Shown here: piece by piece, positions 1-64,000 of the stretch
Layout of the letters: every line of letters starts with the position of its first letter
Position numbering within the stretch: the stretch's first letter is position 1
Source: Oscillospiraceae bacterium
GTDB lineage: Bacteria > Bacillota > Clostridia > Oscillospirales > Ruminococcaceae
DNA length: 64,000 nucleotides
Reading direction: 5' to 3'
Assembly: GCA_015067145.1 (NCBI GenBank)
Contig: SVNA01000006.1
Span: forward strand, 22,798 to 86,797
The notes under the pieces: model-generated
Seen by the model: only the letters and a program-made list of their open reading frames with translations
What the model was told of the DNA's origin: nothing
Database searches by the model: none
Program-made: the position numbers and the translations under genes

Positions 1-601
1 ATTTTGGTCTGTAATATTTTTTTGCACAGATATAGTTTGCAACACCTGTTCCAACCGAGAAAAAAGCAGAAACTCCTGCGTACAAAAGCAGGTCATTGTC
101 ATTTTTTACAAAGACAAAGAGCAATACTATAGAAATCAGTCTGACTATAATATTTCGCACTGTGATATATGTATAGTCTTCCTGTGCACTGTATATCCAC
201 TCCACCCCTAAAGTACAGAAAGCTATATTGGCGGAGATCACAGCTATGACAGGTATATACTCCCTTAGCTGATCAAAAAAAACACAGCAGAGTACAAGCA
301 GTATATACGACACTGCCGTAGACAGTATATTTATTGTGAAAACACTGTCTGCAAATTTTGCAAATCTGTCTTTATCTTCTCGTAACTTCGCACCTTCTCT
401 TACAGCATATCCGCTTATGCCAAGACCTGCTACAAGCACAAAATATCCTATGAATGATGATGAAAAGCTGTATCTGCCTATATTTTCAACCCCCAGCACC
501 TTAGAGGCGTAAGGGAATGTTATAAGAGGAAATATTATCCTCAGCATCGCATTTACAGAGTTGAGAAGCATATTTACTTCAAGTGATTTTCTTCTACCCA
601 T
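1..601 (-). CDS. Polysaccharide/O-antigen flippase-like membrane protein (Wzx/MATE type), 3' end outside the window
   Basis: Reverse-strand frame is open from ATG at 601 (MGRRKSLEVNMLLNSVNAMLRIIFPLITFPYASKVLGVENIGRYSFSSSF...) to the window edge; overlaps the end of the upstream glycosyltransferase by 28 nt. Confidence 0.8.
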   Translation of the reverse strand, partial: MGRRKSLEVNMLLNSVNAMLRIIFPLITFPYASKVLGVENIGRYSFSSSFIGYFVLVAGLGISGYAVREGAKLREDKDRFAKFADSVFTINILSTAVSYILLVLCCVFFDQLREYIPVIAVISANIAFCTLGVEWIYSAQEDYTYITVRNIIVRLISIVLLFVFVKNDNDLLLYAGVSAFFSVGTGVANYICAKKYYRPK

Positions 602-1536
602 TTATACACTCGTTTTACAAATCTTTTAATCCCTATAAGTACCAAATAAATCCGAGGAAATCTGGTTTTCAGCCACAGCTTAGGATTTGATAAGGTTATA
701 CTTTTACGGTTTTCTTTCCATATTCTTTTCAGCGACTCTCTGTCCCGGACTGTCTTTTGTGCATAAAGCAATTTATAAATTACATGCATTCTGATCTCAT
801 TGTTTATCCCGATACAGATTTTTTTCTCGTGTTCTTCAAGATTTTCATCCGCTATAATTCTTCCCAGCTGCAAATTTATCGCTTCCAGATGCTGCGTATT
901 AAATACATCATCGTGCGTGATTGAATCCGCACGCATTCTGTAACAATAACCTTCACTTCCCGTAAAGCTTATTTTTTCGCTGTTGGCTATAAGAGGCTGC
1001 ATAACGTATACATCCTCATAGTTTTTTCCTTCCGGAAAGCGTATCTTTTCAAAACTTTTTGTGTGATACAGTTTGTTCCACACATTAGTTTCAAGCTTTC
1101 TTTTATACAGCAGCACAAGGGCCTCCCGTTTATCTATACATCTGCCGCTTGTGTGTTCCAGATGAGTGCGTTTTTCCTTTTTATCGTATACGTCGTCAAA
1201 AACAACATAGTCACATACCGCTATATCCGAATTATATTCCATCATATTGCTGTACAGATTTTCTATGTGGTCAGGAAGAATATAGTCATCAGAATCCAGA
1301 AAGGTTACATATTTTGTATCCGCAATATCCAGCCCGGCATTTTGTGGCAAGTGCAGCACTGTCACCCTTTCATCGCTGAGATATCTGTCGCATATTTCAC
1401 CGCAATTATCAGGCGAACAGTCATCTACAATTATAATTTTCAAGTTTTTATATGTCTGATTTATCACGCTGTCAAGACATTCTTCCAGATATTGCTCAAC
1501 CTTGTAAACAGGTATAATTATGCTTATCTTTTCCAT
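574..1536 (-). CDS. Glycosyltransferase family 2
   Basis: MEKISIIIPVYKVEQYLEECLDSVINQTYKNLKIIIVDDCSPDNCGEI...FLDSDDYI, GT-A/GT2 motifs. Confidence 0.93.
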   Translation of the reverse strand: MEKISIIIPVYKVEQYLEECLDSVINQTYKNLKIIIVDDCSPDNCGEICDRYLSDERVTVLHLPQNAGLDIADTKYVTFLDSDDYILPDHIENLYSNMMEYNSDIAVCDYVVFDDVYDKKEKRTHLEHTSGRCIDKREALVLLYKRKLETNVWNKLYHTKSFEKIRFPEGKNYEDVYVMQPLIANSEKISFTGSEGYCYRMRADSITHDDVFNTQHLEAINLQLGRIIADENLEEHEKKICIGINNEIRMHVIYKLLYAQKTVRDRESLKRIWKENRKSITLSNPKLWLKTRFPRIYLVLIGIKRFVKRVYKWVEENHLK

Positions 1537-1628
1537 GGTCTTTCACCTATATTATCTGTTTATCTGCACAATGTTCTATCAAAAAAGGCCTGTATTTGCA
1601 TTACAGGACCTTTTGCATATATTTTTTA

Positions 1629-2330
1629 TTATTCCTTGACTTCAAACTTGTAGCCAACGCCCCACACTGTTTTGAGGGACCATTTTTCGCTTACGCCCTC
1701 CAGCTTTTCTCTGAGACGCTTTATATGAACGTCGATTGTGCGGCTGTCGCCATAGTATTCAAAGCCCCAAACCTCGTCCAGCAGGGCATCACGGGTGAAC
1801 ACCTTGTTGGCATTCTTTGCAAGGTAGTAGAGCAGTTCCATCTCTTTCGGCGGTGTGTCCACAACCTCGTCGTTAACTTTGAGTTCGTATTTTGTTATGT
1901 TTACCACAAGATTTTCAAAGACAAGCTCCCCTTCGTCGCTTTCGGTCTTAGCCGCTGTTGTGCGGCCTGTGCGACGCAGCACAGCCTTGATGCGTGCCAC
2001 AACCTCTTTTGTATCGAAAGGTTTTACGATATAGTCATCGGCACCCAGCTCCAGCCCCAGCACCTTGTCAAAGGTTTCGCCCTTTGCCGTGAGCATAATT
2101 ATAGGTGTTTCCTTTTTCGCACGGATACGGCGGCAGGCTTCCCAGCCGTCCACACGTGGCATCATGACATCCAGCAGGACAAGGTCAACCTCCATCTCGT
2201 CGTGCATGGCAATCGCACTTTCGCCATCGTGGGCAAGATAGGTTTCGTAGCCCTCTTTTTCAAGATAAAGACGCAGCAGCTCGCAAATATTTCTGTCGTC
2301 ATCTACTATAAGGATTTTTTCTCTGTCCAT
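1629..2330 (-). CDS. OmpR/PhoB-family response regulator, no adjacent kinase
   Basis: Receiver domain (ILIVDDDRNICELL, VLLDVMMPRVDGWE, VKPF) plus winged-helix C-terminus (TIDVHIKRLREKLE...VWGVGYKFE). Confidence 0.95.
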   Translation of the reverse strand: MDREKILIVDDDRNICELLRLYLEKEGYETYLAHDGESAIAMHDEMEVDLVLLDVMMPRVDGWEACRRIRAKKETPIIMLTAKGETFDKVLGLELGADDYIVKPFDTKEVVARIKAVLRRTGRTTAAKTESDEGELVFENLVVNITKYELKVNDEVVDTPPKEMELLYYLAKNANKVFTRDALLDEVWGFEYYGDSRTIDVHIKRLREKLEGVSEKWSLKTVWGVGYKFEVKE

Positions 2331-2477
2331 ATTTCAACCTCCGTGGGAGTATTATCGTACATTTTATATTATATTACCATAAAATTATGAACAATTAAAG
2401 ATATTCCCGTGTATAAATTGCATAACGACAAATTTCTGCACGGATTATCTTTCTATACCGCCGCCTCTTCAGACAGC

Positions 2478-2508
2478 AACAGGCCGTCTGCATAACAGAC
2501 GGCCTGTT
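2478..2508. terminator. Hairpin downstream of livF
   Basis: aacaggccgtctg-cataa-cagacggcctgtt, perfect 13-bp stem. Confidence 0.7.
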
Positions 2509-2578
2509 TGTTAAGGAGAGAAAATTATGTACGTTTATTATCAGCGTATAAACAGCATTCCCTCTTGTATTGTGATTT

Positions 2579-3269
<691 letters not shown>

Positions 3270-3283
<14 letters not shown>

Positions 3284-4013
3284 TGTATCTATCCCCCAAA
3301 TAAGCTTTAATTACTTCTTCGTTGCCGACAACCTCCTCAGGTTTGCCCTCTGCAATCTTTTTGCCTGCATTGAGCACAACAATTCTGTCGGAAATCGGCA
3401 TGATAGCTTCCATAATATGTTCAACAATCAAAAGGGATACGCCTTCGTCACGGAGCTTGAGACACAGGTCCATAACGTCCTTGATTTCTGTCTGGTTCAA
3501 GCCTGCCATACATTCGTCCAGCATAAGCACCTGTGGTTTTGTTGCAAGGGCTCTTGCAATTTCCACACGCTTTTTGTCAACGATTGTCAGGCTGCCGCCC
3601 ATAACGTCCTTTTTGTCGTAAAGGCCTGTAAGTTTCAGGATTTCTGCCGCTGCTTCCTGTGCTTTTCTGCGACTTTTTGTATGGAGGAATGCACCTGTCA
3701 TCACGTTTTCTTCCACCGTCATATCCTTGAGGGTTTTAACAATCTGGAATGTTCTTGTGATACCCAGCTTGCAGATTTCGTAGGCAGGAAGACCTGTGAT
3801 ATCTTTATCCCGGAAATACACCTTGCCCGATGTTGGCGGATAGTAACCCGCGATACTGTTGAACAGTGTTGTTTTGCCTGCACCGTTAGGACCGATGAGG
3901 GAAACGATTTCGCCTTCGTTTATGGTGAAGCTTACATCTTCGTTGGCAACAAGGCTGCCGAATTTTTTAGTGATATTTTCAATCGTAAGAATTGGTTTAC
4001 TCACTTGCTTCAC
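3270..4013 (-). CDS. livG: Branched-chain amino acid ABC transporter ATPase LivG
   Basis: GPNGAGKTTLFNSIAGYYPPTSGKV, IVEHIMEAIM; gene order. Confidence 0.93.
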
Positions 4014-5028
4014 CTTCCTTTACAGCTTTCTTTACAAAACGGCCTTTGATTCTGTCGATAAGGCCCATAATACCTCTTGGTTCAAAACAGGTTACAAGAA
4101 CGATGAGAATACCGAAAACTATCTGGTCCAGACCGGAGCCGGAAGCACCTGTGAGACGTCGCATGATAAGTTCCAGCGAGTAGTAGATAACAGAACCGAT
4201 AATCGGGCCGTATACGTTGCCGATACCGCCGAGAACCGTTACCAGAACGAAAATCATGGATACGCTGAGAGGAAATACTGTGATAGCGTCGATATATTTG
4301 AAGAACTGTGCAAAGAATGTGCCGCCGATTGCTGCGATAAATGCGGACAGACACATTGCCAGCAATTTGTAGTTTCTTGGGTTGATACCGATGGATTCTG
4401 CCACTTCGTGACTTTCACGGATGGCTTTCCAGTAGAAACCAACCTTGGAGTTTTCAAGCAGTACACATACAACAAACACGATGCAGAACACTGCCAGTGT
4501 TGTAAAGAGGAATGGCAGACGGTTTCTTACATCAAGACTGAGCCATGCAATTTTGCCCCATGCGTTTTTGCTTGCATCAGGAATGAGAACGGTGATAGGT
4601 GTAAGGGCGATACCGTCGCCTGCGCCTACCCATTTCCATGTACTGAAGATAGTTTTGAGAATTTCGGCCACACACAGCGTTGCGATTGCAAAATAGTGCC
4701 CTTTCAGCTTGAACATCTGGAAGTTTACCATAAATGCAAGTATAACTGCGATAACGCCACCCACAAGCATACCAATCCAAGGTGTGATGTGGAAGTATTC
4801 CAGCATAATTGTGGAGGTGTATGCACCTACACCAAAGTATGCTGCGTGACCAAAGGATGTCTGGCCTGTAAAACCTGTGATAAGGTTCCAGGCTTCACCT
4901 ACCATTGCGTAGATGAGGATATAAATAATAACGTTGTGAACGTCTGTTGTATTACCTATAGTGAGCGGAACGATGATAAAAGCCGCCAGCAAGATAAATG
5001 CGAGTGAATGTTTTTTCAATGTTACCAT
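3997..5028 (-). CDS. livM: Branched-chain amino acid ABC transporter permease LivM
   Basis: Multi-TM; GFTGQTSFGHAAYFGVGAYTS, VLGGIGNVYGPIIGS. Confidence 0.92.
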   Translation of the reverse strand: MVTLKKHSLAFILLAAFIIVPLTIGNTTDVHNVIIYILIYAMVGEAWNLITGFTGQTSFGHAAYFGVGAYTSTIMLEYFHITPWIGMLVGGVIAVILAFMVNFQMFKLKGHYFAIATLCVAEILKTIFSTWKWVGAGDGIALTPITVLIPDASKNAWGKIAWLSLDVRNRLPFLFTTLAVFCIVFVVCVLLENSKVGFYWKAIRESHEVAESIGINPRNYKLLAMCLSAFIAAIGGTFFAQFFKYIDAITVFPLSVSMIFVLVTVLGGIGNVYGPIIGSVIYYSLELIMRRLTGASGSGLDQIVFGILIVLVTCFEPRGIMGLIDRIKGRFVKKAVKEGEASE

Positions 5029-5876
5029 CCAAACAACCCCCTCGGTTTAATCTGTATAACAATCAGATAGATTGCAAATACAACAAGATATTTAAATGAT
5101 GTGCCGATAAAATATCCGCCAACTGCTTCTGCAACGCCTATGATAAGGCCTGCGTAAAGTGCACCCTTGATGTTGCCAAAACCGCCCAGTGCAACGATTA
5201 CGAATGCGATTGTACTGTAGAGAGCACAGGCTTCGGGGTAGATAGGTGTAAAGGAAGCCATAAGGGCTGCTGCTGCACCTACACATGCACCTGAAAGACC
5301 AAATGTGATTGCAAAGATACGGTTTGTGTTGATACCCATCAGCTGTGCTGCTGATTTGTTCATGGATGTGGCTTTGATTGCAACGCCTGTTTTTGTCTTG
5401 TTCATAAACAGGATAACTGCAAAGGTAAGCAGCAGTGCACCTGCCGCTGCCACAATATAGTCATGACGTATGTAAAGCCCGCCGATTTTAAAGCTGTCGC
5501 TGCTTACAAGCGGGTCTGTAACATTGCGGTAGTTGGCTGTCCAGAAAAACTGTGTAAGGTTTTTGAGAACCATACTGAGACCGAACGTTGCCAGAAGTGC
5601 TGTAAGGCCTGGGGCATTGAGCACCCTTTTGATAACAAGGAAGTATGTGAGAACACCGAGAATAAATATAAGTACCACTACAAGCGGCAGAGAGAGCAGC
5701 GGGTCAAGCCCTACCAGTGCCCAGATCCAGAAGGCGCCGTACATACCCCATAAGAGAAATTCACCGTGGGCGAAGTTAACAATATCCATAACGCCCCACG
5801 TTAATGTAAGACCAACGGCCACCAGGGCATATACAAACCCGTTGAGGAGACCGTTTATAACAATTTGTCCTAACAT
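5022..5876 (-). CDS. livH: Branched-chain amino acid ABC transporter permease LivH
   Basis: Multi-TM; LTWGVMDIVNFAHGEFLLWGMY, VALGGFGNIKGALYAGLIIG. Confidence 0.93.
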   Translation of the reverse strand: MLGQIVINGLLNGFVYALVAVGLTLTWGVMDIVNFAHGEFLLWGMYGAFWIWALVGLDPLLSLPLVVVLIFILGVLTYFLVIKRVLNAPGLTALLATFGLSMVLKNLTQFFWTANYRNVTDPLVSSDSFKIGGLYIRHDYIVAAAGALLLTFAVILFMNKTKTGVAIKATSMNKSAAQLMGINTNRIFAITFGLSGACVGAAAALMASFTPIYPEACALYSTIAFVIVALGGFGNIKGALYAGLIIGVAEAVGGYFIGTSFKYLVVFAIYLIVIQIKPRGLFGW

Positions 5877-5996
5877 CTGATAACCTCCTGCTTGTGTATA
5901 TATGGCAGAAAACTGCCAGAGTAATCCGTGAATAAATGTTTTTTCCTCCGTCTGTATGTATGACGAAAGATGATGCAGATTTTGTCATTGTATGAA

Positions 5997-6031
5997 AACA
6001 GGCTGGCCAGATTTACCCAAGCCAGCCTGTT
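5997..6031. terminator. Hairpin between livK and livH
   Basis: aacaggctggc...gccagcctgtt stem located between the binding-protein gene and the permease genes. Confidence 0.6.
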
Positions 6032-6096
6032 ATTGCTATGTCAAAAGTGTTTTAACAATTTTTTAAGTTCTCTTTATGTCTTATAATAAGCCTTTA

Positions 6097-7362
6097 TTAT
6101 TCGAGAACAGGGTCAGAAGTTGTAAATTCGTTGATTGGGTAAACAACTTCGTATTTGCCGTCGATAAGCTGTGTTACAACTGCAGGCATAACGATGTTCT
6201 GGCCGTATTCGTCAAATTTAACCTTCTGTGTGATAAGGTATGGTGCTGCAAATTCGTTTGCTTTAAGTGCTGCATTGATAGCTTCCGGGTCAGCAGAGCC
6301 TGCTGCTTCGATAGCCTGTGCTGCGATGATGATGGAAGCAAATTCTTCAAGAGCCGGACCGTCGATATCCTGACCTGTTTTTGCTTTGTAGAGGTCGTTT
6401 ACATAAGAGAATACTGGGAGTTTGTCAGCAAGTTCTGCTGTACATGCCTGGCCGCCTGCGTAGCTGTTTACGCCGAGGTCTGTTGCAACTTTAGCAAAGG
6501 AAGCATCCTGGAAGCCGCCGCAGTAGCAGATGATTGCTTTAGGGAAGAATTCGATGGAGGAGTATGCCTGTGCAAAGAGTGTAAGGTCGCCGATGTAGGA
6601 AGCCTGGAATACTACGTCTGCGCCTGTTGCTTTAATCTGTGCTGCTTCTGTGTCGAAGGATGTGGATGTGGATTCGTAAGAAACGCTGCCCACTACTTCG
6701 AAGCCGTATTCTGCTGCATATTTCTGGAACATTTCGTCAGCGTGTATACCGTAGCTGTTGTTGATCCAAGCGATTGCTACTTTTTTGATACCTGCATCGT
6801 ATGTATCGTTGAGGTATGTGAGATATTCAAAGAACTCGTCGGATTCCTGTGCGTCGTTTGCTGCAACGCGGTTGAAGATGGAACCGAAGCTGTATGTTGT
6901 ACCGTCTGTGAGGGATGCGGAGGAGGAAGAACCACAAACCATTGGTACGCCGTATTCCAGAGCCTGTGTCGCTACGGAAGCGGAACAGCCTGAGTTGTAA
7001 GCACCTGTGATTGCCACAACGCCTGCGTCAAGCAGGTTTGCTGCTTCTGTTGTTGCAACCTCTGCACTTGCCTGGTGGTCTGCAAATTTGATTTCGATTT
7101 TCTGACCGCCCAGGATACCTTCGTTTTTAGCAAGATCCCAGTCGAGGTCATGAGAGTTGTTGATAATATCTTCTGCAACTTCCATAGCTGCTTTGAGATA
7201 TTCACCTGTTGATGAGCCTGTCAGTGGAAGAACTGCACCGATGGAAACTGTACCGCCAGATGCTTCGCCGCCTTCTGGTGCAGGTGCTGGTTCGCTGCCA
7301 CCGCAAGCTACCATTGATAATGCCAATGCTCCTGAAATAAGGAATGCCAATAATTTTTTCAT
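6097..7362 (-). CDS. livK: Branched-chain amino acid ABC transporter substrate-binding lipoprotein
   Basis: Lipobox LSMVACGG; periplasmic-binding-protein sequence IGAVLPLTGSSTGEYLKAAMEVAEDIIN; adjacent livHMGF. Confidence 0.92.
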   Translation of the reverse strand: MKKLLAFLISGALALSMVACGGSEPAPAPEGGEASGGTVSIGAVLPLTGSSTGEYLKAAMEVAEDIINNSHDLDWDLAKNEGILGGQKIEIKFADHQASAEVATTEAANLLDAGVVAITGAYNSGCSASVATQALEYGVPMVCGSSSSASLTDGTTYSFGSIFNRVAANDAQESDEFFEYLTYLNDTYDAGIKKVAIAWINNSYGIHADEMFQKYAAEYGFEVVGSVSYESTSTSFDTEAAQIKATGADVVFQASYIGDLTLFAQAYSSIEFFPKAIICYCGGFQDASFAKVATDLGVNSYAGGQACTAELADKLPVFSYVNDLYKAKTGQDIDGPALEEFASIIIAAQAIEAAGSADPEAINAALKANEFAAPYLITQKVKFDEYGQNIVMPAVVTQLIDGKYEVVYPINEFTTSDPVLE

Positions 7363-7580
7363 AACGCCTTTCTCCTTTCGTTAACGTTTGTTAATTTCAA
7401 TTTATCATAACTAAATAAAGTTTACAATCAGTTTACAAACTCTTAACTTTATTTTCATAAGATGCACTCACCAGCTACACAAAAACGACACAAACTACAC
7501 AATTCCGACATAATTGATACATTGTATCAATTGCAATCACAATATCTTCTCTATAAAATATGTCCTGTGAGATGAAAAAA

Positions 7581-7605
7581 TGCGGAGACCTCTTTGGCCT
7601 CCGCA
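7581..7605. terminator. Intrinsic terminator-like hairpin
   Basis: tgcggag...ctccgca between livK and the kinase gene. Confidence 0.6.
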
Positions 7606-7665
7606 TCTTCGTTGCAGTATAATTTTTAAAGGTTATATTTTATATATTACATTAATACTTTTATA

Positions 7666-9081
7666 TCAGTATTCGCCTTTGGCTGCCTCCAGTTCAAACC
7701 AGAACACAGCACCTTTTCCCTCTTCGCTTTCCACGCCAAAGGATGCACTGTGAGCCATGAGGATACCCTTTACGATGGACAAGCCAAGGCCTATTCCTCC
7801 GTTTACACGGTCATAGTCTTTGGATTGGGTAAAGTATCTTTCCCAGATAAGGTTCTGGTCCTCTTTTGCAATGCCGGAACCATGGTCCTGTATCTCCCAG
7901 CGGATTTTGCCGCCGCTGCGTTTTATGGATATCTCCACCACGTCATCTGCCGGAGAATATCGTATGGCGTTGCTGATAAAGTTGTGGATTACACGCTGTA
8001 TGCGGTGCATATCCCCAAAGGCATAGGTATCATCATCTGCTTCCACACGGATTTTTACATCCTTGAGGACACATTCAACCTCCTGGAATTTTTTCACCAC
8101 ACCTTCAGTGAGCCCATGGAGAGAGAAATCGCTCATTTCGTAGTTGATACTGCCCGACTGTATACGGGAATACTCCAGAATTTCGCTTATCATAGCACTC
8201 ATCCAGTCTGCTTCCTTGACGATTATCTGTATATGTTCTCCCCTTTTTACAGGGTTGTGGCCCGATATATCCCTGATAAGTTCGGCATAAGCCTTGATGC
8301 TTGCCAGCGGTGTACGCAGGTCGTGGGAGATTGTGGCAAGGAAGTTGCGTTTTTCCTGATCCAGCTTTGCCAGCTCGGCTGTGGCATGGTTCAGGGTACG
8401 GCTGAGCTTGTCTATCTCCTGAATGTTGGATTCCTCAAAAACAACATCGTAGCTGCCCTCTGCCAGCTTCTCGGTTTTTTCGGTCATTACAACCAGTGGC
8501 TCAGCAATTCTTTTTGCCATAAAGTAGGATATAATGATTGCCATTGCCACCATAGTGGCAAGGAGGATAAACAGGTTTTCACGCAGAATGTTACGCACCG
8601 TCTCCAGTGGACCCATAGGGTTTACAATAAATATATACAGGCTGTCCTGAGGGCTGCTTTCATTGAGTATCTTTGTGCCGTAAACCACAAAGTTTGTGTT
8701 TGGCACCAGCGGGTCTTTTATATTTTCTATGTAATGTTCCTGTCCCGACTCTTCATATCTGCGGATAAAATCACGGGCGTTAAGCGGGTTCGGGTCGGAA
8801 ATCTGCAGCACCAGTGAACCCTGATTTGCACCCTTTGAGTTGAATATGTGCACAGGTACTTCATTTCGGTAAAACTCTATGGAAACCGCCTGGCTGAACT
8901 TTACGTTACGCCATTCGTATGCCACAGTTTCACCGATGGATTCTATCTTGTCAATCTCCCTCTGATAGTACATTCTGTCAAAGGAAAAAAACTGCATAAG
9001 CCAGATAACCAGTGCTATGGCTGCCGCAAAGATGGCAAAATATTTCCACAGTCTTGCGTGCAGTGTTCGTGTATATTTCAT
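7666..9081 (-). CDS. Sensor histidine kinase (HAMP, HisKA, HATPase_c)
   Basis: ATISHDLRTPLASIKAYAELI H-box, N-box NFISNAIRYSP, GSGIAKED, GGIGLGLSIVKGI. Confidence 0.95.
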   Translation of the reverse strand: MKYTRTLHARLWKYFAIFAAAIALVIWLMQFFSFDRMYYQREIDKIESIGETVAYEWRNVKFSQAVSIEFYRNEVPVHIFNSKGANQGSLVLQISDPNPLNARDFIRRYEESGQEHYIENIKDPLVPNTNFVVYGTKILNESSPQDSLYIFIVNPMGPLETVRNILRENLFILLATMVAMAIIISYFMAKRIAEPLVVMTEKTEKLAEGSYDVVFEESNIQEIDKLSRTLNHATAELAKLDQEKRNFLATISHDLRTPLASIKAYAELIRDISGHNPVKRGEHIQIIVKEADWMSAMISEILEYSRIQSGSINYEMSDFSLHGLTEGVVKKFQEVECVLKDVKIRVEADDDTYAFGDMHRIQRVIHNFISNAIRYSPADDVVEISIKRSGGKIRWEIQDHGSGIAKEDQNLIWERYFTQSKDYDRVNGGIGLGLSIVKGILMAHSASFGVESEEGKGAVFWFELEAAKGEY

Positions 9082-9776
9082 CGTTCAGGCACCTCGAATT
9101 TATAGCCCATGCTACGCAGGGTAACGACAAAGTCCCTGTATCTGCCCAGACTGTTGCGGATAAGCTTTATGTGTGTGTCCACTATTCTGCCGTTTCCGGG
9201 AAACTCGTAGCCGAACACGTCCGCCAGCAACGCCTCGCGGGAGAGAGCTTTGTTTTTGTTTTTAACAAGGTAGAACAGCAGGTCATAGTCTTTCGGTGCA
9301 AGCATAACCTCTTCCCCGTCCACAAAAACGCTGCGTCGTTCCATATCTATAATAAGTGTTTCGTATTTGAAGCTGTCGCTCTGAATATGTACCGTTTCGG
9401 GTGTTTTTCTCTCGTAACGCCGCAGCACCACCTTGATTCTTGCCATAAGTTCCATAGGTGAAAAAGGCTTCACCATATAGTCTTCTATGCCCAGCTCAAA
9501 GCCGAACAGCTTGTCATATTCTTCACCGCGGGCAGACAGCATTATAACCGGAATGTCCCCCAGCTTTCTTATCTCTCTGCACACAGAAAAACCATCCATT
9601 GTAGGCAGCATAACGTCCAGAACCACCACATCAAATTTTTGGTTGCGGCACATCTGCACAGCCTCGCGTCCGTCGGAGGCATCGGTGACGTTGAACCCTT
9701 CAAACTCGCAGTATTCGCGGATAACATTTCTGATATTCGCTTCGTCGTCTACAACCAGAATATTGTACATCGCCAT
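9078..9776 (-). CDS. OmpR-family response regulator paired with the kinase
   Basis: YNILVVDDEANIRN, VVLDVMLPTMDGFS, VKPFSP, DTHIKLIRNSLGRYRDFVVTLRSMGYKFE; 4-nt overlap with the kinase gene. Confidence 0.95.
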   Translation of the reverse strand: MAMYNILVVDDEANIRNVIREYCEFEGFNVTDASDGREAVQMCRNQKFDVVVLDVMLPTMDGFSVCREIRKLGDIPVIMLSARGEEYDKLFGFELGIEDYMVKPFSPMELMARIKVVLRRYERKTPETVHIQSDSFKYETLIIDMERRSVFVDGEEVMLAPKDYDLLFYLVKNKNKALSREALLADVFGYEFPGNGRIVDTHIKLIRNSLGRYRDFVVTLRSMGYKFEVPER

Positions 9777-10161
9777 TCTCCTTTGTGTTTTTATACAATA
9801 TGATTATACCATACCCTTTTGCTGTTTTCCATAGAATATGGATATATATAACCTTTATTAATCAATCACACCACATAATTAAATTGTATACAATCATTTT
9901 ACCCATCTGCCTTTTTTTACACAGTTTTTGGTATAAAAACATTTATTTTCTTCAATTTGTATAGTCATAATCCACAAACAATCGGTTTTTAGTTGTCTAA
10001 AAAGTGGAAAAATTCAGTTTCGCACATTCTTTATTGATATTATTTTGTGAATATAGTATAATTTTATGTAAAAAACAGTTTTGGTTTTGTATGTTTTTAC
10101 AAACAGACTGAGACTGTTTATTTTTTGTTCCAAAAATATAATGAAAAGAGGATTGAGGCAA

Positions 10162-10566
10162 ATGAAAAAAGCAGGCATACTGAACAGTGACATTTCCCGT
10201 GTTCTGTCCTATCTTGGTCACACAGACCGCATCTGCATCGGCGACTGCGGCCTGCCGATACCTGACTGTACAGAGCGTATCGACCTGGCACTGTGTTTCG
10301 GTGAACCCGGCTTTATACGCACACTTTCTGTCGTTGCAGAGGATATGAAGGTGGAAAAAATTGTACTGGCTGAGGAGATCAAAACCCAGAATCCGGCAGT
10401 ACTCAAGGCAATCGAAGATCTTTTTGCAGGACAGAATGTGGAGACAGAATTTGTCCCTCACTCTGAACTTAAAGAACAGACAAAAGAATGTAAAGCAGTT
10501 ATCAGAACGGGCGAAACAACCCCATACGCAAATATCATTTTACAGTCCGGCTGTATTTTTGCTTAA
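10162..10566 (+). CDS. rbsD: D-ribose pyranase RbsD
   Basis: [34 protein letters not shown]; first gene of the rbs operon; ATG chosen inside the longer listed ORF. Confidence 0.93.
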
Positions 10567-10587
10567 AATTTAGGAGGCTTAGAAAGT

Positions 10588-12072
10588 ATGAATATCGAGA
10601 TGAGAGGCATCAACAAGTCCTTTGGCTCCAACCAGGTTCTTAAAGATGCCGGCTTCTTGCTGAAAGATGGCGAAGTTCATGCTCTTATGGGCGAAAACGG
10701 TGCGGGCAAATCCACACTGATGAAGATTCTCACAGGCGTTTACACAAAGGACGCCGGTACAATCTTTGTTGACGGCGTGGAAGTAAACTACAAAAACCCG
10801 CAGGAAGCTGAAAAAGCCGGTATCGTTTTCATCTATCAGGAAATCAACTCCCTTTTTGACCTTACCGTAGAAGAAAACCTGTTTATGGGCAAGGAAATCA
10901 CAAAGGGCTTCGGCATCTGCGACAAGAAAGCCATGCGTGCAAAAGCTCAGGAAGTTATGGACCGCCTGGGCGTATCCATTCCAATCGATGCTGTAATGGG
11001 CGATCTGTCCGTTGGTCAGCAGCAGATGGTGGAAATCTGTAAAGCTTTGATGGTAGACGCAAAGGTTCTTATCATGGACGAACCTACAGCAGCCCTTACA
11101 CAGAGCGAAACTGAAGTTCTGTTTGAGGTTATGAAAGGCCTTGTTGAAAAGGGCGTTTCCATCGTTTACATCTCCCACCGTATGGAAGAAATTTTTGAAC
11201 TGTGCGACAGAATTACAATTCTGCGTGACGGTTCCTACATAGGCACAGAATACATCAAGGACATCACAATGGATGATGTTGTTAAGATGATGATCGGCCG
11301 TGAAATCGGCGAACGCTTCCCACAGCGCGATGTTACAATCGGCGACGAGGTTATCAGAGTTGAAAACCTTTGCCACCCAAGATACTTTAAAGACGTAAAC
11401 TTCTCTGTAAACGCAGGCGAAGTATTGGGCGTATCCGGTCTTATGGGTGCAGGCCGTACAGAAATTATGCACGCTATCTTTGGCAATATGCCTGATGCTA
11501 CAGGCAAAATAATCATCGAGGGCAAGGAAGTTTCCATCAAAAACCCAAGAGATGCCATCGCAGCAGGCATCGGCTTTATCACAGAGGACAGAAAGACAGA
11601 AGGTCTTCTTCTTGAAAAGCCAATCAGCGACAATATCGAGGTTGCAAACCTGAAAAAAGTTTCAATCCGCAATATCTTAAACCCTAAAAAACAGATTGAA
11701 CTTGTTAAACGCGGTATCGAAGAATTCAGAATCAAATGCTTTGGTCCACAGCACGAATGCAACAACCTGTCCGGCGGTAACCAGCAGAAGGTTGTTCTGG
11801 CAAAATGGATCTACACAGAGCCAAAAATTCTTATTCTTGACGAACCTACACGCGGCGTAGACATCGGCGCTAAAAAAGAAATTTACAGTGTTATCAACGA
11901 CCTTGCAGCAAAAGGCGTTGCAGTTATCCTTGTTTCCTCCGAACTTCCGGAAGTTCTTGGCATGTCCGACAGAATTATGGTAGTACACGAAGGCCATATA
12001 ACAGGTATTATCGATGCAGCAACAGCTGACCAGGAAAAAGTTATGACATTGGCAACAGGAGGAAGTTTATAA
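10588..12072 (+). CDS. rbsA: Ribose ABC transporter ATPase RbsA (two ABC domains)
   Basis: MGENGAGKSTLMKILTGVY, LSVGQQQMVEICKAL, second signature LSGGNQQKVVLAKWI. Confidence 0.95.
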   Translation: MNIEMRGINKSFGSNQVLKDAGFLLKDGEVHALMGENGAGKSTLMKILTGVYTKDAGTIFVDGVEVNYKNPQEAEKAGIVFIYQEINSLFDLTVEENLFMGKEITKGFGICDKKAMRAKAQEVMDRLGVSIPIDAVMGDLSVGQQQMVEICKALMVDAKVLIMDEPTAALTQSETEVLFEVMKGLVEKGVSIVYISHRMEEIFELCDRITILRDGSYIGTEYIKDITMDDVVKMMIGREIGERFPQRDVTIGDEVIRVENLCHPRYFKDVNFSVNAGEVLGVSGLMGAGRTEIMHAIFGNMPDATGKIIIEGKEVSIKNPRDAIAAGIGFITEDRKTEGLLLEKPISDNIEVANLKKVSIRNILNPKKQIELVKRGIEEFRIKCFGPQHECNNLSGGNQQKVVLAKWIYTEPKILILDEPTRGVDIGAKKEIYSVINDLAAKGVAVILVSSELPEVLGMSDRIMVVHEGHITGIIDAATADQEKVMTLATGGSL

Positions 12073-13046
12073 TGAAAAAGGAAAAAAATATAGGTGCCAT
12101 AGTTGGCGAGTATGGTGCGTTTATTGCGCTGTTGATTTTGTTTGTATTTCTCAGCGTTATCAGCCCGGAATTCCGCCAGCCAAGCAACCTGCTTAACCTT
12201 TTGCGTCAGGCATCCTTTAACGGCCTTATCGCATTTGGTATGACTTGTGTTATTCTCGCAGACGGTATCGACCTTTCCGTTGGTTCCGTATTTGCTCTCA
12301 GTGCAGTTATCTGTGCTGAGCTTATCATGATGGGTATGCCTGCCATCGTTTGTATCCTCGGTGCACTTGTTGCAGGTACACTCATGGGTGCATTCAGTGG
12401 TCTGCTGGTAACAAAAGGCCGTCTGCAGCCATTTATCGCTACATTGGTAACAATGACAGCTTACCGCGGTCTTGCAAAAATTCTCACAGACGCAAAACCA
12501 ATCTCCCGTCTTGCTGAAAACCTCACAAGCGGTTCTTTCCTCTTCAAAGCTCTTGGTAAAGGTAACCTTGTTCCAATCTTTGCACAGGATGTAAAATTCC
12601 CAATCCCTGCTGTAATTCTGCTTGTTTCCTTTGCAATCTTCTACTTTATGCTTAACAAAACAACATACGGCAGAAAAGTTTACGCAACAGGTTCCAACGC
12701 AAAATGTGCAAACCTTGTTGGTGTAAACACACAGAAAATCAAAATTTCCACATACGCAATCTCCGGCTTTATGGCAGCACTTGCAGGCCTTATGATGATT
12801 TCCCGTGTTAACTCCGCACAGCCAACACTTGGCGAAGGCTACGAACTTGACGCTATCGCAGCTGTAGCACTTGGCGGTACATCCATGAGCGGCGGCCGCG
12901 GTAAAATCAGCGGCACAGTTGCAGGTGTTCTCATCATCGCAGCTCTCAACAACGGTCTTAACATCCTTGGTGTTCAGTCTTACTATCAGGACGTTATCAA
13001 AGCTATCGTTATCCTCGTTGCTGTTCTTTCCGACCGCAAGAGATAA
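12072..13046 (+). CDS. rbsC: Ribose ABC transporter permease RbsC
   Basis: Multi-TM; GIDLSVGSVFALSAV, LGGTSMSGGRGKISGTVAGVLII. Confidence 0.95.
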   Translation: MKKEKNIGAIVGEYGAFIALLILFVFLSVISPEFRQPSNLLNLLRQASFNGLIAFGMTCVILADGIDLSVGSVFALSAVICAELIMMGMPAIVCILGALVAGTLMGAFSGLLVTKGRLQPFIATLVTMTAYRGLAKILTDAKPISRLAENLTSGSFLFKALGKGNLVPIFAQDVKFPIPAVILLVSFAIFYFMLNKTTYGRKVYATGSNAKCANLVGVNTQKIKISTYAISGFMAALAGLMMISRVNSAQPTLGEGYELDAIAAVALGGTSMSGGRGKISGTVAGVLIIAALNNGLNILGVQSYYQDVIKAIVILVAVLSDRKR

Positions 13047-13072
13047 TTGTTTAAGGATTGGAGATTAAAATA

Positions 13073-15715
13073 ATGAAGAAAATATTATCATTGATTCTCA
13101 GCTTTGCTATGGTCCTGACCATGACAGGCTGTATGATTACAATCGACGGTGAGGAAAACCTCTCCCAGACAAATGCCGCAAACGGCACAATCGGTCTTTC
13201 TGTTTCCACACAGAACAACCCATTCTTTGTAACACTTGTTGAAGGTGCAAAAGCACAGGCAAACAAACTTGGTGTTACACTCAGCGTTGCTGATGCAGGC
13301 GACGACGTTACAAAACAGGTTTCCGACATTGAAGACCTTGTTGCTACAGGTATTTCCGTTCTTATCGTTAACCCAGTTGACTCTGACGCTGTTACAGGTG
13401 CAGTTGAAGCTGCTATGGCAAAAGGCGTTAAAGTTATCAGCGTTGACCGTGCAGTTAACGGCGTGGAAATCGCTTGCCAGATTGCTTCCGACAACGTTCT
13501 CGGTGCAGAACTTGCAACACAGTACATCGTTGACACTCTTGGCGAAGGCGTAAAAGTTGCAGAACTGGAAGGTATCCCAGGTGCTTCCGCAGCTATCGAA
13601 AGAAGCGAAGGCTTCCACAAAGTTGCTGATACAAAACTGGATGTTGTAGCAAAACAGACAGCTAACTTTGACAGAACAGAAGGTATGTCCGTAATGGAAA
13701 ACATCCTTCAGGCAAACGGCGACGTTCAGGCTGTATTTGCAGCTAACGACGAAATGGCTCTCGGTGCAGTTGAAGCTATCAGCGGCGCAGGCAAAACAGT
13801 TATGGTTGTTGGCTTTGACGCAACAGATGACGCTATCGAAGCTATCAAAGCAGGCAGAATGGCTGGTACAATCGCACAGCAGCCAGCACTTATCGGTTCC
13901 ACAGCTGTTGACAACGCAGTTAAACTTATCGCAGGCGAAACAATCCCAACAGAAATCCCAGTTGAAGTTACTCTTGTAACAAAAGACAACGCAGACAGCT
14001 TTGGTGCTCCAGCTAAAGTTGAAGTAGTGGGCAACGGCAGCATCGGTCTTTCCGTTTCCACACAGAACAACCCATTCTTCGTAACACTTGTTGAAGGTGC
14101 AGAAGCTGCAGCTGAAAAACTTGGTGTTTCCATCAGCGTTGCTGACGCAGGTGACGACGTTACAAAACAGGTTTCCGACATCGAAGACCTTGTTGCTAAA
14201 GATATTTCCGTACTTATCGTAAACCCAGTTGACTCCGACGCTGTTACAGGTGCAGTTGAAGCAGCTATGGCTAAAGGCGTTCACGTAATTTCCGTTGACC
14301 GTGCAGTTAACGGCGTGGAAATCGCTTGTCAGATTGCTTCCGACAATATTCTCGGTGCAGAACTTGCAACACAGTTTATCGTTGACTCTCTCGGCGAAGG
14401 CGTTAAAGTTGCAGAACTTGAAGGTATCCCAGGTGCTTCCGCAGCTATCGAAAGAAGCGAAGGTTTCCACAATGTAGCAGATACAAAACTCAATGTAGTT
14501 GCTTCCCAGACAGCTAACTTTGACAGAACAGAAGGTATGTCCGTAATGGAAAACATCCTTCAGGCTAACGGCGACGTTCAGGCTGTATTTGCAGCTAACG
14601 ACGAAATGGCTCTCGGTGCTGTAGAAGCTATCAGCGGTGCAGGCAAAAAGGTTATGGTTGTTGGCTTTGACGCAACTGACGATGCTCTCGAAGCTATCAG
14701 AGCAGGCAGAATGGCAGGCACAGTAGCACAGCAGCCAGCTCTCATCGGCTCCACAGCTGTTGAAAACGCTGTAACTCTTATCGGCGGCACAGGCATTGCA
14801 AAATCCATCCCTGTTGAAGTTACACTTGTAACAAAAGACAATGTTGATACATTCAATCAGCCAAAAGGCGAAGCAGTTACAATCGTTGGCAACGGCTCCA
14901 TCGGCCTTGCAGTTTCCACACAGAACAACCCATTCTTCGTAACACTTGTTGAAGGTGCAGAAGATGCAGCAGAAAAACTTGGCGTTTCCATCAGCGTTGC
15001 TGACGCAGGCGACGACGTTACAAAACAGGCTTCCGACATTGAAGACCTTGTTGCAAAAGGCATCTCCGTTCTCATCGTAAACCCAGTTGACTCCGACGCT
15101 GTTACAAGTGCAGTTGAAGCTGCAATGGCTAAAGGTGTTCGCGTAATTTCCGTTGACCGTGCAGTTAACGGCGTAGAAATCGACTGCCAGATTGCTTCCG
15201 ACAACATTCTCGGTGCAGAGCTTGCAACACAGTTTATCGTTGACACACTTGGCGAAGGTGTTAAGGTTGCAGAACTTGAAGGTATCCCAGGTGCTTCCGC
15301 TGCTATCGAAAGAAGCGAAGGTTTCCACAATGTTGCTGATACAAAACTCAGCGTTGTAGCAAAACAGACAGCTAACTTTGACAGAACAGAAGGTATGTCC
15401 GTAATGGAAAACATCCTTCAGGCAAACGGCGACGTTCAGGCTGTATTCGCAGCTAACGACGAAATGGCTCTCGGTGCAGTTGAAGCTATCAGCGGTGCTG
15501 GCAAAACAGTTATGGTTGTTGGTTTCGACGCAACAGACGACGCTATCGAAGCTATCAAAGCAGGCAAAATGGCAGGCACAATCGCACAGCAGCCGGCACT
15601 CATCGGCAGCACAGCTGTTGAAAATGCAGTTAAACTTATCGGCGGCGAAGGCATTGCAAAATCCGTTCCTGTTGAAGTTACACTTGTTAACAAAGACAAC
15701 GTTAACAATTTCTAA
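13073..15715 (+). CDS. rbsB: Ribose-binding lipoprotein with three tandem RbsB domains
   Basis: Start taken at MKKILSLILSF within the listed ORF at 13058; lipobox LTMTGC; three full periplasmic-binding-protein 4-type units, each beginning NG(T/S)IGL(S/A)VSTQNNPFFVTLVEGA. Confidence 0.95.
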   Translation: MKKILSLILSFAMVLTMTGCMITIDGEENLSQTNAANGTIGLSVSTQNNPFFVTLVEGAKAQANKLGVTLSVADAGDDVTKQVSDIEDLVATGISVLIVNPVDSDAVTGAVEAAMAKGVKVISVDRAVNGVEIACQIASDNVLGAELATQYIVDTLGEGVKVAELEGIPGASAAIERSEGFHKVADTKLDVVAKQTANFDRTEGMSVMENILQANGDVQAVFAANDEMALGAVEAISGAGKTVMVVGFDATDDAIEAIKAGRMAGTIAQQPALIGSTAVDNAVKLIAGETIPTEIPVEVTLVTKDNADSFGAPAKVEVVGNGSIGLSVSTQNNPFFVTLVEGAEAAAEKLGVSISVADAGDDVTKQVSDIEDLVAKDISVLIVNPVDSDAVTGAVEAAMAKGVHVISVDRAVNGVEIACQIASDNILGAELATQFIVDSLGEGVKVAELEGIPGASAAIERSEGFHNVADTKLNVVASQTANFDRTEGMSVMENILQANGDVQAVFAANDEMALGAVEAISGAGKKVMVVGFDATDDALEAIRAGRMAGTVAQQPALIGSTAVENAVTLIGGTGIAKSIPVEVTLVTKDNVDTFNQPKGEAVTIVGNGSIGLAVSTQNNPFFVTLVEGAEDAAEKLGVSISVADAGDDVTKQASDIEDLVAKGISVLIVNPVDSDAVTSAVEAAMAKGVRVISVDRAVNGVEIDCQIASDNILGAELATQFIVDTLGEGVKVAELEGIPGASAAIERSEGFHNVADTKLSVVAKQTANFDRTEGMSVMENILQANGDVQAVFAANDEMALGAVEAISGAGKTVMVVGFDATDDAIEAIKAGKMAGTIAQQPALIGSTAVENAVKLIGGEGIAKSVPVEVTLVNKDNVNNF
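13181..14032 (+). repeat. rbsB internal tandem unit 1 (852 nt)
   Basis: Starts aacggcacaatcggtctttc; homologous to units 2 and 3. Confidence 0.92.
14033..14890 (+). repeat. rbsB internal tandem unit 2 (858 nt)
   Basis: Starts aacggcagcatcggtctttc. Confidence 0.92.
14891..15715 (+). repeat. rbsB internal tandem unit 3 (ends at the stop codon)
   Basis: Starts aacggctccatcggccttgc. Confidence 0.92.
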
Positions 15716-15730
15716 TTTGGAGAATCCCCT

Positions 15731-16618
15731 ATGAAAGTTTTATGTATAGGCTCTATGAATCTGGACTTTGTGTACAGTGTTGACCACATTGTTGCACCGG
15801 GCGAAACAGAAGCTTCCACAAGCCTTGACGTTTTCCTTGGCGGCAAAGGTATGAACCAGTCTGTTGCCCTTGCAAAAGCAGGTGCAGAAATCTACCACGG
15901 CGGCCTTATCGGCGAAGACGGCAGAGTTTTCCTCGATGCCTGCACAGAACACAATGTAAACGGCAAGCACATAAAGGTTGTGGAGGGCAAAACAGGCCAC
16001 GCAATCATCCAGAGAGATAAAAATGCACAGAACTGTATTCTTCTTTTCGGCGGTGCAAACCAGCTGCTGACAGAAGAATATGTAGACGGCGTACTCGAGG
16101 ATTTTGAGGCAGGAGATATTCTCCTGCTTCAGAACGAGGTTAATATGCTGCCTTACATCGTGGACAAAGCCTACGAAAAAGGTATGCAGATTGCCTTGAA
16201 CCCATCGCCATACGATGAAAAGCTGGATGCTGTTGATATGAGCAAAATCAGCTTCTTCCTGCTCAACGAAGTTGAGGGTGAACAGGTTACAGGTCACGAT
16301 GACCCTGACTACATCATCGCAAACCTCCTCGGTCTCTACCCTGAAGCAAAAATCGTGCTTACTCTGGGCAAAAACGGTGCAGTATACGCTGACAAAAACC
16401 AGAAACACTATCAGCCAATCTTCAAGGTACAGGCAGTTGACACAACAGCTGCAGGCGACACCTTTACAGGCTATTTCCTCGCTGCTGTAAGCGAAGGTAT
16501 GGAAGTGCCAAAGGCTCTTAAAATGGCTGCAAAGGCATCCTCCATCGCTGTAACAAGAGAAGGTGCAGTGCCTTCCATCCCTCTCAGAGCAGAGGTTGAA
16601 GCAGCTCTGGCTGAATAA
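15731..16618 (+). CDS. rbsK: Ribokinase (PfkB family)
   Basis: GSMNLDFVYSVDHIVAPGET, GGKGMNQSVALAKAGA, VDTTAAGDTFTGYFLAAV. Confidence 0.94.
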   Translation: MKVLCIGSMNLDFVYSVDHIVAPGETEASTSLDVFLGGKGMNQSVALAKAGAEIYHGGLIGEDGRVFLDACTEHNVNGKHIKVVEGKTGHAIIQRDKNAQNCILLFGGANQLLTEEYVDGVLEDFEAGDILLLQNEVNMLPYIVDKAYEKGMQIALNPSPYDEKLDAVDMSKISFFLLNEVEGEQVTGHDDPDYIIANLLGLYPEAKIVLTLGKNGAVYADKNQKHYQPIFKVQAVDTTAAGDTFTGYFLAAVSEGMEVPKALKMAAKASSIAVTREGAVPSIPLRAEVEAALAE

Positions 16619-16683
16619 TCCATATAAAATAAACGGCAGAGTATTCCCATACTTTGCCGTTTTATTGTATAATCAGATGGCAG

Positions 16684-16940
16684 GTACTTTTGACACCAAA
16701 AGTGGCACTGATTGCGATGCAGCAAAAAGTCCTCCAGACTTTTTTCATAGGGGAGTTACTCCCCTTCATGACGCATTTTTTCACGGCGGTGCGTGAAAAA
16801 ATCTGCTGTCACCCCACTAGATGACGGCAGGCCATGCCATTCGGCGGCCTTGCCATATTTATAAGTGCATTGACCTTTGACGCCAGCCGCATATTGTTAA
16901 ACGTGGCTCTGCCCCTAAACAACCCCAAAGTATCTTTTAA
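16684..16940 (+). repeat. Dispersed hairpin-rich intergenic repeat, copy A
   Basis: Core gctgattgcgatgcagcaaaaagtc...gccttgccatatttataagtgcattgacctttgacgccagccgca shared almost exactly with copy B. Confidence 0.9.
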
Positions 16941-16993
16941 ACGTCAATAAATCTATCTTTCAAAACCATCACTCTTTAAAAGGAGTTTCCATC

Positions 16994-18130
16994 GTGAACA
17001 ATCCATCAAAACACTGGGCTTCCGTCTGGGGAAATGCCGTTTCCGTAGCCGAAAACAGACCAGAAACCTACAGCAAAAATATAACTCTGCGATACCCTGT
17101 CTACTCTCATTTTGAGGGGGATGCGGTACGCCTTACCTTTGACAACTACTGCGGCACCGATGCCATAACCATTACAAAAACAACGGTGATGATTGATGAT
17201 AAGTTCCACACCGTGCTTTTTGGCGGCAGAGAAGGTGTTACAATCCCCGCTGGCGAAAACGCAGTCAGCGACCCGCTGTCCTGTCATATAAAAGCAAAAC
17301 GCACCTTCAACGTCAGCTTTTACCTTGAAGATTTTACCCAGATGCGTTCGGTGGTTTTCACTAAAGGTCCTATGTCTGTGGGCAGTTACGCCCTTGGCAA
17401 CCAGACCGAGACGGTGCTTTTTGATATGTGGAAAAGCCGAACAACCCACTACTTCTATTTTCTCAGCAATGTGTCGGTGTACACAGAAAAGAAGAACAGA
17501 ACGGTGGTGTGCTATGGCGACTCTATCACCGCACAGGACTGGCCTGACTATCTTGCCATGCGTTGCATCGACGAAGGCTGTGACAACACCGCCATTATCC
17601 GCCGTGCCACCAGCGGAAGCCGTATCCTGCGTGAATATGACTGCATCGTGTACGAGTCCTACGGGCTCAGGGGAAAAAAACGCTTTGACCACGAGGTACC
17701 TACAGACGGTGCCGACACAGTGCTTATCCAGCAGGGTATAAACGACATTATCCACCCTGTAGGCACAGAGGTTAACCCTTACCGCCCTATGAGCGACCTG
17801 CCCACTGTGGAGGAGCTTATCGAGGGTATGAAATACTATATATCCCTTGCCCGCAGCTACGGCTACAAGGTTTATGTGGGCACGCTGCTGCCTATCGAAG
17901 GCTGGCGTACCTATGCACCTTTCCGTGAAGAGATGCGTAATCAGTTCAACAGCTGGATACGAACAACAGACCTGATTGACGGCTATGTGGATTTTGACAA
18001 GGCTCTGGCCGACCCCGAAAACCCATCCGCAATGCTGGAAATATTCGACAGCGGCGACCATCTGCACCCAAGTGCCCTTGGCTACAAAGCCATGGCAGAT
18101 GCGGTGCTGAAAGAGATTATCGAAGGTTAA
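16994..18130 (+). CDS. SGNH/GDSL-type hydrolase (GTG start)
   Basis: CYGDSITAQDWPDYL block I, QQGINDI, SGDHLHPSALGYKAMADAV block V. Confidence 0.85.
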   Translation: MNNPSKHWASVWGNAVSVAENRPETYSKNITLRYPVYSHFEGDAVRLTFDNYCGTDAITITKTTVMIDDKFHTVLFGGREGVTIPAGENAVSDPLSCHIKAKRTFNVSFYLEDFTQMRSVVFTKGPMSVGSYALGNQTETVLFDMWKSRTTHYFYFLSNVSVYTEKKNRTVVCYGDSITAQDWPDYLAMRCIDEGCDNTAIIRRATSGSRILREYDCIVYESYGLRGKKRFDHEVPTDGADTVLIQQGINDIIHPVGTEVNPYRPMSDLPTVEELIEGMKYYISLARSYGYKVYVGTLLPIEGWRTYAPFREEMRNQFNSWIRTTDLIDGYVDFDKALADPENPSAMLEIFDSGDHLHPSALGYKAMADAVLKEIIEG

Positions 18131-18151
18131 TTATATATAACACCCATATCG

Positions 18152-18190
18152 GTGCACAGAAACAGCTTCTGTGCACTGTTTTTGTTTTCC
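18152..18190 (+). terminator. Intrinsic terminator
   Basis: gtgcacagaaacagcttctgtgcac followed by tgtttttgttttc. Confidence 0.8.
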
Positions 18191-18401
18191 CGCCGCTTTG
18201 CCGCTGTTGTCTTCATACTGCTCTCACTTTGCTTTTTTTCCTTTCCGCCCTGCTGCCACAAATCTCTGCTTGCCGGCACCTTGTTGCTTTTTCGGCATTA
18301 TCCGACATTTTAATACATATTCTATTGCCTATCACTACACAATTATGTATAATATGTGATAGAAATGTGAAACAGAACAGTCTGTAAAAGAGGAGAATTT
18401 T

Positions 18402-19262
18402 ATGTTCGGAAAAAGACCTGACGGCAGAAGACTTAAAAATCTGGCACCTATCCAGATGATTATGCCTTATGTTATGAAAACCCGCAACGACAGCATGAAT
18501 ATGTACGAGGACACCTTTAACTGCGAACCCTGGGACGAGTACATAAAAGAAAAGGAAACCGAGGGACTTAAAATCGGCTATATGCACATTCTTATCGCCG
18601 CAATCGTACGCCTTATCGCTCTGCGTCCTCAGCTTAACCGTTTCTGCATGAACGGCAGAATTTATGCCAGACCAAAAATCTGGGTAAGCTTTGTTGTACA
18701 CCCAACTCTTCGCAACGACTCCGATGGAACAACCATCAAAATGTGCTTTGAAGGCACCGAGTCAATCACCGAAATTGCACAGATGCTGAACGAACGTGTT
18801 GCAAAGGAAACTGTACACCGCACCGAAGAAAATGATACCGACAAGCTTCTGCGTACTCTGATGCACGGTATCCCGGGCTTTCTCATTAAATTTGTGGTTG
18901 ATATTCTTATGTGGATGGATAAACACAACATTATGCCAAAAGCCATTGTGGAGCTGAGCCCTTTCCACACCTCTTTCTTTGTGACAAACCTCAAAAGCCT
19001 TGGCATCAACCATATCTTCCACCACACCTACAACTTTGGCACAACAGGTCTGTTTTTTGCTATGGGCAAGGAAAAGAAAATCCCTGTGGTGAAAAACGGA
19101 GAGATTGTGGAAGAAAAACATATGGGCTATGGCCTTGTATCTGACGAACGCTTCTGCGACGGGCTCTACTTTGCAAACAGCCTGCGTCTTATGAGAAAAT
19201 TTATGCGTAACCCGAAACTGCTGGAAGAAAAGCTGGACAAAAAGGTGGAAGATGTGGAATAG
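18402..19262 (+). CDS. Stand-alone 2-oxoacid dehydrogenase E2/CAT-like acyltransferase domain protein
   Basis: LKIGYMHILIAAIVRLIALRPQLNRF and C-terminal SDERFCDGLYFANSLRLMRKFMRNPKLLEE, resembling the E2 DHRxxDG end; no lipoyl domain. Confidence 0.75.
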   Translation: MFGKRPDGRRLKNLAPIQMIMPYVMKTRNDSMNMYEDTFNCEPWDEYIKEKETEGLKIGYMHILIAAIVRLIALRPQLNRFCMNGRIYARPKIWVSFVVHPTLRNDSDGTTIKMCFEGTESITEIAQMLNERVAKETVHRTEENDTDKLLRTLMHGIPGFLIKFVVDILMWMDKHNIMPKAIVELSPFHTSFFVTNLKSLGINHIFHHTYNFGTTGLFFAMGKEKKIPVVKNGEIVEEKHMGYGLVSDERFCDGLYFANSLRLMRKFMRNPKLLEEKLDKKVEDVE

Positions 19263-19499
19263 CATATCCCTGTTCCCTGTCCGCCAATACAGGACATACA
19301 CCCCATACCTGTATTCCCGTTCATTACCATAAATACACACCCGCTTGCTGCACTTTTCGGTGTTGTGGCGGGTATTTTTTTATACAGAGTACGCTCTGTA
19401 CAGCTTTCTGGCTTTTACATTTATTGACAGTATATTCCTCTTTATTTTATAATTGATACATAATTCAAATGTAAAATCACGCCAAAAGGAGAAATATAT

Positions 19500-20234
19500 A
19501 TGAGCAGCTTTGATGCCAGCTTTTCCTTTCTGCACCGTATAGAAGAGATAGAACTTAATATAAGTGACAAACGCTGGCAGTCCGCCCTGGCTCTGGCCCT
19601 CACTCTGCCTGATATCTGCGGCGGCATCGCTTTCCCCGAAATCGTGAAAAGATACCGTGACGGGCGGGTTATGCTGGACAGACAGAAAAAGCCCACAAGA
19701 GATGTGGGCGGACAGTATATCCGCTGGTTTGACCAGTTTGCCGCACCTTTTTTCACCCTTTCCGATACCGATGAAAACCCTTACATCTGCGGCAGCCGCT
19801 GCTGGCAGCTGAGATGTGAGTATCTGCACCAGAACAAAGGTTTTCTCAACGAGGACAGCGACGACAACGTTCGCTTTCATCTGGGGGTAAACTGCGGTAC
19901 CAGCCTGTGCCGTTTTGATACTGCAGAACATACAGACGACGGCATGGATATCCGCATTGATATAGAACAGTTCTGTATACGCATGTGTAAAGCGGCAAGA
20001 AATTATTACGAAAATTATCACACCGAAAAAGACTTCAGCCTTTACAACACACCTGTGCTGGACTTTATAGCCACACAGCAAACCGAGGATGGATGTACAT
20101 CCTGTTCTGAAGAAAATATACCTTTTGAAAAAACTGACACTGAAATAGAAAAAACTGATAAAAAAGTGACTTCGTCACTGAAAAAAAGCTTCTGGCAGAG
20201 TATAATAAAGACAAATAAAAACAATAACAAATAA
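19500..20234 (+). CDS. Uncharacterised protein with HEPN-like RxxxxH motif
   Basis: RWQSALALALTLPDICGGIAFPE...CWQLRCEYLHQNKGF. Confidence 0.6.
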   Translation: MSSFDASFSFLHRIEEIELNISDKRWQSALALALTLPDICGGIAFPEIVKRYRDGRVMLDRQKKPTRDVGGQYIRWFDQFAAPFFTLSDTDENPYICGSRCWQLRCEYLHQNKGFLNEDSDDNVRFHLGVNCGTSLCRFDTAEHTDDGMDIRIDIEQFCIRMCKAARNYYENYHTEKDFSLYNTPVLDFIATQQTEDGCTSCSEENIPFEKTDTEIEKTDKKVTSSLKKSFWQSIIKTNKNNNK

Positions 20235-20249
20235 ACGGAGGTTAGTTCT

Positions 20250-20405
20250 ATGAAATATAAATGTGATGTATGCGGTTGGGAATATGACGAAGCTGTTGGC
20301 TACCCAGAAGGCGGTATTGCTCCTGGCACAAAATGGGAAGATGTTCCAGCTGATTTCGAATGCCCTCTCTGCGGCGTTGGCAAAGATATGTTCAGCGAAG
20401 AATAG
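20250..20405 (+). CDS. Rubredoxin (51 aa, absent from the ORF track)
   Basis: [51 protein letters not shown]; CxxCG...CPLCG; RBS-like ggagg upstream. Confidence 0.95.
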
Positions 20406-20483
20406 TCAGAACCCGACTTTAAATAAATTATAAATTTACAAACCACTATAATTTTTCTCTTGTTTAATCCTATAAAGTGAAAG

Positions 20484-20513
20484 CACCGATGGCAACACCG
20501 TCGGTGTTTTTTT
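20484..20513 (+). terminator. Intrinsic terminator downstream of rubredoxin
   Basis: caccgatggcaacaccgtcggtg followed by ttttttt. Confidence 0.85.
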
Positions 20514-20600
20514 GTTATGTATTTTTTCTGTCATCGCAGTACTTAATAACCCCCTGTTCATATTCCATATATTTATATTCCTCATCCGATAAGTACAAAA

Positions 20601-20645
20601 AAGGCGTCACCCCTCAGAGATTTGCTCCGAGGGATGACGCCTTTT
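20601..20645. terminator. Intrinsic terminator downstream of trxB
   Basis: aaggcgtcaccc...gggatgacgcctttt stem, A-rich/T-rich flanks. Confidence 0.8.
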
Positions 20646-20674
20646 ATATATGAGATTTTATTATGGATTGCATA

Positions 20675-21598
20675 TTAATTTTCTGCCAGATATTCCTCTG
20701 CCATAAATGCTGCCACCGCGCCGTCGGACACTGCTGTAACAACCTGTCGCAGCTGTTTTGTTCGCACATCGCCAACCGCAAATACGCCTGGCACATTTGT
20801 CCTTGTGCTTTCGTCTGCAACAATATAGCCCGATTTATCCAGCTCCAGCCGGCCTTTAAACAGCTCTGTTGCAGGTTTTCTGCCAACGCTGACAAATACT
20901 CCGTCACAGGAAATTTCGCTGATTTCGCCGCTTTTAACGTCTCTCAGGCGAACCCCTGTCACCTTGTTTTCGTAGAGAATTTCCTCCACTGTGCTGTTCC
21001 AACGGAATTCCACATTTTCGGCGTTCATAAGAGGCTGATGGTATATCTTTGTGGCACGGAGAGTGTCTCTGCGGTGGACGATAATCACCTTTTCTGCCAC
21101 ACGGCTCAACAGCAGTGCATCTGCCGCTGCCGAGTTGCCGCCGCCCACAACCACAACGGTTTTGCCCTTGTAGAACATGCCGTCGCAGGCTGCACAGTAG
21201 GCTACGCCGCGGCCGATAAGGCTCTGCTCTTCTGCAAGGCCCAGCTCTCTTGGGCTTGCCCCTGTGGCGATGATAACAGCTCTGCCGTAAAAATCACCCT
21301 CACTGGTTTTGACAACCTTTGGATTTGCAGAAAGGTCAGTTTCATAAACTTCGGCATACTCTGTCACTGCACCAAAACGTTCTGCCTGCTGCTGCATCTT
21401 CATGCCCAGCTCAAAGCCGTCAACTCCGTTTTCAAAACCGGGGTAGTTATCTATCTGATGTGTCAGGGCCATCTGGCCGCCCGCGGACATCTTTTCCAGC
21501 ACTGCAGCAGAAAGGCCTGCCCTTGCGGCATATAGTGCCGCTGTGTAGCCACCCGGACCGCCGCCGATTATAAGCACGTCATAGATTCTGTCTGTCAT
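20675..21598 (-). CDS. trxB: Thioredoxin reductase
   Basis: DVLIIGGGPGGYTAALYAARAG, YCAACDGMF redox motif, VFAVGDVR. Confidence 0.95.
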   Translation of the reverse strand: MTDRIYDVLIIGGGPGGYTAALYAARAGLSAAVLEKMSAGGQMALTHQIDNYPGFENGVDGFELGMKMQQQAERFGAVTEYAEVYETDLSANPKVVKTSEGDFYGRAVIIATGASPRELGLAEEQSLIGRGVAYCAACDGMFYKGKTVVVVGGGNSAAADALLLSRVAEKVIIVHRRDTLRATKIYHQPLMNAENVEFRWNSTVEEILYENKVTGVRLRDVKSGEISEISCDGVFVSVGRKPATELFKGRLELDKSGYIVADESTRTNVPGVFAVGDVRTKQLRQVVTAVSDGAVAAFMAEEYLAEN

Positions 21599-21610
21599 AG
21601 CTGTTTCCTC

Positions 21611-21931
21611 CTATGGCATATTTTCTGCGATAAAGCTGTCGATTGCCGCCTTGGACTGTGGGTTTACAATGGATGCAACCGCCTGTCCGTTTTTGTAGAG
21701 AATAAGTGCAGGGATGATGTCGATGCCCTGTGCTTCTGCCAGAGCTTCCTCATCATCAATGTTTATCTTAACTGATTCCAGCACATCGCTGTACTGGTCT
21801 GCCACCTTGTCAAAAACAGGGCCGATTCTGCGGCAGTATCCGCACCACGGTGCCCAGAAATCCACAAGGACAGGCTTGTCCTGATTTATAAGCTGTTCAA
21901 ATCTGTTTCTGTCGATATTCAATGCTGCCAT
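21611..21931 (-). CDS. trxA: Thioredoxin (active site WCGYC)
   Basis: VLVDFWAPWCGYCRRIGPVFDKVADQY, IPALILYKNG. Confidence 0.93.
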   Translation of the reverse strand: MAALNIDRNRFEQLINQDKPVLVDFWAPWCGYCRRIGPVFDKVADQYSDVLESVKINIDDEEALAEAQGIDIIPALILYKNGQAVASIVNPQSKAAIDSFIAENMP

Positions 21932-22004
21932 AGTTACAGCCCCTTTCCTTTTTTCTGATTATATTATACCCTGTACAGATTTTACTGTAAGTGACCGTGT
22001 CACC

Positions 22005-22751
22005 TTATGTTCTGGCCATGCCGTCCACGCTTAGCACCACACCTGTGATGTAGCTTGCTTCGTCAGAAGCAAGGAAGGCAAAAGCGTTTGCGATATCCTC
22101 TGGTCTGCCGATGCGGCGGAGAGGAATTCGGTTCACCATAGGTTCGATAACCTCTTTCGGCACCGCTTTCATCATATCTGTTTCGATGATGCCAGGTGCA
22201 ACTGCATTTACACGGATACCCTTTGGCCCCAGCTCTCTGGCAAGGGAAACTGTGAGGCCGTTAACCGCAAATTTGCTTGCAGGATAGGCAAAGCCACTTG
22301 GCTGGCCCGAGATGCTCACCATTGAGGATGTGGAGAGGATAACCCCGTTGCCACGTGCTGCCATGCAGTCCACTGCGGCACGGGTTGCGTTGAAAACACC
22401 CTTTACATTAAGGTCCATTACCTTGTCAAATGTTTCCTCTGTATATTCTGTAAACGGTGTGCTTTCGCTTACCCCTGCGTTGTTTACAAGGATGTCCACA
22501 CAGCCGTATTTAATGCTTGTCAGCATAAAGGCTTCCCTTACACTTTCAAGACTTGCAAGGTCAGGGCTGATGCCGTCAACAACGCTGTCGGGATATTTCT
22601 CTTTCAGCTTTGCAACCGCCTTGTCTGCCGAAGCCTGGCTCGAAGCTGCAATGATAACCTTTGCACCCTCGGACAAAAACTTTTCTGCTGTGGCATAGCC
22701 GATGCCTCGGCTGCCCCCTGTGATGATAGCAACTTTGTCTTTAAGTCTCAT
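22005..22751 (-). CDS. SDR-family oxidoreductase (FabG-like)
   Basis: VAIITGGSRGIGYATAEKF, NNAGVSEST, YPASKFAVNGL; start taken at MRLKDKVAIITGG. Confidence 0.92.
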   Translation of the reverse strand: MRLKDKVAIITGGSRGIGYATAEKFLSEGAKVIIAASSQASADKAVAKLKEKYPDSVVDGISPDLASLESVREAFMLTSIKYGCVDILVNNAGVSESTPFTEYTEETFDKVMDLNVKGVFNATRAAVDCMAARGNGVILSTSSMVSISGQPSGFAYPASKFAVNGLTVSLARELGPKGIRVNAVAPGIIETDMMKAVPKEVIEPMVNRIPLRRIGRPEDIANAFAFLASDEASYITGVVLSVDGMART

Positions 22752-22955
22752 AGCTTTTCCTCCCCGTATAGTGTATTGTTTTACCTCTGCGAATATTTTC
22801 TGATTGTATTGTATCAAATTTAATTTAAAGTTTCTGTAATGTAATCACATTCGGTTTATTCTTCACGGTTTATCTCAATTATTGTGGACAACCCCGATAA
22901 AATATAGTATGATATATATGTTGAATTATGCCCTTTTTATAGGAGGAAAATATAT

Positions 22956-24053
22956 ATGAAGCTCGGTATCGTGGGGCTCCCAAACGTTGGCAAGAGCACC
23001 CTTTTCAATGCAATTACAAATGCTGGTGCAGCCAGTGCAAACTTCCCATTCTGCACAATCGAACCAAACGTTGGCGTGGTTGCTGTTCCGGACGAAAGGC
23101 TGGACAAGCTTGCAGAGATGTACAACCCTAAAAAATATATACCTGCCATCATCGAATTTGTTGACATCGCAGGTCTTGTAAAAGGCGCAAGCCACGGCGA
23201 AGGTCTCGGTAACAAGTTCCTCAGCCATATCCGTGAAGTTGACGCAATCATCCACATGGTACGTTGCTTTGACTCTACAGATATCATCCACGTGGAAGGC
23301 AGTGTTGACCCAATCCGCGATATCGAAACAATCGACCTTGAACTTGTTCTCTCCGACCTTGAAATTGTTGAAAGACGTATCGACAGAACAAAGAAAGCCA
23401 TGAAAGGCGACAAAAAGCTGGGCGACTGCCTTGAAATGCTGGAACGCCTTGCCCAGTGGCTGCGCGATGGCAAAAATGCACGCGGCTTTGAACTTAACAG
23501 CGACAACGAAAAGGAATGGTTCTATGAAATGCCTCTCCTTTCCGCAAAACCTGTTATCTATGCCTGCAACCTGAGCGAAGAAGACGTTATGGACGGCATC
23601 GAAAACAACACCTACTACCCTCTCGTTGCTGAAAAGGCAAAGGCTGACAAGAGCGGCTGTATGCCAATCTGTGCTAAAATTGAAGAAGACGTTGCAGATA
23701 TGGACAAGGAAGAAAAGAGAGAATTCCTTGCAGAGTTCGGCCTTACAACCAGCGGTCTTGACAACCTTATCAAAGAAAGCTACTCTCTCCTTGGTCTTAT
23801 CAGCTATCTGACAGCAGGCCCTGAAGAAGTGCGTGCATGGACAATTACAAAAGGCACAAAAGCACCACAGGCTGCAGGCAAAATCCACTCTGACTTTGAA
23901 CGCGGCTTTATCCGTGCCGAAATCATCGCTTATGACGACCTTATGGCCTGCGGCACAATGGTTGCTGCAAAGGAAAAAGGCCTTGTACGCAGCGAAGGCA
24001 AGGAATACGTTATGAAGGACGGCGACGTTACACTCTTCCGTTTCAACGTATAA
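22956..24053 (+). CDS. ychF: Redox-regulated ATPase/GTPase YchF
   Basis: MKLGIVGLPNVGKSTLFNAITNAGAASANFPFCTIEPNVG, TGS-like C-terminus. Confidence 0.97.
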   Translation: MKLGIVGLPNVGKSTLFNAITNAGAASANFPFCTIEPNVGVVAVPDERLDKLAEMYNPKKYIPAIIEFVDIAGLVKGASHGEGLGNKFLSHIREVDAIIHMVRCFDSTDIIHVEGSVDPIRDIETIDLELVLSDLEIVERRIDRTKKAMKGDKKLGDCLEMLERLAQWLRDGKNARGFELNSDNEKEWFYEMPLLSAKPVIYACNLSEEDVMDGIENNTYYPLVAEKAKADKSGCMPICAKIEEDVADMDKEEKREFLAEFGLTTSGLDNLIKESYSLLGLISYLTAGPEEVRAWTITKGTKAPQAAGKIHSDFERGFIRAEIIAYDDLMACGTMVAAKEKGLVRSEGKEYVMKDGDVTLFRFNV

Positions 24054-24174
24054 GTCTTTAACTTTACAACTGTAAATCTCAGCGGGCGGACACTGTTCGC
24101 CCCTTTGATTTGAGCCTGTTTTTACAGGCGGTCACCAATATAATCTACATTTTTACAATTTACGGAGCAAATTT

Positions 24175-25017
24175 ATGTTCTATCTTATAATAGGTATCCT
24201 TTTCAGCAGTATGCTGTCCATTCTGCTTCGCACCAGCGAAAAATATGTAAAGGGCGATACTGCAACTCTGGCTATGAACTATGTATGCTGTACAGTAATA
24301 GCATTTTTTGATGCAGGCACAGCAAATATCTTTACAAATCACCCAAGTCTTGATATCGCCCTCTTCCTTGGAATTATCGGCGGCTTTGCCTACCTGTCCA
24401 GCTTTCTGCTGCTGCAGTACAACATCAAGGAAAACGGCGTGGTTCTGCCTGCCACATTTATGAAACTGGGTCTGCTGGTGCCAACCACTGCATCGGTTAT
24501 CATCTTCCGTGAAAGACCCGGTGTTATACAGATTATCGGTTTCTGTATTGCTATCTGTGCCATTATCCTTATCAACAGCGACAAAAATGGCGGCAGCCAG
24601 AAAAACCTTAAAATCGGCCTGCTGATTGCTCTGCTTATCCTTGCAGGATTGGGCGATGTTATGAGCAAGTTCCACGAGGAATGGGGCAGCTTTGACCTTA
24701 CCTCCAGCTTTTTGTTCTTTATCTTCTTTACCGCCTGTCTGCTCTGCCTTGTTGTTACCGCACGCAAAAAGCAGAAAATCGGTCCTTGGGAAATCTTCTT
24801 TGGCCTGATTATCGGCATACCAAACTATTACAGCAGTAAATTTATCCTTATCGCCCTTGAAAGTCTGCCTGCGGTTGTGGTTTTCCCAACCTTCAGCGTT
24901 GGCTGCATTGTGGTTGTTACCCTTGCAGGGCTTGTACTTTTCAAAGAAAAACTTTCAAAACGTCAGGCAACAGCCCTTGGCATGATTATGGTTGCTCTGG
25001 CAATGCTGAATATGTAA
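24175..25017 (+). CDS. DMT/EamA-family transporter
   Basis: 10-TM pattern, duplicated EamA-like halves. Confidence 0.8.
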   Translation: MFYLIIGILFSSMLSILLRTSEKYVKGDTATLAMNYVCCTVIAFFDAGTANIFTNHPSLDIALFLGIIGGFAYLSSFLLLQYNIKENGVVLPATFMKLGLLVPTTASVIIFRERPGVIQIIGFCIAICAIILINSDKNGGSQKNLKIGLLIALLILAGLGDVMSKFHEEWGSFDLTSSFLFFIFFTACLLCLVVTARKKQKIGPWEIFFGLIIGIPNYYSSKFILIALESLPAVVVFPTFSVGCIVVVTLAGLVLFKEKLSKRQATALGMIMVALAMLNM

Positions 25018-25030
25018 ATAACAAAAACCG

Positions 25031-25060
25031 AAAGCCTTGGGTTACCCCAAGGCTTTGTTT
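25031..25060 (+). terminator. Intrinsic terminator
   Basis: aaagccttgggttaccccaaggcttt gtttatt. Confidence 0.8.
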
Positions 25061-25136
25061 ATTGTTATTGCTGTATAAAAAAGCCACCGCTGCTGCGGTG
25101 GCTTAATTTGTTTGCGAATAATATGTTATTTACTAA

Positions 25137-25817
25137 TTATTTAACGCCGTACTGTTCGTAGTAAGCATCGATTGCTGCTTTGATTGTGTCGTCGATAACA
25201 ACTTCGCCGTTTACTTCTTTGTTCCAGAGAGCTTCAACAACGTCATTCATATCAACGATAGCAGATGTTTCAAAGCCGTAGAGGTCTTTTACTTCGTCAA
25301 GAGCAACCTTTTCGCCGCCTTTGCCAACTTCCATACGGTTGAGGGAAACCATAAGACCTACGATTGTAACGTCTGCAGCACCTCTTACCTTTGGAACTGT
25401 TTCTTCCATGGATTTGCCGGAAGTTGTAACGTCTTCAATCATGATAACTCTGTCGCCGTCCTGAAGTTTGCTGCCGAGGAAGCTGCCTTTGTCTGCACCG
25501 TGGTCTTTTTCTTCCTTGCGGTCAGAGCAGTAACGCACTTCTTTGCCGTAGAGTTCGCTGTAAGCCATAGCTGTTACTACTGCAAGAGGAATGCCTTTGT
25601 ATGCTGGTCCGAACAACACATCGAAGTCGTCGCCGTATGTATTGTGGATAGCTTTTGCGTAGTATTCGCCAAGTTTTTTAAGCTGGCTGCCTGTTACGTA
25701 GCCGCCTGCGTTCATAAAGAACGGGGACTGACGACCACTTTTAAGTGTAAAGCTGCCAAATTTAAGAACTTTGCTGTCTACCATAAAGTCGATAAACTCT
25801 TTTTTGTACTGTTCCAT
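25137..25817 (-). CDS. pyrE: Orotate phosphoribosyltransferase
   Basis: FGSFTLKSGRQSPFFMNAG, VIMIEDVTTSGKSMEET; start taken at MEQYKKEF. Confidence 0.95.
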   Translation of the reverse strand: MEQYKKEFIDFMVDSKVLKFGSFTLKSGRQSPFFMNAGGYVTGSQLKKLGEYYAKAIHNTYGDDFDVLFGPAYKGIPLAVVTAMAYSELYGKEVRYCSDRKEEKDHGADKGSFLGSKLQDGDRVIMIEDVTTSGKSMEETVPKVRGAADVTIVGLMVSLNRMEVGKGGEKVALDEVKDLYGFETSAIVDMNDVVEALWNKEVNGEVVIDDTIKAAIDAYYEQYGVK

Positions 25818-25859
25818 AATTGTATTTCTCCTTAAATTCACATTTTCTGACTGTAACAG

Positions 25860-26558
25860 TTACTCAGCAAAATCTGCCATGCATCTTCTGTAAGCTGCAA
25901 CAGGGTCTTCTGCTTTTGTGATTGGACGGCCAACTACGATGTAGTCTGTGCCGATTTCTTTTGCTTTTGCAGGTGTTGTTACACGAACCTGGTCGCCAAC
26001 ATCGCCGTCAGCAAAACGTACGCCAGGTGTAACTGTGAGGAAGTCGGAGCCAACAGCTTCTTTTACCATGCCTGCTTCCAGTGGGGAGCAAACGATACCG
26101 TCGAGGCCTGCTTCTTTTGTGTTTTTAGCGTAGTGGATGATTGTATCGTTGATTGGTGCATTGATGAGAAGTTCTTTCTGCATTCTTTCTTCGCTTGTGG
26201 ATGTAAGCTGTGTTACAGCGATAACGAGAGGACGTGTGCCGTCTTCGCGTACAACGCCTTCAAGAGCAGCTTTCATCATATCGATTGTGCCTGCTGCATG
26301 TACGTTTACGATATCTGCACCAAGACCGGAAAGGCTTCTCATACCGCCTTTAACTGTGTTTGGAATGTCGTGAAGTTTAAGGTCGAGGAACACTTTGTGG
26401 CCTCTTGCTTTGATTTCTTTAACGATGGATGGGCCTGCTGCGTAGAAAAGTTCCATACCGATTTTTACAAATGGTTTTTCATCTGTAAATTTGTCGAGAA
26501 AGCTGAGAGCTGTTTCTGCATCTTTAAAGTCCAAAGCAATAATTACATCTCTTTTCAT
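25860..26558 (-). CDS. pyrF: Orotidine 5'-phosphate decarboxylase
   Basis: [36 protein letters not shown]. Confidence 0.96.
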
Positions 26559-26644
26559 TGGTGTATTTCTCCTTGTATGTAATGTATTTTATAAACTGTT
26601 TTATGGTATATCCGAAGAGGTGTTTTCCCCTTCGGATATCAAAA

Positions 26645-27559
26645 TTATTTAAAAGAAGCACCGATAATATCGTTAATATCCTTGATGCCGTATTTTTCCA
26701 TTGTAGCAGGGAGTGCTTCGATGATTTCTTTACATGCATAAGGATTTTTAAGGTTTGCTGCACCGACCTGAACAGCTGTTGCACCAGCCATCATCATTTC
26801 GATAACGTCCTCTGCACTGGAAACGCCGCCCTGACCCATAATCGGGATGTTAACAGCCTTTGCAACCTGATGCACCATACGCAGTGCTACCGGGAAGATT
26901 GCAGGGCCGGAAAAACCGCCCATTGTGTTTGCGATGATCGGTTTGCCTGTTTTGAGGTTGATTCTCATGCCAAGCAGGGTGTTGATCATGCTGATGCCGT
27001 CTGCACCTGCGTCCTCTGCAGCTTTTGCGATGGAAACGATGTCTGTTACGTTTGGAGAAAGTTTGATGTAAACAGGTTTTGTTGTAACCTCTTTAACCCT
27101 CTTTGTAACTTCGTAAACGTTTTTAGGGTCTGTGCCGAAAGCCATGCCGCCGCCGTGTACGTTAGGGCAGGAAACGTTAACCTCGATGATACCTACCTGG
27201 TCTTCCTTGTCGATAAGGTTGCAGCAGTATACATAGTCATCGATTGCGTAGCCGGAGATATTGGCGATAACCTTTTTGTTGAAAATCTTTTTGAGTTCTG
27301 GCAGCTCCTTGTTGATAACTGCGTCGATACCAGGATTCTGCAGACCAACGGAGTTGATCATACCCATTGGTGTTTCGGCAATACGTGGTGTTGGGTTGCC
27401 GAACTGGCCTACTCTTGTTGTGCCTTTGAAAGAGAATGTGCCAAGTATGTTGATATCGTAGAAATCAGCAAACTCCTTGCCGAAGTTGAATGTGCCGGAA
27501 GCAGGAATTACAGGGTTGTCAAGTGTCCAGCCTGAGAGTGTAACCTTTGTGTTTACCAT
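26645..27559 (-). CDS. pyrD: Dihydroorotate dehydrogenase (class 1B catalytic subunit)
   Basis: NPVIPASGTFNFGKEF, NVSCPNVHGGG, GQGGVSSAEDVIEMMMAGA; adjacent pyrK. Confidence 0.96.
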   Translation of the reverse strand: MVNTKVTLSGWTLDNPVIPASGTFNFGKEFADFYDINILGTFSFKGTTRVGQFGNPTPRIAETPMGMINSVGLQNPGIDAVINKELPELKKIFNKKVIANISGYAIDDYVYCCNLIDKEDQVGIIEVNVSCPNVHGGGMAFGTDPKNVYEVTKRVKEVTTKPVYIKLSPNVTDIVSIAKAAEDAGADGISMINTLLGMRINLKTGKPIIANTMGGFSGPAIFPVALRMVHQVAKAVNIPIMGQGGVSSAEDVIEMMMAGATAVQVGAANLKNPYACKEIIEALPATMEKYGIKDINDIIGASFK

Positions 27560-28290
27560 ATAATTTCCTCCTTGAGCAAGATAGGGCCTTCCTTGCAGAT
27601 GCGTTTATAGCCTGTGAGTGTTTTGCAGCTGCAGCCCATGCAGCCGCCAAAGCCGCAGCCCATTCTTTCTTCAAAGGAGAGCTGACCTGAGCATTCTGTT
27701 GCGTTTGAGATAGCCTTGAGCATTGGTTCAGGACCACAGGTGTAGAAGTAGTCGTAACCTTCCAGTGTTTTGATAACATCTGTTACAAAGCCTTTTGTGC
27801 CGTAACTGCCGTCGTTTGTTGTAACGTATACATCACAGCCCAGAGCCTTGAATTCTTCTTCGTAGAACACGTCATCCTTGCTTGTAAAGCCAAGGATAAC
27901 TGTCGGTTTCTGACCCTGTGCAACCAGCTGTTTTGCAAGGTTGTACATTGGAGGTGTACCAACGCCGCCGCCGATAACCAACGGTGCCTTTGTTTCGTTA
28001 TTGATTGTAAAGCCGTTGCCGAGACCTGTGAGAACGTCCAGTTTTTCGCCTGCTTTCATAGCAGCCATTTTTTCTGTGCCTGCACCGACAACCTTGTAGA
28101 TGATGTGGATTTTTTCTTTATCCCAGTCGCAGATGGAGATCGGGCGGCGGAGATAGAAGCCTTCCAGTTCAATATTGATAAACTGACCGGGAGCTGTGAT
28201 AAAAGATGTGTCACCAAAGAGTGTCATATAGTAAACATCTTTTGCAATTTTTGTGTTTTCACCTATTGTATAAATATCTCTTTTGTACAT
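27553..28290 (-). CDS. pyrK: Dihydroorotate dehydrogenase electron-transfer subunit
   Basis: FAD/NAD reductase fold, C-terminal MGCGFGGCMGCSCKT 2Fe-2S motif. Confidence 0.95.
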   Translation of the reverse strand: MYKRDIYTIGENTKIAKDVYYMTLFGDTSFITAPGQFINIELEGFYLRRPISICDWDKEKIHIIYKVVGAGTEKMAAMKAGEKLDVLTGLGNGFTINNETKAPLVIGGGVGTPPMYNLAKQLVAQGQKPTVILGFTSKDDVFYEEEFKALGCDVYVTTNDGSYGTKGFVTDVIKTLEGYDYFYTCGPEPMLKAISNATECSGQLSFEERMGCGFGGCMGCSCKTLTGYKRICKEGPILLKEEIIW

Positions 28291-28471
28291 AGGAAAGCAC
28301 TCCTTTCGCAGATTTGTATTTGCCGTCGATACGCTGTTTTAAACATTCACTCCGCACAATATGCTGTTTATGTATACTTTAAACCACGTATCGTTAATTT
28401 TTTATCAATTTCTTTTCACAGTAAGGGACGATGGTTTCACCGTCCCTTTGTTTTTATTTATTCACTCAAAA

Positions 28472-28680
28472 GATACTTTCGGGGGTTGTTTAGGGGGCGT
28501 GCCCCCTTTTAACAATCTGCGGCTGGCGTCAAAGGTCGGCTGCGACAGCAGACGGTCGTGACTGCCGCGGTGCGCGGGCGAGCCAGCACGATGCGGCAGT
28601 TAGCGTGCCGCGTACCTTAGTGCGTGGGGCGCTACATCGCAATCAGCGCCGCTTTTGGTACTTTTCTCGCAGAAAAGTAC
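28472..28680 (-). repeat. Dispersed intergenic repeat, copy D (mosaic, different centre)
   Basis: Ends match the family (gtactttt..., cagccgcagattgttaaaagggggcacgccccctaaacaaccccc) but the middle differs. Confidence 0.8.
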
Positions 28681-28685
28681 ATACA

Positions 28686-31600
28686 TTAATCGTCGTCGAT
28701 TGTGGAAACCTTCATTGTCATATCTTCAAGCACGTTCAGCAGAGCGTTTACTGTGGAAAGGCTTGTAAAGAGAGCAACGTTGTTTTCTGTTGCATAGCGG
28801 CGGATGATGGAACCGTCGTGTGCTGTGTCTGCGCCAACGTCCTGTGTGTTGAGAACGTATGTTACATAACCTTTTGTAAGGCTTTCGATAACGTCGTTGC
28901 CGCCTTCGCTGATCTTCTGTTTCATTCTTGTTTTAATGCCGCGTTCTTTGAGGAATTTGGCTGTACCTTCTGTTGCTTCGATATTGAAACCAAGGTTGTA
29001 GAAACGTCTTACCAGTGGAAGTGCACGTTCTTTGTCTTTGTCTGCAAGTGTTACAAATACAGTGCCGTAGTTCTGGATTTTGATGCCGCTTGCCTGCAAT
29101 GCCTTGTAGATTGCACGGTTGAGCTGTCTGTCGTAACCGATTGCTTCACCGGTGGATTTCATTTCTGGTGAGAGGTAAGCATCAAGGCCTTTGATCTTTG
29201 CAAAGGAGAATGTTGGTGCTTTTACATAGAAGCGTTTGCTTTCCTTCTGAAGCATTGTGCCGTAGCCAAGGTCTTTTAGGCTGTAGCCAAGCATAACCTT
29301 TGTAGCGATGTTTGCCATTGGCACGCCTGTGGATTTGGAGAGGAATGGTACAGTTCTGGAAGAACGTGGGTTAACTTCGATTACATATACGTTGTCAAAT
29401 TCGTCAACGATAAACTGAATGTTGAACAGACCTTTGATGCCGATGCCAAGGCCGAGACGCACTGTGTAGTCGATGATTGTGTCTTTAACCTTCTGGCTGA
29501 TTGTATATGCAGGGTATACGGAGATGGAGTCACCGGAGTGAACGCCTGTTTCTTCGATGTGTTCCATGATACCTGGGATAAATACATCTGTGCCGTCGCA
29601 GATTGCGTCTGTTTCAAGTTCTTTGCCGATGATGTATTTGTCAACGAGAACAGGCTGGTCTTCGTCTACGAGAACCGCTGTCTGGAGGTATTTTTTAAGG
29701 TCTTCGTCGCTGTTTACAATCTGCATTGCACGGCCGCCAAGAACGTAGGATGGACGAACAAGCACTGGATAACCGATGCGGTTTGCAACTGTGATACCGT
29801 CAGGGATGTTTGTAACAGCCTGTCCTTCCGGTTCAGGAATGCCGAGTGTGTGCATGATTTTTTCGAAGCTGTCGCGGTTTTCTGCACGTTCGATAGCATC
29901 AACGTCTGTACCAACAATGTTTACGCCCAGAGCTTTGAGGTCGTTTGCAAGGTTGATAGCTGTCTGACCGCCAAGGGAAACGATAACGCCTTCTGGATTT
30001 TCAAGGGCGATAACGTTCATAACATCTTCTACTGTAAGCGGTTCAAAGTAGAGTTTATCTGCTGTTGTGTAGTCTGTGGAAACAGTTTCAGGGTTGTTGT
30101 TGATGATGATAGCTTCGTAGCCCGCTTCCTTGATTGCCCATACAGCGTGAACTGTGGAGTAGTCAAATTCCACACCCTGACCGATACGGATTGGGCCTGA
30201 ACCGAGAACAAGGATTTTCTTTTTGTCGGTTACGATGCTTTCGTTTTCGCCGTGGTAGCAGCTGTAGAAGTAAGGAACGTAGTCCTGCTGATGTTCGATA
30301 TTGTCAACAATGCGGTAGATTGGCAGGATGCCGTTTTCTTTACGGAAGCGGAATACATCCAGTTTGTTTGTGCCCCATACTCTTGCGATGTAGCTGTCGG
30401 AGAAGCCCATATCCTTTGCTTTTCTCAGCACTTCGGCGTCGTTTACATTTGCAGCGATAACAGCTTCAAATTCGATTGTTTCACGGAGAATCTGGATAAA
30501 TGGTTCAACAATCTTTGTCTGTTCCCAGATTTCGTGGTTTGTTGCACCTTTGCGGATAGCTTCGCAGAGGGCAAAGAGTCTTTCGTCTGTTGGTGTTGCA
30601 ATTTCTTTAAGCAGGTCTTCCTTGCTCCAGTCTTTGAACTTTTTCATTTCAAAGTGGTCAACACCGATTTCAAGACCACGAACAGCCTTGAGCATAATTT
30701 CCTGTACAGACTGGCCAAGGCTCATAACTTCGCCTGTAGCTTTCATCTGTGTGGAAAGTTCTTTGGAAGCGGATGTGAACTTGTCGAATGGGAAACGTGC
30801 AACTTTGGCAACTTTGTAGTCGATTGCAGGTTCGCAGGATGCAGGAATACCGCTGATAGAGATTTCGTCCAGTGTGAGACCAACTGCGATTTTTGCTGTT
30901 ACGCGTGCAATCGGGTAGGCTGTTGCTTTGGAAGCAAGAGCGGAGGAACGGGATACTCGTGGGTTGATTTCGATAAGGTAGTATTCCATTGTGTCAGGCT
31001 TGAGTGCAAACTGAACGTTGCAGCCGCCTGCAATTTTGAGGTATTTGAGGATTTTGAGTGCAGATGCCTTGAGCATTGCTCTCTGTTCGTCGCTGATTGT
31101 CTGGCAAGGGGCAAAAACGATGGAGTCACCTGTGTGGATACCAACAGGGTCAAAGTTTTCCATGTCGCAGATTGCGATAGCCTTGTCTGTTGCGTCACGC
31201 ATTACTTCAAACTCAATTTCCTGATAGCCTTTTACAGATTTTTCTACCAGTACCTGATGTACCGGGGAAAGTGTAAGTGCATATTCGCATTTTGTGAGGA
31301 ATTCTTCTTCGTTGTCAGCAAAGCCGCCGCCTGTGCCGCCAAGTGTAAATGCAGGGCGGAGAACTACAGGGAAGCCGATTTCTTTTGCTGCACGCAGACC
31401 GTCTTCAACTGTATGCACGATATCGGACGGGATGATTGGTTCGCCGATTTCTTCACACATGTTTTTGAACATTTCACGGTCTTCAGCCTTTTTGATGGAG
31501 TCGATGGAAGTGCCAAGCACCTCTACCTGACATTCGTCAAGGATGCCTTTTTCGCCCAGCTGTACACAGAGGTTGAGGCCTGTCTGACCGCCGAGACCAG

Positions 31601-31862
31601 GAACGATTGCGTCCGGTCTTTCGTAACGGATGATTCTTGCCACATATTCAAGTGTAAGCGGTTCCATATACACTTTGTCAGCCATCTTTGTGTCTGTCAT
31701 GATTGTAGCAGGGTTAGAGTTGATAAGCACAACTTCGTAACCTTCTTCTTTCAAAGCAAGGCATGCCTGAGTGCCTGCGTAGTCAAATTCAGCTGCCTGA
31801 CCGATAACAATCGGGCCGGAGCCGATTACCAATACTTTTTTAATGTCTGTTCTCTTTGGCAT
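28686..31862 (-). CDS. carB: Carbamoyl-phosphate synthase large subunit
   Basis: KVLVIGSGPIVIGQAAEFDYAGTQAC, duplicated ATP-grasp halves, 1058 aa. Confidence 0.97.
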   Translation of the reverse strand: MPKRTDIKKVLVIGSGPIVIGQAAEFDYAGTQACLALKEEGYEVVLINSNPATIMTDTKMADKVYMEPLTLEYVARIIRYERPDAIVPGLGGQTGLNLCVQLGEKGILDECQVEVLGTSIDSIKKAEDREMFKNMCEEIGEPIIPSDIVHTVEDGLRAAKEIGFPVVLRPAFTLGGTGGGFADNEEEFLTKCEYALTLSPVHQVLVEKSVKGYQEIEFEVMRDATDKAIAICDMENFDPVGIHTGDSIVFAPCQTISDEQRAMLKASALKILKYLKIAGGCNVQFALKPDTMEYYLIEINPRVSRSSALASKATAYPIARVTAKIAVGLTLDEISISGIPASCEPAIDYKVAKVARFPFDKFTSASKELSTQMKATGEVMSLGQSVQEIMLKAVRGLEIGVDHFEMKKFKDWSKEDLLKEIATPTDERLFALCEAIRKGATNHEIWEQTKIVEPFIQILRETIEFEAVIAANVNDAEVLRKAKDMGFSDSYIARVWGTNKLDVFRFRKENGILPIYRIVDNIEHQQDYVPYFYSCYHGENESIVTDKKKILVLGSGPIRIGQGVEFDYSTVHAVWAIKEAGYEAIIINNNPETVSTDYTTADKLYFEPLTVEDVMNVIALENPEGVIVSLGGQTAINLANDLKALGVNIVGTDVDAIERAENRDSFEKIMHTLGIPEPEGQAVTNIPDGITVANRIGYPVLVRPSYVLGGRAMQIVNSDEDLKKYLQTAVLVDEDQPVLVDKYIIGKELETDAICDGTDVFIPGIMEHIEETGVHSGDSISVYPAYTISQKVKDTIIDYTVRLGLGIGIKGLFNIQFIVDEFDNVYVIEVNPRSSRTVPFLSKSTGVPMANIATKVMLGYSLKDLGYGTMLQKESKRFYVKAPTFSFAKIKGLDAYLSPEMKSTGEAIGYDRQLNRAIYKALQASGIKIQNYGTVFVTLADKDKERALPLVRRFYNLGFNIEATEGTAKFLKERGIKTRMKQKISEGGNDVIESLTKGYVTYVLNTQDVGADTAHDGSIIRRYATENNVALFTSLSTVNALLNVLEDMTMKVSTIDDD

Positions 31863-31900
31863 AAATTTTATGACGCTTTCTGCGTCTTCCTCCTTACTTT

Positions 31901-33172
31901 CTATCCTAATTTATTGTAAACTGTCTGACCGTTGTAAACTGTCATCAGTACATCGCCGTAAAGTGTCACACCCTCAAACGGTGTGTATCTGCCTTTTGAT
32001 GCAAATTCGTCAGGGTTTACCACCCACTGTTTGTCCGGGTCAACCAGCACAAAGTCTGCTTTTTCGCCAACTCTTATGCCGTATGGCAGACCAAACAGCT
32101 TTCTTGGGTTGATGCTCATCACCTCTGCCAGTTTTTCCATTGTGATGTAGCCCCGTTTTACCATATATGTGTTCATTGCGGCAAAGCTTGTCTCGATGCC
32201 AACAACGCCCATATTGCTTTTTTCCAGCCCTTTCAGCTTTTCTTCTGCCGAGTGCGGTGCATGGTCTGTTGCAATAACCTCGATTGTGCCGTCCTGCACA
32301 CCTTTGATAAGTGCATCACGGTCCTGAGCGGAACGGATTGGCGGGTTCATCTTGAAGCGGCCGTGTTCCCCGAGCTCCATATCGCAAAGTGCAAGGTAGT
32401 GCGGTGCAGTTTCGCAGCTTACTTTAAGGCCTGCCGCCTTTGCCTTTCGCACAATGTCCACAGTTTCCTTTGTGGAGATGTGGCAGACATGGTACTGAAC
32501 ACCTGTTTCCTTTACCAGCTCAACGTCCCTGGCAACCTGTCCCCATTCGCTTTCCGAACAGATGCCGCGGTGGCCGTGGAGACGGGCGTATTCGCCGTCG
32601 TGGATATATCCGCCGTAAAGCAGGCTTTCATCCTCGCAGTGAGCAACAATCGGTTTACCCAGAGCTTTTGCACGGAGCATAGCCTCTTTCATCATATCGT
32701 TCTTCTGCACGCCCTTGCCGTCGTCAGAGAAGGCAAAGCATTTGTCTGCAAGAGCTTCGAAATCTACAAGCTGCTGCCCTTTTTCGCCTATTGTGATGGC
32801 GGCGTACGGCAGAACATCTATCACAGCGTCTCTGTCGATAATCTCCTGCTGGACAGCCATGTTTTCCACGCTGTCAGGTACAGGGTTAAGGTTTGGCATG
32901 CTGCATACAAGGGTAAATCCACCCTTTGCCGCTGCCTGTGTGCCTGTGGCTATTGACTCTTTATAAAAAAAGCCAGGCTCACGCAAATGTACATGAACAT
33001 CTGCGAAACCTGGTAATATCATTAAATTTTCAGCGTCAACAACAGGAACATCAGGAGAAACAGCAATACCAATACCAACAGAAACAACTGTGCCGTTTTC
33101 AACTAACATATCAGCTTTCTGCAAAGTATCTTCGTAATACACTTGTGCATTTTTAATCAATACGTTAAGCAT
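31901..33172 (-). CDS. pyrC: Dihydroorotase
   Basis: FADVHVHLREPGF metal motif, ATDHAPHSAEEK. Confidence 0.95.
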   Translation of the reverse strand: MLNVLIKNAQVYYEDTLQKADMLVENGTVVSVGIGIAVSPDVPVVDAENLMILPGFADVHVHLREPGFFYKESIATGTQAAAKGGFTLVCSMPNLNPVPDSVENMAVQQEIIDRDAVIDVLPYAAITIGEKGQQLVDFEALADKCFAFSDDGKGVQKNDMMKEAMLRAKALGKPIVAHCEDESLLYGGYIHDGEYARLHGHRGICSESEWGQVARDVELVKETGVQYHVCHISTKETVDIVRKAKAAGLKVSCETAPHYLALCDMELGEHGRFKMNPPIRSAQDRDALIKGVQDGTIEVIATDHAPHSAEEKLKGLEKSNMGVVGIETSFAAMNTYMVKRGYITMEKLAEVMSINPRKLFGLPYGIRVGEKADFVLVDPDKQWVVNPDEFASKGRYTPFEGVTLYGDVLMTVYNGQTVYNKLG

Positions 33173-33302
33173 AGTTTTCTCCTTGGGGTTATTGTCAGAA
33201 CCTAAAGTTGTCGTATAAATATTCGTTAAATATTATTATACTATATTATAAGCAAAAAAGCCATAATATTTATCGGAAATTATATAAAAATCAACTGTTT
33301 TT

Positions 33303-33398
33303 TCCTAAAAATAACGCACCGCGAAAGGCAGTGCGTTACAAATTTTTCTGCCTGTTTGGCAATTCAATTTATTTTATCACAAAATGTCATTTAGTCAA
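33303..33398 (-). promoter_or_regulatory. Candidate sigma-A promoter plus terminator-type hairpin upstream of pyrC
   Basis: Minus strand TTGACT-N16-TAAAAT (33398-33371), then TAACGCACTGC-CTTTC-GCGGTGCGTTA stem (33338-33312) followed by TTTTTAGG. Confidence 0.55.
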
Positions 33399-33505
33399 GA
33401 TGTTTTTGGCGGATTTTTGAGAGAAATATATCAGGCGGACAAAATACTTCATCGTGTTGTCAAGTATATCTCTGATTAAAGTTTAAATGTGGTAGTGCTT
33501 GTACA

Positions 33506-33770
33506 GATACTATGGGGGTTGTTTAGGGGGCTTTGCCCCCTTATAACAATCTGCGGCTGGCGTCAAAGGTCAATGCACTTATAAATATGGCAAGGCCGCC
33601 GAATGGCATGGCCTGCCGTCATCTAGTGGGGTGACAGCAGATTTTTTCACGCACCGCCGTGAAAAAATACGTCATGAAGGGGAGTAACTCCCCTATGAAA
33701 AAAGTCTGGAGGACTTTTTGCTGCATCGCAATCAGCGGCGCTTTTGGTGCTTTTGGCACTCAAAAGCACA
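33506..33770 (-). repeat. Dispersed hairpin-rich intergenic repeat, copy B
   Basis: Near-identical core to copy A in reverse orientation. Confidence 0.9.
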
Positions 33771-33812
33771 TAAATAACGGGCGGCATTACTGCCGCCCGA
33801 ATACGAGTTTAT

Positions 33813-34949
33813 TTATTTTACAAAATATCCGTTTACGCCATCGTGCTCTGCAAGGCTCTGCTCTGTATTCCAGAGGCAGAGAACCTCCACCGCTTCATCT
33901 TCCGAATATTTTTCGATAACCGCATCTGCCGCACCGTTTTCAAACTGGGCATTTTTACCCACCAGCACAACATGGCTTGCACCGTAACGCAGAGGATTGA
34001 TTATATATCTGGACATATCACCGCTGATAAGCACATCAAGGTCGTATGCCAGATATGCGTCGCCGCCTTTGGCCGCAACACGGGACTGGATTGTGTTGAT
34101 AAAGCCCTGCAGCTGTGCCTGCAGCTGGTCGTTTGTCACACCGAAGTCACGGTATTCAAGGCTGTAGCCTGTAGGCAGCTGTACACCGCTGATGATAAAG
34201 TCCTTTACCCCCATATCACCCAGTTCTTTAACAAGGTCGTAAATATAGTTCTGCACCGTCTGGTTGGCAGGGTTTGCCCAAGGCTTGCCGCCCAGTTCCA
34301 CAGAGGAGTCCAGCCAGTTCATATCTGTGCCCTGATATTTAACCGCTGTTGTACGGTCGATTGCAGGGGTGATTTTGTCCATAAAGGCATAAACCTGTGC
34401 TGTAACATCTATATTATGCTGGCTGAATATATCCACAAGCTGCCGCACGTCAATCATAACAGGGCCTTTTGCCTGTTTGCCGATTTCCGTCGCAGTTTCA
34501 AAATAAATTCTGCCGTCAGCATCCTTAAAGGTAACCACAACATCTGTAACGCCCATAGCTGCAAGACGCTGTGCTGTGGCTGTCATTGCTGCCTGGTCAC
34601 GCACATCATTTGCTGTAACTGCACTGTACACCGCTGTCTTCACAGGAATGTCCTCCACCTGTACATCAGACGGGTCGTTTGTGGCTTCCGGTACAGGTGT
34701 AGGTTCCGGTGCAGGGGTCACAACAGGTGTCATTTCCGGCGGTTTCGGATTGTTGATGTTGTCAATCAGTTCCATAACCGCAGGTGCTCCAAAAAATCCC
34801 AGAGCGGCAAGGCCTGCGATTGCAAGAACAATGCCTGCAACCTTTTTAACTACAGCCATACGCTGACGTTTTTTGCCGGAGATGCTGGTATTTCTCTTTA
34901 TTTTTATTGGTTTGTTAGCCATAAATTTCTCCCTTTCCGCCACAGACAC
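33813..34949 (-). CDS. Membrane-anchored protein with Pro/Thr linker and glycoside-hydrolase-like extracellular domain
   Basis: N-terminal TM segment, PEMTPVVTPAPEPTPVPEAT linker, VTDVVVTFKDADGRIYF...; family call tentative; start probably MANKPIKIK. Confidence 0.6.
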   Translation of the reverse strand: MSVAEREKFMANKPIKIKRNTSISGKKRQRMAVVKKVAGIVLAIAGLAALGFFGAPAVMELIDNINNPKPPEMTPVVTPAPEPTPVPEATNDPSDVQVEDIPVKTAVYSAVTANDVRDQAAMTATAQRLAAMGVTDVVVTFKDADGRIYFETATEIGKQAKGPVMIDVRQLVDIFSQHNIDVTAQVYAFMDKITPAIDRTTAVKYQGTDMNWLDSSVELGGKPWANPANQTVQNYIYDLVKELGDMGVKDFIISGVQLPTGYSLEYRDFGVTNDQLQAQLQGFINTIQSRVAAKGGDAYLAYDLDVLISGDMSRYIINPLRYGASHVVLVGKNAQFENGAADAVIEKYSEDEAVEVLCLWNTEQSLAEHDGVNGYFVK

Positions 34950-35033
34950 ATGCTGTCTGCCGCAGAATTTTTATGCTGCACAGCCGCTGCCCTGCAGATA
35001 AAACAATTTTCCTTTTACTTTTACCGCCCTGTG

Positions 35034-35654
35034 TTACAAAGCGATTGCATGGCCTGTAAGGCCGTAGACTGCCAGAGCCAGCACAGAGATGTACACCAGT
35101 GTGATTGGCAGACCACGAAGGGATTCCGGCACCCTGTCATGAGCGATTTTTCTGTCGCCCTCTGTGATAAGCAGCATGGCAAAAAGATAGCCCACGCTGC
35201 TGCCAAGACCGAAGCCTATGCTCTGGAGAAGTGTCATGCCCTGATAGTTTGTCAGCAGCACCGTGCCCACTATTGTACCTGTTATGCTTGCACTGGTAAC
35301 AGACTGAAGCAGCTCTTTGAATCTTTCCTTGGAAACAATAACGCTGAGCAGGCCTATCACTATAACATAGCTGACGGTGCAGGCCATAACGATAACTGTA
35401 GGCAGCACAAAACGTCTGAGATGTGCAAAACCTGCTGCTGTAACAAGTGGCATTACAAAGTACACAATAATGCTGGTCATAAGCTGGAACACTGTCAGTG
35501 CACCGCAGAAATACAGTGTGTTTTTGCGTGGGTCATTGAGCATACGCATGCCGCTGGAAAGACCAAGGGCACGGGTAAAGATGGCGTTCTGTGCACCGAT
35601 AGCGATAAGGGAATATGCAAAGAATTCCACAAGAATTTTAAGAATGTCGTTCAT
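35034..35654 (-). CDS. RnfA/NqrE-like integral membrane protein
   Basis: Multi-TM; AIGAQNAIFTRALGLSSGM aligns by eye to RnfA NNFVLSRFLGICPFLG. Confidence 0.75.
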   Translation of the reverse strand: MNDILKILVEFFAYSLIAIGAQNAIFTRALGLSSGMRMLNDPRKNTLYFCGALTVFQLMTSIIVYFVMPLVTAAGFAHLRRFVLPTVIVMACTVSYVIVIGLLSVIVSKERFKELLQSVTSASITGTIVGTVLLTNYQGMTLLQSIGFGLGSSVGYLFAMLLITEGDRKIAHDRVPESLRGLPITLVYISVLALAVYGLTGHAIAL

Positions 35655-36297
35655 TGTGCAAAGCCTCCACTTCTACCCTGTATTTATAGTTTTTAACCGC
35701 TGCAGACCACAAACCTGCCACAAGGGCAACAATGAGAAAGCCGCCAAAGCTGTACTGTGCCATCGGCAGCAGGCTTACGCCCACAAGTTTTATGCCGCCG
35801 ATGGTGCCGAATGCCAGAAACTCTCTGATAACGCAGACTGTCATACAGGCAACGGCAAAACCCATCGTATTTCTCAGACCGTTGATGATGGAATAAAGCA
35901 CCGATTCCTTACGGGTTTTTTCAAAGTTTTTAACTATAAGAGGGTCGATAACCAGTATTGGCAGATAAACCCCCAGCATAAGCACACTTGTGCCCAGATA
36001 TCTGTACATATAGTAATATACAAACGCAAAAACTATAGCGGACACAAATGGGTAGAAAAATGTTTTGAAAGGTACGCTCATACGGCGTGTGATGATGCTG
36101 GTGATAACACGTGTAGGTGTAAGCAGAAAGAAAACCGCTATACACAGCAGAAGGCCGTTGTGTACGCTTGTGCCTGCAACCACTATCGGTGCAAGGGCAA
36201 GTCCTTTCATAAATACAGGGTTGGACAGTGTCACCTTGCGGCGGCGAACGGTGTCGTCCCAGTTTGCATAAAGGTAGGAATAGTCTTTATTCTTCAT
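35638..36297 (-). CDS. RnfE/NqrD-like integral membrane protein
   Basis: Multi-TM; NPVFMKGLALAPIVVAGTS aligns by eye to RnfE NPVLVQVLGLCPTLAVTTS; overlaps the RnfA-like gene. Confidence 0.75.
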   Translation of the reverse strand: MKNKDYSYLYANWDDTVRRRKVTLSNPVFMKGLALAPIVVAGTSVHNGLLLCIAVFFLLTPTRVITSIITRRMSVPFKTFFYPFVSAIVFAFVYYYMYRYLGTSVLMLGVYLPILVIDPLIVKNFEKTRKESVLYSIINGLRNTMGFAVACMTVCVIREFLAFGTIGGIKLVGVSLLPMAQYSFGGFLIVALVAGLWSAAVKNYKYRVEVEALHNERHS

Positions 36298-37488
36298 CTA
36301 CTTTTTTCCTCCCTTTTTTCTTTTCTGTTCCTCTTCAGCTTTGAGGATTTCCTCTATACTGATTGTTCTTGTAGAGTAGATAACATTGTCGATGTTATCC
36401 TCTGTCTCGCTGATAAGGTCCATTGCGTCGGAAGCACCCCTGATTTTTTCCTTCTGACCCTTTGGTGCCTTTTCCTTTGTTTTTTCTGTTTTCTCCGCAG
36501 TGAAAATTTTGCGGTGTACAGTTTTTTCCCTTTTATTTTCTTCTGTGTCTTCTCCGGCTACATCTGCAACCTTTATCCTGTCGCCGCTTACCATACGCTC
36601 GATATATCCGTCAAGAGTATTTACCAGCAGCAGTGCAAAGCAGGTGCCGATATCAAAGCTGCCCACATAGCGGAAAATCATAGCCAGTACTGCTGTTACA
36701 AAGCCAAAAACAATCTTTGCCTTTGGTGTTTTAGGTGTTGTCACAGGGTCTGCAAGCATAAACAGAGCCACAAAGAACACCGATCCGTTAAGCATTTCCA
36801 GCTGGATACTTTCCAGGCGGGAGAAGCCGTATATCCTTGGGAAAATATATGCGATTGCCCCGCAGGTGATGAGAAATGTCACAGGGATATGCCATGTGAT
36901 TTTTCTGCACAGTATCATAAACAGACCGATAACCACAATAACCAGAACAAAGTCCGCACCCATAGCACCAGGGTAGTTGCCCAGCAGCATATCAACTGTG
37001 TTGTAGGGCGGCACGCCGCCGGCCTTGATAAGGCTTGCGTTGGAAAGTGTTGTCTGTGCTGTGTAACCTGAAAAGAAATCCACCTTTGCGAAAGGAACAA
37101 CTGCACTGAACACCTTGTCAGGCCAGTTTACCGCCGCACAGCACATTGCAAGGGCTGCAAGATTGAAAGGATATACATCCCTGCCGCCGAACATATGCTT
37201 GCCCACATATATTGTCAGAACCACGCTGACAACGATAACGTAAACCGGGATGTTTACAGGCAGCATAAGTGTAAAGATAAGTGCTGCCAGCTCGCTGGAG
37301 TGGTCGGTAGCGTCATAGTCTGTTCTGCGTATCATGGAAACCAGAACATCCACCACCTTGGCTGTCACTGTGGCAACAGCACACAGCAGCCACACCCTTG
37401 CACCGTGAAGCACACTGCCGCACAAAGCAAGGGCAAATATAGCCCACAGCATGGATTTGTCGTGATTTTTTCTCTGTATACTTGTCAT
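36298..37488 (-). CDS. RnfD/NqrB-like integral membrane protein with charged C-terminal extension
   Basis: GKHMFGGRDVYPFNLAALAMC, DMLLGNYPGAMGAD, MLADPVTTPKTPKAKIVFGF; Lys/Glu-rich tail. Confidence 0.82.
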   Translation of the reverse strand: MTSIQRKNHDKSMLWAIFALALCGSVLHGARVWLLCAVATVTAKVVDVLVSMIRRTDYDATDHSSELAALIFTLMLPVNIPVYVIVVSVVLTIYVGKHMFGGRDVYPFNLAALAMCCAAVNWPDKVFSAVVPFAKVDFFSGYTAQTTLSNASLIKAGGVPPYNTVDMLLGNYPGAMGADFVLVIVVIGLFMILCRKITWHIPVTFLITCGAIAYIFPRIYGFSRLESIQLEMLNGSVFFVALFMLADPVTTPKTPKAKIVFGFVTAVLAMIFRYVGSFDIGTCFALLLVNTLDGYIERMVSGDRIKVADVAGEDTEENKREKTVHRKIFTAEKTEKTKEKAPKGQKEKIRGASDAMDLISETEDNIDNVIYSTRTISIEEILKAEEEQKRKKGGKK

Positions 37489-37639
37489 ATAAAATCTCTC
37501 TTTTTATAGATTTTGATTCAAAAGCATCATGATGCCCTGCGGCGATACATATTTTTACAAGGAGGTTCTGCCCTCCCTTTTACCACCCATTGATATCCGG
37601 GAGCATCGCCCCCAAACCCTTGGCGGTATCAATGTCTTT

Positions 37640-38317
37640 TTACACTTTGAGGCTTTCAATAGCAGCTGCAACATCCTCTGCACCGAAAACATAGCTGCCT
37701 GCAACCAGCAGGTTTGCACCAGCCTCTGCACAAAGTCTGCCTGTTGTTTCGTTGATGCCGCCGTCAACCTCTATGTAAAGGTCTGTAAGGCCGCGTCTTT
37801 CAGCTTCTTCTCTGATAGCTGTAAGCTTTGGCAGAGCACTTTCCATAAAGCTCTGGCCGCCAAAACCCGGTTCAACGCTCATAACAAGCACAAGGTCCAG
37901 CTTGTCAAGGTATGGAAAAACAGCCTCTGCAGGTGTTGCCGGTTTGATAACAATACCTGCTTTTTTGCCGCAGTTTTTAATGATGGCGATTGTTTCGTCC
38001 ACATCGCTTTCACTTTCGATGTGGAAGGAAACAAGGTCTGCACCCTGCTTGCAGAACTGTTCAGCGTAGAGGTGCGGTTTGATAATCATAAGATGTACAT
38101 CAAAAAATGCGTCGGATTTTTTTCTCAGGGATTTTACCACAGGCAGACCGATGGAGATGTTAGGAACAAACACACCGTCCATAACATCGATGTGCAGCAT
38201 ATCTGCACCCTTGTCCATAACCATTTTGCAGTCTCTTTCAAGGTTTGCGAAATCTGCGGAAAGAATTGATGGTGAAACTTTAGTCATTTTTCTGTACCTC
38301 TCATATATCTGAACCAT
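37640..38317 (-). CDS. rpe: Ribulose-phosphate 3-epimerase
   Basis: VSPSILSADFANLERD, LHIDVMDGVFVPNI, VEPGFGGQSFM, VDGGIN. Confidence 0.96.
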   Translation of the reverse strand: MVQIYERYRKMTKVSPSILSADFANLERDCKMVMDKGADMLHIDVMDGVFVPNISIGLPVVKSLRKKSDAFFDVHLMIIKPHLYAEQFCKQGADLVSFHIESESDVDETIAIIKNCGKKAGIVIKPATPAEAVFPYLDKLDLVLVMSVEPGFGGQSFMESALPKLTAIREEAERRGLTDLYIEVDGGINETTGRLCAEAGANLLVAGSYVFGAEDVAAAIESLKV

Positions 38318-38506
38318 TAATTATAGGGCTGTTTTACGGCTTTACGGCAATTTATCTGCCAACAAAGCACACTTTTTCATTTTATAATATTTTATTATAC
38401 ATATTATAGCGACAAAAATCAATTAAATAGGAAAGGTTTAACATTTTTACAGATAAAATTTCACATTTTTGCAGAAAAAGTTTTAAAAACAAAAATCAGC
38501 AGGTTT

Positions 38507-39340
38507 TTATCCCTGCTGTTTTTCATATATCCCAATATTTCTCTCCAGCACCTTTAAGCCGCGGAAACCAAAAGGCCTGTCCTTATATATCTCCGCCACA
38601 TTTTCCTTTGTGACGGTGTGGAGAATATCACCGCTGAAAAGGTTTTCCTCCGCAGGCACAGTGCCGTCCACCAGTGCTTTGTTGTGGGGACAAGCCTTCT
38701 GACAGATATCACAGCCAAAGACGGTTTCTGCCCTTGCAAGTATTTCCGTCTGTTCTTCTGTCAGCTGCTGTTTTTTCTGGCTGATAAAGGATGCACAGCA
38801 CTCGGTGTCTATGTACGCCACTCTATCCCCCATATCAGAGTGCTTGTGTTTTATTGCACCACCGGGACAGTTTTTACGGCAGAGACCGCAGCCCATACAG
38901 TATTTATAATCATACAGCACCGTTTCCCACTCAAGGTCGGTTATTATCTCGCCGATAAAGACAAAGCTGCCCCATTTTTCTGTAATAAGCAGGCTGTTCT
39001 GCCCTTTTACACCCAGGCCGCCTTTAACCGCCATATCCACCTCGTCCACAGGAGAGGAGTCCACAAAGGGTACAAAGACATTGTCAGGGTATTTTTCCTT
39101 GAGCAGATAAATTATGGATTTTAGTTGCTCCATCACCACTATGTGATAGTCTGCCACAGCACAGTATGCACTAACGTTGCCAAAAAATGCACTTTTGTTA
39201 TAATATGGAAAAATTATGGCTATTGCGGTTTTTGCATTATCGGGAATTCTCTGTTTTGAACGCACATCAAAAATGTTTAAATGTTGAAAACTGACAAAGG
39301 AAAAATCCGCTAAATCCAGTTTTTCCAGCACTTCTTTCAT
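38507..39340 (-). CDS. QueG-like epoxyqueuosine reductase family protein (short, 2x[4Fe-4S])
   Basis: VDEVDMAVKGGLGVKGQNSLLITEKWGSFVFIGEI; YCMGCGLCRKNCPGGAI; CDICQKACPHN. Confidence 0.8.
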   Translation of the reverse strand: MKEVLEKLDLADFSFVSFQHLNIFDVRSKQRIPDNAKTAIAIIFPYYNKSAFFGNVSAYCAVADYHIVVMEQLKSIIYLLKEKYPDNVFVPFVDSSPVDEVDMAVKGGLGVKGQNSLLITEKWGSFVFIGEIITDLEWETVLYDYKYCMGCGLCRKNCPGGAIKHKHSDMGDRVAYIDTECCASFISQKKQQLTEEQTEILARAETVFGCDICQKACPHNKALVDGTVPAEENLFSGDILHTVTKENVAEIYKDRPFGFRGLKVLERNIGIYEKQQG

Positions 39341-39471
39341 GGCATAAATCCCCCTTTCCCGTCAGTTCTATATACTATAATACACAAATCAAGAGTAAAA
39401 ATATATACTTTTTTGAGGAAAATTTTGGTTAAATCTATAAAATTGCAACTTTTTGTTGACAAAATATCGAG

Positions 39472-39836
39472 TTATCCACAGTTTCAACAGAGTTTTCAAC
39501 ATTTAACAGTTAAAATCCGTTTAAAATGTTTAAAACCAACTGTTTTGTTGAAAACCCTGTTGACAATGTTGAAAAGTATACACATTAAAGCCTGTATTAC
39601 TCTCTGTAAACTAATTTTTTCCTTTTCAACTTCCATTTTTTTACAAATTCCAAAATTCGCCTGTATATCGGTCAAAACCTCTCTGTGCAGTTTTCAACAT
39701 ACTGTGGAAAACTATGTTTAAAACTTTACTAAAAGTAATTTTATATTTTAACCTCACATTATTCTCTCTTTTAAAAATATATAAAATATGCATTATTTTC
39801 CCATTTCAACACAAGGCTGTTGAAAATTATTTTAAA
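39472..39836. promoter_or_regulatory. AT-rich cluster of DnaA-box-like 9-mers
   Basis: TTATCCACA 39472-39480; TTTTCAACA 39493-39501 and 39691-39699; TGTTGAAAA 39546-39554, 39567-39575, 39828-39836; TGTGGAAAA 39703-39711. Confidence 0.5.
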
Positions 39837-39897
39837 AGGTATATAATTAATAAAGGTATTTAAACCAAACGGATAATATAATTAAGGAGATATAGAT

Positions 39898-40725
39898 ATG
39901 AGTGAATGTACACACAACTGCAGCACCTGCAGTGCAGACTGCTCTTCCAGAAGTGAAATTCAGAAAGATCCGCTTAACCAGCTTTCCAGCGTTAAAAAGG
40001 TTATCGGCGTTATCAGCGGCAAGGGCGGCGTAGGCAAAAGCCTTGTTACAAGCATGCTTGCTGTTCTCAGCCAGAGAAACGGCTACGGCACAGCTGTTCT
40101 GGACGCAGATGTTACAGGCCCGTCCATCGGCCAGACATTCGGCGTGCACAAAAAGGTGCTGGGCAACGATGTCGGTATCCTGCCAAACATCAGCAAAACA
40201 GGCATCCAGCTTATGAGTGCAAACTTTATGCTTAAGGAAGAAACAGACCCTGTTGTATGGCGTGGTCCTGTTATTGCAGGTGTTATCAAACAGTTCTGGA
40301 GCGATGTTATCTGGAACGAGGTAGACTTTATGTTTATCGATATGCCTCCGGGAACAGGCGACGTTCCGCTGACAGTTTACCAGTCCATCCCGGTTGACGG
40401 CATCATCATCGTTGCTTCCCCACAGGAACTTGTTGGTATGATTGTTGAAAAGGCTGTTAAGATGGCAAATATGATGAACGTGCCAATTTTGGGTATCGTT
40501 GAAAATATGAGCTATGTAAAATGCCCTGACTGCGGCAAAAAAATAAACATCTTCGGCGAAAGCAAGGTTAAAGCAACAGCAGAAAAATACAACCTGCCGC
40601 TTCTTGCAGAAATCCCTATCGACCCACAGCTTGCAAAAAACTGTGACCAGGGTGTTATCGAACTTTTCGAAGGCGACTATATGGACGCCTGCTTTGCAGA
40701 AATCGAAAAAATGCTTAATGAATAA
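39898..40725 (+). CDS. Mrp/NBP35-family P-loop ATPase with Cys-rich N-terminus
   Basis: VISGKGGVGKSLVTSMLA, CPDCGKKINIFGE, N-terminal CTHNCSTCSADC. Confidence 0.93.
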   Translation: MSECTHNCSTCSADCSSRSEIQKDPLNQLSSVKKVIGVISGKGGVGKSLVTSMLAVLSQRNGYGTAVLDADVTGPSIGQTFGVHKKVLGNDVGILPNISKTGIQLMSANFMLKEETDPVVWRGPVIAGVIKQFWSDVIWNEVDFMFIDMPPGTGDVPLTVYQSIPVDGIIIVASPQELVGMIVEKAVKMANMMNVPILGIVENMSYVKCPDCGKKINIFGESKVKATAEKYNLPLLAEIPIDPQLAKNCDQGVIELFEGDYMDACFAEIEKMLNE

Positions 40726-40741
40726 TATTTTTATGCATATT

Positions 40742-40772
40742 AAAAGCGACCTTTCTCAAGGTCGCTTTTTTG
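40742..40772 (+). terminator. Intrinsic terminator
   Basis: aaaagcgacctttctcaaggtcgctttttt. Confidence 0.85.
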
Positions 40773-40808
40773 TTATGCTGTTTGCACCATGCAAGACCGC
40801 TTTTTTGT

Positions 40809-42021
40809 TTATATTTCCGCATCCATCAGTTCACGTGCCATCCTGTGCATTTCCGGGTCCGGGCTGTCTATATATTTTTCTGCAATTTTTTTACCTCTTT
40901 CCAGCTCCTGTTTCAGTACATCATCCATACTGTTTATCTTTTCAAATGCTTGCTGCACACCGCCATCTGCAGCGTCTGCATACATTTCAATGGCTGTCAG
41001 GTTATCCTGTTCACAGCCAAGACCATGTTCGTAACAGATACCAAGGCCATAATAACCGAAAGCATATTTCTGGGCGGCAGACAGTTCAAAATAGTAAAAT
41101 GCCTTTTCATAATCTGCTTTGCACCCTATGCCATCCAGAAATGAAATACCAAGGATACACTGGCCTGTGGCATCACCTGCTTCAGCAAGCCGGCAGCCAA
41201 GTTCATGTATTTTTTTACGACACTGCGGAGGAGCATCCTTGTCAGTATAGATATTCACAAGACTATTTTTGGCAGATAAATCACCTTTTTCAGCAGCTAT
41301 AATGTAGTTTTCAACGGCTTTTTCACTATCTTTCTGACATCCGAGGCCCAGATGATACATCGCACCAAGAGCCCTGTAAAAATCCGCCTCTCCTGTAATG
41401 GAAGCAATCTTTTCCGTCAGAGGGACTGCCTTTTGGTAATCATCTTCATTTTTGCGTGTTAAATATATTCCCAGCATTTTTTTCATAGCATCGGTGCTGC
41501 CAAGCTCTGTGGCTCTTTCGTATCAGGTCAGTGCACTGTCAGGCTTGCCGGACCGCTCAAGAATATACCCCACAAGTAAAAGTGCCTCCATATTGTCCTG
41601 CCGTGCCGCGTTTTTAAGCATGTTAAAACCTTTTGTGGCGGTTTCCTCGCCCACCTTGTTGACCTCGAGCATACAGTATCTGCCAAACTCAAACATAGTT
41701 TCGATATTGCCGGTTTCTGCGTATTTTTCCAGCCAGTAGTACAGTTTTTTCTTTTCTGACAATATTTGCTGCAGGTGCAGTTTTTTCCTCTTCCTTATGC
41801 ATTTCCTGCTGTTTTACACCCATTTTGGTTACTTCCAGCAGGTTTTCTATTTCATCGTATCTGTATGCAGGGTCAGAATCCCAGGAATTCATAACGATGT
41901 CATGCAGAATATAACCGGCTTTCTCAAACTCACCCGCCTGTATAAGCTGCTGTGCCTTTGCAATCTTTTCATCTTTTTTCTTTCGCTGGTTTTTCAGATT
42001 AAAATTGTCAAACAATCCCAT
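40809..42021 (-). pseudogene. Sel1-repeat protein disrupted by a +1 frameshift and an in-frame TGA
   Basis: MGLFDNFNLK...NIVRKEK | KLYYWLEKYAETGN...GKPDSALT*YERATELGSTDAMKKMLGIYL...; three ORFs in the track form one Sel1 protein. Confidence 0.8.
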
Positions 42022-42098
42022 AACATGCCTCTTTTTTGCCGATTGGAAATCAGCCTGTTTTTATCTGCACGTTACCGTTGCTTTATGTGCAGATTTTT

Positions 42099-42617
42099 TT
42101 ACACCCATCTTGGGCTGTCGCTTATAACCGCTTTGCCCTCTGCAAGAGATTTTGCCACATCGATGGTACGCTGGTTGCGGCTGCCTTTAAATTTAAGCTC
42201 CATGCTTTTTTCGCTTTCAATGAAAGGTCCGTCGATAAGGATATCCACATTTTCCAGCAGCCTGTATTTATCGTCGGTTTTATCTTCAATCAGTTTTTCA
42301 AACAGATATCCTGTAAAGGCACAGATTTCGTACCCCTGTTTTTTAAGCTCTGCCGCAAGTGCTGCAAAACCTGCCGCCTGGCAGAAAGGGTCGCCGCCCG
42401 ACAAAGTTACCCCTTTTATCATAGGGTTTTTCTTTATCATTGCGATGATATCCGCCGCTGTATAGTCTGTACCTGTGCCAAAGGAATGGGTTTCGGGGTT
42501 GTGACAGCCTTTGCAGCCATGCACACACCCCTGGGCAAAGATTACAAAGCGGAAGCCCGGGCCGTCGGTTATGGAGTTTTTATTAAAGCCCGCTATATTT
42601 AAAATTGTGTTTTCCAT
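42099..42617 (-). CDS. nrdG: Anaerobic ribonucleoside-triphosphate reductase activating protein (radical SAM)
   Basis: FAQGCVHGCKGCHNPETHSFGTG, GVTLSGGDPFCQA. Confidence 0.92.
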   Translation of the reverse strand: MENTILNIAGFNKNSITDGPGFRFVIFAQGCVHGCKGCHNPETHSFGTGTDYTAADIIAMIKKNPMIKGVTLSGGDPFCQAAGFAALAAELKKQGYEICAFTGYLFEKLIEDKTDDKYRLLENVDILIDGPFIESEKSMELKFKGSRNQRTIDVAKSLAEGKAVISDSPRWV

Positions 42618-42641
42618 ATTATCCCCTTTATCTTATGCGGT

Positions 42642-43319
42642 TTATGCCTTTGTGTTTTTTTTGAAATCTGTAAACAGCAGTTTTACTGCCACGCATCCGA
42701 TTACAAAAACAATAAGTATCTGTGTAACCATTGCATAGAAAAAATTAAGCGGAAACATATTTATCATAATGCTGATTCTCGGGTCCAGCATCCACAGGTC
42801 ATTGGTGAAGAACACATAGTGGAAGTTGGTCCAGAACCACTGGAAGTTGGTGGCTATAACAACACCGAAAACCAAAGCAAATATGCCGAGGCCTATTGCT
42901 GCCCCGAGATATTTTCTGTTCAGAACTCTGCGGGCGGTGGCCCAGCCGTCCTTCTTTATAACATAGACAAGCCCTGCACCGATAACAGCAGTCAGTGCAG
43001 CGGCAACATAGATAACACCCATATAGAGATCGAGCACATCTATCATGTGCAGTTTTTCACGTTCGTCAAAAATCTCGCGGATTTCGCCCTTTACGCCGTA
43101 CTGCATCTCCAGGTCGGGACGCTGCTTTACCATATAGGAAAGGAGATTGTCGGTAACGCTCATAAGGTCCTGATGGCGTATGCCGATATGTTCTGCCGTG
43201 CCGTTGTGCTGATACTGTTTATCGTAAAAGGCACGGTTCTGGCTTACGCCGATAACGCTCCACATAAATATTACCAGAAAGCTGAGAGGAAGAATAAGGT
43301 TGTAGATAAGTTTTTTCAT
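42642..43319 (-). CDS. TIGR01906/DUF1461-like integral membrane protein
   Basis: 4-TM pattern, HMIDVLDLYMG, NMFPLNFFYAMVTQIL. Confidence 0.7.
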   Translation of the reverse strand: MKKLIYNLILPLSFLVIFMWSVIGVSQNRAFYDKQYQHNGTAEHIGIRHQDLMSVTDNLLSYMVKQRPDLEMQYGVKGEIREIFDEREKLHMIDVLDLYMGVIYVAAALTAVIGAGLVYVIKKDGWATARRVLNRKYLGAAIGLGIFALVFGVVIATNFQWFWTNFHYVFFTNDLWMLDPRISIMINMFPLNFFYAMVTQILIVFVIGCVAVKLLFTDFKKNTKA

Positions 43320-43423
43320 AGTTGTCTCCCTATAATAATTTACTTTTAAAGCATATCATTTATCAGATAATTTATCAATAAAAACAGCAAATGCCCCCTT
43401 TTAAAGAGAGCATTCGGCATATT

Positions 43424-44131
43424 TTATTCGATTTTTCCGTAGATTTTCTGCAGTTCTATAGATGGACCGCCATTTTCGTCCTCCATAAAAAGGTCGGGCA
43501 TAACGGTGAGGCTTTTACCACCGTTTTTTCTGCCGTCCACAAGGACAAGCCACGGATGAGGGCTGTTTTTTCTCTGGCGGACAAATCGGATAACTTTAGG
43601 CTCTATGCGGTTGTTTTTCATAGCATATATAACCTGTGCCAGCTGGTCGGGACGCTGGCAGATGCACAGCTTGCCGTTGTCACGCAGCAGGCGGTAGGCC
43701 GCCGCCGCAACATCCTCGTCGGTCAGAGTAAGCTGATGACGGAAGGATGCTTTTTTTTCGTCATCCTTTGGCTTGCCCGCAGTAAAGTATGGCGGATTGC
43801 AGGTGATAACGTCAAAATCCGCCTTTTCGCTTTTAAACTCTCTCACGTCGCCGCAGATGGCTGTTAGATTTTCGTACCCGTTAAGCTCGATGCTTTTTTT
43901 CATAAGCTGGGTGCCCTGGGGGTCGATTTCCAATCCATAGGCCTCTCCTTTGTGGCCCATATCCTTCCATCTGAGCGGGATGATACCGCAGCCTGTGCCC
44001 ATGTCCAGCACCTTCTGTGCGTATTTCACCTCGGCAAAATGGCTGAGGAGAAATGCATCGGTGCCAAAGCGGTGGGTTTTGTTTATGCACACTTTAGTGC
44101 CGTGTGCCAAAGTTTCAACAGTATATTCCAT
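43424..44131 (-). CDS. tRNA1(Val) A37 N6-methyltransferase-like SAM-dependent methyltransferase
   Basis: VLDMGTGCGIIPLRW, FDVITCNPPYF (NPPY motif). Confidence 0.88.
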   Translation of the reverse strand: MEYTVETLAHGTKVCINKTHRFGTDAFLLSHFAEVKYAQKVLDMGTGCGIIPLRWKDMGHKGEAYGLEIDPQGTQLMKKSIELNGYENLTAICGDVREFKSEKADFDVITCNPPYFTAGKPKDDEKKASFRHQLTLTDEDVAAAAYRLLRDNGKLCICQRPDQLAQVIYAMKNNRIEPKVIRFVRQRKNSPHPWLVLVDGRKNGGKSLTVMPDLFMEDENGGPSIELQKIYGKIE

Positions 44132-44134
44132 AGC

Positions 44135-45046
44135 TTAAATTGTAGCCTCAATACATACCCAGTTGTTTTTTGTGTGCACTTTAAGGATTTTAAAGCCAAG
44201 GTTTTCAAGACAGGCCAGAACTTCGTCCTTTCTGTCGATGATGATGCCGCTTGTGATGTAAAGGCCACCCTTTTTCAAAAATTCAGGCACGTTTTTGGAC
44301 AGCATCATAATTGCATTTGCAACGATGTTTGCCACAACGATATCATATTTGCCGCTTGCCTGTTCTGCAAGGTCGCCAACCTTGATGGTAAATTTATCGC
44401 TTACACCGTTTAATTCTGCGTTTTCGTTTGCAACCTTAACGGCAGTAGGGTCGATATCCACACCCTCGGCTTCCTTTGCACCAAGGATACAGCTTGCGAT
44501 GCCCAGGATGCCGCTGCCTGTGCCAACATCCAGAATTCTTTCGCCGCCTTTGATGGTGCGGTCCAGAACTTCGAGGCAAAGGTTTGTGGTTTCGTGTGTG
44601 CCTGTGCCGAATGCCATGCCAGGGTCAAGTTTAAGCACCTTGCGGTCGGTTGTGCATTCTTCCCAACTTGGGCAAACCATAAGGTTTTCGCCGATTGGCA
44701 GTGCGTGGTAGTATGCTTTCCAGCCTGTTTCCCAGTCTTCCTGATTTACATATTCAATTTCGGTGGCAAATTCCACACCTTCTTCGGAAAGGCGTGTCTG
44801 CAGCACAAGCAGGCTTTCCTGTGCGTCCAGTTCAGGGGAAATATAGTGGTGCACAATAATTTTTGTGCGGTCCTTTTCCAAAAGGTCCTGCTCGATAAGG
44901 TCGATGTGGGCAATCTCCAGCACGTCGCTTTCAAGGTTGGAGTAGTCCTCAATCTGCACGCCCATAGGGCAAACTTCGGCAGAAACGTAGTCGAAAACCT
45001 CTTCAAATTTTTTATCGCAAATAATCTTTATATCTGTCCACTGCAT
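44135..45046 (-). CDS. prmA: Ribosomal protein L11 methyltransferase
   Basis: DPGMAFGTGTHETTNLCLEVLD, ILDVGTGSGILGIAS, VVANIVANAI; start taken at MQWTDIKII. Confidence 0.95.
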   Translation of the reverse strand: MQWTDIKIICDKKFEEVFDYVSAEVCPMGVQIEDYSNLESDVLEIAHIDLIEQDLLEKDRTKIIVHHYISPELDAQESLLVLQTRLSEEGVEFATEIEYVNQEDWETGWKAYYHALPIGENLMVCPSWEECTTDRKVLKLDPGMAFGTGTHETTNLCLEVLDRTIKGGERILDVGTGSGILGIASCILGAKEAEGVDIDPTAVKVANENAELNGVSDKFTIKVGDLAEQASGKYDIVVANIVANAIMMLSKNVPEFLKKGGLYITSGIIIDRKDEVLACLENLGFKILKVHTKNNWVCIEATI

Positions 45047-45201
45047 AGGTAAATCTCCCATAAAAAAGTATAGTTTATTTTTTATATTATCAATAGATTT
45101 ATTGTAACACAAAACCATTTAATTTTAAATACAAATGTGTTAATATAAAAGATAGAGTTTAATTGTTATCAATGAAATACGATATATAAAGGAGAAAAAT
45201 T

Positions 45202-46395
45202 ATGGCAAGCCGTTTTGACAAAAAAATTGACCGCTGGGCAACAGGTGCTACAAAATGGGCGATGACAAAAATCCCTGGCTCCCCACAGTACACAGAGGTG
45301 CCGCAGGAAGATATCATTCCTATGTGGGTTGCAGATATGGACTTTGAAACTGCCCCAAGCGTTATTGAGGCACTGAGAGAAAGAATTGAACACCCTATCC
45401 TGGGCTACTCCGTGCTCAACGAAAGATATGTAAATGCAATCGCCAACTGGCAGGAAAAACGCTACGGCACAAAGGGCATCAAAGAAGAACACATCCTCTA
45501 CCAGAACTCTGTTCTGGGCGGCGTGTGCAGTGCAATCAGCGTTTACACACAGCCGGGTGACTGGATCCTCACAGGCCAGGCAACCTATGTAGGTTTTCAG
45601 GGTTCCATTAAAAACCTTGGCAGAAACGTTGCTTTCTCCCCAATGGTAAAGGACGAAAACGGCATCTACCGCATGGATTTTGAAGACATGGAAAAACAGA
45701 TTGTGGAAAAAAATATCCCGATGATGATTTTCTGTTCCCCACACAACCCTACAGGCCGCGTATGGGAAAAATGGGAGATTGAAAAGGTTGTTGAACTTTG
45801 CGACAAATACAACGTTTTCCTTTTCAGTGACGAAATCTGGGCAGACTTTATGACAGATCCTGCTTCCAGACATATTCCTACACAGAGCGTAAGCGAAAGG
45901 GCAAAACAGATCTGCCTTGCCGCATACGCACCAAGCAAAACCTTTAACCTTGCAGGACTTATCGGCAGCTACACAGTCTGCTACAATCCTGTTATCAATG
46001 CACGCATCAAACGTCAGGGCGAAAGCACACACTACAACAACGCAAATGTACTGTCCCTTGCTGCATGCACAGGTGCATACGAAGGCGGCGAGGAATATGT
46101 GGAAGAGCTTATGCCTTATCTGCGTAAAAACCAGGAATATATGGTAAACTTTTTGAACAGCCGCAAAGGCATCGATGCTTATCTGCCACAGGGCACATAT
46201 CTTTTGTGGGTTGATATCGGCGGCTGCGGCATGGATATGGATACCGTTATGGCAGAGCTTGCCAAGGTTGGCGTTATCGTAAACGACGGCAGACCTTTCC
46301 AGGGTCCTACACATCTGCGTATCAACGTTGCCTGCCCGTACGACAGCGTGGTGGAAGCCTGCAGAAGAATGGAAAAAGTTTTCCCTGCAAAATAA
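45202..46395 (+). CDS. MalY/PatB-family aminotransferase (C-S lyase)
   Basis: FDKKIDRWATGATKW, PMWVADMDFETAP, CSPHNPTGRVW, APSKTFNLAGL PLP lysine. Confidence 0.93.
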   Translation: MASRFDKKIDRWATGATKWAMTKIPGSPQYTEVPQEDIIPMWVADMDFETAPSVIEALRERIEHPILGYSVLNERYVNAIANWQEKRYGTKGIKEEHILYQNSVLGGVCSAISVYTQPGDWILTGQATYVGFQGSIKNLGRNVAFSPMVKDENGIYRMDFEDMEKQIVEKNIPMMIFCSPHNPTGRVWEKWEIEKVVELCDKYNVFLFSDEIWADFMTDPASRHIPTQSVSERAKQICLAAYAPSKTFNLAGLIGSYTVCYNPVINARIKRQGESTHYNNANVLSLAACTGAYEGGEEYVEELMPYLRKNQEYMVNFLNSRKGIDAYLPQGTYLLWVDIGGCGMDMDTVMAELAKVGVIVNDGRPFQGPTHLRINVACPYDSVVEACRRMEKVFPAK

Positions 46396-46471
46396 TACTG
46401 CAGCAGCTTTTGCCCTTTAAAACAGCTGTCGCACACAGCAGTGCAAAAAAGGTTTCCGAACCATAAACATC

Positions 46472-46503
46472 AAAAGAGCGTATCCGAAGATACGCTCTTT
46501 TTT
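46472..46503 (+). terminator. Intrinsic terminator
   Basis: aaaagagcgtatccgaagatacgctctttttt. Confidence 0.85.
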
Positions 46504-46525
46504 GTTGCTCTTTTTATTTTCATTG

Positions 46526-48091
46526 TTATCCGTGGAGATGGTAGGTTGTGGCATAACCGAAATCCCCTATTTCATCACAGTGGGTAAACTGACTGTACTC
46601 TCCCAGCACTTCATCTATGGCATTCTGATCCGCACCCACCACAGTCAGCACCATTTCGCTGTTTGTGCTGTAGTCCACACTCCACAAAAAGCCTTCGTTG
46701 CGGTAATCCACAAAGGTTACGCTTTTATAGTTTGAAACCTCCATGAATGACGGCATCATACGGAATCTTGTGCCGTCGTAGAGATAAAGACAGTCAAGAT
46801 GTGAATTCTGCTGTGCAAAATCCAGCAGAGGCTGTGTGTCTTTGTAGAGATAGCCTTTCTGACAGCTGCCAAAGGTCATGGCTGTCATCACCACCGTCAC
46901 CGCAAGGGCACAGACAAAAAACTTTCTTTTGTCCAGCAAGCTGCCTGCAAGGGAAAGAATAAGACAGAACACCCCGCACAGCAGCACCGCATATATCGGT
47001 GTTACATAACGGTTGGTCATGTACACCGCCGCTGCAGAGATAAGCAGAAAATACACAAGAGCAGGCACCAGTACCATAATATACTGCCAGATGTTGGATT
47101 TTGCACCGTGTTTTTTTCTGACCAGTGCCGCAATACACAGCACCAGTGCAGCTGCCAGCACCAGTGTCATTATACCGCCAAAAAGGTTTTTGCTGAGTAT
47201 TTCATAAAACTCTGACAGGCGGTAAAGGGTATACGAGCCGCCAAGATTTTCAAAGGACTCTTCCCCGCGGTAGCTGAAGAAGATGTGCAGTATCATTGCC
47301 GGGAACACCGCCACAGCCGCTGCACCTGACAGTATACCTGTCAACGCCAGCAGAGCTGCCTGTTTAAAGCTTTTTTCTGTGAGCAGATATATAAAGTAAA
47401 CGCCGCAGATAACCACAGTGTACACAATACAGTAATAGTGTGTAAGTGCACCTGCCACCGCTGTCACAAAGAGGAGCGGAAAAAAGAATCGGATTTTCTC
47501 CTCACCTGTCTGCTTTACCACCAGCCATGTGATGCAGGTGACCTGACACATCGCCATAATGTACATACGCAGAAAGGCGTTTGCAAAGAGAACACCGCCG
47601 CACAGCACAAAAACCGCCGACACAAACAGCGTTACAGTTTTGTTTTTTCTGCTTAGCTCCCACGCCAGCAGCTGTACAAAAAGCAGCGTCAGCAGCGAGA
47701 AAAATATATTCACTATTCCTGCATACCAGAAGCTGAAGGACCCCGGCACAAGGGAACACACTGTGTGCACTATTGCATAGTAAAGCGGCGGATGTACGTC
47801 ATTGGCCTGATTTTCCCATACATTTTTATAGTTGAAGCGGTCGGTGGCTGCAACATATTCCATATATGCCGCAGACGCAGGCTCGTATTTATAGTTGTCC
47901 TGCACCACAAGGTTCAGCCCTTTTGTATAGTTGGCAAGGCCATAGCTGTATATCTCGTCCAGATTTGTATTTATCTTTGCCGACAGCACCGCCACCAGCA
48001 GCACCGCCAGCAGAAGATATAAAACTACGCTCAGTTTGTTGTTTTTCAGAATATGGATCAGTTTTCTGACTGCAGATTTAACAGAAGACAT
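46526..48091 (-). CDS. Glycosyltransferase family 39/ArnT-like polytopic membrane protein
   Basis: Multi-TM with N-terminal loop LDEIYSYGLANYTKG...ANDVHPPLYYAIVH. Confidence 0.75.
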   Translation of the reverse strand: MSSVKSAVRKLIHILKNNKLSVVLYLLLAVLLVAVLSAKINTNLDEIYSYGLANYTKGLNLVVQDNYKYEPASAAYMEYVAATDRFNYKNVWENQANDVHPPLYYAIVHTVCSLVPGSFSFWYAGIVNIFFSLLTLLFVQLLAWELSRKNKTVTLFVSAVFVLCGGVLFANAFLRMYIMAMCQVTCITWLVVKQTGEEKIRFFFPLLFVTAVAGALTHYYCIVYTVVICGVYFIYLLTEKSFKQAALLALTGILSGAAAVAVFPAMILHIFFSYRGEESFENLGGSYTLYRLSEFYEILSKNLFGGIMTLVLAAALVLCIAALVRKKHGAKSNIWQYIMVLVPALVYFLLISAAAVYMTNRYVTPIYAVLLCGVFCLILSLAGSLLDKRKFFVCALAVTVVMTAMTFGSCQKGYLYKDTQPLLDFAQQNSHLDCLYLYDGTRFRMMPSFMEVSNYKSVTFVDYRNEGFLWSVDYSTNSEMVLTVVGADQNAIDEVLGEYSQFTHCDEIGDFGYATTYHLHG

Positions 48092-48233
48092 ACTTTCTCC
48101 CCGTTTTTCAGTGATATTTATTATATTATGACACAGGCGGATATCTTTGTCAAAATTTTCGGCTGCAAAAAAGCACCCCGTATCTGATGATACAAGGTGC
48201 CTTATGGCTGATATGAATATAATTTATCCCTGT

Positions 48234-49367
48234 TTATCCCACCGATTCGATGAGCTTTACATCAACAGAGTAGGTCTGTCTTGTGGTTGCACGGTAGACT
48301 ACAAGATTGAAGTAATCCCCAGGGGAATATTTGTCCAGCTCAGTGAGCAGGTCGTCGGTTGTTACAACATCCCTGCCGTTTGCCTCCACAATTACGTCTC
48401 GCAGCTGCACACCCTGGTTTGGCAGGTCGCTGTCGGAGGTAAATTCCATAATGCATACACCCTCGCTTGGCAAACCGTTGATTGGCCCGTTGGAGCTGTT
48501 GAGTTCCACCACCGAAACACCCAGCACTGCCCTGCCTGTCACATATCCGTGGCTGATGATGCTTTCAAGGATTGGTTTTGCCTCGTTTATCGGGATAGAG
48601 AAGCCGATGCCCTCATATTCCACGCTGGCAATCTTGGAGCTGTTTATGCCGATTACCTGGCCAAAACGGTTGATGAGCGGCCCGCCGGAGTTGCCCGGGT
48701 TGATGGCTGCGTCAACCTGAATAAGCCTGAGGCTGCGTGCACCTTCCCCAAGGTCTCGGTCAAGGCCGGAAACAATACCCTGTGTAATGGTGCTGGAAAG
48801 TCCCCCTGCGTTGCCGATTGCCACAATTCTCTCGCCCACTCTGAGTGCGGAGGAATCGCCGAACTGGGCAGGTGTAAGGCCTGTTTTGTCCACCTTTACA
48901 ACTGCAAGGTCGGTGGTTGTATCCATGCCGATAATTACACCGTTGGCATCAGTTTCGTCAGAAAATGTTACATTAACATTTGTGCCGCCGTCCACAACGT
49001 GGGCGTTGGTGATGATGTAGCCGTCCTCGCTCATAACAATGCCTGTGCCGCTGCCCAGTGCCGCAATGGACTGATTGCTGTAAACGGTGATATTTACCAC
49101 CGATGGATTTACCATTTCGTATATATCTGTAGTGTTATAGCCGCCGTCGGTGATTTCCGGTGCCGGATTTATCTCGATGGTGCTGTCTGAATAGAGATTT
49201 TCAGGGGCAGGTTTGCCGCTGGCTGAGCCAAGACCAAACTCTGCGATTATCCTGTCAACTGTATCTCCGTCGTACAGGGCTTTGCCCGCAAAAAATCCGC
49301 CGCCGAGGCTGAGCACCAGCAAAAGTGCCACCAGACTTATTATCGGCAGTTTACTCTTCTTTTTCAT
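48234..49367 (-). CDS. HtrA/DegP-like trypsin-type serine protease with PDZ domain
   Basis: ITNAHVVDGG, DLAVVKVD, INPGNSGGPLIN catalytic triad; PDZ region GVCIMEFTSDSDLPNQGVQLRDVIVEANG. Confidence 0.95.
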   Translation of the reverse strand: MKKKSKLPIISLVALLLVLSLGGGFFAGKALYDGDTVDRIIAEFGLGSASGKPAPENLYSDSTIEINPAPEITDGGYNTTDIYEMVNPSVVNITVYSNQSIAALGSGTGIVMSEDGYIITNAHVVDGGTNVNVTFSDETDANGVIIGMDTTTDLAVVKVDKTGLTPAQFGDSSALRVGERIVAIGNAGGLSSTITQGIVSGLDRDLGEGARSLRLIQVDAAINPGNSGGPLINRFGQVIGINSSKIASVEYEGIGFSIPINEAKPILESIISHGYVTGRAVLGVSVVELNSSNGPINGLPSEGVCIMEFTSDSDLPNQGVQLRDVIVEANGRDVVTTDDLLTELDKYSPGDYFNLVVYRATTRQTYSVDVKLIESVG

Positions 49368-49526
49368 AAGCTGTTTCTCCTCAAAAGGTTATTATGAGCT
49401 TTGCTCCCTTTTTATGGTCCTAATATTAATAATAAAATGTGAAAATTTTTTGTCACAGTTTATTTTTTCGCAGTTTTTTCACTTTTAACAATATATGCCG
49501 CCGGATATCCCCACAGCACCACAGGG

Positions 49527-51095
49527 TCACTTTTTGTGTGGTTTCAGGTGTATACCCTTTGGTTTTTCGGCTTTTTCGCCTTTGGATTTTGCAGTTTTAT
49601 CGGTTTTGTTTTTTCCGTTTTTATCATTTTTTATCTTGTCATTTTTTGCCTTTGGTGCAGGCTTTGTATCCACTGCTGCCGGGAGAGTAAAGATAAATTC
49701 GGTGTATTCGCCCAGCTCGGACTCAACATGGATATCACCGCCCGAACGGGTGACAAGTGTTTTTGCAATATACAGGCCGATGCCCGCACCCTTTGTGTGC
49801 ACAGAGCGGCTGGCGTCTGCCTTGTAGAAACGGTCAAAGAGATAAGGCAGGTCTTCCTTTGGTATACCTGCACCGGAGTTGCGTATCTTTACCGTTACCA
49901 TACTGGTCTGCTTGTCTTCCGTTACATTAAAGGCGATATATCCGCCATGAGGTGTAAACTTGAGGGCATTGTCCACTATATTATATACAACCTGATGGAT
50001 AATATCCTGGTCTGCTGCCACCCGTATACGGCTTGGCTCAAAACCTTTTACCTGAATTTCCGCATTTTCTATGCGGTTTTCAAAGGCAAAGGCAACAGCC
50101 GAGATGGTATCCCAGATGTTGTAGTTTGCAACGTTCATTATAAATTCGCCGCTGTCCAGCTTGGAGATGTCCAGCATACTGTTGGTAAGACGTGCCAGAC
50201 GGCCGATTTCGGTGCTGACAATGGAGAGGTAGTCCCCCTGTTTTTCCGGCGGGATTGTGCCGTCGATTATACCGTCCACAAAGCCCTTGATACTTGTCAT
50301 AGGTGTTCTCAGCTCGTGGGCGATGTTTGCAACAAAGTTGGAGCGGCTGGTCTCGTTGTTTTCAGCAAAAGCCGCCATATTGTTGAAGGTGTATGCAAGC
50401 TGTGCAACCTCGTCGTCACCCTCCACCTTTGCTCTGGCGGAAAGGTCCCCCTGACTGAAACGTTTTGCCGCATCTGCAATGTTACGCAGAGGCATAACCA
50501 GCTTGCCTGTAACCGCAAGGGATACAATGCTGGAAACGAGAATCATAACACAGGCACTGACAAGGAACATGCTCAGCAGAGCGTTTGTAAAGATGCGGAT
50601 TGTGCCTATGCTGCTGGCTACAAAGATGTAGCCTGTAACGTTGCCAACCTCATCCCGCACCGCCTTGCCCACAGCGTAGTATTCTGTCTGGAAATGGCGG
50701 GTAAAGGTGTCGCTCACCCTTATGGCTTCATCTGAAGCATTGGCAAGGATTATTGCCTCCTGGGGAATTTCGGTGGTGCAGTCATCGTTGTCGGTACAGG
50801 TAACCACCTTGCCGTATAAATCGGCAATCATAACGGTGGACTGGGTTGTGTCGCTGATAAGCTTCAGGTTTTCGGTCATCGGACCTACATCCTTGATGCT
50901 GCTGATATCCTTGTCGTAGTTTGCCTCGATGTTGTCCTCAACACTTTCAACACATAGGTTGAGTATATTCAGGCGGTCACTCTCAAAATATCGGTTTGCA
51001 AAGGCCATAAAGGTGGCACCAAGCAGACTGATGCTTATCATTATCAGTACACTTATAGATGTAAAAAAACGGGAAGCTATGCTTTTGTTGTTCAT
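49527..51095 (-). CDS. Sensor histidine kinase with Lys-rich C-terminal tail
   Basis: NIAHELRTPMTSIKGFVDGI, NIVDNALKFTPHGGY, GAGIGLYIAKTLV; tail KNDKIKNDKNGKNKTDKTAKSKGEKAEKPKG. Confidence 0.95.
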   Translation of the reverse strand: MNNKSIASRFFTSISVLIMISISLLGATFMAFANRYFESDRLNILNLCVESVEDNIEANYDKDISSIKDVGPMTENLKLISDTTQSTVMIADLYGKVVTCTDNDDCTTEIPQEAIILANASDEAIRVSDTFTRHFQTEYYAVGKAVRDEVGNVTGYIFVASSIGTIRIFTNALLSMFLVSACVMILVSSIVSLAVTGKLVMPLRNIADAAKRFSQGDLSARAKVEGDDEVAQLAYTFNNMAAFAENNETSRSNFVANIAHELRTPMTSIKGFVDGIIDGTIPPEKQGDYLSIVSTEIGRLARLTNSMLDISKLDSGEFIMNVANYNIWDTISAVAFAFENRIENAEIQVKGFEPSRIRVAADQDIIHQVVYNIVDNALKFTPHGGYIAFNVTEDKQTSMVTVKIRNSGAGIPKEDLPYLFDRFYKADASRSVHTKGAGIGLYIAKTLVTRSGGDIHVESELGEYTEFIFTLPAAVDTKPAPKAKNDKIKNDKNGKNKTDKTAKSKGEKAEKPKGIHLKPHKK

Positions 51096-51202
51096 AGTTT
51101 TATTCCTTGAAAAACGGGTGTTTTTGTTTACAGTTTTAAAAAAGCACCGTAAAGATGTTTACGGGGTGGCCTGGAGGGGCAAACCTGCTCCGGACAGCAT
51201 TA

Positions 51203-51766
51203 TCATTCCTTCGGTCCAACGCCAAGCTCTGCGGCAAAAGGTTTCATTGCCTGTATGCATATATCGCTTACCTCTTTAACCTCCATACCCAGCAGCTCGC
51301 AGCCTTTTCTGATAAGCTCCCTGTCGCATTTTGCGGCAAACTTTTTGTCCTTGAACTTTTTCATAAAGCTGGAAACCTCAAGGTCTGTTATGCCCAGCGG
51401 TCTCATGCGGGCTGCAGCGTGGATAATGCCTGTAAGCTCGTCCACTGTGTAAAGGCTTTTTTCCATATTTGTGATTGGCTCCACATCGGTGCAGTGTCCG
51501 TAGCCGTGGCTTAAAATTGCACGGATTTCTTCTTCACTCACACCCTCTGCCGCCAAAGGCTCTGCAGTGTGTTTAAGATGTTCTGTGGGATACTGTTCAT
51601 AGTCATAATCGTGAAGATATCCTATTGCCTGCCAGTGTTCCACATTTTCGCCAAAGTGTGCTGCCATGCCGCCCATTGCGGCCATAACCGCTGTTGCATG
51701 TACGATAAGATGTGGTTCTGTTGTGGTGCGGGAGATAAGTTCTTTTGATTTTTCCAGTGTGAGCAT
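51203..51766 (-). CDS. HD-domain protein
   Basis: PHLIVHATAVMAAMGGMAAHFGE, GYLHDYDYEQYP (HD), AILSHGYGH. Confidence 0.85.
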   Translation of the reverse strand: MLTLEKSKELISRTTTEPHLIVHATAVMAAMGGMAAHFGENVEHWQAIGYLHDYDYEQYPTEHLKHTAEPLAAEGVSEEEIRAILSHGYGHCTDVEPITNMEKSLYTVDELTGIIHAAARMRPLGITDLEVSSFMKKFKDKKFAAKCDRELIRKGCELLGMEVKEVSDICIQAMKPFAAELGVGPKE

Positions 51767-51949
51767 AGAATTGCCCCCTTTATATAAATTTTATGTTTTA
51801 AATATCCTATTTTTTTATTATATAACATTGTCCCTGTCAGTGCAAGAAAACTGCCGTTAATTGATATGTGTGCCCCATTCCCAAACCACTTGAAAGCAAT
51901 TATGTACCGATGTTATAATTATAAAAAAGTATAATGTGAGGTAGAGACT

Positions 51950-52780
51950 ATGACAAAACAGGAGATTATCCGCATTGCTGAAGATTTGATGAAAGACAGC
52001 ACACTTGCAGAGCTTTCTGCAGATGTAGCTGCACAGCTTGGTATACCCGACTGTTCTTTTTTTGACTCTCCCCTTATAGGCATTGCTTATGCCGGTGATG
52101 TGCTGTTTGAAGATATGAAACAGCCACAGGCCATCGGGCCTCATTTTATCACCCCAAAACAGTGGCTTGAGGGTGCAGAAAGCGTTGTGAGCATCTTTGT
52201 TCCCTATTCTCAGGCCGTTAAAAAAGCAAACAGCAGCTGCCAAAAAGATAAGGTTGCCCCCGAATATGTCTTTGCAAAAAATGCCGCCGTGCCATACATA
52301 GATGCCCTTGTGGAAAAACTTACAGATATAATAAAAAACGAGGGTTATTCGGTTGTTGTGCCTTCAAAGGAATCTGCCCGCATGAAAACCGCACTGACCT
52401 CCCCTGACGGCAGCAGGCTTAAATTCACAAGCGGCTGGTCAGAGCGTCACGTCGCCTACATCTGCGGCCTTGGCAGCTTTGGTATCTCGGGTGCTCTTAT
52501 AACCACAAAGGGTGCTGCAGGCAGATTTATAAGCCTTGTCACCGATATGCCGCTGGAAGCCGACACCCGAAATTACGCCGATGTTTACGAATACTGCACC
52601 TTCTGCGGTGGGTGTGCCGCAAGATGCCCTGCAGATGCAATAACAATGGAAAAGGGCAAGGACAAGGCAAAATGCTCTGCATTTGTAGACTCCACCAAGG
52701 CAGAGTTCGACCCTCTTTACGGCTGTGCAAAATGCCAGTGCGGCGTACCTTGTGCAAACGGAATTCCACAGAAAAAATAA
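51950..52780 (+). CDS. QueG/reductive-dehalogenase-like 4Fe-4S protein
   Basis: AYICGLGSFGISGALITTKGAAGRFISLVTDM; CTFCGGCAARCPADAI; CAKCQCGVPCANGIP. Confidence 0.8.
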   Translation: MTKQEIIRIAEDLMKDSTLAELSADVAAQLGIPDCSFFDSPLIGIAYAGDVLFEDMKQPQAIGPHFITPKQWLEGAESVVSIFVPYSQAVKKANSSCQKDKVAPEYVFAKNAAVPYIDALVEKLTDIIKNEGYSVVVPSKESARMKTALTSPDGSRLKFTSGWSERHVAYICGLGSFGISGALITTKGAAGRFISLVTDMPLEADTRNYADVYEYCTFCGGCAARCPADAITMEKGKDKAKCSAFVDSTKAEFDPLYGCAKCQCGVPCANGIPQKK

Positions 52781-52830
52781 ATCTTTTTGCACAGCTTTGC
52801 CCCTTGCACAAACAACCCATATACAGAACA

Positions 52831-52868
52831 ACAGCCCTATACCCTGCGGTATAAGGCTGTTTTATTAT
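52831..52868. terminator. Intrinsic terminator-like hairpin
   Basis: aacagccctataccctgcggtataaggctgtttta. Confidence 0.7.
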
Positions 52869-52875
52869 GCATAAA

Positions 52876-53787
52876 TTATTTTTCTGCCAGTTCCTTTACG
52901 CTGGCAACAAGACCTGCAAGGTTCTGAATTTCGCTTGGCACGATGATTTTTGTCGCCTGGCCGTCTGCAACCTTCTGCAGTGCTTCAAGGCTTTTGAGTG
53001 TAAGCACCTGATTGTTAGGGCTTGATTCGTTGAGCAGCACGATGGAGTCTGCCAGCGCTTTCTGCACTGTCATGATAGCCATAGCTTCGCCCTCTGCCTC
53101 GCGGATTTTCTGTTCCTTGACAGCATCGGCACGGAGAATAGCAGATTCTTTTTCCGCCTGCGCACGGAGAATTGCGGATTCCTTTTCACCCTCTGCCACA
53201 AGTATCTGGCTGCGTTTTTCGCCTTCTGCGCGGAGAATGCTTTCACGGCGCTGACGTTCAGCCTTCATCTGTTTTTCCATTGCGTCCTGGATTTCGGTTG
53301 GCGGAATGATGTTTTTAAGTTCAACACGGTTTACCTTGATGCCCCAGCGGTCGGTTGCTTCGTCAAGAAGAGATGTAATCTGTGTATTGATGGTATCACG
53401 GCTTGTGAGGGTGTGGTCCAGCTCCATATCACCGATGATGTTACGCAGTGTTGTTGCTGTAAGGTTTTCGATGGCGCTGATTGGTCTTTCCACGCCGTAG
53501 GTGTAAAGTTTTGGGTCTGTAACCTGGAAGAACACAACGGTGTCAATCTGCATTGTAACGTTGTCACGGGTGATAACAGGCTGCGGAGGAAAATCCACCA
53601 CCTGTTCCTTGAGAGAAACCTTTTTTGCAATACGGCTGATGATTGGCACTTTAAAGTGGAAACCTGCATCCCACACTGCATCAAAAATGCCGAAACGTTC
53701 CACAACATAGGCATAGGCCTGTGGCACGATGCAGATGTTGCGTGCAATAATAACTATAACAAGAATAACCAAAATATAAGGTAACAT
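52876..53787 (-). CDS. SPFH/Band 7 (stomatin-like) protein
   Basis: VPQAYAYVVERFGIFDAVWDAGFHFKVPI, RAEGEKRSQILVAEGEKESAILRAQAEKESAIL. Confidence 0.93.
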   Translation of the reverse strand: MLPYILVILVIVIIARNICIVPQAYAYVVERFGIFDAVWDAGFHFKVPIISRIAKKVSLKEQVVDFPPQPVITRDNVTMQIDTVVFFQVTDPKLYTYGVERPISAIENLTATTLRNIIGDMELDHTLTSRDTINTQITSLLDEATDRWGIKVNRVELKNIIPPTEIQDAMEKQMKAERQRRESILRAEGEKRSQILVAEGEKESAILRAQAEKESAILRADAVKEQKIREAEGEAMAIMTVQKALADSIVLLNESSPNNQVLTLKSLEALQKVADGQATKIIVPSEIQNLAGLVASVKELAEK

Positions 53788-53807
53788 AGGCGTATCTCCT
53801 TTCAGAA

Positions 53808-54248
53808 CTACTGGTTTACTGTGATTTTTTCTACAACAAGGGATGCACCCTCGATTTTTACTATTCTGCACATTTCCCCTTTATTTATAACTGCATCGCT
53901 TTTTGCCTGCCATGCAAGGCCGCCGATTTTTGCACGGCCCGCACTGTCGGGAGAAATGTCACTTATCACCTCGGCATTTCTGCCGATGTACATATCCATA
54001 TTGGTCGGAGTTTTTTTGGTGAGGTATTTTGTGAGAACTGGCTTGGTGAAATACATTGTCACCACCGTAACCACTGCAAAGACCACTGCCTGCAGCACAA
54101 AGGCCTGCGGTGCAATCCACGCGATTATGGTGGACACCAGTGCCCCTGCTGCAAACCAGATGCTTGCGATATCGGTTGTGGCAACTTCAATGATGACAAA
54201 TACTATTGTAAGTGCCAGCCATATGTATACTAATGGAATTCCAAACAT
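53808..54248 (-). CDS. NfeD-like membrane protein
   Basis: TM segments plus C-terminal OB-like domain (IGRNAEVISDISPDSAGRAKIGGLAWQAKSD); paired with stomatin. Confidence 0.88.
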   Translation of the reverse strand: MFGIPLVYIWLALTIVFVIIEVATTDIASIWFAAGALVSTIIAWIAPQAFVLQAVVFAVVTVVTMYFTKPVLTKYLTKKTPTNMDMYIGRNAEVISDISPDSAGRAKIGGLAWQAKSDAVINKGEMCRIVKIEGASLVVEKITVNQ

Positions 54249-54646
54249 GGACGTATCCCTCCTTTTAACCATAAAGTATTCTGTTAACATAATATTACAA
54301 TATAACCTGTGCAAATTCAACTGTCACCGTATATCCGTGTATAACTGCAGGATAAATTTTACACATGACGTAAAATTTACAGCCTGATAACATTTTGGAA
54401 ATGTTATTTTAACAGCTTTATCACCTGTTGTGTGTATATTGTATACTATATTTTTAAAAATTAGGTGAAATTTTGTTCTTTGGTGCCGCAATCCTTGAAA
54501 AGCTGTGTTTTTTGTAGTAGAATAAACTTGCATATTGTGTCCGCATATATGTTTACAGCGGGCAAAAATGCTTAAAAATATTTTATAAACCGATTATTTT
54601 CTGAATTTATATATAGATTAAAAGTAAAAAGAAAGGGGTTTCAAAA

Positions 54647-55618
54647 TTGGCAAAGTATCTTTCTCCCGAAGCTAAGAAAAAACGTGCACGCCGCCGCAGA
54701 ATCCGCCGCACCGCCATGTTCGCCTGTCTGGCAGCATTTGTGCTGGTGGTAAGCTGGGGCATTGTGTCGGTAATCGAGCTTTTTTCACCAGGCGATGATG
54801 CTCCTAAGGATCTGGTTATAACACCTGCACCTACCACAGGGCTGCAGGCCAACGATTCTCTCAACGCAGAGGGCAAATGGAGCGAGCGTGTGGGACCTGT
54901 AAAACAGACCATCAACGATTTTGAGATTATCTCCCCTGACCACCGTATGCTGCAGCTGCCGGAAAACGGAAGCGTGGACCTTAGCTATTTTGAGGACGCT
55001 GTTTTTGTGGGCGACAGCCTTACAGACGGGCTGAGAATATACCACAGCATCGAAAACGCTGTTGCAAATATCGCAACCTTTGTATGCAACAAAAACCTGA
55101 CACCAAAAAGCTTTATCGAAGGTGTTATTCCTTTTGACTGGGGCAGAAAAACCCAGAACGGCATCGAGGCCATTGTTGAAGAAGACCCTGAAATTCTCTA
55201 TATCACCCTTGGCACCAACGCCATGACCTTTATGACCGACGAACAGTTCCTGTACTACTATGACCAGATGCTCTCCCAGCTGCAGGAACAGCTGCCTGAC
55301 GCACTGTTCTACGTCTGCAGCCTTACGCCTACCACCCAGGAAGCTGCCGCAAGAAGACCAATCTTCTCCTACGACCGCCTGTACACAGTAAACAATCAGG
55401 TGGCAAAGATGGCAAGCGAAAAGGGCATGCACTACATCAATCTTCACGAAGTGCTGGCCGGTGATGACGGTTACCTCAAACCTGAGTTTGACTCAGGGCT
55501 GGACGGCATCCACCTCAAACCTGCCGCCTACACCGAATGGGTGCAGTATCTTATGACACATACAGTGCACAGCAAGGATAACCCGTATATCCCCGGCAGC
55601 CCATACTATGTAGGATAA
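54647..55618 (+). CDS. Membrane-anchored SGNH/GDSL hydrolase (TTG start)
   Basis: N-terminal TM; FVGDSLTDGLRIYHSI, GTNAMTFM, SGLDGIHLKPAAYTEWVQYL. Confidence 0.85.
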   Translation: MAKYLSPEAKKKRARRRRIRRTAMFACLAAFVLVVSWGIVSVIELFSPGDDAPKDLVITPAPTTGLQANDSLNAEGKWSERVGPVKQTINDFEIISPDHRMLQLPENGSVDLSYFEDAVFVGDSLTDGLRIYHSIENAVANIATFVCNKNLTPKSFIEGVIPFDWGRKTQNGIEAIVEEDPEILYITLGTNAMTFMTDEQFLYYYDQMLSQLQEQLPDALFYVCSLTPTTQEAAARRPIFSYDRLYTVNNQVAKMASEKGMHYINLHEVLAGDDGYLKPEFDSGLDGIHLKPAAYTEWVQYLMTHTVHSKDNPYIPGSPYYVG

Positions 55619-55632
55619 AACACAAAAATTTA

Positions 55633-55665
55633 ACGGACAGAGAAATCTGTCCGTTTTTTGTTTTT
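55633..55665 (+). terminator. Intrinsic terminator
   Basis: acggacagagaaatctgtccgttttttg. Confidence 0.8.
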
Positions 55666-55763
55666 TTGCAGACAATGTCTGCCCGATAATATATATCGCC
55701 AGTCCTTACATAAAAAGGGCGGGTAAAAACCCACCCTTCACTGTTATACGTCAACAGCCTTTA

Positions 55764-56440
55764 TTAATTTCCTGTTGGAATATACGGTCTGATAACCGCT
55801 GCCACGCCGCTTATCGGCATTGTCTGCAGCCATACACGGCCAGGGCCTGTAACCACTGTGTTGAACAGTCCTTCGCCGCCGAGAAGTGCGTTTTTAAGAC
55901 CCGGCACTGTCTGGATATCCATGGAACAGGTTGATTCCATAGCCGCAAGATAGCCCGAATCCACTATGATTTTCTGGCCCGGTGCAAGGTCGTATTCCAC
56001 AACATGACCGTCAAACTCGGCAAAAGCTATACCCTTACCGCTGATTTTCTGCAGGATAAAGCCCTCGCCGCCGAAAAATCCCGATGCTACTTTTTTCTGG
56101 AAATGCACCGAGATGTTCACGCCGCTTTCCCCTGCCAGAAATGCTTTTTTCTGGAATATGTACTCCTTGCCCGGTGCTATTTCAAAGGCTCTTATCTGCC
56201 CCGGAAAGCTGGAGGCAAAAGCTATCATGCCCTCGCCCTGAGCAGTATAGCGGTTCTGGAACAGGTTTTCCCCTGCAAACATTCTGCCGAATGCTTTGCC
56301 AAGGCCGCCGCCTGTGGTGGTGTCCATCTTTATGTTGGGGCTCATCCAGCTCATGGCACCGCCCTCGGTAACCATTGTTTCTCCGTTTTCAAGGTAGCAG
56401 ATAACAACAGGCAATGTTTCGCCCTGTATTTCATATTTCA
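55764..56440 (-). CDS. TIGR00266/AIM24-family protein
   Basis: MKYEIQGETLPVVICYLENGETMVTEGGAMSWMSPNIKMDT...GEGLFNTVVTGPGRVWLQTMP. Confidence 0.92.
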
Positions 56441-56617
56441 TAGCATTTCCTCCTTTGTATATTCGACTGAAAATGTTAATGGAATGTTTTTTGTATGCCG
56501 ACACAATCTGTCTTGAGTCTTATTACACCACAAATTTGTGAAAATTCAGTGGTATGGCTTTTGCAACACAGACTGCTGTATGTGAACTGCAGTGGCGAAC
56601 ACAGTTCGCCTTTATAT

Positions 56618-56880
56618 GTACTTTTGACACCAAAAGTACCAAAAGTGGTGCTGATTGCGATGCAGCAAAAAGTCTTTCAGACTTTTTTCATAGGGGGCTT
56701 TGCCCCTCCATGACGCATTTTTTCACGACGAGGCGTGAAAAAATCAGCTGTCACCCCCATAGATGACGGCAGGTTATGCCATTCGGCAGCCTTGCCATAT
56801 TATAGTCAGCCGACCTTTGACGCGGCCGCAGATTGTTGTTTGGGGATGCTCCGCTCCCCAAGCCCCTTGAATGTATCCTT
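56618..56880 (+). repeat. Dispersed hairpin-rich intergenic repeat, copy C (diverged)
   Basis: gtacttttgacaccaaaagtaccaaaagtggtgctgattgcgatgcagcaaaaagtc...gacctttgacgcggccgcagattgtt. Confidence 0.88.
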
Positions 56881-56905
56881 ATAATATTGTATCAAATCTC
56901 ATACC

Positions 56906-57658
56906 CTACAGGTCAATCTCAAGTCCTACAGGACAGTGGTCGCTGCCCATAATGTCGGACAGGATATATGTATCGCTTATTTTATCCTTTATTCTGTCGC
57001 TGATAACAAAATAGTCGATACGCCAGCCGATGTTCTTTTCCCTTGCCTTACGCATATAGCTCCACCAGGAATAGGCCACAGTGTCGGGGTGCTGCCAGCG
57101 GAAGGTATCCACAAAGCCGCTGTCCAGAAGTTCTGTAAACTTTGCCCTTTCCTCGTCGGAAAAACCCGCACTGCGTCGGTTTGTCTTTGGGTTTTTAATA
57201 TCTATTTCTTCGTGTGCACAGTTAAGGTCACCGCAGTAGATAACAGGCTTTACTGCATCAAGTGTTTTTATGTACTGACGCAAGGCATCCTCCCACTGCA
57301 TACGGTAATCAAGGCGTGCCAGTTCTCTCTGGGCATTTGGGGTGTAGACATTGAGCAGATAAAAATCGTCATACTCAAGGGTGATTGCCCTGCCCTCGTG
57401 GTCGTGTTCGTCAACACCTATGCCGTACCGCACGCTGAGTGGCTCTTTCTTCGCAAAAACCGCTGTGCCGCTGTAGCCTTTTTTATCGGCAGAATACCAG
57501 TACTGATAATAGCCCTCGGGGGTAAAATCCGCCTGACCCGGCTGCATCTTGCTCTCCTGAATGGCAAAAAAATCTGCGTCCAGCTCTTTAAAAACTTCGC
57601 TGAAGCCCTTGTCCAGACAGGCACGGAAGCCGTTTACGTTCCAGGATATAAATTTCAT
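56906..57658 (-). CDS. xth: Exodeoxyribonuclease III
   Basis: MKFISWNVNGFRACLDKGF, AIQESKMQPGQ, YCGDLNCAHEEID, GSDHCPVGLEI. Confidence 0.95.
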   Translation of the reverse strand: MKFISWNVNGFRACLDKGFSEVFKELDADFFAIQESKMQPGQADFTPEGYYQYWYSADKKGYSGTAVFAKKEPLSVRYGIGVDEHDHEGRAITLEYDDFYLLNVYTPNAQRELARLDYRMQWEDALRQYIKTLDAVKPVIYCGDLNCAHEEIDIKNPKTNRRSAGFSDEERAKFTELLDSGFVDTFRWQHPDTVAYSWWSYMRKAREKNIGWRIDYFVISDRIKDKISDTYILSDIMGSDHCPVGLEIDL

Positions 57659-57793
57659 ATACTTTTCCTCTTTTTCTGCTTTCTGATTTTATTGTCTGAC
57701 AGGCGGTCTTATTCAGAACAAACCTTCACCGCCGCTGTTATCATTTTTCTGATTATATCATACCGCATTTTCCGACACTTTTCCATGACTTTA

Positions 57794-58636
57794 TCACATT
57801 TCTCTGTGCTGCTTTCTCTCCACCCTTATTTTATTAAGCAGTGCACCGCACAGCAGGATATTCATACACATATACAGCCATAGCAGAAACAGCATAACCG
57901 CCCCAAAAGAGCCGTACAGTGCCGAATAACCGGAAAAACATCTGATATACACCGAATACCCAAAGGAGTAAACTATCCACCCTGCCGCAGCCATAGCTGC
58001 TCCCACCAGCTGATTTTTAAAGCTGAGTGCACTTTTTGCCAGCCCTTTGTATGCCGTTGCAAACAACACTGTGAGTGCAGCAAAAAAGATTATATTTCTC
58101 AGATTGAGCAGCACAAGCAGCAGCTGTGCCCGCTGTCCCAGCAAGCTGCGAAGCAGGTTTTCCAGCGGAGAAGCAAAAACCAGCAGTGCAAAGCTGAGCA
58201 CCACCACGCTGATTATTACAATGGCATACCACACCGAACGGATGGCAAGCTGAATTATATTGTATTCTTCCTTGTAATCGTAGATAACATTTATGCCGTC
58301 GGCAATGCTGCGTATTCCTTTGGTTGCCGCCCACAGAAGAAACACCATGGTCAGCGATGCCAGCGGCACGGTGGAGCGTGAGGATATCTCCTGCACAAAT
58401 TCTGCCAGCTGCCCTGAAACGTTTTCGGTGAACACCTGTGCCATCATGGCTCTGATGCCTATTATATCCAGCGGAGCAAAAGCTCCCAGCAGTATAATGC
58501 CCAGCATCACCAGGGGCACTGCGGACAGCACCACAAAAAAAGCTGCCTCGGCACTGTAGGCCGCTATGTGACAGCCGTCGTACTGTTTTTTTATACCCCA
58601 GCTGTATTTTATTGCCTTTATAATTTTCTCTTTCAT
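57794..58636 (-). CDS. YihY/BrkB-family membrane protein
   Basis: 6-TM, IAAYSAEAAFFVVLSAVPLVMLGIIL, FGAVMLFLLWLYMCMNILLCGALLN. Confidence 0.9.
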   Translation of the reverse strand: MKEKIIKAIKYSWGIKKQYDGCHIAAYSAEAAFFVVLSAVPLVMLGIILLGAFAPLDIIGIRAMMAQVFTENVSGQLAEFVQEISSRSTVPLASLTMVFLLWAATKGIRSIADGINVIYDYKEEYNIIQLAIRSVWYAIVIISVVVLSFALLVFASPLENLLRSLLGQRAQLLLVLLNLRNIIFFAALTVLFATAYKGLAKSALSFKNQLVGAAMAAAGWIVYSFGYSVYIRCFSGYSALYGSFGAVMLFLLWLYMCMNILLCGALLNKIRVERKQHREM

Positions 58637-58744
58637 CCTTTGTCCGCCCCTTGCTGTATGCTACAGATAGTTTTGCACAGAATTGTAATTATAAAATCAA
58701 TTTTATCTATAGTATGCACGGGCACTGTAATCTATGAAAAAGAA

Positions 58745-58778
58745 AAAACCCCAGGGCTGTTGCCCCGGGGCTTTTTAT
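58745..58778. terminator. Intrinsic terminator
   Basis: aaaaccccagggctgttgccccggggctttt. Confidence 0.8.
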
Positions 58779-58822
58779 CATCAAAACAATATCAAATTGT
58801 TTTTTAACAGAATACCAGGTTA

Positions 58823-60043
58823 TTATTTAACCTTTTCTTCTTCCCATTTAGTAACACAGATGGAGCAAGCGATGTCGCCTGTAACGTTGAGACATGTACG
58901 GCCCATATCGAAGAGACGGTCTACGCCGTAGATGATCATGATCATGTTTACGTCGATGCCCATTGCTGTGAGAACCATTGCCAGCATAATCATACCAGCA
59001 CCGGAAACGCCTGCTGTACCGATGGAAGCAAGTGTTGCTGTAACAACGATTGTTACCATCTGTGCGATGCCAAGTTCAACGCCTGCGAGGGATGCAAGGA
59101 ATACTGTAGCAACACACTGGTAGATTGCTGTACCGTCCATGTTAACTGTTGCACCAAGTGGCAGAACAAATGCGGAGATGTCTTTGTCTGCACCAAGTTT
59201 TTCTGCACAGTCTTTGGAAACAGGAAGTGTAGCTGCGGAGGATGTGGATGTGAAAGCAAACATCATAGCTGCAAATGCACCTTTGAAGAATGCGATTGGG
59301 CTCATGTTTGCAAATACTTTAGCAGAGAGGGAGTAAACAACAACTGCGTGTACTATGTAGCCGATGTATGCACAGAGGAGAACAAGTGCGAGAGAACCAA
59401 GGATTTCTGCACCCTGTGTTGCAACAACCCAAGCCATCATTGTGAAAACGCCGATTGGGGAGAGGCTGATGATGAACTCCATAAGTTTGTTGATAACTTC
59501 GTTGAAGGAAGCAACAACATCTCTTGCAAGTTTGCCTTTTTCGCCTGCTGCCATGATGGAACCGCCAAGCATAAGAGCAATAATGATAACCTGAAGCATG
59601 TTAGCAGAGTGGAATGCACTCCACATATTGTCCGGGAACATGCCAACAAGTGTGTCCATAAAGTTAGCGGATGTTGCTTTTGTCCATTCTGCACCTTCTT
59701 CAAGGGCAAGTGTAGGGAAGAGGCCTGCACCGTTGAAGATGTTAGCGAATACAAGACCGATTACACAGGCGATAGCTGTGGAAACGAGGAAGTAAGCCAG
59801 TGTTTTCCAGCCAACGGAACCAACTTTTTTCATATCGTCCATAGAGAGGATACCGTCAATCATAGACAGAAGCACTACAGGAACAACGATGAACTTGAGA
59901 AGGTTAACAAATATTGTACCGAATGGTTTAAGGTAAGCTGTTGTAAATGCTGCCATGCCTGTCATGCCGCATACAAGACCAACAACAATACCGAGAATAA
60001 GTGCGATTAAAATTTGCATTGGTAAGCTGATTTTCTTTGTCAT
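58823..60043 (-). CDS. Dicarboxylate/amino acid:cation symporter (DAACS)
   Basis: Multi-TM; FAFTSTSSAATLPVSKDCAEKLG, LPLGATVNMDGTAIYQCVATVF. Confidence 0.95.
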   Translation of the reverse strand: MTKKISLPMQILIALILGIVVGLVCGMTGMAAFTTAYLKPFGTIFVNLLKFIVVPVVLLSMIDGILSMDDMKKVGSVGWKTLAYFLVSTAIACVIGLVFANIFNGAGLFPTLALEEGAEWTKATSANFMDTLVGMFPDNMWSAFHSANMLQVIIIALMLGGSIMAAGEKGKLARDVVASFNEVINKLMEFIISLSPIGVFTMMAWVVATQGAEILGSLALVLLCAYIGYIVHAVVVYSLSAKVFANMSPIAFFKGAFAAMMFAFTSTSSAATLPVSKDCAEKLGADKDISAFVLPLGATVNMDGTAIYQCVATVFLASLAGVELGIAQMVTIVVTATLASIGTAGVSGAGMIMLAMVLTAMGIDVNMIMIIYGVDRLFDMGRTCLNVTGDIACSICVTKWEEEKVK

Positions 60044-60418
60044 ATTTAATCTCCTTTTTAGTAGAATTTTAACCTGTGCCCTATTATAACAGACAAACTT
60101 TAGTTTGTAAAGTAAATTCTTGAATTTAATATTGCGAACTTTAGTTTATTTTTTTAAATTTAGCTACAAAATTTATTTTTTTAATTAGAAATGGGGTTTT
60201 TCACCTTTTTAAAAGGTCGATATCCCCCCAAAAAACTTAATTTATTTAGAATTTGTTCATAATTTATTAAAATTTGTTTACAAATCACATCTGCAACAAT
60301 TATCCATGTGTCGTGATTGTTTTTTCAATATATTTCCCTTTGCTGTTGATTTTTATTTTCGCCGGTGCTAATATATACACAGACAACACGCTCTTTATGC
60401 ATTTTCAAGGAGGTAAGT

Positions 60419-60808
60419 ATGAGAAAAATTGCAGTCAGCTATGCTGGCGGTATAGTGGCAGATGTATGCCAGATGCAGCCTCAGTTTAAAATATACTCCT
60501 TCAAAGGGGACTATATGTCGGGTATCCAGGTGGTATCCGCCGCCAATAACAGCGAGAACGACATCTATAACTTTCTAAAAAACCAAAAAGTAAAGGTGCT
60601 TATCTGCGATTCCATCGCACCTCTTTTTGCACAGATGCTGGAGACCCGTCTGCACATCGAGGTTTACGGCGGTGTTTCGGGGGATGCAGACAGTGCCGCA
60701 GTGGGATATGTTGCAGGCACGCTGGATTTTGAACCCAATATGCACAGCACAGAAATTGAACATCACCACAGTGTAAGCGGCCATGGTCATGAGCACAGTG
60801 TGGATTGA
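60419..60808 (+). CDS. NifX/NifB-type dinitrogenase FeMo-cofactor-binding domain protein with His-rich tail
   Basis: MRKIAVSYAGGIVADVCQMQPQFKIYSF...VLICDSIAPLFAQMLETRLHIEVYGGVSGDADSAAVGYVAG; tail HHHSVSGHGHEHSVD. Confidence 0.75.
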   Translation: MRKIAVSYAGGIVADVCQMQPQFKIYSFKGDYMSGIQVVSAANNSENDIYNFLKNQKVKVLICDSIAPLFAQMLETRLHIEVYGGVSGDADSAAVGYVAGTLDFEPNMHSTEIEHHHSVSGHGHEHSVD

Positions 60809-60979
60809 TTTTATATACCAAAACAATACGGTGTAAAATCCTGACCTGACAGATGCAGCATTTCCATACAGCTTTAATTGGGAAAACCGCAATTCTGCCG
60901 TCACAACTCAACACAACATCAATATACCACATCAGCAGCATATAATCTGATGTGGTATTGTTTTAAAAGGAACAATAAT

Positions 60980-61528
60980 ATGACCTGTGAAAAAATAATC
61001 CTCTTCTGCCTTAAGGAAAAAAGCAGAAATCCTCTTGAGATACTGGAAAAACTCATGTCCTCTCCCTCCTGCCCTATGCACGGGCCAATCCACCATTTTC
61101 TTGTGGGTGCAAGTTTGCTGACCGCATATAAAAATGCAGGGGGCGAGCTTGACCTGCCATCCGCCCTCAAAGAGATGTACAGCCGTTCCTCCCTTGTTCC
61201 CGGCGGTGCCTGCGGCAACTGGGGTGCCTGCGGCGGAGCAATAAGCACAGGGATGTTTGTTTCCATCGTCACAGGGGCTTCTCCCCTCAGCATGGAAAGC
61301 TGGGGGCTTGCCAACCGAATGACCGCCGCTGCTCTAAATGCAATAGGCAACGTAAACGGCCCCCGCTGCTGTAAGAGAGACTGCTGTCTTGCAATACTTT
61401 CTGCAGTAAAATTCTGCAGGGATAATCTGGGCATCAATATGGAGAGCCACACTGTAAAATGCAGCCGCTCTGCACAGAACAAACAGTGCATCGGTACAAG
61501 ATGCCCGTTTTACAAAACCGGAGCTTAG
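60980..61528 (+). CDS. DUF5714-like Cys-rich protein
   Basis: MHGPIHHFLVGASLLTAYKNAGG; SLVPGGACGNWGACGGAISTG; RCCKRDCCLAILSAVKF. Confidence 0.75.
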   Translation: MTCEKIILFCLKEKSRNPLEILEKLMSSPSCPMHGPIHHFLVGASLLTAYKNAGGELDLPSALKEMYSRSSLVPGGACGNWGACGGAISTGMFVSIVTGASPLSMESWGLANRMTAAALNAIGNVNGPRCCKRDCCLAILSAVKFCRDNLGINMESHTVKCSRSAQNKQCIGTRCPFYKTGA

Positions 61529-61595
61529 TGTATATCGCAAAAATACGGCATATTACACGCTGCCCGTGCCATTTACATACTCTGAAAAAACAGAT

Positions 61596-61634
61596 AACCG
61601 CAGAAAAGAAACTCTTTTCTGCGGTTGTTTTTCT
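61596..61634 (+). terminator. Intrinsic terminator
   Basis: aaccgcagaaaagaaactcttttctgcggttgtttttc. Confidence 0.85.
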
Positions 61635-61646
61635 GCAAAATAAAAA

Positions 61647-61762
61647 GCCAGCACCACCCTATCTTCCCGGGACGTCTCCATCCAAGTATTTTCGGCACTG
61701 CTCAGTTTAACTACTGTGTTCGGAATGGGAACAGGTGGGACCTGAGTGCTATCGGCACTGAC
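61647..61762 (-). rRNA. rrf: 5S ribosomal RNA, isolated
   Basis: Minus strand GTCAGTGCCGATAGCACTCAGGTCCCACCTGTTCCCATTCCGAACACAGTAGTTAAACTGAGCAGTGCCGAAAATACTTGGATGGAGACGTCCCGGGAAGATAGGGTGGTGCTGGC; terminal stem GTCAGTGCC/GGTGCTGGC. Confidence 0.95.
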
Positions 61763-61921
61763 TGTATAGGCTGTCCTGTGACAGCTGTATTAATATAGCA
61801 TAAAAAGGGCAGTTTGTCCAGTATTTTTTTGATATTTGCCGCGGAATATGATATGATAGTATAAGTAATATACCGAAATGATAACCGAAGATACAATCCA
61901 TTTATAAAAAGGAGAAAAGAT

Positions 61922-62599
61922 ATGAAAACAATAGGTATGCTTGTAGCAGTGGAAATAAAAGCCGTGCTGGACCGTTACGGCGACAACCTGTGCGAAAAGG
62001 AGATTGCAGGCTATCGTATTCTGGAGTACAAAACTCCTGATTACAACCTTATCATCGCCAAATGCGGTGCAGGCGAAATTGCTGCAGCAGGCGGCACACA
62101 GTTTCTCATCAGCGAGTATAAGGTGGATATGATTATAAACTTTGGTGTTGTAGGCGGCCTTACAGCCGAAATGGCAAAAACCAAAACCTGTGTTGTTGAA
62201 CAGGTTGTTCACTACGATTTTGACACCAGTGCAGTTGACGACTGGGAGGTTGGCCGATACGCCGAATATCCTACAGTTTATCTGCCTGCAACAAAAGCTC
62301 TTGTGGACAGGGCAATCGCTATCAATCCTGAGCTTATGCCTGTAATCTGTGCATCGGGGGATAAATTTATTGCCGACCCGCAGAAAAAAGCAGAGCTCAA
62401 CCGACAGTTCGGTGCAAAAATCTGCGAGATGGAAGCTGCAGGCATTGTGCTTATCTGCAACCGCAACAACGTGCCATGTCTGCTTATAAAAAGCGTTTCC
62501 GACAGCATCGAGGGCGGTGCAGAGGAATTCCGCAGCACAATCAACGAAGCCGCCGCCATGTGTCTTGATATTGCGGATAAAATTATCAAAGAGCTTTAG
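61922..62599 (+). CDS. 5'-methylthioadenosine/S-adenosylhomocysteine nucleosidase-like phosphorylase
   Basis: MKTIGMLVAVEIKAVLDRYG, INFGVVGGLT, KICEMEAAGIVLICNRNNVPCLLIKSVSD. Confidence 0.85.
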   Translation: MKTIGMLVAVEIKAVLDRYGDNLCEKEIAGYRILEYKTPDYNLIIAKCGAGEIAAAGGTQFLISEYKVDMIINFGVVGGLTAEMAKTKTCVVEQVVHYDFDTSAVDDWEVGRYAEYPTVYLPATKALVDRAIAINPELMPVICASGDKFIADPQKKAELNRQFGAKICEMEAAGIVLICNRNNVPCLLIKSVSDSIEGGAEEFRSTINEAAAMCLDIADKIIKEL

Positions 62600-62610
62600 T
62601 ATGTAATTAT

Positions 62611-62650
62611 AAAAGCGATGTACGGGTACCACACCCGCACATCGCTTTAT
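62611..62650. terminator. Intrinsic terminator
   Basis: aaaagcgatgtacgggtaccacacccgcacatcgcttt. Confidence 0.8.
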
Positions 62651-62676
62651 TATATATGTATATAAAATAAGTTTAC

Positions 62677-63441
62677 CTATCTTTTTTTGTAGACAACCAG
62701 CTCAGGATTCTCACCATTTTCTTCATAGGTGCATACCAGAAGAAAATCCATATTGGCTGCAACGCCAAAACAACGGCTTCCGCCGAATTCGCTCTCAAGC
62801 TGATTGCCGAGATATGTTGCGTTGTCATCAAGGAATTTTACCCTCTGACCATTCGGAAGCTGATATTCAAGATTTATATATCCTCCCACAAGAGCATTAA
62901 GCTTTTCTACCTTTGGCATACCTTCAATACGAAGTTCATTGAACTCACTGATAAGCTGCTGTTTGAATTGTTCAAACTTTTCTGCACCGTCAAGGTTTTT
63001 ATAGTGTTTCCAGTAATCAAGCTTCGGCAGCATATCCTTCATATATTCACGTGCCTGTTGAGAAGAAAAGTGCTCACTTGTCATATTCTTTACGCACACC
63101 TCAATAAGCTCGTCCATATCGTGGTACATATACTCTCCGTCAGCATAGCACCATTTGCAGTATTCTTCGTTGAAAAAGCCGTCTGTTTCACGGCTTGTAT
63201 TGCTGTCTTCCAACGGCATACCGCAACATTGGCAGACAAGCTGTCTTGGTGAGCCAAGAAGAGTGTTGATTGAAACATCGAACAATTTTGATAACAGCTT
63301 CAATGTCTCTGTATTGGGTGTAGTTTCGCCATTTTCCCAGCGTGAAACTGCCTGGCGGGTTACAAATACCTTTTCCGCAAGTTCTTCCTGAGACATCCCT
63401 CTTTTAATTCTTAATTCGAGAATAATATCTTTTGTTTCCAT
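62677..63441 (-). CDS. XRE-family transcriptional regulator with zinc-ribbon domain
   Basis: LRIKRGMSQEELAEKVFVTRQAVSRWENGETTPNTETL HTH; CQCCGMPLED...EYCKWCYADGEY. Confidence 0.92.
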   Translation of the reverse strand: METKDIILELRIKRGMSQEELAEKVFVTRQAVSRWENGETTPNTETLKLLSKLFDVSINTLLGSPRQLVCQCCGMPLEDSNTSRETDGFFNEEYCKWCYADGEYMYHDMDELIEVCVKNMTSEHFSSQQAREYMKDMLPKLDYWKHYKNLDGAEKFEQFKQQLISEFNELRIEGMPKVEKLNALVGGYINLEYQLPNGQRVKFLDDNATYLGNQLESEFGGSRCFGVAANMDFLLVCTYEENGENPELVVYKKR

Positions 63442-63639
63442 AAAATCATCACCTCATACTAATTATATCAGAGGAATTACAGCTTTAAAAGCAACCTGCT
63501 GTTGCGTTACCTTTTAAAGCTCAAATCAATTTGTATATACATCCCATACTGCCACAAAATATTTAAATTAAATAACTCTGTTATCGCCAGATCAACGATA
63601 TAAATTACTTTTATCCAAAAGATTAATCGCAAGCATCAA

Positions 63640-63999
63640 TTAATAACGACCATACGAATCAAAACATAGTCGCTCTCGGTCAGGGCTGAAGCCCTTTCTT
63701 CGCTCTCCTTGTTTTGCTCTTCCTCCGCCTCCCTGTATCCGCCACCGGCGGCGGTCGGCTCCGTCGCAGATTAAAGTCCGCCAGGGGCAGACGCACACAC
63801 ATAAGTCGTTGGGGCAAGGCCGGCAGGGAGAAAAAGGCAAAAAGAAAAAGCAGGTCTTCTGACCTGCTCTTCTTTTTGGCTCCCTGCCCGTTTTGATATC
63901 CGAACACTGCTCAAGGTCGGAGAATTTAATCTCCTCTACCCTATCAATGTAATTAATTCCTATAAATATTTTGTCATCATACAGATATACGCTGTTTAC
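63640..63999 (-). mobile_element. C-terminus of a serine site-specific recombinase; 5' part outside the window
   Basis: Open frame from the window edge: VNSVYLYDDKIFIGINYIDRVEEIKFSDLEQCSDIKTGREPKRR..., matching the C-terminal pattern of large serine recombinases; stop at 63640. Confidence 0.65.
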
Positions 64000-64000
64000 A

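Follow-up and report, generated by a model that had tools for sequence, protein, structure and literature searches.

Three tandem ribose-binding domains on one RbsB lipoprotein, and the recurrence of tandem RbsB in gut bacteria

We identified in an Oscillospiraceae bacterium an rbsB gene whose single open reading frame encodes three complete ribose-binding domains behind a lipoprotein signal. The gene lies in a stretch of 64,000 nucleotides, hereafter the window, and it belongs to an operon with one gene for each of the other subunits of the ribose importer. The original prediction of this architecture is confirmed by the open reading frame, by comparison of the repeats, and by Pfam and NCBIfam matches. 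Related two- and three-domain proteins occur in several gut lineages, and the additional domains probably raise the number of ribose receptors that serve each lipid anchor and each translocator. The evidence for the architecture, its distribution and the competing explanations are described below.

The operon is compact, with gene order rbsD-A-C-B-K, and a single RbsA and a single RbsC accompany the three-domain RbsB. Its features in the window are:

10162–10566, forward strand: rbsD, D-ribose pyranase (Pfam RbsD_FucU, 6e-47; NCBIfam PRK11797, 178 bits, cut-off 93)
10588–12072, forward strand: rbsA, double-NBD ATPase of a CUT2 ribose importer (best NCBIfam match RbsA PRK10762, 582 bits, below the cut-off of 745)
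12072–13046, forward strand: rbsC, permease (Pfam BPD_transp_2, 2.7e-43; best NCBIfam match ribose permease, 326 bits, below the cut-off of 398)
13073–15715, forward strand: rbsB, lipoprotein of 880 amino acids with three tandem ribose-binding domains (open reading frame, Pfam, NCBIfam)
15731–16618, forward strand: rbsK, ribokinase of the PfkB family (NCBIfam D_ribokin_bact, 227 bits, below the cut-off of 300)
16631–16662, forward strand: terminator-like hairpin of 14 base pairs, 3' of rbsK (terminator-type hairpin search)

RbsC is encoded as a separate open reading frame of 324 amino acids, and the substrate-binding domains reside on their own lipoprotein reading frame, unfused to the membrane subunit. 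The gaps flanking rbsB are 26 nucleotides on the 5' side and 15 on the 3' side, and no terminator-like sites were found in the window between rbsC, rbsB and rbsK. The gene begins with an ATG preceded by a GGAG ribosome-binding site. Its codon bias is strong (ENC 30.1 vs 42–50 in non-operon genes), which suggests high expression.

Several other features surround the operon. Divergent from it, on the reverse strand at 7666–9776, is a pair of genes for a sensor histidine kinase (HAMP, HisKA) and an OmpR-type response regulator. Directly past the operon lies a GDSL-type lipase/acylhydrolase gene (16994–18130, forward), followed by an open reading frame of 286 amino acids (18402–19262, forward) whose product weakly matches an acyltransferase model (2-oxoacid_dh, residues 192–274). 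A 5S rRNA (61646–61762, reverse) is the sole Rfam match at gathering score in the window.

The rbsB reading frame can be divided into the following parts:

13073–13132, forward strand: lipoprotein signal peptide with lipobox MTG-Cys20 (from sequence; lipobox kept in most relatives)
13133–13189, forward strand: disordered tether of 19 residues from the lipid-anchored cysteine to domain 1 (pLDDT below 50 at residues 15–36)
13190–14041, forward strand: repeat 1, RbsB domain 1 with linker 1 (repeat comparison, pocket alignment)
13982–14041, forward strand: linker 1, about 20 residues from the last strand of domain 1 to the first strand of domain 2 (AlphaFold2 pLDDT below 50, residues 312–321)
14042–14899, forward strand: repeat 2, RbsB domain 2 with linker 2 (repeat comparison, pocket alignment)
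14834–14899, forward strand: linker 2, about 22 residues from domain 2 to domain 3 (AlphaFold2 pLDDT below 50, residues 596–607)
14900–15712, forward strand: repeat 3, RbsB domain 3 (repeat comparison, pocket alignment)

The domains start at residues 40, 324 and 610, corresponding to direct-repeat spacings of 852 and 858 nucleotides. Lengths of 284, 286 and 275 residues had been proposed; the first two are correct, while the third domain has 271. The product has three matches to Pfam Peripla_BP_4 and three to NCBIfam RbsB. The NCBIfam RbsB model PRK10653 gives 885 bits against a cut-off of 337, a total that is inflated by summing over three domains, a single domain scoring about 295 on average. 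The protein thus departs from the usual RbsB architecture of one two-lobed domain, which is not essential to family membership.

The lipoprotein signal, MKKILSLILSFAMVLTMTG-C, was recognised from the sequence itself, and includes the lipobox cysteine. The lipobox MTGC is slightly atypical at position -3, where relatives have LTAC, LAGC or LVGC, and its cysteine is kept in at least 90% of the aligned tandem relatives. The tandem RbsB of metagenome-assembled genomes (MAGs) labelled Phascolarctobacterium (L046, L048) lacks the cysteine; these proteins may be soluble, or anchored through an uncleaved signal.

An AlphaFold2 model built with 20 tandem relatives consists of three well-folded domains (mean pLDDT 81.4, pTM 0.39) with a disordered tether and linkers. 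Given the low pTM, a fixed arrangement of the domains relative to one another is not predicted. The best 50 PDB matches are all single substrate-binding domains; Thermoanaerobacter tengcongensis RbsB (2ioy) is at the top, and entries for E. coli RbsB are among them.

The three repeats share 88.4, 88.4 and 90.2% of their nucleotides in pairwise comparisons and 90–92% of their amino acids. In every pair dN is 0.045–0.069 and dS is 0.32–0.34, so the three copies are roughly equidistant and all under purifying selection. The dN/dS ratio is about 0.1–0.2 between repeats, and also between each repeat and its orthologue in a second species of the genus (L011), so no domain is decaying. We mapped 14 pocket and hinge positions of E. 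coli RbsB onto each domain, taking the ribose ligand residues from published work (PMC3676853 and PMC2630998). N13, F15, F16, N64, D89, R90, S103, I132, R141, F164, N190, F214, D215 and Q235 are identical in all three. All of the ribose-binding motifs named in the original prediction likewise occur in every copy. These residues and the operon content support its proposal that a single lipid anchor carries three apparently functional sites and that one RbsAC is served by them.

The suggestion that substitutions among the copies (K, H or R at one site, ID or IA at another) tune affinity is not supported. The two sites are domain positions 81 and 95, equivalent to E. coli 84 and 98; they lie outside the ligand residues and are not conserved by position in relatives. 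Successive domains have K/R/R at position 81 in L011, K/H in L012, H/R in L014 and K/K in L015. The consensus at position 95 across tandem relatives is D, which makes the A in domains 1 and 2 of the window the odd state.

Among the 80 nearest RbsB loci in GTDB species genomes, 33 encode a tandem RbsB, 31 with two domains and two with three. The complete loci comprise 46 single-domain, 24 two-domain and two three-domain forms; a further seven two-domain loci and one single-domain locus are cut at a contig end. Carriers are MAGs labelled Oscillospiraceae, Lachnospiraceae, Oscillibacter, Phascolarctobacterium and Fibrobacter, and every source stated in a record name is animal gut or faeces. Every operon with enough flanking sequence contains rbsA, rbsC and rbsB as a single reading frame each, whether RbsB has one, two or three domains. 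Broader sampling gave a tandem protein in one of 21 other matches in the class, in none of three in the order sample, and in none of 39 other RbsB-bearing genomes of the phylum. In a remote RbsB family, nine of 11 proteins have two domains. The architecture is uncommon overall but recurrent. The original prediction named, as one outcome that would refute it, such proteins being common and already characterised. The first half of this applies in part, as they are rare overall yet recur in several gut lineages, and a search of the open-access literature found nothing relevant on tandem ribose or sugar-binding proteins.

On a tree built from RbsA and RbsC, and hence without RbsB itself, a single tandem clade is rejected (AU p 4e-40), and with it one ancestral tandem duplication. 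At least six changes between single and tandem forms are required on this tree, or seven with the remote family. Linker sequences in the main group and in the remote family are unrelated, which fits an independent origin. A linker motif, VEIVGNGS, is conserved across several genera, and leaves room for fewer duplications with homogenisation within the main group.

In a tree of RbsB domains, the copies within one protein tend to cluster together at the genus level in many genera, a pattern expected from either repeated duplication or concerted evolution. The copy number among species of the window's genus is three, three and two. Domain 1 is orthologous across these species, whereas in the window domain 2 clusters with domain 3, and in L011 both of these domains cluster with domain 2 of L012. 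The longest exact tract in L011, of 470 nucleotides between repeats 2 and 3, is the only long one. In the window, silent-site run tests for gene-conversion tracts among the repeats were not significant. An argument for recent duplication from low dS is weakened by the strong codon bias of rbsB.

A change in domain number also separates operons in MAGs labelled Fibrobacter. L064 is about 91–93% identical to L050 and L049, and these operons, with two domains and with one, differ by exactly one in-frame RbsB unit of 843 nucleotides. Within the aligned region (about 4300–6800) identity is 100% over the DNA that begins where the last domain ends and reaches into the first part of rbsK, as far as it was compared, and only about 77% over the first domain. 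We read this pattern of identity as a recombination footprint. The RbsDACBK genes of these three MAGs are nested among Bacillota operons on the RbsA and RbsC tree, reflecting either horizontal transfer or a binning error.

We also observed strong GC-rich stem-loops (MFE about -23 to -33) in the gap between rbsB and rbsK of Ruminococcus-type single-domain operons (L054–L069, L088 and others). Such a stem-loop is present in 14 of 23 single-domain loci and four of 25 tandem loci (Fisher p 0.002 in a naive test). Most hairpin loci form one clade; the association is confounded by phylogeny, and it is not significant among phylogenetically independent pairs. A model in which receptor dose is raised by domain number in place of an mRNA stem-loop fails this controlled test, and we retain it only as a lead.

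The window domains are like RbsB of E. coli, T. tengcongensis and Streptococcus agalactiae (PDB 2dri/1dbp, 2ioy and 7e7m) in fold, family and ribose contacts, with 49–53% identity to the E. coli and Thermoanaerobacter proteins and about 40% to that of S. agalactiae. The rbsDACBK gene order is likewise common to the window and known RbsB systems. However, the solved relatives are all single-domain proteins, whereas the window has three domains on one polypeptide. Another tandem protein, from the same taxonomic order as the window, is a YtfQ-like substrate-binding protein of 637 amino acids (genome G059, locus L008, 1471–3384, reverse strand), a lipoprotein-like chain with two sugar-binding domains of the Peripla_BP_4 type. 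Its two domains are divergent, with about 30% identity to RbsB, and the stretch examined at this locus contains no relative of rbsA or rbsC. It represents a different kind of tandem binding protein.

GlnPQ of Lactococcus lactis resembles the window in having several substrate-binding domains per translocator in covalent tandem, joined by short flexible linkers (14 amino acids in GlnPQ, about 20 in the window). In GlnPQ, fusion joins these domains to the membrane domain; they come from another family of binding proteins, which recognises amino acids, and differ in specificity. In contrast, the window has a separate CUT2-family lipoprotein with near-identical domains, up to three in number, whose pocket residues are the same and predict one specificity. 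In OpuA of L. lactis the binding domains are fused to transporter subunits, one each, whereas those of the window are in tandem on one lipoprotein. OpuA is similar in presenting more than one binding site of the same specificity to each translocator (PMC11065425). Internal terminators in clostridial ABC operons (PMC9045158) presumably have the same aim, an excess of receptor over translocator. However, they act on the mRNA, whereas the window multiplies coding sequence and has no terminator-like site around rbsB.

We consider it probable, if by no means certain, that the domains are independent and equivalent and that their multiplication increases the number of receptors per anchor and translocator. 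RbsB is the substrate-binding subunit of an ordinary CUT2 ribose importer, RbsABC, in which in-frame multiplication has turned one ribose-binding domain into three. Disordered linkers of about 20 residues connect the domains, and a single lipid anchor at the N-terminus holds them. Every domain would bind ribose independently through normal Venus-flytrap closure, and the domains would take turns docking on the single RbsC dimer. For each translation event, each lipid anchor and each translocator there would be three times as many ribose receptors, giving a higher rate of capture and delivery at low ribose, and rbsA, rbsC and rbsK stay at single dose in the tightly packed operon. In-frame recombination between repeats would change the copy number. 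The sequences themselves show what the protein is, its operon, the three intact sites, purifying selection acting on every domain, variation in copy number and repeated origin; simultaneous binding, docking by every domain and a kinetic benefit are what we infer from this arrangement. Domain 3 lies farthest from the membrane, and its reach to RbsC is putative.

This reading draws on better-studied importers. Connected by 14 amino acids, the tandem domains of GlnPQ bind independently of one another but compete to dock, and transport is slower when the linker is lengthened (PMC8025302). Binding proteins are normally required in excess over translocators, and cellulolytic Clostridia reach that excess via internal terminators (PMC9045158); by analogy, the rbsB coding sequence may fill the same role. 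Most relatives in the wider phylum have one domain, so any benefit must be conditional. The original prediction had invoked avidity or buffering to explain increased local capture. More receptor sites per anchor would still be the most reasonable function. Avidity in the strict sense is inapplicable to a monomeric sugar; greater site density, capture probability or buffering is the better description.

It is extremely unlikely that the repeat number is an artefact of mis-assembly. The assembly is fragmented and MAG-like (32 contigs, 83% complete), and contigs end within the repeats in three other members of the genus (G002, G006 and G013). However, the window repeats differ at about 10% of sites and share exact matches of at most 95 nucleotides, which ordinary short-read k-mers can span, so the copies are separable. 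Three domains were also assembled independently in L011 (Oscillospiraceae MAG SIG522, of the window's genus, G011) and in L019 (RGIG4187), and G393, which has a two-domain RbsB of a remote lineage, is a genome in one contig with a rated completeness of 100%. The true number could even exceed three, if identical units collapsed in assembly. A neutral or mutation-driven expansion, in which extra in-frame domains arise by unequal crossing-over in a highly expressed gene and are then tolerated and homogenised although they bring no benefit, deserves more weight, although we consider it rather unlikely. Copy number varies within one genus and between close Fibrobacter-labelled operons, and the 470-nucleotide exact stretch in L011 indicates that recombination is active. 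Against this, every pocket residue is kept in all domains under strong purifying selection, two-domain forms that arose repeatedly persist across genera of several families, and a neutral extra domain of 30 kDa would be costly in so codon-biased a gene.

The domains might instead differ in sugar or affinity, as do the two of GlnPQ (PMC8025302), and 37 of 270 positions do vary among the repeats. We regard such differentiation as improbable: the checked pocket and hinge positions are the same in each copy, the differences cited in its favour lie outside the pocket at sites without positional conservation, and copies within one protein are often more alike than the same copy across genera, the opposite of functional divergence. 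Finally, the added domains could be mainly spacers that reach through the cell wall and place the outer ribose sites farther from the membrane, as the tether has merely 19 residues and each domain lengthens the molecule. Ribose sites could be lost from a mere spacer, yet all are intact, and lineages with an outer membrane (MAGs labelled Phascolarctobacterium and Fibrobacter), where RbsB is periplasmic, have tandem forms too. This explanation is very unlikely, and receptor multiplication remains the reading we prefer.

Why ABC importers need receptor in excess of translocator, and what share of this is due to local supply, is a live question that has been studied mainly in GlnPQ and OpuA. Natural receptors of one, two and three domains with apparently the same specificity, working with closely related RbsAC in sister species, offer a ready series for work on receptor stoichiometry. 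More tentatively, and with the balance against it, unrelated gut lineages may repeatedly multiply the RbsB domain as a means of adjusting dose, with recombination between repeats matching domain number to the ribose supply and concerted evolution keeping the sites identical. If true, this would be an alternative, written in coding sequence, to the control of receptor excess through the mRNA. In gut bacteria a textbook protein has changed its architecture repeatedly and recently, and its recurrent doubling and tripling suggests that making the protein longer is a way for cells to increase the number of receptors.
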